Assembly (NCBI GenBank): GCA_030431755.1
Contig: JAUIIK010000034.1
Coordinates: forward strand, 1 to 41,627
From: Chloroflexia bacterium
GTDB taxonomy: Bacteria > Chloroflexota > Chloroflexia > Thermomicrobiales > CFX8
Direction of reading: 5' to 3'
Length of the DNA: 41,627 nucleotides
Part shown: piece after piece, positions 1-41,627 of the stretch
Layout of the letters: every line of letters starts with the position of its first letter
Numbering within the stretch: the stretch's first letter is position 1
Position numbers and translations under genes: made by a program
Notes under the pieces: model-generated
What the model was told of the DNA's origin: nothing
Seen by the model: the letters and a program-made list of their open reading frames with translations, nothing else
The model's database searches: none

Positions 1-697
1 GAACCAGCAGGGCTGCAGCAAGCGCGCCGAAGCTGGTCAGGCGGCTGCGCAGGCGCTTCCGGGCGGACTGCCGTTCGACATCCGGCGCGATCTCTTCCCA
101 CAGCGGCGCGCGTGGCGACTCGATAGCCAACCGGCGCAGCGTGTTTGCTACGGTCTCCCCAGCGCCGATGGCCGCAAGCTCGCGGACTCTCCGGCGGATC
201 TCGCCAACTGGAGCAGTAGACAACTCCCGTCCAGCGACGCTTGCGGCCATCGCGGCCGCCTCGGGTTCGGACAACCCCGCATAGTCCACAAGCACCAGCT
301 GCAAACGCTCGGCCGGGCTGAGGCGGTCGAGCCCGTGACGCAGCCGCGTGCGGTCGTCATCGACCTGAAAGCGCTCAGCCGCTGCTCCCATCAGCGCCAC
401 TCTGTCGAGGCCGTCGCCATGCTCCAACGTGACGTTAGCCTGAGCAATTGGCATATGTCGCAGGAGCCAGGGATAGAAGTCCGCTTCAAGATCGAACGAA
501 CCCAGCCTGCCCAGGGCCAGCACGCACACCTGGCCGGCAATCTCCCGCGCAGACTCGTGCTCACCCGTCAGCAGGTAGGCAACGCCGACCAGGTCATGCT
601 GGAAGTGCTCGACGATCTGCCGGGCGGCCTGGGCCGAACCACGTTGGGCCGCGGCGATGAGCGCGGTCAGGTCAACGCGGCCGCCAGCCGGTTTCAT
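1..697 (-). CDS. Membrane-anchored sigma-70-like protein (partial, runs off left edge)
   Basis: The frame is open from an ATG at 697-695 to base 1 (232 codons), so the C-terminus is missing. Residues about 10-75 resemble an ECF sigma region 2 (Q-R-G-S repeat start, then VAYLLTGEHESAREIA). Residues about 125-180 look like a region 4 helix-turn-helix (LDRLSPAERLQLVLVDYAGLSE). A basic stretch (RKRLRSRL) leads into a hydrophobic run at the edge that probably starts a transmembrane helix. The ATG overlaps the stop of the upstream gene as ATGA, so the two are probably translationally coupled. It is a paralogue of that gene. Function is unknown: it could be an anchored ECF-like factor or a sigma-fold sensor. 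The gene is well supported; the role is inference. Confidence 0.8.
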   Translation of the reverse strand, partial: MKPAGGRVDLTALIAAAQRGSAQAARQIVEHFQHDLVGVAYLLTGEHESAREIAGQVCVLALGRLGSFDLEADFYPWLLRHMPIAQANVTLEHGDGLDRVALMGAAAERFQVDDDRTRLRHGLDRLSPAERLQLVLVDYAGLSEPEAAAMAASVAGRELSTAPVGEIRRRVRELAAIGAGETVANTLRRLAIESPRAPLWEEIAPDVERQSARKRLRSRLTSFGALAAALLV

Positions 698-3207
698 CCC
701 GATGGCACGTCGCCCGCCGGCGCGCCTTCGGCCGTGACCGGTGCGCTGACCTTCGCGGCGTCCGGCAGGAGCAGCGAGCGATCGGGCAACCCACCATCCG
801 GCCAGTCGATGTCGAGCGCTAGCGTCCAATCGCCCGGCTCCGCGAGCTGGACAACGCCTTGATAGTGACCATAGGCAACGCGGCCAAGCTCCAGGATCAA
901 CGGCTGCGCGTCGGCTGCCTGGGTCCAGCGGGCGCGGACGCCGGCCGGCGGGTCGAAACGCGCGCCGCCGGGCTGGGGCTCGACCGCCTCGCCGGTCAAG
1001 GGATGGACAAAGCGCACATCGACCGTCACGGTCCCGCCAGGGTTGGCGTCGGATTGGGAGACCTCCACCCGCGCCGCCGCTAGCGGTTCGGTCGCGGCCT
1101 GGCTCTTCTGCCGCTGGCCGTCGATAGCCGGCGAGCTGGCGTAGGTGCGTTGATAGAGGGTCGCGATGGATTCGAGCGAGAAGCGTTCGGCGGCCGGGAT
1201 GTCGAGCGTCTGGTAAGCGCCGGTGGCCGTGTCGATGGCGATGAGCTGCCCTTCGGTTGAGCGCCCCCCGCCACGGACGGCGACGCGCGCGTAGAGTGTC
1301 GCGCCGTCGCCACTAAGCAGGATCTCGGTCGGGCGCAGGTCTGTCACCCAATGGTCGACAATCGTCCAGCTATCGGCGTCGATCACCCAGATCCCGGCGG
1401 ACGCGCCGCCGAGCGTGCCTTCAGCGTAGATGCGGCTGCCATCCGGCGCGATCTGCATGGCGCGACCCTGCGGGTAGCTCACGCCGATCTCCGCACCGGC
1501 CAGCACTCCCGGATCGAGCGGGATGATCCCGGCGAGCGTCTGGTTGAAGAGGTTGAAGACCGCGACTTCGAGGCTGGCCGTCGAGAGGATGTAGAGCCAG
1601 TGGCCATCGTGCGAGACCGCCTGCTGGTAGGGCAGCGGATCGGCGACCGGTTGGAAGGGCAACACCTGGCGTGGCTCCAGGCGGCCCCGGTCGAGATCGA
1701 AGAGATGCACAGCTAACTGGTGATGATAGAGCGTGTGCTCGACGCCGAAGAGCATCTCGCTCCCGGCAATCAGCTTGCTCTCATAGAGGAAGAAGGTGCG
1801 GCTGTCGGGCAGATCGAAGAGAATGCGCCCGTGAATCTTCCGGCCACCGGGAACCGCGTAGGCCAGGTAGGTGATCTGGAGGCCGGCGGTCTCGGGCGGC
1901 GCTTCGTTGGTGATGGCGAAGAGATTGAGCTGGTTGGCCCCCGGCGGCGCGTGCAGCCGGACATCGTGGGCGGCAAAACCGGCCAAGTTCGTGCCAATCG
2001 TCTCCAGCAACGAACCGTCAGCGCGGCTCAACACGTCGATCTCGACGAGGTCGCCCCGCTGCCAGAGGTGCCGGGCAACGTAGACACGCTCGTGGTCGGC
2101 GGCGACGCTCAAGCGGGTTTCGGGCCGCTGGCCGAGGGCGGCCTCCTCGTCGGTGGCGACGGCGACCCGCCAGAGCTCATGGGAGAGATCGCCGGCGAAC
2201 GCGCCGACATAGGCAGTTGCCTGACCATCCTCGAAGACATACCAGCGCAAGTAGACCTGGCTGCCATCCGGCGCGACGACGGGCGGGCCTGCTTCCAGCG
2301 TGTTCTCGCCGAGCAACGGCGCGGCATCGAGCCGCTCGGTGAAAAGCCACGACTGCCGCGCCTCCGAGCTGCGGCTGGAGAAGAGCAAGGTGTCGCCGAC
2401 ATTCGCGGCCGGCGTGGGCGTTGCGGTCGGAGCCACCGAGACAACTGTCGCCGCCGTCGGCCCGGCCGCCGCGAGCGCGGTCGGCGTAGGTTCCGGCGCG
2501 CTGTCGCCGCCACGCCAGAAGACGAATGTGCCGCCGATCAGAAGGATCGCGCAGACTGCGGCGGCAACCCCGAGCGACATCCAACGCTGGCGTGCGCGTT
2601 CCCGCTCGAAGCGCCGCGCCACCCGTTCTTCAATCAGTGGCCAGAGCGCGACACGCGGGGCGCTGAGGGCGATGGCGTTGAGCGCCGTCGTCAGCTCGTT
2701 CGCAGTCGCAAGTCCGGCAGCCTCGCTCAACCGGCTCCGGCTGTCGGCAACTTGGACGTAGACCAGCTCCGGCGAAAGATCGAGCACAACTGCAAGATCC
2801 TCGACCGGCAAGCCTCCGAAGTGGTGGAGCGCGATTGCCGCCCGCTGATGATCGTCGAGCCGCGCCAGCGCCTCGCGCACGCGCCGGATGGCGGGCTCGG
2901 GATGTTGCGTCTGGTTGCCGCCGGTGCCCGCAGCCACCGGGACTTGCGGCGTGTGGCGGTCGCGCTCGTTCCACTGCATGGCGGCCTCGCTGAGCAGCGC
3001 TTGCTCGAAGCGGTCGACCGTCGCCCCATGCCGGAGCCGGCTAAACAGCTCGACGGCGGCGTTGGAGACGAGCTCGATGGACCAATCGCGGTTGCCGGTG
3101 AGGAGGTAAACGGCACGCAACGCCAGCGGGGCGTGCCGCGCCGTGAGTTCCCGGCACGCCTCCAGGTCGCCGTCATGACATGCATCGAGCAGCCCGCGAT
3201 CGTCCAG
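694..3207 (-). CDS. Sigma-70-like N-terminus fused to transmembrane helix and beta-propeller-like exterior
   Basis: About 837 residues if started at CTG 3207-3205. Region 2-like helices lie near residues 8-60 (ACHDGDLEACREL, then AVYLLTGNRDWS). A region 4-like segment lies near 109-162 (ALARLDDHQRAAIALHHFGG). One transmembrane helix lies near 210-232, followed by a Thr/Pro/Ala-rich linker. The large outer part has repeated motifs of the type VAPDGSQVYLRW, SHDGHWLYILS and APDGSRIYAEG, typical of WD40/YVTN-like propellers. The last 120 residues look like an Ig-type domain. No ATG, GTG or TTG occurs between the in-frame stop at 3282-3280 and TTG 3120, yet codons before 3120 encode conserved-looking sigma sequence. 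CTG 3207 has GAGGG nine bases upstream. If TTG 3120 is used, the protein loses 29 residues of region 2. A transcription or signalling role is inferred. Confidence 0.75.
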   Translation of the reverse strand: MDDRGLLDACHDGDLEACRELTARHAPLALRAVYLLTGNRDWSIELVSNAAVELFSRLRHGATVDRFEQALLSEAAMQWNERDRHTPQVPVAAGTGGNQTQHPEPAIRRVREALARLDDHQRAAIALHHFGGLPVEDLAVVLDLSPELVYVQVADSRSRLSEAAGLATANELTTALNAIALSAPRVALWPLIEERVARRFERERARQRWMSLGVAAAVCAILLIGGTFVFWRGGDSAPEPTPTALAAAGPTAATVVSVAPTATPTPAANVGDTLLFSSRSSEARQSWLFTERLDAAPLLGENTLEAGPPVVAPDGSQVYLRWYVFEDGQATAYVGAFAGDLSHELWRVAVATDEEAALGQRPETRLSVAADHERVYVARHLWQRGDLVEIDVLSRADGSLLETIGTNLAGFAAHDVRLHAPPGANQLNLFAITNEAPPETAGLQITYLAYAVPGGRKIHGRILFDLPDSRTFFLYESKLIAGSEMLFGVEHTLYHHQLAVHLFDLDRGRLEPRQVLPFQPVADPLPYQQAVSHDGHWLYILSTASLEVAVFNLFNQTLAGIIPLDPGVLAGAEIGVSYPQGRAMQIAPDGSRIYAEGTLGGASAGIWVIDADSWTIVDHWVTDLRPTEILLSGDGATLYARVAVRGGGRSTEGQLIAIDTATGAYQTLDIPAAERFSLESIATLYQRTYASSPAIDGQRQKSQAATEPLAAARVEVSQSDANPGGTVTVDVRFVHPLTGEAVEPQPGGARFDPPAGVRARWTQAADAQPLILELGRVAYGHYQGVVQLAEPGDWTLALDIDWPDGGLPDRSLLLPDAAKVSAPVTAEGAPAGDVPSG

Positions 3208-3299
3208 CGCTGTCGTCCCTCGCCTCCCGGCCGCGCACCTGGATGCAGTGAACGCGGCCCGTATCCATGACTCAGTACGTTAATGATAACGAGCGGCGA

Positions 3300-4757
3300 C
3301 TACGTTCGATATCCCACTGGCGGCACGAAGCCCCCAAACGCCTCCTCGACCAGCGCTGCGAAACGTAGCGTCGTGCGATCTTCGAGGTAGGGGCCGATAG
3401 CCTGGAGACCGAGCGGCAGCCCAGCCGCAGTCTGTCCGGACGGGAAGGCAGTGCCGGGATGCCCAGAAAGATTGCAGAGCGCGGGGTAGGGAAACATGTA
3501 GACGGAGCGGACCGGCTCGCCGTTGACCGTCACATAGCGCGTCGCATGTTCCTCAATCAATTCATCATGTGGGAAGGCATTCGTGAGTGTGCAGGGCGCA
3601 AGGAGGATATCCCAAGCGCGGAAGAAGTGGGCCAGCCGTTCACGGTAGACCTCGCGCTCGGCAAACCAGCGCAGGTAGTCGCCGACGTTCGCCGCGAACG
3701 CCTCGGCGATCGTCGGTACGAACTGGTCGTCCCCCTGCCGGGCTTCATCGCGGAATGCCTCGGCTTCCTCGGGCGGCGATTCGGCCCCGGCTTGGGAAAA
3801 GAGAATGCGCAGGTACGTCTTGAAGTAGGCGGGGAAGTCGCCATCGAACGGGTCGACCGTCGCCACCGTCGCTCCCGCCGCTGCGAGCCTGGCGCCCCAA
3901 TGCTCCACTGCCCCGGCGATCTCGTCATTCAACGGCAGCCAATCGAAGCGCGGCAGCAGCGCCACTCGCAGATCAGCCAGGCGCTCGGTGCGTGGCGCGG
4001 GCAAGTCGAGCCGCCAGGCGATGTCTTCGCCCGCAGCCGGGCCGCTCATCAGATTGAAGAGGAGTTCCAGATCCCCGGCTGACCGCGCCAGCGGCCCCTG
4101 GACTGCCATCGCGAAGGCGGCGTTCTGGTGTTTGCCGCCTGGGAAATGGCCACTCCGCGGCAGCGCAGTCTCGCTCGACTTGTGCCCGAAGAGTCCGCAG
4201 AACGCGGAGGGCACGCGAATCGATCCGGCATAGTCGCCGCCAATCTCCAACGGCGTCATGCCGGTGGCCAGCGCGGCAGCCGCGCCGCCGCTCGAGCCGC
4301 CCGGAGTGCGGGTCAGGTCCCAGGGGTTAGACGTGCATCCGTAGAGTGGATTGTCAGACTTGTGGTCGGCGGCGTAGGGCGGCATGTTGGTCTTGCCGAT
4401 AATGATGCCGCCGGCGCCCTTAATGGCCGCGACGGCCGCGGAATCCCAATCCGCTATCTCATCGGCGCGTTCGGGAATCCCGCCACCGGTGGCCGGCAAG
4501 CCATCGACGAAGAAGCCGTCCTTGACCGTCATCGGCAGCCCCAGCAGCTGGTTGTTCGCGCCGGCCGCACGAGCGTCGTCGGCGGCTTGCGCGGCAGCCA
4601 GCGCCCGCTCGAAGTCGCGCACGACGACAGCGTTGATGGCCCCGTCGATCTGCCCGATGCGGTCAATGTGCATGCGGGTCAGGTCAACGGAAGAGACCTC
4701 GCGACGGTCCAATGCGGCCAGCAGCTCGGTCGCGGTGGCGTACGGATTGACACTCAT
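3300..4757 (-). CDS. Amidase signature family hydrolase
   Basis: A 485-residue amidase of the AS family, which hydrolyses carboxamides with a Ser-cisSer-Lys triad. The triad is visible as K79 (GLPMTVKDGF), cis-Ser S155 (TPGGSSGG) and nucleophile S179 (DYAGSIRVPS); the 24-residue spacing of the two serines is normal. I chose ATG 4757-4755 because AGGCGG lies just upstream; an ATG at 4790 adds 11 residues but has no ribosome binding site. The full-length core lacks the gatB/gatC neighbours expected of the tRNA amidotransferase GatA, so a catabolic or xenobiotic amide substrate is more likely. It is 85 bp downstream of the 80-residue orphan on the same strand. A second amidase lies at 26365-27645. 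Confidence 0.88.
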   Translation of the reverse strand: MSVNPYATATELLAALDRREVSSVDLTRMHIDRIGQIDGAINAVVVRDFERALAAAQAADDARAAGANNQLLGLPMTVKDGFFVDGLPATGGGIPERADEIADWDSAAVAAIKGAGGIIIGKTNMPPYAADHKSDNPLYGCTSNPWDLTRTPGGSSGGAAAALATGMTPLEIGGDYAGSIRVPSAFCGLFGHKSSETALPRSGHFPGGKHQNAAFAMAVQGPLARSAGDLELLFNLMSGPAAGEDIAWRLDLPAPRTERLADLRVALLPRFDWLPLNDEIAGAVEHWGARLAAAGATVATVDPFDGDFPAYFKTYLRILFSQAGAESPPEEAEAFRDEARQGDDQFVPTIAEAFAANVGDYLRWFAEREVYRERLAHFFRAWDILLAPCTLTNAFPHDELIEEHATRYVTVNGEPVRSVYMFPYPALCNLSGHPGTAFPSGQTAAGLPLGLQAIGPYLEDRTTLRFAALVEEAFGGFVPPVGYRT

Positions 4758-4842
4758 GCGGAGCCGCCTCGCAGTCGATGTAGAGCTCATATCGCTAGCT
4801 GCGGCATCATATCAATTTCAGTTGCTGTGGATTGGCGCTGGA

Positions 4843-5085
4843 TCAGGCCTTGCGGCGGGAGGCGGGCACCGTTGTGAAGCGGACGACATTGTCCGGGTAG
4901 TCATCAACGACGACGGCGGCTTCACGAATGGTGCGACGTTCCTGAATCCGCCGGACGGTGGCGTCTTCGTAGTCGTCGAGGCCAAAGGCGGAGAAGACGG
5001 CCCGGTGCGGTGCAGAGAGGATGCGGCTGTTTCCGCGGGACATGAGCAGTCGTGGTGTCGGCTCAGGGTGAGTGAGCTTTTTCAT
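4843..5085 (-). CDS. Unrecognised 80-residue protein
   Basis: ATG 5085 opens an 80-residue frame starting MKKLTHPEP. I do not recognise a family. The protein is basic at both ends, has a central acidic patch (GLDDYED) followed by a probable helix (ATVRRIQERRTIREAAVVV), and has no signal peptide or membrane segment. It has balanced, protein-like composition, unlike the Arg/Ser-rich shadow frames nearby. It also has its own well-formed promoter and a perfect inverted repeat upstream, which argues that it is expressed and regulated. The amidase gene lies downstream on the same strand. It could be a small DNA- or protein-binding factor; no function is claimed. Confidence 0.6.
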   Translation of the reverse strand: MKKLTHPEPTPRLLMSRGNSRILSAPHRAVFSAFGLDDYEDATVRRIQERRTIREAAVVVDDYPDNVVRFTTVPASRRKA

Positions 5086-5109
5086 TCGTCCGCACTTCCG
5101 ACCAGACTA

Positions 5110-5157
5110 TACGTACACACTGTACGTACTATACAGGCGGCAGTGACAATAGGTCAA
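5110..5157 (-). promoter_or_regulatory. Promoter with overlapping palindromic operator for the 80-residue gene
   Basis: On the minus strand TTGACC (5157-5152) and TATAGT (5133-5128) are separated by exactly 18 bp, a good sigma-70-type promoter. A perfect inverted repeat, TACGTACA-CAC-TGTACGTA (5110-5128), touches the -10 element and covers the expected transcription start, a typical place for a repressor. The regulator is unknown. The GTACGTA core recurs at recJ (21407-21422) and upstream of the glycosylase gene (11359-11372). Confidence 0.6.
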
Positions 5158-5309
5158 TAGTCCTAGTGTACGGACACTCCGTTACGTGCGACGCTTACCC
5201 CTCGTTGCGGCACGCATGATGGACCGGGCGGCGCTCGCAGTGGTGGCAACACATCACCTCCCCGGATAGGCAGTGACGTGGCCACGGACCGGGTAACCAG
5301 GGCTACCGT

Positions 5310-5816
5310 CTAGGCACGCTGATGCGGCACTGGACGGAAGTCGTCAGGGCCATGGCCGCGCCGGTAGACCATGAAGGTGCGCTGGAAGGTGATGACGATC
5401 ACGCCATCCTGGTTGTAGCCCTCGGTCCGGGCCGTGACGATGCCGAGCTGCGGGCGGGAGCTGGACTCGCGCTTGTCGAGGATCTCGGAACGGGAGTAGA
5501 GCGTGTCGCCCTCGAAGACAGGGTTCGGCAAGCGGATCTCGTCCCAGGCGAGATTGGCGAAGACATTCTGGGTCAGGTCGGTTACGCTCTGGCCGGTCAC
5601 CAGCGACAGGGTAAAGGCGGAGTTGACCAGCGGTTTGCCGAACTCGGTCTGGGCGGCGTAATGGTGGTCGAAGTGAATCCGGGCGGTGTTCTGGGTCAGC
5701 AGCGTGAACCAGCTATTGTCCGTCGTCGTGACCGTCCGCCCGAGCGGGTGCTCGTAGACATCGCCGACCTCGAAATCCTCGTAGAAGCGGCCTGTCCACC
5801 CTGGCTTCTCTGTCAT
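5310..5816 (-). CDS. MaoC-like (R)-specific enoyl-CoA hydratase/dehydratase
   Basis: A 168-residue hot-dog-fold protein of the MaoC type, which hydrates or dehydrates acyl-CoA double bonds. Visible marks are the N-terminal F-x-D-F-x-V-G segment, the loop FDHHYAAQTEFGKPLVNSAF holding the usual Asp/His catalytic pair (D-x-x-x-A and FGxPLVNS), and a C-terminal strand VIVITFQRTFMVYRR. The length is normal for a single-domain member, of the kind related to mesaconyl-CoA hydratase. It starts at ATG 5816. It is divergent from the Uma2 gene and lies in the same broad region as the acyl-CoA dehydrogenase at 6863-8020, so a fatty or dicarboxylic acyl-CoA pathway is plausible. The exact substrate cannot be told. 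Confidence 0.85.
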   Translation of the reverse strand: MTEKPGWTGRFYEDFEVGDVYEHPLGRTVTTTDNSWFTLLTQNTARIHFDHHYAAQTEFGKPLVNSAFTLSLVTGQSVTDLTQNVFANLAWDEIRLPNPVFEGDTLYSRSEILDKRESSSRPQLGIVTARTEGYNQDGVIVITFQRTFMVYRRGHGPDDFRPVPHQRA

Positions 5817-5891
5817 GCTATGGCGCTTTCCGTTGCGGTATTGTTAGCTCTAAGTACCTCGAAACACCCGAGCATAGCGCAGGAGCAACGC

Positions 5892-6437
5892 ATGGCGACA
5901 ACCAGAGCGCTGACGGTTGACGATCTCTGGGAACTAGATGACGACGGCTGCCGGCACGAGTTGATCCGGGGAGAGTTGGTAACGATGGCGCCGACGGGTG
6001 GGGTGCATGGCGAACTGCTGTATCGACTCGTCGCGTTGTTGGCGTCACAGCAGGTCCACGAGCAGGGTCGGGTGTTCGTTGGAGATACGGGCTTTCGGCT
6101 CAGTCAAGAGGAAGAGACGGTCCTCGCGCCGGATATTGCGATCATACGGAATGAACGGCTAACCGGAGCGGAACGAATCACGGGGTTCATCCCGCTGGCT
6201 CCCGATCTCGTCATTGAAATTCTCTCGCCATCTGACCGAGTTGGTCGGGTGAATGAGAAGATTGCCCTCTACCTGGATGGTGGTGTCCAGACGATCTGGA
6301 TTGTGGATCCAGATCGTCGCACAGTGACAGAGCATGCTATTGATAGACCAGACCAGCTACTTCAGTCTGGAGATGTTCTGACTGCAGGGAATCTCTCCAT
6401 GAGTTTCCAGATCCGCATTGAAGAGATCTTCGATTAG
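5892..6437 (+). CDS. Uma2 family endonuclease (DUF820)
   Basis: A 181-residue protein with the Uma2 restriction-endonuclease-like PD-(D/E)xK fold. Recognisable parts are the N-terminal LTVDDLWELDDDGCRHELI..GEL, the LAPDIAII strand giving an active-site Asp, DLVIEILSPSD giving the Glu, and the closing IALYLDGGVQTIWIVDP. ATG 5892 is preceded by AGGAG at 5881-5885 with ideal spacing; a longer frame reaching back to 5322 is antisense shadow. Uma2 genes are abundant in Chloroflexota and cyanobacteria and their biological role is poorly known. It converges with the antitoxin-like gene at 6516-6758, but nothing shows that they work together. Confidence 0.88.
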   Translation: MATTRALTVDDLWELDDDGCRHELIRGELVTMAPTGGVHGELLYRLVALLASQQVHEQGRVFVGDTGFRLSQEEETVLAPDIAIIRNERLTGAERITGFIPLAPDLVIEILSPSDRVGRVNEKIALYLDGGVQTIWIVDPDRRTVTEHAIDRPDQLLQSGDVLTAGNLSMSFQIRIEEIFD

Positions 6438-6515
6438 TTCAATGGATCGGTAGCAGTCAGGTCGCCCGCTTGATCCATCTCATTGCCCGGCGGAATGAGG
6501 CATAGCCGGTCCAGA

Positions 6516-6758
6516 TCAGCGTGCGTGCAGCTCATCTCGAGTCCACGTGATCCGCCCCTGTGTGCCGAGATCAAAGCCCCGCTCCATCCGTGCCATCGAC
6601 CGCCGTCGCGCAGCTTCGTATTCGTGATGACTTGCAATGATTTCTCTCAACCCTGCCAGCACCAGCTGGGATAGGCTTGTCCGACGCTCGCCGGCCACCG
6701 TCTCGGCATCCTGCAACAGATCCTCGGGTAACGTTATTGTGATCTCGACGTCTGCCAT
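6516..6758 (-). CDS. Ribbon-helix-helix-type antitoxin-like protein
   Basis: 80 residues from ATG 6758-6756, preceded by AGGTGG. The N-terminus VEITITLPEDLLQDAETVAG then SLSQLVLAGLREII has the beta-strand plus two-helix pattern of ribbon-helix-helix DNA-binding proteins (CopG/VapB-like). The basic C-terminal half (EAARRRSMARMERGFDLG) is typical of the toxin-binding part of VapB antitoxins. A longer frame to 6860 adds 34 non-conserved-looking residues without a ribosome binding site. I see no PIN-domain toxin downstream: 6438-6515 has no convincing frame. It is therefore an orphan antitoxin or a free-standing regulator. Confidence 0.7.
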   Translation of the reverse strand: MADVEITITLPEDLLQDAETVAGERRTSLSQLVLAGLREIIASHHEYEAARRRSMARMERGFDLGTQGRITWTRDELHAR

Positions 6759-6862
6759 GTCTCCACCTTCGCGCAACTTCGCAGAGTCCATAGTGTACCG
6801 GCATATATGACGCGCGTAGATCTCAAAACCCTTAGCAAGACTACTCCGACCAGGGCTCACGG

Positions 6863-8020
6863 TCAGAACGAGCGCGGCAGGCCCAGGATGTGCTCGGCGA
6901 GGTAGGAGAGGATGAGGTTCGTCGAGATCGGCGCGATCTGGTAGAGGCGGGTCTCACGGAATTTGCGCTCGACATCGTACTCACGGGCGAAACCGTAACC
7001 GCCGAAGGTCTGCATCGCGACATTGGCGGCTTCCCAGGAGGCGTCGGCGGCGAGGAGCTTGGCCATGTTCGCTTCCGCCCCGCACGGCTCGCCGGCGTCG
7101 AAGAGCGCGGCGGATCGCTCGACCATGAGCGCTGCTGACTCGACGTTGGCGTAGGCGCGCGCCAGCGGGAATTGGATGCCCTGGTTCTGGCCGATTGGCC
7201 GCTCGAAGACAACGCGGGTCTTGGCGTAATCGGTCGCCTTCTCGATGAACCAGCGGCCATCGCCGACACACTCGGCGGCGATCAGGATGCGCTCGGTATT
7301 GAGCCCGTCGAGCAGGTAGCGGAAGCCCATGCCCTCCTCGCCGATCAGGCAGGAGGCGGAGATTTCGAGATTGTCGAAGAAGAGCTGGTTGGTGTCGTTG
7401 TTGATCATCACCTCGACCGGCTGAATCTCGAAGCCCTCCGGGTCAAGCGCCTCCTGCTCGATCAAGAACAGTGACAGGCCATGCGTGCGCCGCTCGACCT
7501 CGTCCAGCGGCGTCGTCCGGGCCAGCAGCAGGAGCAGGTCGGAGTTGTTCGCACGGGATATAAACATCTTCTGGCCATTGACGATGTAATGTTCGCCGTC
7601 GCGCACTGCCGTTGTCTGGAGCCGGGTCGTGTCGGTGCCGGAGTTGGGCTCGGTGACGCCGAAGGTCTGGAAGCGCAGCTCGCCGCTGGCGATCTTCGGC
7701 AGATAGTAATCACGTTGCTCCTCTGAAGCATGGCGCAGCAGCGTGCTCATATACATCTGACCATGACAGGGACCGGCGGCTCCACCGGCCCGGTTGATCT
7801 CCCCGGCGATGACGGCCGCCTCGCTGACGCCCAGCCCGAACCCGCCGTATTCCTCGGGAATCAGGGCGCTGAGATAGCCTGATGCGATCAGCTCATCGAC
7901 GAACTCGCTCGGGTACTCTTTCTTGCTGTCCTTCTCCCGCCAGTACTCACCCGGATAGCGCTCGCAGACCTCGCGCACCCAGCGGCGGAGCTCGTCGTGA
8001 GTTGGTGTGTTGGTAGTCAT
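6863..8020 (-). CDS. Acyl-CoA dehydrogenase
   Basis: A 385-residue FAD-dependent acyl-CoA dehydrogenase that introduces a 2,3-double bond into acyl-CoA and passes electrons to ETF. All three domains are visible: N-terminal helices (GLGVSEAAVIAGEINRAGG), the middle beta domain (FQTFGVTEPNSGTDTTRLQT and IVNGQKMFISRA), and the C-terminal helical domain (QTFGGYGFAREYDVERKFRE). The segment that carries catalytic Glu as YEGT in medium-chain enzymes reads RLYQIAPISTN here, so the base must lie elsewhere. ATG 8020 has a strong GAAGGAGG ribosome site that is fused to an intergenic repeat (8041-8124). It follows prs on the same strand. The acyl substrate is unknown. Confidence 0.9.
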   Translation of the reverse strand: MTTNTPTHDELRRWVREVCERYPGEYWREKDSKKEYPSEFVDELIASGYLSALIPEEYGGFGLGVSEAAVIAGEINRAGGAAGPCHGQMYMSTLLRHASEEQRDYYLPKIASGELRFQTFGVTEPNSGTDTTRLQTTAVRDGEHYIVNGQKMFISRANNSDLLLLLARTTPLDEVERRTHGLSLFLIEQEALDPEGFEIQPVEVMINNDTNQLFFDNLEISASCLIGEEGMGFRYLLDGLNTERILIAAECVGDGRWFIEKATDYAKTRVVFERPIGQNQGIQFPLARAYANVESAALMVERSAALFDAGEPCGAEANMAKLLAADASWEAANVAMQTFGGYGFAREYDVERKFRETRLYQIAPISTNLILSYLAEHILGLPRSF

Positions 8021-8040
8021 TGCACGCCTCCTTCGGAGTC

Positions 8041-8124
8041 GTAGGGGATAGGTGACAGGTTACAGGGGATAGCAGAGTGAAGATACTGACAGTTCTACTA
8101 TCCCCTGAAACCTAGGCCCTATAG
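8041..8124. repeat. G-rich inverted repeat, copy A (between prs and acyl-CoA dehydrogenase)
   Basis: The left arm 8041-8075 (GTAGGGGATAGG core) and right arm 8095-8124 are imperfect inverted repeats around a roughly 19-bp spacer; the best 20-bp block matches at 17 positions. The right arm overlaps the prs stop codon and the left arm runs almost into the ribosome binding site of the dehydrogenase gene. Related copies lie at 34526-34784 and 35938-36023. Confidence 0.8.
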
Positions 8125-9081
8125 CGCGGCTCTGCGGAACTGGTGCGAGACGCTGGCGCCGGTGTGGATGCGGGCGATCGTTTCGCCGATCAGGCCGGCG
8201 ACGGAGAGGACGGTGATCTTCGGGATGCGCTTCTCGGCTGGTATCGCAATCGTGTTGGTCAGGATGATCTCTTTGAGCGGTGAGACGGCCAGCCGTTCGA
8301 TGGCGGGGCCGCTCAGGACACCGTGGGTAGCCAGGGCATAGACGGAGTTCGCGCCACGATCGACACAGACTTCGGCCGCCTGGCAGATCGAGCCGGCGGT
8401 GTCGATCTCATCGTCGAAGAGGATCGCCGTGCAATCGCTGACCGAACCGATCAGGTTGAGCACTTCGCTCTCATCCTGGTTACTGACCCGGCGCTTCTCG
8501 ATGATCGCCAGCGGGCAATCGAGCAGCTCGGCCAGGTTGCGGGCACGTTTGGTGTTGCCCAGGTCCGGCGAGACGACGACCGGATTCGGGACATTACGCT
8601 CCGAGATGTAGTCAGCCAGCTGGTACATCGCCGTAAGCTCGTCGACCGGGATGTTGAAGAAGCCCTGGATCTGCCCGGCATGGAGATCGATGGTGAGGAC
8701 GCGGTCCGCGCCCGACACACCGATCATGTCGGCCAGCAAACGCGCGGTGATCGGGACGCGCGGTTGGTCCTTCTTGTCGGTCCGGCCATAGCCGAAATAG
8801 GGGATGACAGCGGTGATGCGGCCGGCCGACGCGCGTTTGAGCGTGTCGATCATGATCAGCAATTCCATGATCGAATCGGAGACTGGGTTCGAGAAGGACT
8901 GAACGACGAAGACGTCGTTCTCGCGGACGCTCTCGCCAACACGCACGAAGATGTTGCCGTTGGAGAACTTGAAGACATCGGCCCGCCCGGGCGGGATATC
9001 GACGTAGGCGCAGATCTCGCGGGTCAATTCCAGATTCGAATTGCCTCCGAGGATGGTCATCTGATCGTAGTACCTGGCCAT
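8119..9081 (-). CDS. prs: Ribose-phosphate pyrophosphokinase (PRPP synthetase)
   Basis: A 320-residue protein that transfers pyrophosphate from ATP to ribose 5-phosphate, giving PRPP for nucleotide, His and Trp synthesis in the cytosol. Family marks are all present: FSNGNIFVRVGESVRENDVF near residues 39-58, the catalytic flexible loop and ATP site (IPYFGYGRTDKKDQPR), TIDLHAGQIQGFF, and the PRPP-binding loop AILFDDEIDTAGS (usually DDMIDTGGT). Length is normal. ATG 9081 lies 17 bp after the RNase III stop, so the two are probably cotranscribed with the upstream unknown gene. Confidence 0.95.
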   Translation of the reverse strand: MARYYDQMTILGGNSNLELTREICAYVDIPPGRADVFKFSNGNIFVRVGESVRENDVFVVQSFSNPVSDSIMELLIMIDTLKRASAGRITAVIPYFGYGRTDKKDQPRVPITARLLADMIGVSGADRVLTIDLHAGQIQGFFNIPVDELTAMYQLADYISERNVPNPVVVSPDLGNTKRARNLAELLDCPLAIIEKRRVSNQDESEVLNLIGSVSDCTAILFDDEIDTAGSICQAAEVCVDRGANSVYALATHGVLSGPAIERLAVSPLKEIILTNTIAIPAEKRIPKITVLSVAGLIGETIARIHTGASVSHQFRRAAL

Positions 9082-9098
9082 GCGGCGACCCGTCCCTC

Positions 9099-9905
9099 TC
9101 AGTGTGGTCTGGCGTCCGCCTCGATGGCGGCTATGTCGTTGGCGGTGGAGGCCGCCTCGTTGGTGTCGTTTGCCATGCGCTGGAGCGCGTCTTTCGCGGC
9201 CGCCTGCTCGGCAATGCGCTTCGAGCGTCCGTTGCCGCGGCCAATGGGCTCGCCCCGGTGCCGCGCCTCAATTACGAAGACTCGGTCATGGTCGGGGCCC
9301 TTTTCCGAAAGCACGACGTACTCCGGCAGGTGCGTGTCGGACTGCTGGATGGCCTCCTGGAGCAGACCTTTGTAGTTCGTCAGGTCGCGGGTGGAGAGCA
9401 GCCGGTCGATGTCACGGTCGAGGATGCCGTCGACGAAGCCGCGGGTGGACTCGAAGCCCTGGTCGAGATAGAGCGCGCCAAGGAGCGCCTCGAATGCGCC
9501 TGCCAGCGTGCGCTGGCTCACGACGCCATCCTGCACCTCGCCGCGGCCAACGCGCAGCAGGGAGCCAAGCTCCATCGCTGTCGCCCACTCCGCCAGCGTC
9601 TCGCGGCGCACCAGCGTTGCTCGCATCACCGTCAGCCGGCCCTCCGGCAGCGCCGGAAAGCGCCGGTAGAGGTATTCAGCCACCAGAAGATCGAGCACCG
9701 CGTCGCCAAGGAACTCGAGCCGCTCGTTCGATTCGTCGAACTCCGGCTCGGTGTCGCCCGCCGGCTCGTTGAGCAGCGACGAATGAACGAGCGCAAGCTG
9801 GAGCAGGTCAGGGTCGTGGAACCGCAGCCCGAGCGTATCCTCGGCATGCGCGATGCCGGCGGCTGGCTCTACGGCTGCTGACTCAGTCACCCGCGTCGAG
9901 GACAT
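9099..9905 (-). CDS. rnc: Ribonuclease III
   Basis: 268 residues from ATG 9905-9903. It cleaves double-stranded RNA in rRNA maturation and mRNA turnover. The signature NERLEFLGDAVLDL is at residues 60-73, with E64 and D68 as metal ligands. A double-stranded RNA-binding domain fills about 190-255 (YKGLLQEAIQQ...LPEYVV..GPDH...FVIEA, then RSKRIAEQAAAKDAL). The second catalytic motif, usually AD-x-x-EA, reads AGAFEA: glycine 136 replaces a metal-binding aspartate (E139 kept). The start overlaps the upstream gene by 23 bp, suggesting coupling. The open frame continues upstream to 10109, but that part is Ser/Thr/Arg-rich shadow of the neighbouring gene. Confidence 0.92.
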   Translation of the reverse strand: MSSTRVTESAAVEPAAGIAHAEDTLGLRFHDPDLLQLALVHSSLLNEPAGDTEPEFDESNERLEFLGDAVLDLLVAEYLYRRFPALPEGRLTVMRATLVRRETLAEWATAMELGSLLRVGRGEVQDGVVSQRTLAGAFEALLGALYLDQGFESTRGFVDGILDRDIDRLLSTRDLTNYKGLLQEAIQQSDTHLPEYVVLSEKGPDHDRVFVIEARHRGEPIGRGNGRSKRIAEQAAAKDALQRMANDTNEAASTANDIAAIEADARPH

Positions 9906-10323
9906 TGGAGAGCTTGACACTGGCTTGGTCGGCAACTTCTTCGAGCGCATTCCAGTCAACGGATATCGTGTAGATATAGTGGTTGTCGTCGGTCTCGCGG
10001 GCGATTGACGAGGCGAGGCGCGTCCGCACGAGGAAGTTGACCAGCGCGTCGGCCTGGCGGTTGTCCTCTTCGTTGCGGTCGTCGAGCGAGATCGCGTCGC
10101 CACCGGCACGGGTGGCTTCGTAGGCCCGGCGGAGACCGTTGTGAAACGGGCCGGTCATGCGCGCCAGGCGCAGCTCTTCGACGCGAATCGCCCGCTCTTT
10201 GCCCTCGGCTAGCTCTTCCCCACGGTCGGACGCATCCGCGCCGAGGTCAACTAGCTTCTCGTCCTGCCGGGCGAGAAACTGGTTCAAGATATGCTGCATC
10301 AGCTTCTCGACATCGCTGGCCAT
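9883..10323 (-). CDS. Conserved-looking hypothetical protein upstream of rnc
   Basis: 146 residues from ATG 10323-10321, with AGGGGG upstream; a GTG two codons earlier is possible. I recognise no family. It is soluble and acidic, rich in predicted helices (EKLMQHILNQFLARQDEKLVDL; NRQADALVNFLVRTRLASSIA) and ends in a strand-rich region (NHYIYTISVDWNALEEVAD). It lacks signal or membrane segments. It heads the block hypothetical-rnc-prs and overlaps rnc by 23 bp, so coupled expression is likely. A role linked to RNA metabolism is possible from context only. Confidence 0.75.
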   Translation of the reverse strand: MASDVEKLMQHILNQFLARQDEKLVDLGADASDRGEELAEGKERAIRVEELRLARMTGPFHNGLRRAYEATRAGGDAISLDDRNEEDNRQADALVNFLVRTRLASSIARETDDNHYIYTISVDWNALEEVADQASVKLSNVLDAGD

Positions 10324-10361
10324 GCACACTGACCCCCTGCTGGCGCCACCACCTGCGTTCG

Positions 10362-10367
10362 ATTATA
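10362..10367 (-). promoter_or_regulatory. Probable -10 element for the hypothetical-rnc-prs block
   Basis: A consensus TATAAT on the minus strand at 10367-10362 lies about 39 bp before the ATG at 10323. The best -35 match (TTCGTC, 16-bp spacer) is weak. A short perfect palindrome GTCGC-TT-GCGAC lies between them and could be an operator. Confidence 0.5.
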
Positions 10368-10420
10368 GAGGGTTGTCGCAAGCGACGAACAGGAATAATC
10401 GTCAGGGAAAGGCGGGCCGC

Positions 10421-11236
10421 TCAGTCGCCAGCCCCGGCGAAACCCCGCACGAGGGCCGGCTCAGGGCTCTTTGCGCTCCGCGCGCGATGGATGAGCGCAA
10501 TGCTAACGCCGACGCCGAAACCTGCCAGATGTGCCCAATACGCGACACTGAACGGGCGGCCCGGCGCAGCGTAGATCAGCGTTAGCTCAATGATCTGCAG
10601 CGTCAACCAGGCGAGCAACACACGTCGCAAGTTGATGCTCAACCAACGCCCGGTGCGCGGTATCCGCACACGCACGCCGACGCCGCCGGCCACGACGACC
10701 GCCGCCCCGAAGAAGGTCGCGCCGATACCGCTTGCGCCGACCAGCGGCCGGGGTTCGACCGGAAATATCAGCAAGTGGGAAAGCCCGGCAACGACCGCGC
10801 CGGTGACGATGAGCAGCCCGACAGTCCGCCACCCTACGCGCCATTCGAGCGTCGCGCCGACCAGCAACATCAGCGTCACATTCCAGAAGAAGTGGCCGCC
10901 GCTGACGTGGAGAAAGGCATAGGTGATCAGGCGGCTATAGCCCGGCACATCGGTCCAGGCCCAGGCTGTCGAACGCAATCCATAGGTTGCGTTCAGCGCT
11001 TGGGCCTGTGCGCCGCCGATCCAGGTTGCCAGGAGGGTCGCGGTGACCATGAGAGCCGTCAGGGTCAGCGTCGCGACCGCCGGGACATTCGTGCGAGCGG
11101 CCGTCTCGCGAGCAGGACGCAACCAATCGACGGTGTGATCGCGCAATTGCTGCTGGTTGAACCCGATGGTCAAGCTACTGTCCAAGTCCTGAACGTATAG
11201 GCCTACAGTACGCCACTGCCAGTACGAAGGTACCAT
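10421..11236 (-). CDS. Rhomboid family intramembrane serine protease
   Basis: About 271 residues if started at ATG 11236; the frame stays open to 11425, but that extra part overlaps the divergent gene's promoter and looks non-coding. Rhomboids cut transmembrane segments of substrates within the membrane. About six hydrophobic helices are visible, with catalytic Ser in GASGIGATF, catalytic His in YWAHLAGFGVG near the C-terminus, and the N-terminal part of the fold in HFFWNVTLMLLVGATLEWRVG. The start is uncertain: the first membrane helix begins about 45 residues after this ATG. Substrates are unknown. Confidence 0.82.
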   Translation of the reverse strand: MVPSYWQWRTVGLYVQDLDSSLTIGFNQQQLRDHTVDWLRPARETAARTNVPAVATLTLTALMVTATLLATWIGGAQAQALNATYGLRSTAWAWTDVPGYSRLITYAFLHVSGGHFFWNVTLMLLVGATLEWRVGWRTVGLLIVTGAVVAGLSHLLIFPVEPRPLVGASGIGATFFGAAVVVAGGVGVRVRIPRTGRWLSINLRRVLLAWLTLQIIELTLIYAAPGRPFSVAYWAHLAGFGVGVSIALIHRARSAKSPEPALVRGFAGAGD

Positions 11237-11342
11237 ACGTTTGCCGGGATGCAAGGACGGATTGCTTAGCCTCAGGCTGACCATTTTCGAGACCGTCACG
11301 ACACCGCAATACCCGCGCAGCGCCGGCCATGCGCACATATGT

Positions 11343-11372
11343 TCTAGTCGTGCTAGACTCTGTACGTTCAGA
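11343..11372 (+). promoter_or_regulatory. Palindromes upstream of the AlkX-like gene
   Basis: Two adjacent dyads lie 27-56 bp before the GTG start: TCTAG-TCGTG-CTAGA (11343-11357, perfect arms) and TCTGTACGTTCAGA (11359-11372, palindromic except one pair). The second shares the GTACGT core with palindromes at 5110-5128 and 21407-21422. I infer a regulatory site; no clear -35/-10 pair was found. Confidence 0.35.
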
Positions 11373-11398
11373 TCAGACAGGGTGTTAAGGGGGACGAC

Positions 11399-12643
11399 GT
11401 GACGCTCGAACTTTCGATCAAGCAAGCGCGCCGGTTGATGCTAGGAGCGCAACGGCTGGCCGGTCCCGCGCCGAAGCGGCCGACACGCAAACGGATGCTC
11501 GACACGATCCAGCAGATTGGCGTGCTCCAGATCGACTCGATCAGCGTCGTCGAGCGCAGCCACCATCTGGTGCTCTGGAGCCGGCTCGGCAACCACCCGA
11601 CGGAGTGGCTGCACGAGCTGTATTACGAGGAGCGGGCGCTCTTTGAATACTGGTCGCATGCCTGCGCCTTCACGCCGATCGAGCTTTACGGCCCCTTCCG
11701 CCGCAGGATGCTCAACCACGAACGCCTGCGAAGCAAACGGGCGACCGAATGGATCGAGGAGAATCAGGATGTCCTCGACCATGTCGTCGAATTCGTCCGG
11801 GAGCATGGCGCGGTCAGTGCCCGCTCATTCGACCCACCGGAAGGCGCGGAGAAGGCGGAAGCCTGGGCCTGGTACGGCAACAAGCCGACCAACCTGGCGC
11901 TCGACATTCTCTGGACCAACGGCACGTTGATGATCGACCGGCGCGAGGGCTTCCAGCGCTTCTACGATCTTGCCGAGCGCGTCCACCCGGAATGGAACGA
12001 CGCAGCCCACCTGCCGACAGAAGACGAAGCGCTGGACCTGATCGCGACACGCACCTTGCGCGCGCTGGGCGTCGCGACGGCCGCCTGGCTGCCGGACTAC
12101 TACCGCTCGAACTCCGCCTCCGGGTTGATCCCGCGCCGCCGGGCCGGCGAGGTCCTGCAACGCTTGATCGAGCTGGATGTCGCTGTCCCGGCCCGCATTC
12201 GCGGCATCGACGCCGACGCCGTCGTCTGGAAGGAACTCGTCGGCCGACGCATTCCGTTGAGCCGGACGACGTTGCTTTCGCCCTTTGACAGCCTGATCTG
12301 GGACCGCCAACGGGCCGCCGAGCTCTTCGACTTCGACATCAAGCTGGAAGCCTATACCCCGAAGAACAAACGGCAGTATGGGTACTTCAGCCTGCCGATC
12401 CTCTACCGCGACGAGCTAGTTGGCCGGCTCGACTCCAAGGTCCACCGCAAAGAGCGGCTGCTGACGATCAACAGCCTGCACCTGGAGCCTGAATTCATCG
12501 GCAAGGACGATGAGCGCTTCTACGCCTCGCTGGCCGCAACGCTCGACGACTTCATGGCCTTCAACGGGGCGGACGAAACCCGGGTCGAGTGGTCTAACCC
12601 GCCCGAGGCCGCCGGGAAGCTGGAGGCGGCGCTGCGGGATTAG
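11399..12643 (+). CDS. AlkX/YcaQ-type DNA glycosylase (HTH_42 winged-helix family)
   Basis: 414 residues starting at GTG 11399 with AAGGGGG upstream. The family (HTH_42, YcaQ/AlkZ) consists of tandem winged-helix DNA glycosylases that remove alkylated bases and unhook interstrand crosslinks. The N-terminal LQIDSISVVERSHHLVLWSR places a Q-hydrophobic-D motif at Q44-I45-D46; known AlkX/YcaQ-like proteins carry QxD whereas AlkZ carries QxQ. Other family marks are YWSHACAFTPIELY, LLSPFDSLIWDR and FDFDIKLEAYTPKNKRQYGYF. The last codons, CGG GAT TAG, form the first unit of a GGGATTA array, so the 3' end of the gene merges into a repeat. Role in DNA repair is inferred from the family. Confidence 0.88.
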   Translation: MTLELSIKQARRLMLGAQRLAGPAPKRPTRKRMLDTIQQIGVLQIDSISVVERSHHLVLWSRLGNHPTEWLHELYYEERALFEYWSHACAFTPIELYGPFRRRMLNHERLRSKRATEWIEENQDVLDHVVEFVREHGAVSARSFDPPEGAEKAEAWAWYGNKPTNLALDILWTNGTLMIDRREGFQRFYDLAERVHPEWNDAAHLPTEDEALDLIATRTLRALGVATAAWLPDYYRSNSASGLIPRRRAGEVLQRLIELDVAVPARIRGIDADAVVWKELVGRRIPLSRTTLLSPFDSLIWDRQRAAELFDFDIKLEAYTPKNKRQYGYFSLPILYRDELVGRLDSKVHRKERLLTINSLHLEPEFIGKDDERFYASLAATLDDFMAFNGADETRVEWSNPPEAAGKLEAALRD

Positions 12644-12705
12644 GGATTAGGGATTAGGGATTAGGGATTAGGGATTAGGGATTAGGGATTAGGGATTAGG
12701 GATTA
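12636..12705. repeat. Ten perfect tandem GGGATTA heptamers
   Basis: The array has ten identical 7-bp units without a mismatch. The first unit includes the last Asp codon and the TAG stop of the glycosylase gene. It resembles short tandemly repeated repetitive (STRR) heptamers known from cyanobacteria and is G-rich on one strand, so G-quadruplex formation is conceivable. Confidence 0.97.
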
Positions 12706-12726
12706 GACAAGGGAAAACACGAGAGA

Positions 12727-12761
12727 GCCCCCTGGCGCAAGGGTCGCGCCAGGGGGCTTTT
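12727..12761. terminator. Intrinsic terminator between convergent genes
   Basis: A perfect 12-bp stem (12727-12738 with 12746-12757), a 7-nt loop and TTTT at 12758-12761 on the plus strand make a good terminator for the glycosylase gene. On the minus strand the stem is followed by TCTCTCGTGTTTT, so it may also stop transcription from the zinc peptidase gene. Confidence 0.85.
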
Positions 12762-12791
12762 GCCTGCTCGGGGGCGAGGGTGTTGGGCTGC

Positions 12792-12833
12792 TGTTCCCTG
12801 TTCCCTGTTCCCTGTTCCCTGTTCCCTGTTCCC
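12792..12833. repeat. Six perfect tandem TGTTCCC heptamers
   Basis: Six identical 7-bp units (GGGAACA on the minus strand) lie 7 bp beyond the stop of the zinc peptidase gene. Together with the GGGATTA array they flank the shared terminator, each placed just after the stop codon of one convergent gene. Confidence 0.97.
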
Positions 12834-12840
12834 TTAGACC

Positions 12841-13527
12841 CTAGTCCCGCCGCATCCCGAGGACGAGCATGACGTAGTAGAGCAGGGACATGACGGCGGC
12901 GGCGAAGCTGGCGATGTAGGTCCAGGCCGCGGCATTGAGCACCTTGCGGTTCTGGTCGTACTCGGTCCGGTCGACGAAGCCGAGCGTTTGGAGCTCCACC
13001 ATCGCCCGGGACGAGGCGTTGAACTCGACCGGCAGGGTAATCAGCGCGAAGAGCGTCGCCGCGCCGAACATCGCGATCCCGAGCCAGGCCAGCGGCGTCA
13101 GCTGGAGCAGCAGCCCCGCAAAGACAACGATGAAGCCGAGGTTTGAACCGATGCTCGCCACCGGCACAAGAGCGCCGCGCACCTGGAGCGGCACGTAGCC
13201 CTCAGCGTGCTGGAGTGCATGGCCGGCCTCGTGGGCAGCGATCCCCAGCGCAGCGACTGAGGTAGCCCGGTAGACCGGCTCGGAGAGTCGCAGCGTACGC
13301 GAACGCGGGTCGTAATGGTCGGTCAGCTGCCCGGAAACTGGTTCGACCGGGACATCAGAGAGCCCGTGAGAATCGAGAATGAACCGGGCGGTTTCAGCGC
13401 CGGTCATGCGCCGCTGGTTCGGCACCTGCGAATACTTCGCGAAGGTCGATTTAACCCGGTGCTGTGCCCAGAGCATCAAGACGATGGTCGGGGCCATCAT
13501 GATCAGAAATAGAGGATCGAAGAACAT
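12841..13527 (-). CDS. YugP-type membrane zinc metallopeptidase
   Basis: 228 residues from ATG 13527, with AAGGGGA upstream. The family (Zn_peptidase_2, YugP) is a membrane protease of unknown substrate. The zincin motif HEAGH is at residues 99-103 with a following His at 106 (HALQHAEGY). Hydrophobic helices are at the N-terminus (about 5-22), two in the middle (about 120-160) and one at the C-terminus (about 200-223), giving a membrane-embedded enzyme. Typical family segments MTGAETARFILDSHGL and HYDPRSRTLRLSEPVY are present. It converges on the glycosylase gene. Confidence 0.9.
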   Translation of the reverse strand: MFFDPLFLIMMAPTIVLMLWAQHRVKSTFAKYSQVPNQRRMTGAETARFILDSHGLSDVPVEPVSGQLTDHYDPRSRTLRLSEPVYRATSVAALGIAAHEAGHALQHAEGYVPLQVRGALVPVASIGSNLGFIVVFAGLLLQLTPLAWLGIAMFGAATLFALITLPVEFNASSRAMVELQTLGFVDRTEYDQNRKVLNAAAWTYIASFAAAVMSLLYYVMLVLGMRRD

Positions 13528-13796
13528 GTCCGTTCCCCTTCAGCCTATCTAGCATCTAGCATTTGGCGTGCCAGCAACTATTCGATTGTCGCCGATGAAC
13601 TGGCAGCATTTACCAGGCAGACGCGCAGCCTGCCTCCATCAATAATAACGCTCCAGCAGTCATTTTCGTTCCCATCGCGGGGCAGAATCATATGACCACA
13701 TTAGCGCATACCGCACTTCAACTATTACAGTATGCCGCAGATAACGGTAAACTTGCCCTGTGACGCCCCGGTACACTCGTCGGAAGGCCCAATACG

Positions 13797-14852
13797 CTGG
13801 ACACGAGCATTTCTCCCGCGTCAATCAACACGCTGATCGATTCACATGTACTCGCTCTACTTGATCGCATCGAGGAACAGGCGCTGCCGCGCACCGGGCA
13901 GGATCTGCCGCTCTACGGCATCCTGCGCTACCATCTCGGTTATGTCAATGAAGAATTCGAGGCAACGCGGTCGGATCAGGGCAAGCGCATCCGGCCACTC
14001 ATTTGCCTGCTGGCCTGCCGGGCCGCCGGGGGCGATCCGGAACGGGCGATCCCGGTCGCGGCCGCAATCGAGATGCTGCACAACTTCACCCTGATCCACG
14101 ATGACATCCAGGATCAGAGCGACCTGCGCCGGCACCGGCCGACTGTCTGGTCGCTCTGGGATACGGCCCAGGCGATCAACGCCGGCGACGCCCTCTTCGC
14201 GGCCGCGCACATGATGCTGATTCAGAGCCGCGAGAGCGGGCTGCCGGCCGAGACGGTGCTCGAACTCTCGGAGGCGTTGCATGCGACGACGTTGCGGATC
14301 GTCGAGGGGCAGGTGCTTGACCTCGGTTTCGAAGCGCGGCCCGACGTGAGCGCCGACGAGTACCTGACGATGATCAGCGGCAAGTCCGCGGCCATCATCG
14401 GCTACGCCTGCTTCGCCGGCGCGACGGTCGCTGGCGCATCTGACGAGACTGTCAGCCATCTGGCGGAGTTCGGCCGGGCGACCGGCATCGCCTTCCAAAT
14501 CCGCGACGACCTGCTCGGCGTCTGGCAGCCTGCGACGGAAACCGGCAAGCCCGAAGCCGACGACATTCGCCGTCGCAAGAAATCGCTGCCGGTGTTGTTG
14601 TTGCACGACAGCCTCTCGGACCGCGACTGGGAGTCGGTCAGCGAGATCTACCGCCAGGAGGAGCTAACACCAGCCGACGTGGCCCATGTCCTCGACCTGA
14701 TGGCCCGTTACGAGATCCAGCCGCTGGTCCAGCAGCGAGTCCAGCACTGGCACGACATCGCCATTTCACACCTCGAAGCGGCCATTCCGGACCCATCTGC
14801 CCGCGCCGAGCTCTTCGCGCTGGCCGACGCCCTGGTCGACCGCCGAGCATAG
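13797..14852 (+). CDS. Polyprenyl diphosphate synthase with apparent CTG start
   Basis: 351 residues if started at CTG 13797, which has GGAAGG nine bases upstream. The enzyme condenses isopentenyl diphosphate onto allylic diphosphates. The first aspartate-rich motif is D102-D103-x-x-D106 (LIHDDIQDQSDLRR); the second is D237-D238 in FQIRDDLLGVW, with DDLLG in place of the usual DDxxD. GKRIRPLICLLAC and PEADDIRRRKKSLP are further marks. The frame is open from 13764 to 14852 with no ATG, GTG or TTG before 14073, yet the conserved GKRIRP motif lies before 14073, so a start there would destroy the enzyme. ATT 13809 is a weaker alternative. Product chain length cannot be told. Confidence 0.88.
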   Translation: MDTSISPASINTLIDSHVLALLDRIEEQALPRTGQDLPLYGILRYHLGYVNEEFEATRSDQGKRIRPLICLLACRAAGGDPERAIPVAAAIEMLHNFTLIHDDIQDQSDLRRHRPTVWSLWDTAQAINAGDALFAAAHMMLIQSRESGLPAETVLELSEALHATTLRIVEGQVLDLGFEARPDVSADEYLTMISGKSAAIIGYACFAGATVAGASDETVSHLAEFGRATGIAFQIRDDLLGVWQPATETGKPEADDIRRRKKSLPVLLLHDSLSDRDWESVSEIYRQEELTPADVAHVLDLMARYEIQPLVQQRVQHWHDIAISHLEAAIPDPSARAELFALADALVDRRA

Positions 14853-14905
14853 TATCCTTTGGGCAACGCTCCACCCGACACGCACCACCGAACGGAGCAT
14901 TAGCC

Positions 14906-15106
14906 ATGCTGGAGTGGATCTTTTGGCTTGCAATAGCCGGAACGCTCGCGCTCGGATTTCGCTACGCCGTCAACAGGTTCTTTGGACCCGAAGAAGACGA
15001 CAACGGCACGCTCGACAAGACCGAGATACGGATGCAATCAGCGATGCGCTGGTTCACAGCCTTCTGGCCGAACAGCTCGGATAGCCGCCGGAACGGTTCC
15101 AACTAG
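14906..15106 (+). CDS. Small single-pass membrane protein
   Basis: 66 residues from ATG 14906 with GGAG upstream, 53 bp after the polyprenyl synthase stop and probably cotranscribed. Residues 3-22 (EWIFWLAIAGTLALGFRYAV) form one transmembrane helix, followed by a short charged tail (FGPEEDDNGTLDKTE). No family is recognised. The tail composition differs from shadow frames, which supports a real gene. Confidence 0.6.
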   Translation: MLEWIFWLAIAGTLALGFRYAVNRFFGPEEDDNGTLDKTEIRMQSAMRWFTAFWPNSSDSRRNGSN

Positions 15107-15653
15107 ACTCAACTGCAGATACCTCAGGCGCATCGGACATCGAAGCGCCGGGAGAACGTAGGGGTGGGGCTTGTCCCCACCTGGCCACATGACTGCATTC
15201 GCACGCGGACCCAGAGGGCACCCCGGACGAGCCTCACCCCTACGAACTCAACAGGATGAGGTGGCGTCGAACTGTCAATGTTTTCACGGTTGGATCTAGC
15301 CCGACGCGCGTGCCGCTGAAGTCGCGTTCTGAACCTGTTTCGAGCGTGCTTTCACGCCATTTTCTGCTTCGCCAACCTGATGGAGCTGTCATACGAAATC
15401 CGATTGGAGCGTTCCTGTTGCCAGGTTCGCGTCGTCGCAGCTACCAGTGACACCGGAGCCGTACCGTTGTGGGAATCCCTGCCCCTGTAGCTGCGACGCG
15501 ATGCGTCGCCATACCCGCCGCGCTCACTGTCGGCGGATGAGGAACTCATCACCACAATTCCGTGTGACACCATGACCTGATGTGCCTCGCCAAGTGACAC
15601 AGGATCGTCCATGCGCGGGGGTACGGCAGCACGGTGGGAGAAGGGCGTGGCCG
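15107..15653. other. Intergenic stretch with inverted repeats, no convincing gene
   Basis: Small frames at 15256-15450 (plus) and 15352-15612 (minus) have no recognisable content. Two structures stand out. One is an 18-bp imperfect inverted repeat (15157-15174 with 15227-15244, 16 of 18 matching) whose left arm begins a GTGGGG-CTTGT-CCCCAC hairpin. The other is a perfect 12-bp inverted repeat, CGTCGCAGCTAC at 15433-15444 with its complement at 15487-15498. Confidence 0.6.
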
Positions 15654-17117
15654 CTAGTCATCCCCGCGCTCGGTGGCGGGCCAGGGGGCGACACGGGTGG
15701 CGACGAGGATAGCGATGAATGCGCCGGCCGCAAAGACCGTGAAGACGAGCTGGAACTGGTCGAGGAGCGGGTTTTCGCCCAGGTAGATCGCCGTCCAGGT
15801 AATGCCGATGATGCCGCCCATGAAAGCCGTCGTCGCCGCGACGCCGGCCGCCATGCCACTGTAATCGCGTGGTGAGGATTCAATCGCTGCCGTCTGGCCA
15901 GCCGGGATTGCCAGGCCATTGCCGGTAAAGACAACCGCCATCCCAATCGTGAAGAGCCAGGGACTGGAGGTCAGCGCAACGATCGCCAGCGTCAGCAGCA
16001 GGCCGGCGACCATGACGCTGCGACCAAGAACCAGCGGGAAGCGGCGGCCAAATCTATCCGCCAGGCGGCCACCAAGTGGCGAGGCTGCCGCGCCGCCAAT
16101 CGTCCCGAGCGCAATCACAATCCCGCTGACGAAGACCGATTGGTCGAGATAGGTCTGCAAGTAGATCGACGCAACGACGGTCAGGGGAAAGCCGGCCGAG
16201 TTCATGAACATATCGCCGAAGGCCGCCGCCCGGAACGAACGCGACAGGTAGAGCCGTACCTGGACAATCGGGTCCGATTGCCGCCATTCCCAGAGGAAGA
16301 AGACTCCGACGACGGCAGCCGACACGATGTAGACGAAGGGCAATACGACAACCGGGATGTAGTCGTCGCGCACGAGCGTCATCGGCAGGACGATGGAGAC
16401 CACCGAGGCCGCCAGGAGGCCAATACCAACCGGATCGAAGCGGCTCTGCCAGCGAGCCGTCGTGGGCGGACGAGTGTCGTTGGGGATGTAAAGCATGAGC
16501 AGGATCAGCGCGCCGATGGAAAATGGCAGGTTGGCGATGAAGATCGCTTGCCAGCCGAAGAGCCCGGTCAGCGCGCCACCGATTAAGGGACCGCCGGCAA
16601 TCGCGAAGGAGATCGCCGAACCGATGACACCGTAGGCCGACGCCCGGCGGGACTCGGGCAGATTGACCCGGATCAACGCGTTGCCGGTCGGAAAGGTCGC
16701 GCTGCCGAAGGTCGTCTGCAGCAGCCGCAGGATAACCAGCGCCCAGAGCGAAGGCGCGAAGGCCGCGGCAATCGTGATGATCGTGTAGCCAATCAGCGCG
16801 CCAGCGAAAACCCGCCGGTAGCCGAGAATGTCACCGAGCCGCCCCCCGACCGACTGCACCGACGAGGAAGCGATCATCGGGATGATGATGACCCAGGAGG
16901 TCGCCGCCAGCGAGATCGAGAAGTCGTCGGCGATGTCCGGCAGGGCGACGACGAGCATCGTGAAGTTCCAGGGACCGGTCAAGGTACCCAGACCAACGGT
17001 CAACAGCAAGAGCCAGGTTGGCACCTGCGGCGTGCCCGACTCGATCAGCGTGCTGCCGCTCGGCGGTGTGCCGGGCGCGTCGCTCCGCTCAACCACGCGG
17101 CAGCTCGCTGCCCACAT
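15654..17117 (-). CDS. MFS multidrug-type exporter (DHA2-like, 14 helices)
   Basis: 487 residues with about 14 hydrophobic helices, as in the EmrB/QacA (DHA2) drug:proton antiporter group. Marks include PDIADDFSISLAATSWVIIIPMI after helix 1, motif A as GGRLGDILGYRR, and a second motif A-like GGRLADRFGRRFPL in the second half. ATG 17117 has GGAG almost touching it, so a downstream GTG (eighth codon) may be the real start. It lies 60 bp after the DUF1786 gene on the same strand. The substrate cannot be predicted. Confidence 0.87.
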   Translation of the reverse strand: MWAASCRVVERSDAPGTPPSGSTLIESGTPQVPTWLLLLTVGLGTLTGPWNFTMLVVALPDIADDFSISLAATSWVIIIPMIASSSVQSVGGRLGDILGYRRVFAGALIGYTIITIAAAFAPSLWALVILRLLQTTFGSATFPTGNALIRVNLPESRRASAYGVIGSAISFAIAGGPLIGGALTGLFGWQAIFIANLPFSIGALILLMLYIPNDTRPPTTARWQSRFDPVGIGLLAASVVSIVLPMTLVRDDYIPVVVLPFVYIVSAAVVGVFFLWEWRQSDPIVQVRLYLSRSFRAAAFGDMFMNSAGFPLTVVASIYLQTYLDQSVFVSGIVIALGTIGGAAASPLGGRLADRFGRRFPLVLGRSVMVAGLLLTLAIVALTSSPWLFTIGMAVVFTGNGLAIPAGQTAAIESSPRDYSGMAAGVAATTAFMGGIIGITWTAIYLGENPLLDQFQLVFTVFAAGAFIAILVATRVAPWPATERGDD

Positions 17118-17177
17118 CTCCGATGTTCCGCGATATTGATCGTGAGAAGCCCCGGTGAACGGCTTGCCGGAGCCGGG

Positions 17178-18254
17178 TCACGAGGCCAGCGCCGGGACGT
17201 CACGGCCTTCAGCAGCGAGCGACGCGAGGGTGGCTCTGACGAGGCCATAGGGCCCCGAGAGCATCATGTCGCCATAGGGCACCGCCTGGTAGTAGCCGAG
17301 CGGCGCGGCGATGTGGCGGTTGGGGCCGGTGATCGCGACGAACTCGAAGCCGCCGGCGTCGGGGAAGTCGGAGCTGAAGGCAGCGCCGTGGCCGCCCTGC
17401 GCCTTGACCTCATCGTGCGTCAGCGAGCCAGCTTGCAGCCGGCTCACCAACCCGGCGAGCCACTCCGGTGTTACCCCGCCGGTATGGTGCTCGAAGAGCC
17501 CGTAGACGCGCGCGCCGCGAAAGGCGATAGCGAAGGTATGCAGGTTGCCGACGTTGATCAAGACCGCGCCATCATCACCAAGCGCGTGCGCGGCCACGAC
17601 CGGGTCGCCGAGGATGCCGAGGACGGCCGCCGCGCCGGTGTCCATGATGTACGCGCCGGGCACCTGCTCGGCGACCGCCTGCATCCGGATCATCGCCGCC
17701 GGCGGCTCGCGGAAGATCATGTTCAGCGCGTTGCCATCGTGCTCAATGAGGTCGCGCAGGTACTCGGAGCGGTAGGCCCGGCCGCGCTCGCCCGGCACGT
17801 AGCCGTGGTCCTGCACCGCGATGGCCAGTAGCTCCGGCAGCTCGACTTCGTAGCGTTCGAGCGCCTGCCGGATGCCATCGAGATCGAGGTCCGAGAAATG
17901 GACGACGACCGCATCGTCCGGCGGCTCGTCGACGATCTCGATGCCGAGGGCGGTAACCCGTTCGAGGTTGTTGTGGAGGGTCCGGGCGGCCCCGGGTGTC
18001 GCCGTGACCGGCAGCCCGGCCGCGAGATGCTGCTCGACGGCGTTGCCCGACGCGCCGCCGCCCATCAGCCAGCCAGCGAGGTGCAGCGGTCGGCGCTGTG
18101 CCGTCGCGCGGGCAATGCGCTTGCCGACGACCTGGGTCTGCGCGGGCAGCACGAGCTTGAAGCAATTCTCGATGGTCCGGCCGCTGTCGTAGACGAGGAT
18201 GTCCTGCGTCCCGCCGCCGACGTCGATTGCCAGAATTTGCACCGTCTCGGTCAT
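17178..18254 (-). CDS. DUF1786 family protein, actin-like ATPase fold
   Basis: 358 residues from ATG 18254, preceded by GAAGG. The N-terminus ILAIDVGGGTQDILVYD is the phosphate-1 loop of the ASKHA (actin/Hsp70/sugar kinase) fold, and GAYIMDTGAAAVLGIL and DGAVLINVGNLHTFAIAF look like the second phosphate motif and its surroundings. The family is DUF1786, sometimes labelled as related to pyruvate formate-lyase activation, without firm function. The frame runs further up to 18338, but that stretch overlaps the upstream gene. It begins 14 bp after the metallophosphoesterase stop, so the two form an operon. Confidence 0.75.
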   Translation of the reverse strand: MTETVQILAIDVGGGTQDILVYDSGRTIENCFKLVLPAQTQVVGKRIARATAQRRPLHLAGWLMGGGASGNAVEQHLAAGLPVTATPGAARTLHNNLERVTALGIEIVDEPPDDAVVVHFSDLDLDGIRQALERYEVELPELLAIAVQDHGYVPGERGRAYRSEYLRDLIEHDGNALNMIFREPPAAMIRMQAVAEQVPGAYIMDTGAAAVLGILGDPVVAAHALGDDGAVLINVGNLHTFAIAFRGARVYGLFEHHTGGVTPEWLAGLVSRLQAGSLTHDEVKAQGGHGAAFSSDFPDAGGFEFVAITGPNRHIAAPLGYYQAVPYGDMMLSGPYGLVRATLASLAAEGRDVPALAS

Positions 18255-18268
18255 CAACCAGCCTTCAT

Positions 18269-19216
18269 TCAGGTCAACCAGCGCAGGAGGCGCGATTCGT
18301 TCCCCAGATAGGTTACATAGCGCGCGGCGTCGTCGCACGGCAGCCCGTCGGACGAAGCCTCGGCCAGCTCGACCAGAATCAGCTCCGGACGGGTACGGAA
18401 ACGCGCGCCGACCGTCGACTGGCCAAGCCCATCGGAGACGAGGACGAGCATTCCCTCATGCCAGTGTTGACCGCGGAAGTAGGGCAGCGGTGGTTGTGGC
18501 CGCAACCCTTTGAGCCGCCTGATCTGCTGGATAAAGGGCAAACGGCCGGAGGGCAGCAGCCGGATCTGGCCGCCATGGGTATGCCCGGCGACCATCAGGC
18601 GGGCAGAATCGGGCGGCACGGCGAGCGCGCTCGTCGGCGAATGTGAGACGAGCAGTAGCGCCGGTTCGCCATCGGGGATCGCCGCCAGCGCGCGCGGCAC
18701 ATCATCGCGACGCGTATGCGGGTCATCGACGCCGGCGATCCAGGCGCGCCGACCGCGTAACTCGAACGCCAGCGCCGTGTTCCGCAGGACGACGACACCG
18801 GCGGCCTGAAGCTCGGCGAGCAGCTCCGGGAGGTGTTCCGCGCCGCCGCGAAAGTCGTGGTTACCGGTGACGGCGATGACCGGGAGCTGCGCCGGCCAGG
18901 TGGTGAACAGGTCGCCGGTTTCGACGCGTTGCCCCTCGTCATAGAAATCCCCGCCAAGGATGATGAGATCGGGATCGAACGCAAGCGCCTCAGTCTTGGC
19001 GCGCCGCAGCAGTTCGAGCGGCACACCACGTCCACCGGCATGGAAGTCGGTCAACAGAGCGATCCGCAGCCCGCGCCACTCCTCCGGCAGCGCCGGGGCG
19101 CCCAACCCCAGCCGGGTGACGCGCAGCCAGCGGGTAGCGATCCGGGTCATGTAAGCGAAGAGGATGGCAGCGAAGGTCGCCGCAATAGCAAGAAGTGCCG
19201 GCAGTGGGCGTTTCAG
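18269..19216 (-). CDS. Membrane-anchored metallophosphoesterase with apparent CTG start
   Basis: 315 residues if started at CTG 19216-19214. All calcineurin-like motifs are present: LLTDFHAGG (DxH), GGDFYDEG (GD), VTGNHDF (GNHD), LLVSHSP and AGHTHGGQ (GHTH), as in the YaeI/LpxH-like group. The codons before the first ATG (19150) encode a clean signal anchor (LPALLAIAATFAAILFAYM) and the upstream frame contains no ATG, GTG or TTG back to a stop near 19275. CTG 19216 has AAAGGGG seven bases upstream, the best Shine-Dalgarno in the vicinity. Starting at 19150 would remove the membrane anchor. Substrate is unknown. Confidence 0.87.
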   Translation of the reverse strand: MKRPLPALLAIAATFAAILFAYMTRIATRWLRVTRLGLGAPALPEEWRGLRIALLTDFHAGGRGVPLELLRRAKTEALAFDPDLIILGGDFYDEGQRVETGDLFTTWPAQLPVIAVTGNHDFRGGAEHLPELLAELQAAGVVVLRNTALAFELRGRRAWIAGVDDPHTRRDDVPRALAAIPDGEPALLLVSHSPTSALAVPPDSARLMVAGHTHGGQIRLLPSGRLPFIQQIRRLKGLRPQPPLPYFRGQHWHEGMLVLVSDGLGQSTVGARFRTRPELILVELAEASSDGLPCDDAARYVTYLGNESRLLRWLT

Positions 19217-19394
19217 CGTGGAGCCCCTTTCATCGCTCCGAATAGTAACCCCTTCAAGTGTGTGGCGTTTTCAGGTATGGATGTGGGGAAACAGCGCCGC
19301 CTTGAGAGCTCTCATGATAGGCTTTTGAATCAGCATCAGCAGGCGCAAAATGCCCGCCGGATTGCCGGTTTTGGTCACTGCTGGAAGGGAAACG

Positions 19395-20147
19395 ATGTCC
19401 AGGAATAATCGTCGTCAGGCTCGCGAGAATCGCGCCCAGAGCCGCCGCGCCCAACGGGTGATCGAAGCACAACAAGCCAAACGCCGGCGTATGCTCACGA
19501 TCATCGGCAGCGTTGTTGGTGGCGCGGTCGTCATTGCCGGCCTGCTCTTCCTCTTTAGCAGAGAGCCCGAACCAGCCGCGGCCGACGAACCGGTCAGTTC
19601 AGCGCCGTCGCCGGCCATCGAAGTTGAGACCGACGGACGCTTCAAAGGCAATCCGGACGCGCCCGTCAGGGTCGTCGAGTTTGGGGATTTCCAGTGACCA
19701 GGCTGCGGTCAGTTCGCCCGTGTGGTCGAACCTCAACTCGTTCGGGATTTTGTTGCTACCGGTCAGGTCTATTTCGAGTACCGCGACTATGCCTTCCTCG
19801 GCGATGAGTCAGGTGAAGCAGCCGAAGCTGCCTGGTGCGCCAACGACCAGGGCATGTTCTGGGAGATGCATGACGCGATCTTCTACAACCAGGTCGGCGA
19901 GAACGATGGCGCATTCGCGCGCAGCCGGCTCAACCGCATTGCCGAGACCGTCGCAGGCCTCGACATGGATGCCTGGGGCAGCTGTATGGATGACAATACC
20001 CACGAGGACACCGTCGAAGATGCAACGCGCGAAGCGCAGCAAGCAGGTGTCCAAGGCACACCGTCGTTCCTCGTAGACGGCCAGCTGATGTTTGGCGCGA
20101 GCTACGAAGAGCTCAGCGCGGCGATCCAAGAAGCGCTCGGAAGCTAG
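19395..20147 (+). CDS. DsbA-like thiol oxidoreductase, probable selenoprotein (UGA at active-site Cys)
   Basis: 250 residues from ATG 19395 (AAGGGA upstream), reading through TGA 19695-19697 as residue 101. A basic N-terminus is followed by a membrane anchor (about 33-54), then a DsbA/thioredoxin_4 domain facing outward. The active site reads VVEFGDFQ-U-PGC-GQF, so UGA replaces the first Cys of C-P-x-C and C104 is the second. The cis-Pro motif GTPSFLVDG (P223) and cysteines 148 and 197 are also present. After the UGA the frame is perfectly conserved to the stop at 20145. A GU-looped hairpin at 19712-19731 fits a bacterial SECIS. VKOR, a known DsbA partner, is the next gene. The alternative is a nonsense mutation, but its exact position and the hairpin argue against that. 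Confidence 0.85.
19712..19731 (+). promoter_or_regulatory. Candidate bacterial SECIS hairpin
   Basis: GTTCG (19712-19716) pairs perfectly with CGAAC (19727-19731). Inside, C-C pairs with G-G and one C/U mismatch or bulged U remains, closing a GTGT loop at 19720-19723. The loop starts about 22 nt after the UGA and opens with G-U. This fits the known rules for SelB-binding elements: apical loop within about 16-37 nt and a G among the first loop bases. Folded by eye only. Confidence 0.65.
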
Positions 20148-20184
20148 GCACAGCGCGGACACCCGTGAAGTTGGAGAAGACTGG

Positions 20185-20709
20185 ATGTCAGAGACTCATG
20201 CCGGCCAGCTAGACGCGGCTTATCCTGCAGACGGCAACCAGCGGCGCTGGTCCGGTCTTCTCTCTCTCACCGGGCTGGTGCTGGCCCTGAGCATCATCGG
20301 CGCGGGCATCTCCGGTTACCTGACCTATGTGCACTTTGACGACAGCGTGCTAGTCTGCTCGGCCAGCGGCGGCTGCCATACCGTGCAGGAGAGCGACTAC
20401 GCGACCATCGGCCCGGTCCCGATCGCGCTGCTGGGCCTGGGCATGTTTCTGACGCTTGCAGCCATTTCCGGCGCACGCGCGCTACGGCTTGGCATCATCA
20501 GCGACGACACCGCCACGATGGCGATCTGGGGCATGACGCTCACCGGCCTGCTCTACTACGCCTATCTCGTCTACGTCGAGTTGTTCGTCCTCGAAGCGAT
20601 CTGCCAGTGGTGTGTCGCGACGACGGCGATCACCGTCGCGATCTTCGCCATCGAGTCCTATCGCCTGCGCGATGCGCTGTCGATTGATGAAGATGCGCTG
20701 ATTGACTGA
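20185..20709 (+). CDS. Vitamin K epoxide reductase (VKOR) family protein
   Basis: 174 residues from ATG 20185 (GGAG upstream). Bacterial VKORs are four- or five-helix membrane enzymes that take electrons from DsbA-like proteins and pass them to quinone, so they replace DsbB. The C140-x-x-C143 redox centre (ICQWC) and the outer loop cysteines C58 and C64 (CSASGGC) are present, with helices near 25-45, 74-95, 110-130 and 134-156. It lies 37 bp after the DsbA-like gene and ends next to the DtxR-family start, forming one operon. It very likely reoxidises the preceding DsbA-like protein. No selenocysteine is seen here. Confidence 0.92.
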   Translation: MSETHAGQLDAAYPADGNQRRWSGLLSLTGLVLALSIIGAGISGYLTYVHFDDSVLVCSASGGCHTVQESDYATIGPVPIALLGLGMFLTLAAISGARALRLGIISDDTATMAIWGMTLTGLLYYAYLVYVELFVLEAICQWCVATTAITVAIFAIESYRLRDALSIDEDALID

Positions 20710-20713
20710 GCCG

Positions 20714-21388
20714 ATGACGACGATCACTCCAGCAATGGAGGACTATCTCAAGACGATCTTCAGCCTCGAAGAGTCCGGCGACAAGATCACGACCCAGGCG
20801 ATTGCCGACCAGCTCAAGGTCGCCGCCCCGTCAGTGACCGGCATGGTCAAACGGCTGCACGACCTGAACCTCGTCGACCATGCGCCCTACCGGGGCGTCA
20901 CCCTGACCCCCGCCGGACGCAAGATCGCCCTCGAAGTCGTCCGCCATCACCGCCTGCTCGAACTCTATCTGGCCGACGCGCTCGGCTACTCCTGGGACGA
21001 AGTCCACGAGGAAGCCGACCGGCTGGAGCACACGATCTCGGAGGAGTTCGAGGCCCGCATCGACCACGCGCTCGGCTATCCGACCCACGACCCCCACGGC
21101 GACCCGATCCCGACACTAGGCGGCGACCTGCCGATTGCCCGGCACCAGCGCCTGAGCGACCTTGAGGATGGCCAGGAGGCCATCGTCGTGCGGATTTTCC
21201 ACGATGACAGCGAACGCCTGCGCTATCTCGGGCAGCTCGGGCTCTACCCCAACTCGGCGCTGACGGTGGTCGAGAAGCTGCCATTCAATGGGCCTTTGCG
21301 TATCCGCGTCGACGACGAGGACCACGTCATCGGGCTCGACCTCGCGTCGGATGTCTACATCGAGGTGGTCGAGCCGGCGCACGAGTAG
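20714..21388 (+). CDS. DtxR/MntR-family metal-dependent transcriptional regulator
   Basis: 224 residues from ATG 20714, 4 bp after the VKOR stop; TTG 20702 is a possible earlier start that would overlap VKOR. The N-terminal winged helix (EDYLKTIFSLEES, then ITTQAIADQLKVAAPSVTGMVKRLHDLNLVDHAPYRGVTLT) is typical. The dimerisation and metal-binding domain contains VVRHHRLLELYLADALGYSWDEVHEEADRLEH with conserved His and Glu ligands. A C-terminal SH3-like FeoA domain (about 145-220) completes the long form. Family members sense Fe(II) or Mn(II). Its place after DsbA and VKOR suggests cotranscription; targets are unknown. Confidence 0.9.
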   Translation: MTTITPAMEDYLKTIFSLEESGDKITTQAIADQLKVAAPSVTGMVKRLHDLNLVDHAPYRGVTLTPAGRKIALEVVRHHRLLELYLADALGYSWDEVHEEADRLEHTISEEFEARIDHALGYPTHDPHGDPIPTLGGDLPIARHQRLSDLEDGQEAIVVRIFHDDSERLRYLGQLGLYPNSALTVVEKLPFNGPLRIRVDDEDHVIGLDLASDVYIEVVEPAHE

Positions 21389-21406
21389 CCCTTGCCGGTG
21401 ATACGC

Positions 21407-21422
21407 CATTGTACGTACAATG
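21407..21422. promoter_or_regulatory. Perfect 16-bp palindrome CATTGTACGTACAATG at recJ start
   Basis: The palindrome is perfect over 16 bp and its last three bases are the first possible ATG of recJ. If the real start is GTG 21462, the site lies about 40 bp upstream, a good operator position. The core matches sites at 5110-5128 and 11359-11372. Confidence 0.55.
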
Positions 21423-23165
21423 CAGCTTCGCGAATCTCGATCCACATGTAGATGGGGTGACGTGGCGCTGGCTATCCCACGAACAACTGCTATCTGGCAC
21501 GAGCCGCCCGAACTGACCTCGCAGGAGTTGGCGATCACCGACTGGCCCTTGCTCAGCGCCATTCTCCAGCGGCGGGGTATCCACAGCCGGGCCGACGCTG
21601 AGCGATTCCTGCGCCCGGAGGCCGCCCCCCTGGGTGATCCTTTCCTGCTGCCGGACATGCGGCACGCAGTTACCCTGATCCAGGACGCGCTCGAAGCCAA
21701 CCAGCCAATCGGAGTCTTCGGCGACTACGACGTCGACGGCATCAGCTCAACCGCGATGCTCACGCGCGTGCTCCGCAGGCTTGGCGGCCTCGTGACCCCG
21801 CGCATCCCGCACCGGGTTAAGGAAGGCTATGGCCTGAATCTCGACGCTGTCGACGAGCTCGCCGACCGGGGCTGCCGGTTGCTCATCGCCGTCGATTGCG
21901 GATCCAGCAACGTCGTCGAGATCGAACGGGCGCTCGACCGCGAGATGCGGGTCATCGTCATCGACCACCACCGAGTTCATCACGACCTGCCCGGGGAAGT
22001 CGCCTTCGTGTCACCGAAGCGGCCAGACAACGCCTACGTCGAACCCGAGCTGGCGGCGGCGGGCGTCGCCTTCACGCTGGTACGGGCGCTGGTCGGCGAC
22101 GAGGCGGCCGAGATGTACCTGCCCTACGCGGCGCTGGCGACGGTCGCCGACGTCGTGCCTTTACGCGGCGAGAACCGGGTGCTGGCGGCGCGGGGCATCA
22201 GCCTTCTACGCCGTTGGGGCCTGCCGGGCTTCAAGGAGCTCTGCAAGCTGGCAGGCATCGACCGGCGCGGCATCGACGCCTTCGACATCGGCTTCGTCGT
22301 CGGACCGCGGATCAACGCCGCCGGCAGGATGGAATCGCCGGATATCGCGCTCAACTGGTTCCTGTCGGACGACGCGGCCTCGTCGCGGCCGCACGCCCAG
22401 AAGCTGGACCGGCTCAACCAGCAGCGCCGGGCGGACACGCGCGCGGTGCTCGATCAGGCCGAGCTACAGCTGCGCTTGCAAGATGGCGGCTTCGACCAAC
22501 CGGCACTGGTGGTTGACGGCCAGGAATGGAACGCCGGTGTCGTCGGCATCGTCGCCGGGCGGCTGGCCGACCGTTACAACCGTCCCGCCGTCGTCATCGC
22601 CCGTGGTCCGCGCCACAGCACCGGCTCAGCCCGGACGGCTGGCGCGGTCGATATCGTTGAGGCGATCCGCGCCTGCCGGGATCTCCTGGAGCGCTTCGGC
22701 GGCCACACGGCTGCTGCCGGAATGACGCTTGAAACCGCAAAGATCGACGCGTTCAGGACCGCGCTCAACAGCGCCGTCTACGATCAACTCGGCGGTGTGA
22801 TGCCGGTTCCCGAGATCTTCCTCGACGCCGCCGTCGACCACGCCGACCTGACGCTGGCGACCGTCGATGGGCTGGAGGCGCTGGAGCCTTGCGGCCACGG
22901 CAACGACCGGCCGCTCTTCCTCGTGCGGGGCCTACAACCGCAGCGCGTGCGGACGAGCCGGGACGGCAAACATCTTCTCTTTGACGTGGCGGACAGATCG
23001 GGAAATCGTCACCAGGCGGTCTTCTTCAATGCAGGTGAGCGCAGCAGCGAACTTCAGTCATGCGGTATGATCGATAGCGCAATGGAACTTAGACGCAATA
23101 GTTGGAAGGGGCAAGTGAGATTGCAATTGCAGCTTACCGACTTTCGCCCTGCCAACGCTTCCTAG
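21420..23165 (+). CDS. recJ: Single-stranded-DNA-specific exonuclease RecJ
   Basis: 581 residues from ATG 21420; GTG 21462 with GGGGTGAC before it is an equally good start. RecJ is a 5'-3' exonuclease in recombination and repair. The DHH phosphoesterase motifs are complete: GVFGDYDVDGISST (D102, D104, D106), LLIAVDCGSSN, VIVIDHHRVHH and TVADVVPL. The DHHA1 domain carries GGHTAAAGMTL, and a C-terminal OB-like domain follows (PLFLVRGLQPQRVR...HLLFDVADRS). Length is normal for RecJ. A palindrome overlaps the first ATG and a large inverted repeat follows the stop. Confidence 0.93.
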   Translation: MQLRESRSTCRWGDVALAIPRTTAIWHEPPELTSQELAITDWPLLSAILQRRGIHSRADAERFLRPEAAPLGDPFLLPDMRHAVTLIQDALEANQPIGVFGDYDVDGISSTAMLTRVLRRLGGLVTPRIPHRVKEGYGLNLDAVDELADRGCRLLIAVDCGSSNVVEIERALDREMRVIVIDHHRVHHDLPGEVAFVSPKRPDNAYVEPELAAAGVAFTLVRALVGDEAAEMYLPYAALATVADVVPLRGENRVLAARGISLLRRWGLPGFKELCKLAGIDRRGIDAFDIGFVVGPRINAAGRMESPDIALNWFLSDDAASSRPHAQKLDRLNQQRRADTRAVLDQAELQLRLQDGGFDQPALVVDGQEWNAGVVGIVAGRLADRYNRPAVVIARGPRHSTGSARTAGAVDIVEAIRACRDLLERFGGHTAAAGMTLETAKIDAFRTALNSAVYDQLGGVMPVPEIFLDAAVDHADLTLATVDGLEALEPCGHGNDRPLFLVRGLQPQRVRTSRDGKHLLFDVADRSGNRHQAVFFNAGERSSELQSCGMIDSAMELRRNSWKGQVRLQLQLTDFRPANAS

Positions 23166-23172
23166 CGTCTGA

Positions 23173-23251
23173 ATGCAGTGCTGAAGCCTGTTCCTGACCG
23201 CTGGATCTTTGCGGACGCTGGCGGTCGGGAGCAGGCTTCAGCACTACATTG
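23173..23251. repeat. Large inverted repeat after recJ
   Basis: Arms 23173-23202 and 23222-23251 match at 27 of 30 positions (inner 25 bp: 23 of 25) around a 19-nt spacer. In RNA several mismatches become G-U pairs, so a long stable hairpin would form. No T-run follows. It may be a MITE/REP-like element or a processing site rather than a classic terminator. Confidence 0.85.
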
Positions 23252-23824
23252 GTTGGGTTGGCGCGAGAGTATCGCGAGCATACTGCCGCATGAGTCTACC
23301 CGACCTGTCCACCGTTGTCTCCCGTCACTTGATTCCAGGGCGCGTCCTGGCGTTTGACATGACACCGTGTTCACCGATCATGCATCAAGCCCGCTTGCTC
23401 CGTGGCGCCACATCAACGAGCACTCGCCTAAAGTGAACCAGCAACAACCGTGGCATCCCGTGGGACGAGGGATCTTCGAACGCAACGCCGGTGCTCCGCA
23501 AGCAGCGTGCCCCGGCGTGACTGTGTTGTTGGCAGCGTCTCGTGGCACCCGCATGTGAGACGCGCGCAGCAAGATCCCTCCTGCGTCGGGATGCCACGGT
23601 TATAGCTGTTGAGTCTGCTGCAAGGCGCTACGTACCAATCGATTTCGGGCGCACCGCAGGCGAACACCCGTTCTTGCTACGCTGAGATCTCTCCACTGCA
23701 CGTCGCAAAGCCTCCGCTCCGGTCGAGATGACTCGGGAGGTGGCCTCGCTCTTTACCGCGTGGCGTGGCCGCGATCGTCTATCGTCTGCATAGGCGGGCT
23801 GTGCCGATGCGAAAGGGAACGTCG
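23252..23824. other. Intergenic stretch filled mostly by repeat sequence
   Basis: No convincing gene is seen; the short frames here are Arg/Ser-rich. The centre is one copy of the CATCCCG inverted-repeat element (23439-23608). Beyond it, about 23685-23735 reads like a further repeat remnant (GAGATCTCTCC ... GGTCGAGATGAC). Confidence 0.6.
23439..23608. repeat. CATCCCG inverted-repeat element, copy 1
   Basis: A roughly 170-bp element bounded by CAGCAACAACCGTGGCATCC on the left and its near-complement on the right (20 of 22 bp). Inner arms read ACGAGGGATCTT and AAGATCCCTCCTGCGTCGGG. Homologous elements in the same orientation lie at 26101-26258 and 32904-33062. There is no coding capacity, so it would be non-autonomous if mobile. 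Confidence 0.85.
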
Positions 23825-24928
23825 ATGAGTGACGAGCGCATGCGTTTTCGAGATCTGACCGGGCGGGGTATTGGGGCGCTGCCGACCGGTCCGTTGAACG
23901 CGATCACCGACGTGGCCGGCGTCGAGGTCGGCCAGACGACGGTCTGGCATGGCGAACCGCCAGGCGCTCCCGGCACGGGCCCGGCCCGCACCGGCGTCAC
24001 CGCGATCTGGCCTGGCCACCGCGACATCTTCGAGCGGCCAGTCCCGGCCGGAACTCATGTGTTGGCCGGAACCGGCGAGATCATCTGCATGACGGAAATC
24101 GACGAGCTTGGGCTGCTCGCCTCGCCGATCATGCTGACCAACTCGATGCAGATCGGCAGCGTCTACGACGCCACGGCACGCTACCTGATGGCCCGCAACC
24201 CGGAGATCGCCAGGACGACCCACGTCACAATGCCGGTCGTCGGCGAGTGTGATGATTCCTTTCTCAACGACTCGCGCGGCATGCACGTCCAACGGGAGCA
24301 CGTCTGGGCTGCGCTCGATGCAGCGTCGGCGGACCACGTTGAAGAAGGCGCGGTCGGCGCGGGCACTGGGATGACCTGCATGGGCTTCAAGGGTGGGATC
24401 GGCACCTCGTCACGCGTCGTCGAGATCGGCGGCGCGGGTTACACCGTCGGCGTCCTGGCGCTGACGAACTACGGCCGGCGGCGCAGGCTGACGATTGGCG
24501 GGAGGCTGCTCGGACCAGACTTCCCGGAGCTGCTGCCGGAGGTCGGCTCAGCGCCGCCACCCGAGGGACGCCACGGCGAAGGCTCGTCGATTGTCGTCGC
24601 CGCGACCGATGCGCCGTTGACGAGCCACCAGCTTGCGCGGCTGGCAAAGCGCGCGGCCTTCGGCCTGGTGCGCGTCGGCTCGACCGGCGGCAACGGCTCC
24701 GGCGAGCTGGCGGTTGCCTTCTCAACTGCCTACACCGTTGAGCAGCTGCCGCGCTATGAAGTCGAGCTGCTAAACAACTTCGCCATCGACGAGCTCTTCG
24801 AGGCTGCCGTCGATGCGTCGGAGGAGGCCATCGTCAACAGCATGTGCATGGCGACGACGACCGTTGGCCGCGACGGCAACACCGTCCATGCCCTGCCGCT
24901 CGACCGGCTGGCGCAATTGCTCGCCTGA
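23825..24928 (+). CDS. P1 family (DmpA/S58) aminopeptidase-like protein
   Basis: 367 residues from ATG 23825, with AAAGGG seven bases upstream. DmpA-family enzymes are N-terminal nucleophile hydrolases that cut themselves before a serine to make two chains. The cleavage site is visible as HGEGSSIVVAATDAPL, giving G253/S254. Other marks are GPLNAITDVAGVEVGQ near the N-terminus, ASPIMLTNSMQIGSVYDA, VVGECDDSFLND, GAVGAGTGMTCMGFKGGIGTSSR and the alpha-chain end LTNYG. Family members act on small peptides, D-amino acid amides or beta-peptides; the substrate here is unknown. Confidence 0.9.
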   Translation: MSDERMRFRDLTGRGIGALPTGPLNAITDVAGVEVGQTTVWHGEPPGAPGTGPARTGVTAIWPGHRDIFERPVPAGTHVLAGTGEIICMTEIDELGLLASPIMLTNSMQIGSVYDATARYLMARNPEIARTTHVTMPVVGECDDSFLNDSRGMHVQREHVWAALDAASADHVEEGAVGAGTGMTCMGFKGGIGTSSRVVEIGGAGYTVGVLALTNYGRRRRLTIGGRLLGPDFPELLPEVGSAPPPEGRHGEGSSIVVAATDAPLTSHQLARLAKRAAFGLVRVGSTGGNGSGELAVAFSTAYTVEQLPRYEVELLNNFAIDELFEAAVDASEEAIVNSMCMATTTVGRDGNTVHALPLDRLAQLLA

Positions 24929-25002
24929 CCGTCGTCGATTGCGCGATTGTTGCCACAGGTTGTCAGCATTGCTGGCTATGATCGGCGCAGAACCGTCGCT
25001 GA

Positions 25003-25992
25003 ATGATGGGATGTGCCGTGCGGGCCGACCGTTTGCTCTCGATTCTCCTGCTCCTCCAGACCCGCCGCCGGATGACGACCCGCGAGCTCTCCGAGCGGCT
25101 CGAAGTGTCGGCCCGAACGATTCACCGGGACATGGACGCCTTGAGCAGCGCCGGCGTGCCCGTCTTTGGGAAGCCGGGTCAGGGTGGTGGCTGGGAGCTG
25201 CTGGAACCGTACCGGACCGACCTAACCGGACTCAGCACGGACGAGAGTCAGACGATGTTCCTCGATGCGCTGCCGCAACCACTGGCGGAGCTTGGCCTCG
25301 TTCCGGCCGCGCGCGCCGCCAGAATCAAGCTGCTGGCAGCGCTCCCGCAGGGCTCGCGGGACACCGTCGAGCTTGCCCGGCAACGGCTCTACATCGACCC
25401 CAGCGGCTGGCGGGACCGGGCGACCGCCGAGCCCGACCACCTCACGACGATCCAGGACGCCGTCTGGTCGGAGCGCGTGATCCAGATCACCTACCGCAGG
25501 GCGGACGGAACCGTCGTCGAACGCGTTGTCAGCCCGCTCGGGCTCGTTGCCAAGGGGCGGTCCTGGTACGTCGTGGGCGCCGTGGACGAGGGCTACCGTA
25601 CCTACCGCATCTCGCGCGTGCTCGATGTCCGGACCGAGGATGAACCGGTCGTCCGTCCCGAGGGCTTCGACCTGCGTGACTACTGGGAGCAATCGACGAG
25701 CGACTTCCGGACCACGCTGCCGCGCTTCGGCGCGACGGCGCGCGTCTCGGATGACTTGCTCACTCGCCTGCGCTTCGGGCTGGGCTTTGCCCGCGTTATG
25801 GAGATCGGCGAGGCTGATAGCGACGGCTGGACGCCGGTGCAGATCGACTTCAATGTCGAGGAGGAGGCCGTCGGCTTCCTGATCCGTTTCAGCGCCGAGA
25901 TCGCCAGCATCGACCCGGACTACCTCCGCGGCCTGGCCCTGGCGCGCGCGGAAACGCTGATCGCCCAATTCGGCGGTGACGACATCGCGTAG
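25003..25992 (+). CDS. WYL-domain transcriptional regulator (YafY-like)
   Basis: 329 residues from ATG 25003; GTG 25018 would give the more usual start M-RADRLLSILLLLQ. An N-terminal HTH_11 domain (ADRLLSILLLLQTRRRMTTRELSERLEVSARTIHRDMDALSSAGVPV) is followed by a WYL domain (IQITYRRADGTVVERVVSPLGLVAKGRSWYVVGAVD, YRTYRISRVLDV) and a C-terminal WCX-like extension. WYL proteins sense ligands, often nucleic acids or nucleotides, and control DNA-damage or defence genes. It stands alone here, with a possible -10 TATGAT near 24977-24982. Confidence 0.9.
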   Translation: MMGCAVRADRLLSILLLLQTRRRMTTRELSERLEVSARTIHRDMDALSSAGVPVFGKPGQGGGWELLEPYRTDLTGLSTDESQTMFLDALPQPLAELGLVPAARAARIKLLAALPQGSRDTVELARQRLYIDPSGWRDRATAEPDHLTTIQDAVWSERVIQITYRRADGTVVERVVSPLGLVAKGRSWYVVGAVDEGYRTYRISRVLDVRTEDEPVVRPEGFDLRDYWEQSTSDFRTTLPRFGATARVSDDLLTRLRFGLGFARVMEIGEADSDGWTPVQIDFNVEEEAVGFLIRFSAEIASIDPDYLRGLALARAETLIAQFGGDDIA

Positions 25993-26364
25993 GAGTGAGG
26001 CTCATGCATCGAGACTTGAACTGAGAGGGGAGTATCGAGTTCGTATGCTCCATGGTGCTACATCATTCAGCGCTCGCCCTGAGCCATCAACCAACGCACT
26101 TGGCATCCCGAGGCACGAGGGATCTTCGAGCGCGGCCCTGGTGTTCTGAGGGCGTGGTGTCTTGACGCAACGGCGCTGTGGCTAGCAGCTCGTCTCGCCG
26201 ACATGTGACACGCTCGCAACAAGATCCCTCCTGCGTCGGGATGCCACGGTTGTTGCTGCGGCATGTGCCGCGCGGCGCTACGTGCCGGAAGAACTCGCGT
26301 ACTAGACTCCCTCACCGTAGGTCAGGCAGCTCGATGCTTGCGAGCATCCGAAGACGCTCTCGGG
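25993..26364. other. Intergenic stretch occupied by a CATCCCG element
   Basis: No gene is seen between the WYL regulator and the convergent amidase. Most of the interval is repeat copy 2 (26101-26258). Similarity to copy 1 extends outside the arms (TGCTCC, TGGTGCTACATCA on the left and GGCGCTACGTGCC on the right), so the full element may reach about 240 bp. Confidence 0.6.
26101..26258. repeat. CATCCCG inverted-repeat element, copy 2
   Basis: TGGCATCCCGAGGCACGAGG on the left pairs with the right arm CCTGCGTCGGGATGCCA (ending 26246), followed by CGGTTGTTGCTG. The middle is more divergent than the arms when compared with copies 1 and 3. Confidence 0.85.
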
Positions 26365-27645
26365 CTACTTCTTTTTCTTCTTCTGGATACCGTGCGGCGG
26401 GCGCGGGAGGACGACGCCGAGCTCGTCCTCGACCCAGCGGGCGACGCGCAGGAGATGGGCGTCGGCTTGCGGGTGCGTGCCGATGAGCTGGATGCCGAGT
26501 GGAAGATATTCAGGGTTGAAGCCGATCGGCAAGGTGATCGACGGCAGGCCCAGCAACGTCGCGATGGCCTGGAGGCCGTGATTGCCGGTCGTGCTCAGGT
26601 CGGGTGCGACGGATTCGCTGGACGGGATCGCGATGGCGTCGAAGGACGACCAGAGCGTGAGCGCCTCGCGGCGAACGTGGTCGCGGATCTGCTGCGCGCG
26701 GACGTAAACATCGGCGGGCAAAGCCATACCGGTCTCGACCATTGAGCGCGCGCCGGGCGCGTAGTCGTCGGGGTGGGCGAAGATCATATCGCTGTGGGTG
26801 GATGCGCCCTCGGCCCGCGAGATGATCGTGTGAGCGGCGATGAGGTTATCGAACGACAGTGGTGCGACGGTGTGCTGGATGACCGCGCTCTCGTTCGCCA
26901 ACGCTTCGATGGCGTCGATCACGGCGGCGCGCATCATTTCGGTCGAGTGGGCCAGACCATCGGCCCAGACGGCCAGCCGTGGCGGTCCAATCGGCGTGCA
27001 GTCGCCAACACGCGGCAGCTCGGGGCGGGCCAGCACATCGTAGATCCTGGCCGCCTCGGCGACAGTCCGGGCGTGGATGCCGAGCGTATCGAGCGAGGTC
27101 GCGTAGGGAATGATGCCGTCGGTTGACGTCCAGCCGAAGCCCGGCTTGAAGCCGATGATGCCGCAATAGGCCGAGGGCCGCAGGACCGAGCCGCCGGTCT
27201 GCGTGCCCAGCGCGATATCGGCATGGTGGGCGGAAACCGCCGCCGCCGAACCGGCGCTGGAGCCGCCGGGGGTCCGTTCGAGATCCCACGGGTTCTTCGT
27301 CTTCGATGGATCGGAGACGGCGAATTGCGTCGTCACTGTCTTGCCCAGGATGAGCGCTCCGGCCCGGCGCAGCAGGCTCACCGCGTGCGCATCGCGCGCG
27401 GGCATGCGCTCGGCAAAGGGCGCAAAGCCCGCGCCAGTCGGTATGCCGTTGACGTCGATGATGTCCTTGACGCCGACGGTGACGCCCGCGAGGGGCAGCG
27501 CTTCACCGGACTCCAGGCGCTCGTCGATGAGCGCCGCCTGCTGCAGCACGAAATCGTCGTCGAGCGCGACCCAGGCTTCGATCTCTTTGTCGGTCGCGTG
27601 GATCTCTTTCAGGGTCGCGGGGAGCCGCTCGGCAAGCTTCTCCAC
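26365..27645 (-). CDS. Amidase signature family hydrolase
   Basis: 426 residues from GTG 27645, which shares its G with the TAG stop of the small gene upstream (TAGTG), a sign of translational coupling. Triad residues are K60 (GVKDIIDVNG), cis-Ser S129 (TPGGSSAGS) and nucleophile S153 (TQTGGSVLRPS), with the normal 24-residue spacing. The conserved Asp/Arg-rich AS core and a short C-terminal part are present. The C-terminus ends in a lysine run (QKKKKK), which is unusual. No gatB or gatC is nearby, so a metabolic amide is the likely substrate. It lies at the end of the ppk operon. Confidence 0.87.
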   Translation of the reverse strand: MEKLAERLPATLKEIHATDKEIEAWVALDDDFVLQQAALIDERLESGEALPLAGVTVGVKDIIDVNGIPTGAGFAPFAERMPARDAHAVSLLRRAGALILGKTVTTQFAVSDPSKTKNPWDLERTPGGSSAGSAAAVSAHHADIALGTQTGGSVLRPSAYCGIIGFKPGFGWTSTDGIIPYATSLDTLGIHARTVAEAARIYDVLARPELPRVGDCTPIGPPRLAVWADGLAHSTEMMRAAVIDAIEALANESAVIQHTVAPLSFDNLIAAHTIISRAEGASTHSDMIFAHPDDYAPGARSMVETGMALPADVYVRAQQIRDHVRREALTLWSSFDAIAIPSSESVAPDLSTTGNHGLQAIATLLGLPSITLPIGFNPEYLPLGIQLIGTHPQADAHLLRVARWVEDELGVVLPRPPHGIQKKKKK

Positions 27646-27836
27646 TATGGCTGTGTCTCAGGCTTGAGCGCGATGAGCGCGTTGACATTCAACCGTTTGA
27701 GCCGGTGAATCGCGCTAGAGACCATCTCAATCTCCTCGCGGTTCGCGATCGCGCGCTCCTCGCCGAATAGCAACGTCGTGCGGAGGACAATCTGCCAGCG
27801 AACGCTGTCGCTCTCTTCTCGCGAGCTCAAACTCAT
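27645..27836 (-). CDS. Small unrecognised protein between ppk and amidase
   Basis: 63 residues from ATG 27836, only 6 bp after the ppk stop, with GAGGGG about 10 bp upstream inside the ppk end. Its stop overlaps the amidase start by one base. The sequence (IVLRTTLLFGEERAIANREE, then SSAIHRLKRLNVNALIALK) looks like a genuine protein with helices, but I recognise no family. The tight packing on both sides is the main support. Confidence 0.55.
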   Translation of the reverse strand: MSLSSREESDSVRWQIVLRTTLLFGEERAIANREEIEMVSSAIHRLKRLNVNALIALKPETQP

Positions 27837-27842
27837 CGGCTA

Positions 27843-30032
27843 TCAACCCCTCGGGAAGGACGCCACCGCGCGGCGCAGGGCATCCGGCGCAGGCGGACCG
27901 GGTAGGCTCTGCGCGTCGTAGCACTGCTCGCCCAGCTGCGGCTTGATCAATTCATAGGCTCCGTCCGCGCCCAGCTCGTAGGCATTGACCGTCGAGCGGA
28001 GCTGGTAGAGCAAGATATCATCGCGGACATAGGCCAGCAGCGACGGGTCTTCGATCGGGAACATGACCTCGACCCGGTAGTTCAGGTTGCGCGGCATGAT
28101 GTCGGCGCTCCCGGCAATGACATATTCGCTATTATCCTCCGCGCCGTGACGGAAGTAGTAGGTACGGACGTGTTCAAGAAACCGGCCGAGAGTACTAACC
28201 ACGCGGATGTTCTCGCTGACGCCGGGGATACCGGGCCGCAGCGAGCAGAAACCGCGCACAAGTAGCTCGATTTGCACACCGGCCTGCGAGGCCTTGTACA
28301 GCTCCTGGATCATCGGGATGTCAATGATCTGGTTCATCTTCATCATGATCCGGCCCTCGGCGCCGAACTCGGCCTCTTTCCGAATCAGCGCGGTCATGCG
28401 CTCGCGCAGGTTGACCGGCGCGACGAGCAGCTTGCGGTAGTTCTGCTGGTCCGAGTAGCCGGTCAGGAAGTTGAAGACGTCCGACACGTCGGCGGCAATG
28501 TCATCGTCGCTCGTCATGAAGCTCAGGTCAGTGTAAAGCCGCGCCGTGACCGGGTTATAGTTGCCGGTCCCGAGGTGCACATAGCGACGGAGGTTGTTGC
28601 CCTCGCGCCGGACAACCAGCGTCACCTTGCAATGGGTCTTCATTCCGAACGAGACGCCGTAAGCGACATGTACCCCGGCGCTCTCCAGCGCGCGCGCCCA
28701 GCGGATGTTGCTCTCCTCGTCGAAGCGGGCTTTGAGCTCGACCAGGACGGCGACCTGCTTTTCATCATCGCGCGCTTCGAGCAGCGCATCGACGATCGGT
28801 GAAGCATTGCCGACACGGTAGAGCGTCTGCTTGATCGCGACGACATCCGGGTCGCTCGACGCCTGCCGCACGAGGTCGATGACCGGCGTGAAGGAATCGT
28901 AGGGGTGGTGCAGCAGGATGTCGCGCCGCTGGAGCACGTCAAAGATCGAGTTGGTCTCCTGGTACCACTGTGGCATACGCGGCGTGAAGCTCGAGAATTT
29001 CAAGTCGGGCCGGTCGATGCCGGTTAGCTCCATCAGGTCGGAGAGACCGAGTGGCCGGTCCATGACATAGGTATCGGTGGCCGAGACATCGAGCTGGGCC
29101 GCCAACCAGTTACGCCATTCGGCAGGCATGGCCGGCTCAACGGTCAAACGCACGACAAAGCCGAAGAGGCGCTGCTCCAGCTCGGCCTCGACCGCCTGCA
29201 TGATCGTCTCGGCGGTGCTGTCGCGCAGCTCGTAGTCGGCGTCGCGGGTCAACCGGAACATATAGACGCTCTTAACCTCCTTGCCGGGGAAGAGCGCGTC
29301 GAGGTTCGCCTCGATGACCTCCTCAACCAGCACGAAGCGGAAGTGGTCGACGCCGTTGGCCGACGAGTCGCTGGAGGGCACCTCGACGAAGCGGTCGATG
29401 ATCGGCGGGATCTTGAGCCGGGCGACGTGCTCGCCCACCTCGTCCTGGACCACGATGAGCATGTTCAGGCTGAGACTGGAAATGTGCGGGAATGGCCGGG
29501 CCTCGTCAACGGCCTGCGGCGTCAGAACCGGGTAGATCTCACGTTCGAATAGCGCGCGCAGCTCGGCCTTGGCCGCGTCGTCGATGGCGGCGTAGGGCAG
29601 GAATTCGATACCGGCTTCCGCCAGCTTCGGGCGGATATCCTGGTGCCAGACCTCGCGCTGGGTGACCGTCAGCTCGGCGACCGTCTGGCGAATCTCGGTC
29701 AGCACGCGGCTCAACGAGAGGCCGTCAGCGCCGGGCTGGCTCGTGCCGGTCATGCGCTGCTCGATCAGCCCAGCAACGCGCACCATGAAGAACTCATCGA
29801 GGTTAGACGAGACGATCGCCAGGAATTTCACCCGTTCGAGCAGCGGCAGATCCGGGCGCAAGCCGAGATCGAGCACGCGGCGCTGGAAATCCAGGAGACT
29901 CAGCTCGCGGTTGGCATAGAGCTCGGGGCTTTCGAGGTCGATGGGTTCAGCCGGTTGATCGGTGGCTTCCGGGGTGTCATCGACGGTCACGGCGATTGAT
30001 GCCTGCTCGCTCTGTTCGGGCGCATGAGCCAC
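27843..30032 (-). CDS. ppk1: Polyphosphate kinase 1
   Basis: 729 residues from GTG 30032 with GAGGGAG seven bases upstream. It reversibly makes polyphosphate from ATP. The four Ppk1 domains are recognisable: N-terminal YANRELSLLDFQRRVLDLG, head domain (HISSLSLNMLIVV), and the two phospholipase D-like catalytic domains with GMKTHCKVTLVVRR (the His-x-Lys whose His is phosphorylated) and YVHLGTGNYNPVTARLY. The YYFRHGAEDNSEYVIAGSAD segment and MPRNLNYRVEVMFPI are further marks. Length is normal. CHAD, phosphoesterase and CYTH genes diverge from it. Confidence 0.95.
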   Translation of the reverse strand: MAHAPEQSEQASIAVTVDDTPEATDQPAEPIDLESPELYANRELSLLDFQRRVLDLGLRPDLPLLERVKFLAIVSSNLDEFFMVRVAGLIEQRMTGTSQPGADGLSLSRVLTEIRQTVAELTVTQREVWHQDIRPKLAEAGIEFLPYAAIDDAAKAELRALFEREIYPVLTPQAVDEARPFPHISSLSLNMLIVVQDEVGEHVARLKIPPIIDRFVEVPSSDSSANGVDHFRFVLVEEVIEANLDALFPGKEVKSVYMFRLTRDADYELRDSTAETIMQAVEAELEQRLFGFVVRLTVEPAMPAEWRNWLAAQLDVSATDTYVMDRPLGLSDLMELTGIDRPDLKFSSFTPRMPQWYQETNSIFDVLQRRDILLHHPYDSFTPVIDLVRQASSDPDVVAIKQTLYRVGNASPIVDALLEARDDEKQVAVLVELKARFDEESNIRWARALESAGVHVAYGVSFGMKTHCKVTLVVRREGNNLRRYVHLGTGNYNPVTARLYTDLSFMTSDDDIAADVSDVFNFLTGYSDQQNYRKLLVAPVNLRERMTALIRKEAEFGAEGRIMMKMNQIIDIPMIQELYKASQAGVQIELLVRGFCSLRPGIPGVSENIRVVSTLGRFLEHVRTYYFRHGAEDNSEYVIAGSADIMPRNLNYRVEVMFPIEDPSLLAYVRDDILLYQLRSTVNAYELGADGAYELIKPQLGEQCYDAQSLPGPPAPDALRRAVASFPRG

Positions 30033-30063
30033 GGTTACACTCCCTCAGGTAGATGGTTAGGTT

Positions 30064-30110
30064 GAGACAGTCTTCTGTCTCATGCTAACGATCCGGGAAA
30101 TCCGTAGCAA
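30064..30110 (-). promoter_or_regulatory. ppk1 promoter with operator-like inverted repeat
   Basis: On the minus strand TTGCTA (30110-30105) and TAGCAT (30087-30082) are separated by 17 bp. A perfect 7-bp inverted repeat, GAGACAG-TCTT-CTGTCTC (30064-30081), sits just downstream and covers the expected transcription start. I infer a repressor site or a leader hairpin; the regulator is unknown. Confidence 0.55.
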
Positions 30111-30197
30111 TAGCCGGACGGGTAGTTTGCCAAACAGTCACCGAACGAACACGTCTGGTAGGCTATGGCAAGGGAACTGCTGGTGACAGGGGAGAGC

Positions 30198-30677
30198 ATG
30201 GCACAGGCGCTCAGTGTTGCCGATCCGCCACATGCCGAGCAGGATTATGCTCAGGCAATGGGGCGCTTGATCGAAGAACGCTTCGACATGATGATGTCCT
30301 ACCGCGATGGCACCGTCGATGGTTCAGATCCCGAAGACCTCCACCAGATGCGCGTTTGGTCGCGGCGCTTGCGGGCGGCGATGGACGTCTCACGCCGCTG
30401 TTTCCCAAAGCGCTACAAGTTCTTCCACCGCCGCGTCAAACAGCTCACCGACGTCCTCGGCGGCGTGCGCGACTTTGACGTGATGATCGAAGAGCTGAGC
30501 GACTACCGAGACGGCCGGCCGGCGGACGAGCGCCCGGCGATCAATGAGATGATCCGTGATCTACGCGCGCGCCGCGAACAGGCGCGGGCCGATCTTCTGG
30601 AGTTCTTCGAACAGATCGAGCGCGAGCGCTTCGACGTACGCTTTCGGGGATTCGTAGCGGAGCACACCTATGGCTAA
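30198..30677 (+). CDS. CHAD domain, N-terminal half
   Basis: 159 residues from ATG 30198; ATG 30165 would add 11. CHAD domains are all-helical, bind polyphosphate through conserved His and basic residues, and normally consist of two similar four-helix halves. This protein holds the first half: EDLHQMRVWSRRLRAAMDVSRRCF with the His-x3-Arg-x3-Arg-Arg-Leu-Arg pattern, then LTDVLGGVRDFDVMIEEL. It stops where the linker to the second half would begin. The next gene, overlapping by 8 bp, supplies that second half. The pair probably forms one polyphosphate-binding unit. Confidence 0.82.
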   Translation: MAQALSVADPPHAEQDYAQAMGRLIEERFDMMMSYRDGTVDGSDPEDLHQMRVWSRRLRAAMDVSRRCFPKRYKFFHRRVKQLTDVLGGVRDFDVMIEELSDYRDGRPADERPAINEMIRDLRARREQARADLLEFFEQIERERFDVRFRGFVAEHTYG

Positions 30678-31389
30678 AGCATCAAAGGTCAAAGGGCTCG
30701 ACAAGAAGGCGCTGGTGACGGACAACGCAGCCAGGATCATCGAGGTCCGCCTGGACGATGTCTACCAGTACGCGCCCTATGTCGAAGACCCACAGAACAT
30801 CGAAGAGATCCACAATCTCCGCATCGCCGCCAAGCGGCTGCGCTACACACTGGAGATGTTTCGCTTCGCCTATCCCAAGGAGCTGAAAGAGCTGATTTCC
30901 GAGGTCAAGCAGATCCAGTCATCCATCGGGGATATGCGCGACGCCGATATCATGGTCGAGACGGTGCTGAATCTGCTCGACGACCGGGCCACGGCGCGCT
31001 CGGAGCGGCTGAAGGACATCGCGACATCCTCGGAACGCGGCACGATCGCCCAGCGCAAGCAACGCCTTGGCGAGGCCATGTCCGCCCCGACCGTCCAGCG
31101 CGACGACATCGCCTACTACACCCTCGTCGCCCACAAGGCAGATGTCAGCAATGACTCCTACGCCCAGTTCCGGGTAGCCTGGGCCGAGATGCAGGCGACG
31201 GACTTCTACGGCCGCCTGCGGCGCTTCGTCGGCATTGACCCGCCTGAAGAGGAACCGGAGCCGGAAGCCCCGGAGGTGGTTGATGAGCCCCCGCCGGAGA
31301 TCGACGAACAGCTTCTGGCCGAGGAGCACATCCCGCCGGCGCCGGAAGAGATCCCGCCGCTTGACGTCGTGGCGGAGCCGGACGAGTGA
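30670..31389 (+). CDS. CHAD domain, C-terminal half
   Basis: 239 residues from ATG 30670, which overlaps the end of the previous gene (ATGGCTAA). The second-half CHAD motif is clear: IEEIHNLRIAAKRLRYTLEMFRFAYP followed by IQSSIGDMRDADIMVETVL. The last 45 residues are a Pro/Glu-rich acidic tail (PPEEEPEPEAPE and similar) that looks disordered. The reading frame differs from the first half, so the domain is split into two coupled genes. It ends in a 4-bp GTGA overlap with the phosphoesterase gene. Confidence 0.82.
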   Translation: MAKASKVKGLDKKALVTDNAARIIEVRLDDVYQYAPYVEDPQNIEEIHNLRIAAKRLRYTLEMFRFAYPKELKELISEVKQIQSSIGDMRDADIMVETVLNLLDDRATARSERLKDIATSSERGTIAQRKQRLGEAMSAPTVQRDDIAYYTLVAHKADVSNDSYAQFRVAWAEMQATDFYGRLRRFVGIDPPEEEPEPEAPEVVDEPPPEIDEQLLAEEHIPPAPEEIPPLDVVAEPDE

Positions 31390-32114
31390 GTGACATCCGG
31401 GTCGCGGTCTTCTCCGATGTTCACGGCAATGTCCAGGCGCTGCGTGCGGTGCTGGAGGCCATCGGCAAGAGCGGTCCGTATGATGAGATCATCGCCGCCG
31501 GCGACTACTGCCTCAAAGGACCGGAGCCGGTCACGGCATTGGAGATCGTCCGGGAACGGGCGACGAAGATGCTACTCGGCAACACCGACTGGGACATCCA
31601 CGACAGCGGCGAGAGCCTCGATGATCCCAGCAAACGCAAGCTGGAATCGATCGAGTGGTCGCAGGAGCGGATGGGACCGGAGCGGGTCAGCTTTCTCGGC
31701 ACACTCGATTTCGACGCGCAGGTCAACGCGCCCGACGGCTCGACGCTGCATGTCGTCCACGCCAACCCGCGCGATCTCGTCACCCACATCATGCCGGACT
31801 GGAGCGATGGCGAGGTGCTGGAGATCGCCGAAGACAGCCCGGCGGACGTCTTGGCCTTCGGGCACCTGCACATCGCCTACGAGCGCCGGGTCAACGGCCT
31901 GCAGCTCTTCGACATCGCCTCCTGCGGCTTACCCCAGGATGGCGACCGGCGCGCGGTCTGGGGCGAGTTCAATTGGTCGGCTGACACCGGCTGGCGCGGC
32001 ACGATCCACCGCGAGGACTATGATCTGGCCGAGACGATCCTCCATATCGTCCTGTCGGACATGCCCGGCCAGAAGCGTCGCATCCGCGATCTGGTAACAG
32101 CTTCCTATGCCTGA
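31386..32114 (+). CDS. Cytosolic metallophosphoesterase (YfcE-like)
   Basis: 242 residues from GTG 31386, overlapping the CHAD stop by 4 bp. Calcineurin-like motifs: VAVFSDVHGNVQAL (DxH-GN), IIAAGDYCLKGPEP (GD), LLGNTDWDIHD (GNxD in place of GNHD), LHVVHANP and AFGHLHIAYERR (GHxH). No signal peptide is present, unlike the phosphoesterase at 18269-19216. Its place in a polyphosphate gene set suggests a phosphate ester or polyphosphate-linked substrate, which is inference. It overlaps the CYTH gene by 8 bp. Confidence 0.87.
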   Translation: MSDIRVAVFSDVHGNVQALRAVLEAIGKSGPYDEIIAAGDYCLKGPEPVTALEIVRERATKMLLGNTDWDIHDSGESLDDPSKRKLESIEWSQERMGPERVSFLGTLDFDAQVNAPDGSTLHVVHANPRDLVTHIMPDWSDGEVLEIAEDSPADVLAFGHLHIAYERRVNGLQLFDIASCGLPQDGDRRAVWGEFNWSADTGWRGTIHREDYDLAETILHIVLSDMPGQKRRIRDLVTASYA

Positions 32115-32784
32115 GCCACAGGAGCTCGAAGGGAAGTTCACCTGCCGCGAGGAAGATCTCGAGCGGGTGCTGGGACTCACCAGCATCGGCGAATTCCAAC
32201 TCTCCGAGCGCAGCGAGCGCACCCACACCGACCTCTACTACGACACGGCCAACCTCAGCCTGCGCGACCAATCGTGCAGCCTCCGGATGCGCAGCGTCGA
32301 TGACAAACACAAGGCGACCTTCAAGGGACCGCGCCAGGCGGTCGAGTCGGCCGAAGACGCGCTCCACCTCGTCTCCCGGCTGGAGATCGAGGTGGCCGTC
32401 GAGCCTGCCCCGACGGACGCCACGGCGTTCATCGAGCGGATCGACCTGGAGCCGGTCAGCCGTGCGCGCGGCATGGTTGCATCAGACGACCAGCTGACGC
32501 CCATCGCGCGGCTGGTCACTCACCGGCAGATGCTGCATTACGAGCGCGCCGGGGGTGAGATCGTCGAACTGTCGCTGGACGATGTCCAGGCGGCGGACTT
32601 CCGCACCAACCGCCGAACGCACATTGTCGAAGTCGAGCTAGAGGTCATCGAAGGCACGGCCGAAACGCTGGTCAGCGCCGCCGCCAGCCTCCGCGCCGCG
32701 ATCCCGACGCTGGAACCCTCGGTCGACTCCAAGCTTGCCCGCACGCTCGGCCAGACGTCACACCCGGCCGAGTTGCGAGGTTAG
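32107..32784 (+). CDS. CYTH-domain triphosphate tunnel metalloenzyme
   Basis: 225 residues from ATG 32107. The N-terminal E-x-E-x-K signature of CYTH proteins is present as ELEGKF. Alternating charged strands that line the tunnel follow: DLYYDTANLSLRDQSCSLRMR, HKATFKGPR, LEIEVAVE, VELSLDDVQAADF and VEVELEVIEG. CYTH enzymes hydrolyse triphosphates (thiamine triphosphate, tripolyphosphate) or bind polyphosphate, and are often fused to CHAD. Here both are separate genes in one operon opposite ppk1. The ATGCCTGA overlap with the previous gene suggests coupling. Confidence 0.88.
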   Translation: MPEPQELEGKFTCREEDLERVLGLTSIGEFQLSERSERTHTDLYYDTANLSLRDQSCSLRMRSVDDKHKATFKGPRQAVESAEDALHLVSRLEIEVAVEPAPTDATAFIERIDLEPVSRARGMVASDDQLTPIARLVTHRQMLHYERAGGEIVELSLDDVQAADFRTNRRTHIVEVELEVIEGTAETLVSAAASLRAAIPTLEPSVDSKLARTLGQTSHPAELRG

Positions 32785-33267
32785 ACCTTTCTCGCAACGC
32801 TATGAGGTCAACCAGGTGCCGGTGGCATGCATAGCGGATCAAGCGGCACTTCTCCTTTACGCGCTTCCAACACGCATTGGGGCGAGGCATCCGACATCAT
32901 ACCTGGCATCCCGAGGCAACGAGGGATCTACGAACGCAACGCCAGTGTTCCGGAGACTTGAAGCCTCGTCGCAACGGCAATGTTGTCAGCGTCTTGCGGC
33001 ACCAATGTACGGCACTCTCGCTACAAGATCTCTCCTGCGTCGGGATGACAATGTTGCTGCTGTGGAGTCGTCTCCATGGCGCTGAGTGCCAACAGATTGA
33101 GAGCCCTTCGCGGGCGACCGCCTCCACACGATCTATGACCGGTGAGATCCGTCGCCGCCCGTGTACGGAGGCAATTCCAAGTCCGGGTGGAGATGGACTC
33201 CACCGCTACGATCATGGGCGGTCGTCTCAGTGTGGACGGTATTACTGTTGCGTCCGTGATTAGATCC
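32785..33267. other. Intergenic stretch with repeat copy 3 and hairpins
   Basis: No convincing gene is seen. It contains CATCCCG element copy 3 (32904-33062) and a perfect 7-bp hairpin GGTGGAG-ATGGA-CTCCACC at 33186-33204. An imperfect inverted pair (GCGACCGCC near 33112 and GGCGGTCGTC near 33228) encloses that hairpin. These look like stacked repeat remnants. Confidence 0.55.
32904..33062. repeat. CATCCCG inverted-repeat element, copy 3
   Basis: The left arm TGGCATCCCGAGGCAACGAG begins at 32904 and the right arm CTCTCCTGCGTCGGGATG ends near 33050, followed by TGTTGCTGCTG. It shares CGAACGCAACGCC after the left arm with copy 1. The right arm has decayed (GATGACA where other copies have GATGCCA). 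Confidence 0.8.
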
Positions 33268-33786
33268 TCACCATTGGACAGATGAAAGTTCAAGTCCCGC
33301 ATCGTGGAACCGTGACATTGTGTGCGATCCGTGCCCTGGATCTACCTGAAAGATGAAGCGGACACTGTCAAGGGTGGCGCTCGGCTGCGTGCCGCTCCAG
33401 AACCGCGCTGCACCCGAGAGAACGCTAGAGAAGTTGGCAAGCGCGGCAAGGTCATCGCTCAGAAGCTGGTCAGCATCGATAATCACCACTGCCAGCCGGG
33501 AGGCAGCAATCCACTCCAGATCGCAGATGCACTCGTCAAACGCATCCCAGTTTTCGCCAAAGTAGTCCGGGAATTGCGGCACGGCCGCCCACTCTTGGAA
33601 GAGCCGGGCAGCCGAACGGCAGCGCCGACCGCGAATCAATCGCACGTCGACGGAATCCCCATCTACCGAACGTGCCCCAGCAGCAATCTCGTCAAGCGAG
33701 CGCTGGTTCGTCTCGATAAGCACGACCTCAGATTGCGGTCTGGCGCTCAATCCAGTCCAACGGCGTTGGTCTTCGGGATTGATCAA
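33268..33786 (-). CDS. Barstar-like protein
   Basis: 172 residues from TTG 33786, a few bases after the RraA-like stop and probably cotranscribed. The central segment FPDYFGENWDAFDECICDLEW matches the barstar (RNase inhibitor) family, whose founding member blocks barnase in the cytosol. About 30 extra N-terminal residues precede the usual start of the fold, and about 35 residues at the C-terminus lie beyond it (FIFQVDPGHGSH). No barnase-like ribonuclease is visible in the window, so it is either an orphan immunity protein or a barstar-fold protein with another partner. The weak TTG start lowers confidence in the exact N-terminus. Confidence 0.78.
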   Translation of the reverse strand: MINPEDQRRWTGLSARPQSEVVLIETNQRSLDEIAAGARSVDGDSVDVRLIRGRRCRSAARLFQEWAAVPQFPDYFGENWDAFDECICDLEWIAASRLAVVIIDADQLLSDDLAALANFSSVLSGAARFWSGTQPSATLDSVRFIFQVDPGHGSHTMSRFHDAGLELSSVQW

Positions 33787-33791
33787 CGCCG

Positions 33792-34508
33792 CTAGGACGA
33801 CTTCTCGCGCTGGTACTCGGCGTAGGTCTCGTCGCTCGGCGGGTAGACGTCGAGGATGGAGGAGCCTGACTGGATGCGGGCGAGCGCCCAGTCCTCGTAC
33901 TGCTCCTTCTCATAGGCCTCGCGGGCGATCTCGCCAGCCATCGCGCGGGGCAGGACAACGACGCCCTCACCGTCGCCGACGATGACGTCGCCGGGGATGA
34001 CCGCCGCGCCACCGCAAGCGACCGGTGTATTTGTCTCGACCGGATGATGGAGGATCGAGCTCATGTACGGGGCCGAGCCGCGGCAGTAGGTCGGCAGGTC
34101 GATCGTGGCGATGGCAGGCGTGTCCCGGAACGCGCCGTCGGTGACGATCCCGGCGATGCCCCGCTGCTGCATGCGGGTAATGAGGATATCCCCGAGGACA
34201 CCAGCACTGGTTTCGCCGCGGGCATCGATCACCAGCACGTCGCCGGGGCCGACATCTTCGACCGAGACCCGCTGCGGGTTGGTCGTATTGTCGAAGTGGG
34301 TCTCGCCGCCCAGGTCCTCGCGCATCGGGATATACCGCAGCGTGTAGGCATAGCCAACGAGCCGCAGGTCGGGCCGGACCGGATGGATGTCCCGCAGGTG
34401 CGCCGTCCGGATGCCCCGGTTGAACAACGCCGTCGTCAACGACGCGGCGCTGACGGTGCGGAGCGCGTGTACTTCCTCGTCAGTCAGGTAGTTCGTTGGT
34501 CTCGTCAT
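33792..34508 (-). CDS. RraA-like family protein (aldolase/decarboxylase fold)
   Basis: 238 residues from ATG 34508 with GAAGGAG upstream, part of which lies in an intergenic repeat. The RraA fold includes RNase E inhibitors and class II HMG/CHA aldolases. The metal and substrate site GDILITRMQQRGIAGIVTDGAFRD carries the G-x-x-A...R-D pattern of the aldolase branch, and DVGPGDVLVIDARGE is also typical. As the organism is not shown to use RNase E here, an aldolase or decarboxylase role is more likely. The neighbouring SelA-like PLP enzyme suggests sugar acid or keto-acid metabolism. Confidence 0.82.
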   Translation of the reverse strand: MTRPTNYLTDEEVHALRTVSAASLTTALFNRGIRTAHLRDIHPVRPDLRLVGYAYTLRYIPMREDLGGETHFDNTTNPQRVSVEDVGPGDVLVIDARGETSAGVLGDILITRMQQRGIAGIVTDGAFRDTPAIATIDLPTYCRGSAPYMSSILHHPVETNTPVACGGAAVIPGDVIVGDGEGVVVLPRAMAGEIAREAYEKEQYEDWALARIQSGSSILDVYPPSDETYAEYQREKSS

Positions 34509-34525
34509 GGTGTTGCTCCTTCGGA

Positions 34526-34784
34526 GTAGGGGATAGGTTATAGGTTACAGGGGATAGCAAACCCGCCGTCCCTGAAAGTTGCTATCCATACACGCGTCAA
34601 GTACGTGTTGTAGAAAGTTCGCTTACATGCGCTGCTGCGGTTCCAGAGCAGCGGGGTTGTGCTAATTGTTCACTACCGCCACGAAATCCCTTCTGTGTCG
34701 GGATGCCACCATCGTTGCTCCGAAGTTCCCAGAATGCAACCGCAAGCCAGCAGGCCCAACCCTCTGCTATCCCCTAAACTCTAC
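34526..34784. repeat. G-rich inverted repeat, copy B, with internal extra DNA
   Basis: The left arm 34526-34559 sits against the RraA-like ribosome site and the right arm 34765-34784 overlaps the SelA-like stop codon. Unlike copies A and C, about 200 bp separate the arms. That spacer holds a half copy of the CATCCCG element (34683-34720), so one repeat may have inserted into another. Nothing else is seen in this gap. Confidence 0.7.
34683..34720. repeat. Half CATCCCG element
   Basis: GAAATCCCTTCTGTGTCGGG followed by ATGCCACCATCGTTGCT corresponds to the right arm of the CATCCCG family only. No left arm is seen within 200 bp, so it is a truncated copy. Confidence 0.65.
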
Positions 34785-35923
34785 AAACGCCCCATCACCG
34801 CCCGCACGGCCTCGATGATCTGCTCGGGCTCGCCGGGGTAGAGGTTGTGAGTGTGGATGCCGTAGTGGTCCCACTCCATCTTGCCGTGGATCGATGGCTC
34901 GCCGGCGGCCAGCAACTCGCCAAGCTGGGTCGGCGTCCAGCTTGCGCCGTTGGCCGGGTAGAGCTTCACGACCGGCATCGGGTAGGCCTCGAAATCGGTG
35001 ACGGGCACGATCTCGGCGTTGTCGAGGCCGTCGAGCGCGCCGGCGATCATGTGGGCCATTTCGGAGCGCTCGGCGTGCTCAGCGTCGTGGTCGTAGCTGG
35101 CGAAGCGGTCGAGAGCGACGTAAAGCCCGGCCATCGCCTCTTTGCTGACCTTGGCGGCACGGCCAACGCCGGTGGCTGGCGCGCCGTTGGCCCGCGCTGC
35201 CGCGATCAGGTCGGCCCGGCCGGCGAGGAGGCCGCTGTCCTGCGGTCCGCGAATGCCCTTGCCGCCGCTGTAGATGGCGAGGTCAGCGCCGCGCTCGATC
35301 CAGCGGGTGATGTGGTGCTTCGGCGGCAGCGTCGAGGCGGCGTCGACGACGACCGGGACATTGTGACGGTGGGCGATCTCCACAAGCAGGTCGAAGTCAA
35401 GCGGCCCTGGCCCGGTCGCAGGCGAGTCGATCCAGATAACGCAGGCGGTCTTCTCGGTGATCGCGGCTTCGAGCTCCCAGGCTTCGGTGCGGCGCGGCAT
35501 GCCGATCTCGACGAAATGACCGCCAGCGGCCCGGAACATCTGGTCATAGCCGATGCGGTGCATGCGGTGGATGATGACCTCGTTCGCCAGGCCGTCGCTG
35601 TTCGGGAGCATCCGGACCTTGACCGGGTCGGTCCCGGCGATGCAGGCGGCGACGGCGACGAGCATGGCTGCCGCCGAACCGGCTGTTACAAAGCCATCCT
35701 CCGCGCCGGTGACTTCGGCGATCTTCTTGCCGACCGCGCGATTGAGCTCGTCAAGCACGACAAACGACTTCGAGGCCGAAATCATCGCGTCGATGACCTC
35801 CTGCGGCATCAAGGTCCCACCGACGGCGGTCGTCGCCCCGGCGGCATTGATAATCGTCCGCACCCCGATCCGGTCGTAGATACTCGTCGTGGCGCTCTCC
35901 GGCGCGGTCACCAGCTTCGACAT
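34781..35923 (-). CDS. SelA-like PLP-dependent enzyme
   Basis: 380 residues from ATG 35923 with GAAGGGGG upstream. It belongs to the fold type I PLP group related to selenocysteine synthase and DgaE-like ammonia-lyases. The PLP lysine is K222 in YSGGKGIRGPQDSGLL and the ring-binding Asp is D194 in VVVDAAS. The N-terminus (YDRIGVRTIINAAGATTAVGG) starts directly with the catalytic domain and lacks the long N-terminal extension of true SelA (about 460 residues). A sugar-acid or amino-acid lyase role with the RraA-like neighbour is more likely than selenocysteyl-tRNA synthesis. Confidence 0.8.
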   Translation of the reverse strand: MSKLVTAPESATTSIYDRIGVRTIINAAGATTAVGGTLMPQEVIDAMISASKSFVVLDELNRAVGKKIAEVTGAEDGFVTAGSAAAMLVAVAACIAGTDPVKVRMLPNSDGLANEVIIHRMHRIGYDQMFRAAGGHFVEIGMPRRTEAWELEAAITEKTACVIWIDSPATGPGPLDFDLLVEIAHRHNVPVVVDAASTLPPKHHITRWIERGADLAIYSGGKGIRGPQDSGLLAGRADLIAAARANGAPATGVGRAAKVSKEAMAGLYVALDRFASYDHDAEHAERSEMAHMIAGALDGLDNAEIVPVTDFEAYPMPVVKLYPANGASWTPTQLGELLAAGEPSIHGKMEWDHYGIHTHNLYPGEPEQIIEAVRAVMGRL

Positions 35924-35937
35924 CGCTCGCCCCCTTC

Positions 35938-36023
35938 GTAGGGTATAGGTTATACGGGATAGGTTACAGCAGAAGTGGCGCTAGTCGACTGCTATCCCCT
36001 GTAATCTGGCATCTGTACCCTAC
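35938..36023. repeat. G-rich inverted repeat, copy C
   Basis: Arms 35938-35972 and 35989-36023 both begin GTAGGGTA when read inward and end GATAGCAG/TACAGCAG, around a 16-bp spacer. It fills nearly the whole gap between the divergent SelA-like and macro-domain genes and abuts the ribosome sites of both. Confidence 0.8.
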
Positions 36024-36038
36024 GAGCGAGGAAGAGCC

Positions 36039-36578
36039 GTGACCGATATCGAAGTAGTTGTCGCTGACATCGCCGATTTCGCAACGCATCAGACCGAGGC
36101 GTATGTCGTGGCGGCGAACAATGAGCTATGGATGGGCGCCGGGGTGGCCGGGGCATTAAAGCGCGCTGCCGGCGAACAGGTCGAGGTCGAAGCGACCGGC
36201 CTCGGGCCAATCGAGGTCGGCCAGGCAGTCATGACGAGCGCAGGGTCGATGCCGCCGCCGGCGCGGGCCTTGATCCATGCCGCCGCGATGGGCTTCACCG
36301 AACGCACCCAGATCTATGCGACAGAGGAGACTGTTGCGGCAGCCTCCAGCCAGGCGTTGGAGCTATGCCGGCAAAACCAGCTGACTAGCGTCACGATTCC
36401 GGCGCTCGGAACCGGCGTCGGCGGCCTGGAGATCGAGGCTGCGGCCGCTGCGATGGCAGCGACGCTCCAGGCATTCGTCGCCGAACATCCGGACACATTG
36501 GAGCGCGTGCGCTTTGCGGTGACGACAGAGGAACGCCGGGAGATATTCGCGTTGGCGCTCGGCCTCGCCGACATTTGA
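36039..36578 (+). CDS. Macro-domain protein
   Basis: 179 residues from GTG 36039 with GAGGA upstream. Macro domains bind ADP-ribose or its derivatives and some remove ADP-ribose from proteins. Visible marks are VVAANNELWMGAGVAGALKRAAG (N-N and the G-x-G-V-A loop), ARALIHAAAMGF, and the second phosphate loop ALGTGVGGLEIEAAAAAM. The length is close to that of a free-standing domain. The partner is unknown; no ADP-ribosyltransferase is seen nearby. Confidence 0.87.
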   Translation: MTDIEVVVADIADFATHQTEAYVVAANNELWMGAGVAGALKRAAGEQVEVEATGLGPIEVGQAVMTSAGSMPPPARALIHAAAMGFTERTQIYATEETVAAASSQALELCRQNQLTSVTIPALGTGVGGLEIEAAAAAMAATLQAFVAEHPDTLERVRFAVTTEERREIFALALGLADI

Positions 36579-36702
36579 CACCGTGGACGTACTCAGCGGA
36601 GATGCTAACGAGAACCGAACCGGAAGGTAACCAAACGCTAATCCACCCTGCCTATCCTTGGCTTCGAAGGGTCCGGAGAAATCGGACACTCCTTCTTCCT
36701 CC

Positions 36703-37944
36703 TCACTCGGGAAGGGCCCCGGCAGAGTCTCCCCCCGCTCGCCTGTCCGGGGCCAACCCCCCGCTCCCATGTGGCTCAGTCAATGTCAGAATGAGCGCGG
36801 ACGCCACCAATACAAATGAGATCGTCACGACGATCAGGCCGTAGAGGGTCGGATTGAAGCCGAAGAGCTCAAACGACTGCGCGACGACGAACGAGCCGAT
36901 GCTGCCGCCAAGAAAGAGCGAGAAGGCGAAGATCGCGACGCCGGTCGCTCGTGCCGACGGCGAGATCTCGGTAGCGCGCGTCTGGAAGGTCGTGTGCATC
37001 GTGATGAAGCCGAAGCCGCCCAGGAGCATCGCCAGCGGGAAGAAGGGCAGCGGCGGCAAGGTCATGCAAACAATCGCCAGGGTTATCAGCGTCCCGCCGG
37101 CCAGGATCATGCGCCGCTCGCCGAGTCGGCCCGCCATCGAGCCGAGGAAGCGTCCGGCGACAATCGACGCCAGCCCGTAGAGCGAGATGATGACGCCAAT
37201 GGCGGTGAAGGAGAAGCCATCACGCTCGCGCAGGATCAGGCCGAAAAAGGAGAAGGAGCCAAGGACGATCGTGCCTTCGACGACGATGAGGCCAAAGTAG
37301 CCCAGGTGACGGCGGTCCTCCAGCGCTAGTCGGAAGGGCTCGAACCACGACCGCTCTGTCTGCGGCGGGCGCTGACGCACGCCCGGCTCGCGCAGTATCA
37401 GCAACATGCAGCAGGCTGAGATGACAGCGATGATGACGAAGATCGAACGCCAGGAGACGACGGCGGCCAGGAACCCGCCAATCGCCCCGGCCAGGACGTT
37501 GCCGAGTGACAGCGACATCGCGGTGTAGCCAATCGCCGCCTGCCGCTGACTGTAGGGCACCGTGTCGCCGATGTAGGTAAAGGTCAGGGGAATCACCGCC
37601 GCCGCCGTCCCGCCGGCCATGAACCGAAAGAGGATCAGGGCATTGAGATTCGGAGCCAGGGCGCAGAGCAGCGTCCCGACTGCCGCCGCGCCCAGCGCAA
37701 CGGTGATGACCTGCACCCGGCCAAGCCGGTCGGCCAGCGGGCCGTAGAGCAGCTGGAAGAAGCCGTAGGGCAGCAGGTAGGCCGTGACGGCCAGCCCGGC
37801 CCGGCCAACCGTCGCGTCGAAGTCCTCCGCCACCGCCGGCAGGACCGGGTTCATCACCTGCGAATTGACGGAAACAGCGAAAATGGCCGCCACGAGTAAC
37901 CAGAATATGCGTTGTGGCTGCCCCGACGCGGGCTCCTCTGCCAC
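36703..37944 (-). CDS. MFS transporter (DHA1-like, 12 helices)
   Basis: 413 residues from GTG 37944, 3 bp after the SixA stop, so probably cotranscribed. About 12 hydrophobic helices are seen, with motif A as GPLADRLGRVQVI between helices 2 and 3, a proline/glycine-rich helix 5 (GNVLAGAIGGFLAA) and GSMAGRLGERRMIL in the second half. The C-terminal tail (GSGGLAPDRRAGGDS) is hydrophilic. It resembles drug or metabolite exporters; the substrate is unknown. It converges with the macro-domain gene. Confidence 0.87.
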   Translation of the reverse strand: MAEEPASGQPQRIFWLLVAAIFAVSVNSQVMNPVLPAVAEDFDATVGRAGLAVTAYLLPYGFFQLLYGPLADRLGRVQVITVALGAAAVGTLLCALAPNLNALILFRFMAGGTAAAVIPLTFTYIGDTVPYSQRQAAIGYTAMSLSLGNVLAGAIGGFLAAVVSWRSIFVIIAVISACCMLLILREPGVRQRPPQTERSWFEPFRLALEDRRHLGYFGLIVVEGTIVLGSFSFFGLILRERDGFSFTAIGVIISLYGLASIVAGRFLGSMAGRLGERRMILAGGTLITLAIVCMTLPPLPFFPLAMLLGGFGFITMHTTFQTRATEISPSARATGVAIFAFSLFLGGSIGSFVVAQSFELFGFNPTLYGLIVVTISFVLVASALILTLTEPHGSGGLAPDRRAGGDSAGALPE

Positions 37945-37947
37945 CTC

Positions 37948-38457
37948 CTACTCTCCCAGCAGGCGGTGGGACACTTTCGGCGGCAGCAACCAGCGCAGAT
38001 CGCCCCAGCCGGGCGCGATGCTGTCGTCGGGCAGGTCGACTCTGGCGACACCGGCTGTCCGCATCCGGACACCGCTACGCCGATCGTTCCAGCATAGCCA
38101 GCCGACCATCTCACCGATGCTCGGCATATGCCCGGTCAGGACGACCTGCGTCGGGCTACCGTGCGCCTGAATGTCGTTGAGGATGCCTGAGAAAGAGCCA
38201 CCGTAGATCAGGTGCTCGCTCGTCTCCGGCGTCTCCGAAGGGCCGATGGCCGCGCCGATGATCTCGCCTGTCTGGTAGGCGCGGACGTAGGGGCTGGAGA
38301 GGATCAGGTCGGGCTTGACGTTGAGCTGCTTCAGGATGCCGGCGGTCCAGTCGACCTCTTCGCGCCCCAGATCGGTTAGCCAGCGTTCGGCGTCCGAGCC
38401 GATGCCGGGCGCGCCCCGGTCAATCGCATCACCATGTCGCACCAGATAGATTCGCAT
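37948..38457 (-). CDS. sixA: SixA-type phosphohistidine phosphatase
   Basis: 169 residues from ATG 38457. The histidine phosphatase core is complete: MRIYLVRHGDAIDRG (RHG with nucleophile His), LTDLGREEVDWTAGIL, LILSSPYVRAYQTGEII (second Arg) and VVLTGHMPSIGEMVGWL (second His). The short length and early LSSPYVRA motif match SixA, which removes phosphate from phosphohistidine in phosphorelay or PTS proteins. No histidine kinase is nearby. Confidence 0.88.
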   Translation of the reverse strand: MRIYLVRHGDAIDRGAPGIGSDAERWLTDLGREEVDWTAGILKQLNVKPDLILSSPYVRAYQTGEIIGAAIGPSETPETSEHLIYGGSFSGILNDIQAHGSPTQVVLTGHMPSIGEMVGWLCWNDRRSGVRMRTAGVARVDLPDDSIAPGWGDLRWLLPPKVSHRLLGE

Positions 38458-38537
38458 AGCGCCTCACCAACATGCTCCGGGCCAATCCCCGCTGCATCCT
38501 AACCCAGCCCGGCGTTTCCAGGCGTATGACAAAGCAA

Positions 38538-38567
38538 CTGGCCGCGGACGGTGACATCCGCGGCCAG
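38538..38567 (-). terminator. Hairpin terminator of the beta-helix gene
   Basis: A perfect 11-bp stem CTGGCCGCGGA / TCCGCGGCCAG with an 8-nt loop lies about 45 bp past the beta-helix stop. Read on the minus strand it is followed by TTGCTTTGTCAT, only moderately T-rich, so termination may be incomplete. Confidence 0.65.
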
Positions 38568-38610
38568 CTGACAAGGGCACATCGATTATCCGGGCCGGTT
38601 CTCCTGGCGC

Positions 38611-40125
38611 TTAGGCCGCCGGGACCGTATTCGGCCGTTCGGCCGCCGTGCACTGGGAGTGCGCGCGCACCGCCCGGTGCCGGCCGGTGTACAAGCTGAC
38701 ACAGGTCAGTAGATCGCCATTGTCGGGCACGACATGCGTTCGGTAATTCGTGCCACAGGGCCGGTTGAAGCGGTAAGTGACCGCGCCGGTCCAGTTCGAG
38801 ATGCAGAAGGTCAGCGGGTTGTCCGACGGCGTCTCCAGCTCGACCTGGTAAGGCGGCGCGCACTGGTTCGATACTGGCGAGGTCAGCTGGCCGGAGTAGA
38901 GATCGACGCAGAGCGTGTAGGTCGAGGCCGCGCTGGGCTGCACCTCGACACTGCCGATATCACAGGCCGCGCCGGAGGGACGCGTTTCGCCGCGCTGATC
39001 CTCGGCCGGGCAAGCCTCGGCGGCGTTGTCGATGGCGTCAGAGCCCGCCGCCGGCAGTATCGTCCAGGTCGGGCCGCCGTTGTCCTGCAGCTCACCGAGA
39101 TTGATCGCAGTGCTGTTGACGATGTCGCTGGGCTGGTCGAAGTCGCAGGAGTCGTCGTCGCTCAGATTCCAGCCATCGGAGACGTTGTTTGCGTCACTAC
39201 AGTTGACGCCATTGTCGGCCACGATCGTGCCGGTAATGTCCGCCGGATCGGAGAAGTAGATACCTCCAGCGCCGCTCAATGCGTCGTTACGGGTGATCGT
39301 GCTGAAGGTGATGGCGAGGTTGCCCCCATGGTGATAGATCGCCCCGCCATCGGAGTCGGCGGAATTGCTCGTCAAGGTGCTCGAGGTAACCGTCACCTCG
39401 TCGTAGTTATAGATCGCGCCACCGTCGTTGCCGGCCAGGTTGTTGTAGAAAGTGCTCGTGACGATCTCAATGTCGCCGTTATCGTTGTAAATCGCGCCAC
39501 CGTAAGAGCCGGCAGTGTTGGCGTTGAAGGTGCTGTTCGTGATCGTCACGGTTCCGCCGTTGCCGTTATAGATCGCGCCGCCATCATCCGCGCTGTCGTT
39601 GCTGGCAATCGTGCTGGACGTGATCGTGACATCGCCGCCGTTGTTGTAGATTGCGCCGCCCCGATTCGTCGATTGCTGGTCGACCTGGTTGTAGCGCAGC
39701 GTGCTTCCGGTGATGAGCGTCGTGCCGTCGTTGTCAATCGCGCCGCCGGCATAGTGCCGGCCATTCTCGATCGTCAGGTTCCGCAAATCCAATGTTGCGC
39801 CGTCGTCGATGAGGAAGAACTTCGTCGCATCCCCACCGTCGAGCGTGATCTGGTTCGCGCCGTCGATGATGACGGTGTTCGGATTACTAATGACCTTCGA
39901 GTCGGTAAAGGTGATGGTTGCGGGGCCGCCGCAGTTGAAGGTAATCGTACCGCCGCCGTTCGTCTGGGCGGCCGCGAGCGCGGTATCAAACGCGCCTTCG
40001 GTACAGCTCGCCAGCGAGCCGGAGCCGACGACGGCATCGTCGGCCAGCGCCACGCCTACCGGAAGCACCGGAACCAGCCCCGCCAGCATCCCGAGAATCA
40101 TCAAAGCCCGTACATTGCGCCACAT
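38611..40125 (-). CDS. Secreted right-handed beta-helix protein with C-terminal Cys repeats
   Basis: 504 residues from ATG 40125 with AGGGGA upstream. A signal peptide (residues 1 to about 29, hydrophobic core MILGMLAGLVPVLPVGVALA) directs export. Residues about 85-330 hold repeated strands with GGAIYN or GGAIYH motifs at least six times (NRGGAIYNNGG, DDGGAIYNGNGG, SYGGAIYNDNG and others), typical of chlamydial Pmp-like parallel beta-helices. A DNGGPTWTILPAAGSDAIDNA segment closes the helix. The last 100 residues contain three units of the form C-x4-(S/T)-G-x8-10-C (LCVDLYSGQ, FCISNWTGA, TCVSLYTGR). Adhesion or surface display is plausible but not shown. Confidence 0.87.
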   Translation of the reverse strand: MWRNVRALMILGMLAGLVPVLPVGVALADDAVVGSGSLASCTEGAFDTALAAAQTNGGGTITFNCGGPATITFTDSKVISNPNTVIIDGANQITLDGGDATKFFLIDDGATLDLRNLTIENGRHYAGGAIDNDGTTLITGSTLRYNQVDQQSTNRGGAIYNNGGDVTITSSTIASNDSADDGGAIYNGNGGTVTITNSTFNANTAGSYGGAIYNDNGDIEIVTSTFYNNLAGNDGGAIYNYDEVTVTSSTLTSNSADSDGGAIYHHGGNLAITFSTITRNDALSGAGGIYFSDPADITGTIVADNGVNCSDANNVSDGWNLSDDDSCDFDQPSDIVNSTAINLGELQDNGGPTWTILPAAGSDAIDNAAEACPAEDQRGETRPSGAACDIGSVEVQPSAASTYTLCVDLYSGQLTSPVSNQCAPPYQVELETPSDNPLTFCISNWTGAVTYRFNRPCGTNYRTHVVPDNGDLLTCVSLYTGRHRAVRAHSQCTAAERPNTVPAA

Positions 40126-40163
40126 GGATTCATCCCCTGTTCCTATGACCACTTGGCGACATA

Positions 40164-40192
40164 AGGTTAATGAATGTACGTGCGCGTGACAA
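40164..40192 (-). promoter_or_regulatory. Promoter of the beta-helix gene
   Basis: On the minus strand TTGTCA (40192-40187) and TAACCT (40169-40164) are 17 bp apart, a reasonable sigma-70-type promoter about 40 bp before the ATG. Further upstream a perfect GGAGAAT/ATTCTCC hairpin (40201-40222) may be regulatory. Confidence 0.5.
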
Positions 40193-40362
40193 TGTGTATC
40201 GGAGAATCCCAGACCATTCTCCTAGCCTGAGAATCAACCGCAATACACGAAAGCCAGTGCCGTTTTGTCAACGCAGTCATCATGCTGCGGCGATCTCGCG
40301 CCGGTGTCTCCTCCGGAGCACAGAATAGAAGTGGCAACTGCCAGCGACGTTAGAATTCCGGT

Positions 40363-41627
40363 ATGGGGGCTATCTGTCAGACAACACAGCGACGGGCCGC
40401 GATGATCCTGGCGTTTGCCGGGCTCGGGCTCGTCTGCATCTGGTCGGTCTGGCCGGCGACGCGGGAGCTGAGCTACGGCTATGCCAGCTACTACACAGCG
40501 GCGCAGATTGTGCGCGAGGGCGAGGAGATCGACCGCTTCTACGAGAATCGCTGGTTTCTCGACCGCTCGATAGCCGAGGGTTTCGTCGAGACGCCGGACA
40601 TCTTCTTCATCAACCCGCCGCCGACGGCGCTGCTTCTGCTGCCGTTCAGCGACCTCAGTCCAACCGACGCCGATGTCGCCTGGACGCTCGCCAACGTGTT
40701 GCTCCTGGCGCTGGCGGTCGGGATCATCTTCGACACACTCCGCGCCGCCGGGCTGGCCGGCGGGCCGGGCAACGCCCTCTTCTGGGCACTGATCGCGCTC
40801 GTCGCCATCTACAACCCGCTCTGGGAGAACTTCTTCTTCGGGCAGGTCTATGTCCTGCTGCTGGTCTTCCTGAGCCTGGCACTGCGGGCTTATGTGCTGG
40901 ACAGGGAACGCGGGCTCGGCGTCTGGCTCGGCTTGATGTTTGCGACGAAGTCAGCGGGGGCGTTGCTCTGGGGACTGCTCCTGCTTGAGCGCCGTTTTCG
41001 CGGGCTCGGCTGGGGCATTGGGACGCTCATCGCGACGGTTCTTTTGGCGTCGCCATTGCTTGGTTTCTCGATCTGGTGGGAGTACATCCAGCGCCTTCCG
41101 GGGCTCTTCGACCAGCCCTGGAGCGGCGTCACGGCCTACCAGACGACGACGAGCTTCATCCATCACAACCTGCACGTCGAGCCGCGCTCGAACGCCTCGC
41201 CCCTCGTCGATATGCCGGGCATCGTCGCGCCACTGTCTACGGCAGTGAACGCCGCGATCTTCGGACTGGCGGCGCTGGCCGGCTGGGTGCTCCAGCGCGA
41301 TGTCGACGGGCGGCGGTTGCGGCTGGCGCGTTTCGGGCTGCTCTCGGCACTGATGGTCCCGCTCCAACCCCTCGGAGAGGAGCATCACTACGTCCTGGCG
41401 CTGCCGGCCGTGCTCAGCGCGCTCTGCCTGAGTCTGGCGGAGCAGCCCGGCGAGCGGCGGGGCTTGATGCTGTTGTTGGCGACCTTTGGAACGCTCTGCA
41501 TCGCCGCGCCGCTGCACCACACGAACCCGAGCCTGGCCCCGGGCGTCCGGGCCCTGCTGGCCTACCCGAAGCTCTACGGCGGCATACTGATCGCCGGGGC
41601 GATGGCGGTCTATCTCGTCATCGCCCC
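40363..41627 (+). CDS. DUF2029/GT87-type polyprenyl-phosphate mannosyltransferase-like protein (partial)
   Basis: The frame is open from ATG 40363 to the right edge (421 codons), so the C-terminus is missing. After a first membrane helix (MILAFAGLGLVCIWSVW), SYGYASYYTAAQIVREGEEIDRFYENRW and FFINPPPTALLLLPF are hallmarks of the GT87/DUF2029 glycosyltransferases, which use polyprenyl-phosphate sugars outside the membrane. The conserved acidic and FFGQVY loops (NPLWENFFFGQVYVLLLVFL) and about nine helices follow. No good ribosome site precedes ATG 40363; ATG 40402 is an alternative. It diverges from the beta-helix gene. Confidence 0.85.
   Translation, partial: MGAICQTTQRRAAMILAFAGLGLVCIWSVWPATRELSYGYASYYTAAQIVREGEEIDRFYENRWFLDRSIAEGFVETPDIFFINPPPTALLLLPFSDLSPTDADVAWTLANVLLLALAVGIIFDTLRAAGLAGGPGNALFWALIALVAIYNPLWENFFFGQVYVLLLVFLSLALRAYVLDRERGLGVWLGLMFATKSAGALLWGLLLLERRFRGLGWGIGTLIATVLLASPLLGFSIWWEYIQRLPGLFDQPWSGVTAYQTTTSFIHHNLHVEPRSNASPLVDMPGIVAPLSTAVNAAIFGLAALAGWVLQRDVDGRRLRLARFGLLSALMVPLQPLGEEHHYVLALPAVLSALCLSLAEQPGERRGLMLLLATFGTLCIAAPLHHTNPSLAPGVRALLAYPKLYGGILIAGAMAVYLVIA

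Follow-up and report, generated by a model that had tools for sequence, protein, structure and literature searches.

Selenoproteins of the DsbA-like kind, with selenocysteine (Sec) opening a UxxC redox motif, were already known when this locus was found, as the first-pass annotation of this DNA had said. Members of PF01323 with such a motif are described, in the relevant passages of two sources, from the Sargasso Sea and from Sec-decoding bacteria (PMC1088965, PMC1794560), and DsbA-like UxxC selenoproteins are also tabulated in PMC5029168. The NCBIfam family NF041057 (Rcas_1661 family thioredoxin-like (seleno)lipoprotein) is listed as a "DsbG-like protein" of UxxC type (PMC13188914). The DsbA of Mycobacterium tuberculosis (Rv2969c), whose gene adjoins one for VKOR, is an oxidase and binds VKOR peptides (PMC3792642). 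Our literature search found no paper joining selenocysteine, DsbA and VKOR, and none naming Rcas_1661. Here we describe a gene from a Chloroflexia bacterium, lying in a 41,627-nucleotide stretch of DNA (the window). We are highly confident that it encodes a membrane-anchored, outward-facing thiol oxidoreductase of the DsbA/BdbD type that has Sec in place of the first active-site Cys, with the neighbouring VKOR as its probable reoxidant.

The gene occupies positions 19395..20147 of the forward strand and specifies 250 aa if its UGA is read as Sec. Its frame runs from the ATG at 19395, which is preceded by GGAAGG, to the TAG at 20145-20147, and contains a single in-frame UGA at 19695-19697. The first-pass annotation placed this codon at the first Cys of a CPxC motif, followed by an undamaged frame of 149 codons and a cis-proline motif, and all three points hold. 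The alignment of homologues puts the UGA at the first residue of a U-P-G-C redox motif (Sec101, with Cys104 as its partner). The 149 codons between the TGA and the TAG are open, and two Pfam domains span the UGA in the read-through protein: Thioredoxin_4 (E 1e-31, residues 81-245) and DSBA (7e-16). The G-T-P cis-proline motif (20055..20063, forward strand), which we take to be part of the thioredoxin-fold active site, includes T222 and P223, both invariant in an alignment of 26 proteins. A crude scan of the window counts about 90 TGAs flanked on each side by at least 50 open codons, and among these only the one at 19695-19697 was seen at the CxxC position of a recognised domain. Standard gene callers break this gene up and so lose the redox centre.

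The AlphaFold model of the protein (pLDDT 90) has a thioredoxin fold with an inserted helical domain, and it carries the UxxC and cis-Pro elements of DsbA/BdbD-like proteins. Its best matches in the PDB are BdbD (3eu4) and the DsbA of Corynebacterium diphtheriae. A hydrophobic helix near the N terminus, at about residues 34-55, is the predicted membrane anchor; residues 1-100 contain no Cys, and hence no lipobox. The first-pass annotation also proposed an anchor, but its suggestion that an anchored version is unusual does not hold, as the closest solved fold is that of BdbD, and export or anchoring is proposed for M. tuberculosis DsbA too (PMC3792642).

Homologues were surveyed in 61 genomes of the order. 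The UGA form occurs in nine of them, that is, in the window genome and eight others. Only Cys or UGA was found at this position, both among the 23 aligned Cys homologues of the order and across all 115 aligned sequences, where the active-site column holds UGA 12 times, TGC or TGT 103 times, and nothing else. One UGA-containing homologue, in G018, is 51% identical to the window protein. The window genome itself has two paralogues, each with UGA at the equal position: L018:17-874 (minus strand, contig C179; 51% identical) and L019:1450-2130 (contig C5; 40% identical). One of the two (P0002) has a lipobox-like VVAC and a UPGC motif, and the other has a UPHC motif and a weak hairpin. Neither these paralogues nor the VKOR gene downstream of the window gene appear in the earlier annotation. 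A more distant DsbA-like protein from a groundwater Chloroflexi MAG (L114:1272) has its UGA in UPGC, with a different hairpin. A further candidate carrier, G017, was rejected: it has a Cys codon at the active site, and the TGA first noticed there falls outside the motif. The idea that the UGA is a true premature stop or a miscalled TGC or TGT draws on the fragmented assembly (272 contigs) and on the TGC or TGT found at this site in most homologues, but it can effectively be excluded on sequence grounds, because the UGA recurs independently at the equal codon in two paralogues and eight other genomes, the sequence after it is conserved together with a hairpin that Cys forms lack, and the genome holds the whole Sec machinery.

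The first-pass annotation had proposed a search for selA, selB, selC and selD, and all four are present in the window genome (5.1 Mb, 97% complete). The tRNA-Sec has the anticodon UCA and scores 78 bits (L001, contig C206); SelA scores 506 bits, SelB (632 aa) 318 bits, and SelD (L150:2734-3669, minus strand) 363 bits. At codon 11 of its matched stretch, close to the N terminus, SelD has one in-frame UGA, so it is likely a selenoprotein itself. The genes for tRNA-Sec, SelA, SelB and SelD each lie on a separate contig, none of them beside the window gene. Each of the nine UGA-form genomes of the order has SelA, which in G021 is divided between two contigs, and seven of them have a tRNA-Sec scoring at least 60 bits; no such tRNA was found in G021 or in G039, the latter 75% complete.

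Downstream of the UGA, within the coding sequence, lies a hairpin of bacterial SECIS type, GUUCGCC-CGUGU-GGUCGAAC (19712..19731, forward strand), whose apical G is 23 nt 3′ of the UGA. The first-pass annotation had described such a hairpin. Its existence is borne out but its pairing is not, since the outermost C-U of the proposed CCC-GUGU-GGU is no base pair. The structure has a stem of 5 bp plus 2 bp interrupted by this C-U mismatch and a GUGU loop (−6.6 kcal/mol); an alternative with a bulged U and a CGUGU loop is about equally good (−5.9 kcal/mol). Folding the 51-nt stretch 19690-19740 in isolation, as had been suggested, lends the hairpin no support, because a rival fold in which the UGA itself is base-paired is preferred there (z −0.86). 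If the 11 nt that directly follow the UGA are omitted, the SECIS hairpin becomes the minimum-energy fold, at −7.6 kcal/mol. We compared hairpins by folding positions +12 to +40 after the UGA, on our own reasoning that the ribosome would cover the beginning. Published limits for bacterial SECIS elements are a loop of 3-9 nt, an upper stem of 4-16 bp, a G in the first two loop positions, a distance of 16-37 nt from the UGA, and a minimum free energy of at most −7.5 kcal/mol (PMC13188914). The window hairpin conforms to these rules, as had been claimed: its loop is 4-5 nt with G first or second, it lies 21-22 nt from the UGA, its stem of 7 bp contains a single mismatch or bulge, and its energy of −7.6 kcal/mol is close to the limit.

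A consensus hairpin, UUCRCC-CGUGN-GGYGAA, occurs at the equal position in ten Sec forms of the UPxC type, with its loop 21-22 nt after the UGA; the weakest of the ten is that of the paralogue L019 (−3.6 kcal/mol). This type of hairpin was absent from all 16 Cys homologues folded, and the hairpins of L140 and L114, two Sec forms that are more distant, are of another form. Hairpin energies differ between Sec forms and Cys relatives of the order (p = 1.4e-4), and where the loop encodes Arg, the codon used is CGT in nine of nine Sec forms against none of five Cys forms (Fisher p = 5e-4; CGT makes up 15% of Arg codons in the window genes), although both p values are optimistic because the sequences compared share ancestry. 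Between the window gene and paralogue L018, whose proteins are about 50% identical, 25 identical bases run through the hairpin. One stem pair alternates among A-U, G-U and G-C. Covariation is slight, with one pair changed on both sides, and is matched by 80 of 500 shuffles. A covariance model trained on seven foreign Sec forms recovers the window (44.6 bits, E 2e-12), but it mostly reflects sequence kinship, because the Cys homologue L048 (28.8 bits) outscores the Sec paralogue L149 (26.7 bits). An Rfam scan of the window returned no matches.

It is very improbable that the UGA is instead read as Trp or Cys, or passed by general read-through of stops. We found nothing specific in favor of such a reading, and it is opposed by the presence of tRNA-Sec, SelA, SelB and a SelD that has an in-frame UGA too, by the absence of Trp from the UGA column among homologues, and by the SECIS-form hairpin after the codon. 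The DsbA-like protein thus almost certainly has Sec in its active site, as judged from these sequences. In the mechanism that we envisage, SelB and Sec-tRNA-Sec would bind the hairpin and Sec would be inserted at the UGA.

Immediately downstream, a gene at 20185..20709 (forward strand) encodes a VKOR-family membrane protein of 174 aa (Pfam VKOR, E 2e-24). The DsbA-VKOR adjacency is conserved: two Sec forms (L030 and L056) and 18 Cys relatives share it with the window. VKOR is likely the reoxidant of the DsbA-like protein. Overlapping the 3′ end of the VKOR gene is a DtxR/IdeR-type metal-dependent repressor with a FeoA domain (20702..21388, forward strand), an arrangement that may place the operon under metal-dependent control; among the other fetched loci, such a repressor stands beside the pair only in L037. 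VKOR was not seen next to the paralogues L018 (which ends at a contig edge) and L019, the Sec forms of genus g16, or L139.

A better-surviving alternative, which we nonetheless consider unlikely, is that the selenoprotein acts as a reductase or isomerase of the DsbC/DsbG kind, or in defense against peroxide or metals, rather than as an oxidase driven by VKOR. In its favor, selenols usually make the better reductants. Several Sec paralogues, in genus g16 and at L139, have no adjoining VKOR, the DsbA-VKOR pair is followed by a DtxR-type repressor, and a 2026 review names NF041057 "DsbG-like" (PMC13188914). Against this, many genomes of the order retain the DsbA-VKOR pair in both Sec and Cys forms, and the predicted fold is nearest to BdbD and DsbA. 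The conservation of the pair in both kinds of relative makes extracytoplasmic disulfide formation a likely role, and the adjacent VKOR, the BdbD/DsbA-like model and the M. tuberculosis pair together favor a VKOR-recycled disulfide oxidase. We infer the oxidative direction of catalysis, as opposed to isomerization or reduction, from gene linkage and fold. In such an oxidase, an oxidized U101-C104 selenenylsulfide would hand its bond to exported proteins, and the adjoining VKOR would reoxidize the reduced protein and pass the electrons to quinone.

The history of the active site was traced on a phylogeny built with the Sec column masked. Mapped onto this tree, the Sec and Cys labels need seven changes, and well-supported branches force at least three of these. 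An AU test rejects the grouping of the ten close forms into one Sec clade (p = 6.5e-4). Genus g15 contains both states: L030 has Sec, whereas L031 and L033 have Cys, lack the hairpin, and come from genomes that retain tRNA-Sec. The shared form of the hairpin suggests either an ancient Sec state followed by repeated loss, or transfer. The recoding site, the hairpin in the coding region, the complete machinery, the alternation of Sec and Cys, and the linkage to VKOR are all evident in the sequences themselves. Beyond these, we lean modestly toward a broader interpretation, in which the Sec-containing DsbA would be a dedicated VKOR partner that brings selenium into de novo extracytoplasmic disulfide formation, Sec and Cys having been interchanged several times at a syntenic locus, even within a genus, while the host keeps its Sec machinery.

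Because one gene pair has both Sec and Cys orthologues, in part within one genus, it amounts to a natural experiment on why a cell bears the cost of selenium in an enzyme of oxidative folding, and the same set bears on the gain and loss of SECIS elements within coding sequence. Here a Sec-containing DsbA stands beside the protein that probably accepts its electrons, and among close relatives selenium and sulfur have been swapped repeatedly.

It is useful to contrast this protein with its known relatives. The DsbA-like UxxC selenoproteins of PF01323 likewise combine a thioredoxin fold with a bacterial SECIS; compared by their descriptions, the parts of those sources that cover them do not report VKOR linkage (PMC1088965, PMC1794560). 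NF041057 is the nearest named family: it shares the fold family, likewise starts its redox motif with UGA or Cys, and is found in the same phylum. However, the window protein scores 136.9 bits against its model, below the curated cut-off of 190, and so falls outside it; the Sec members that we fetched from the phylum read U-[TSG]-x-C rather than U-P-G-C, and NF041057 is a lipoprotein family, whereas the window protein has a transmembrane anchor without a lipobox. BdbD of Bacillus subtilis, the best structural match, has Cys where the window protein has Sec, and the M. tuberculosis pair shows the same VKOR adjacency but with a catalytic Cys (PMC3792642). Since DsbA-like UxxC selenoproteins are known, and given the NF041057 score and motif, the window protein belongs to a UPxC subgroup within a known kind of selenoprotein and not to a new kind. 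What is new here is that this subgroup is VKOR-linked and has switched between Sec and Cys repeatedly, even inside one genus.
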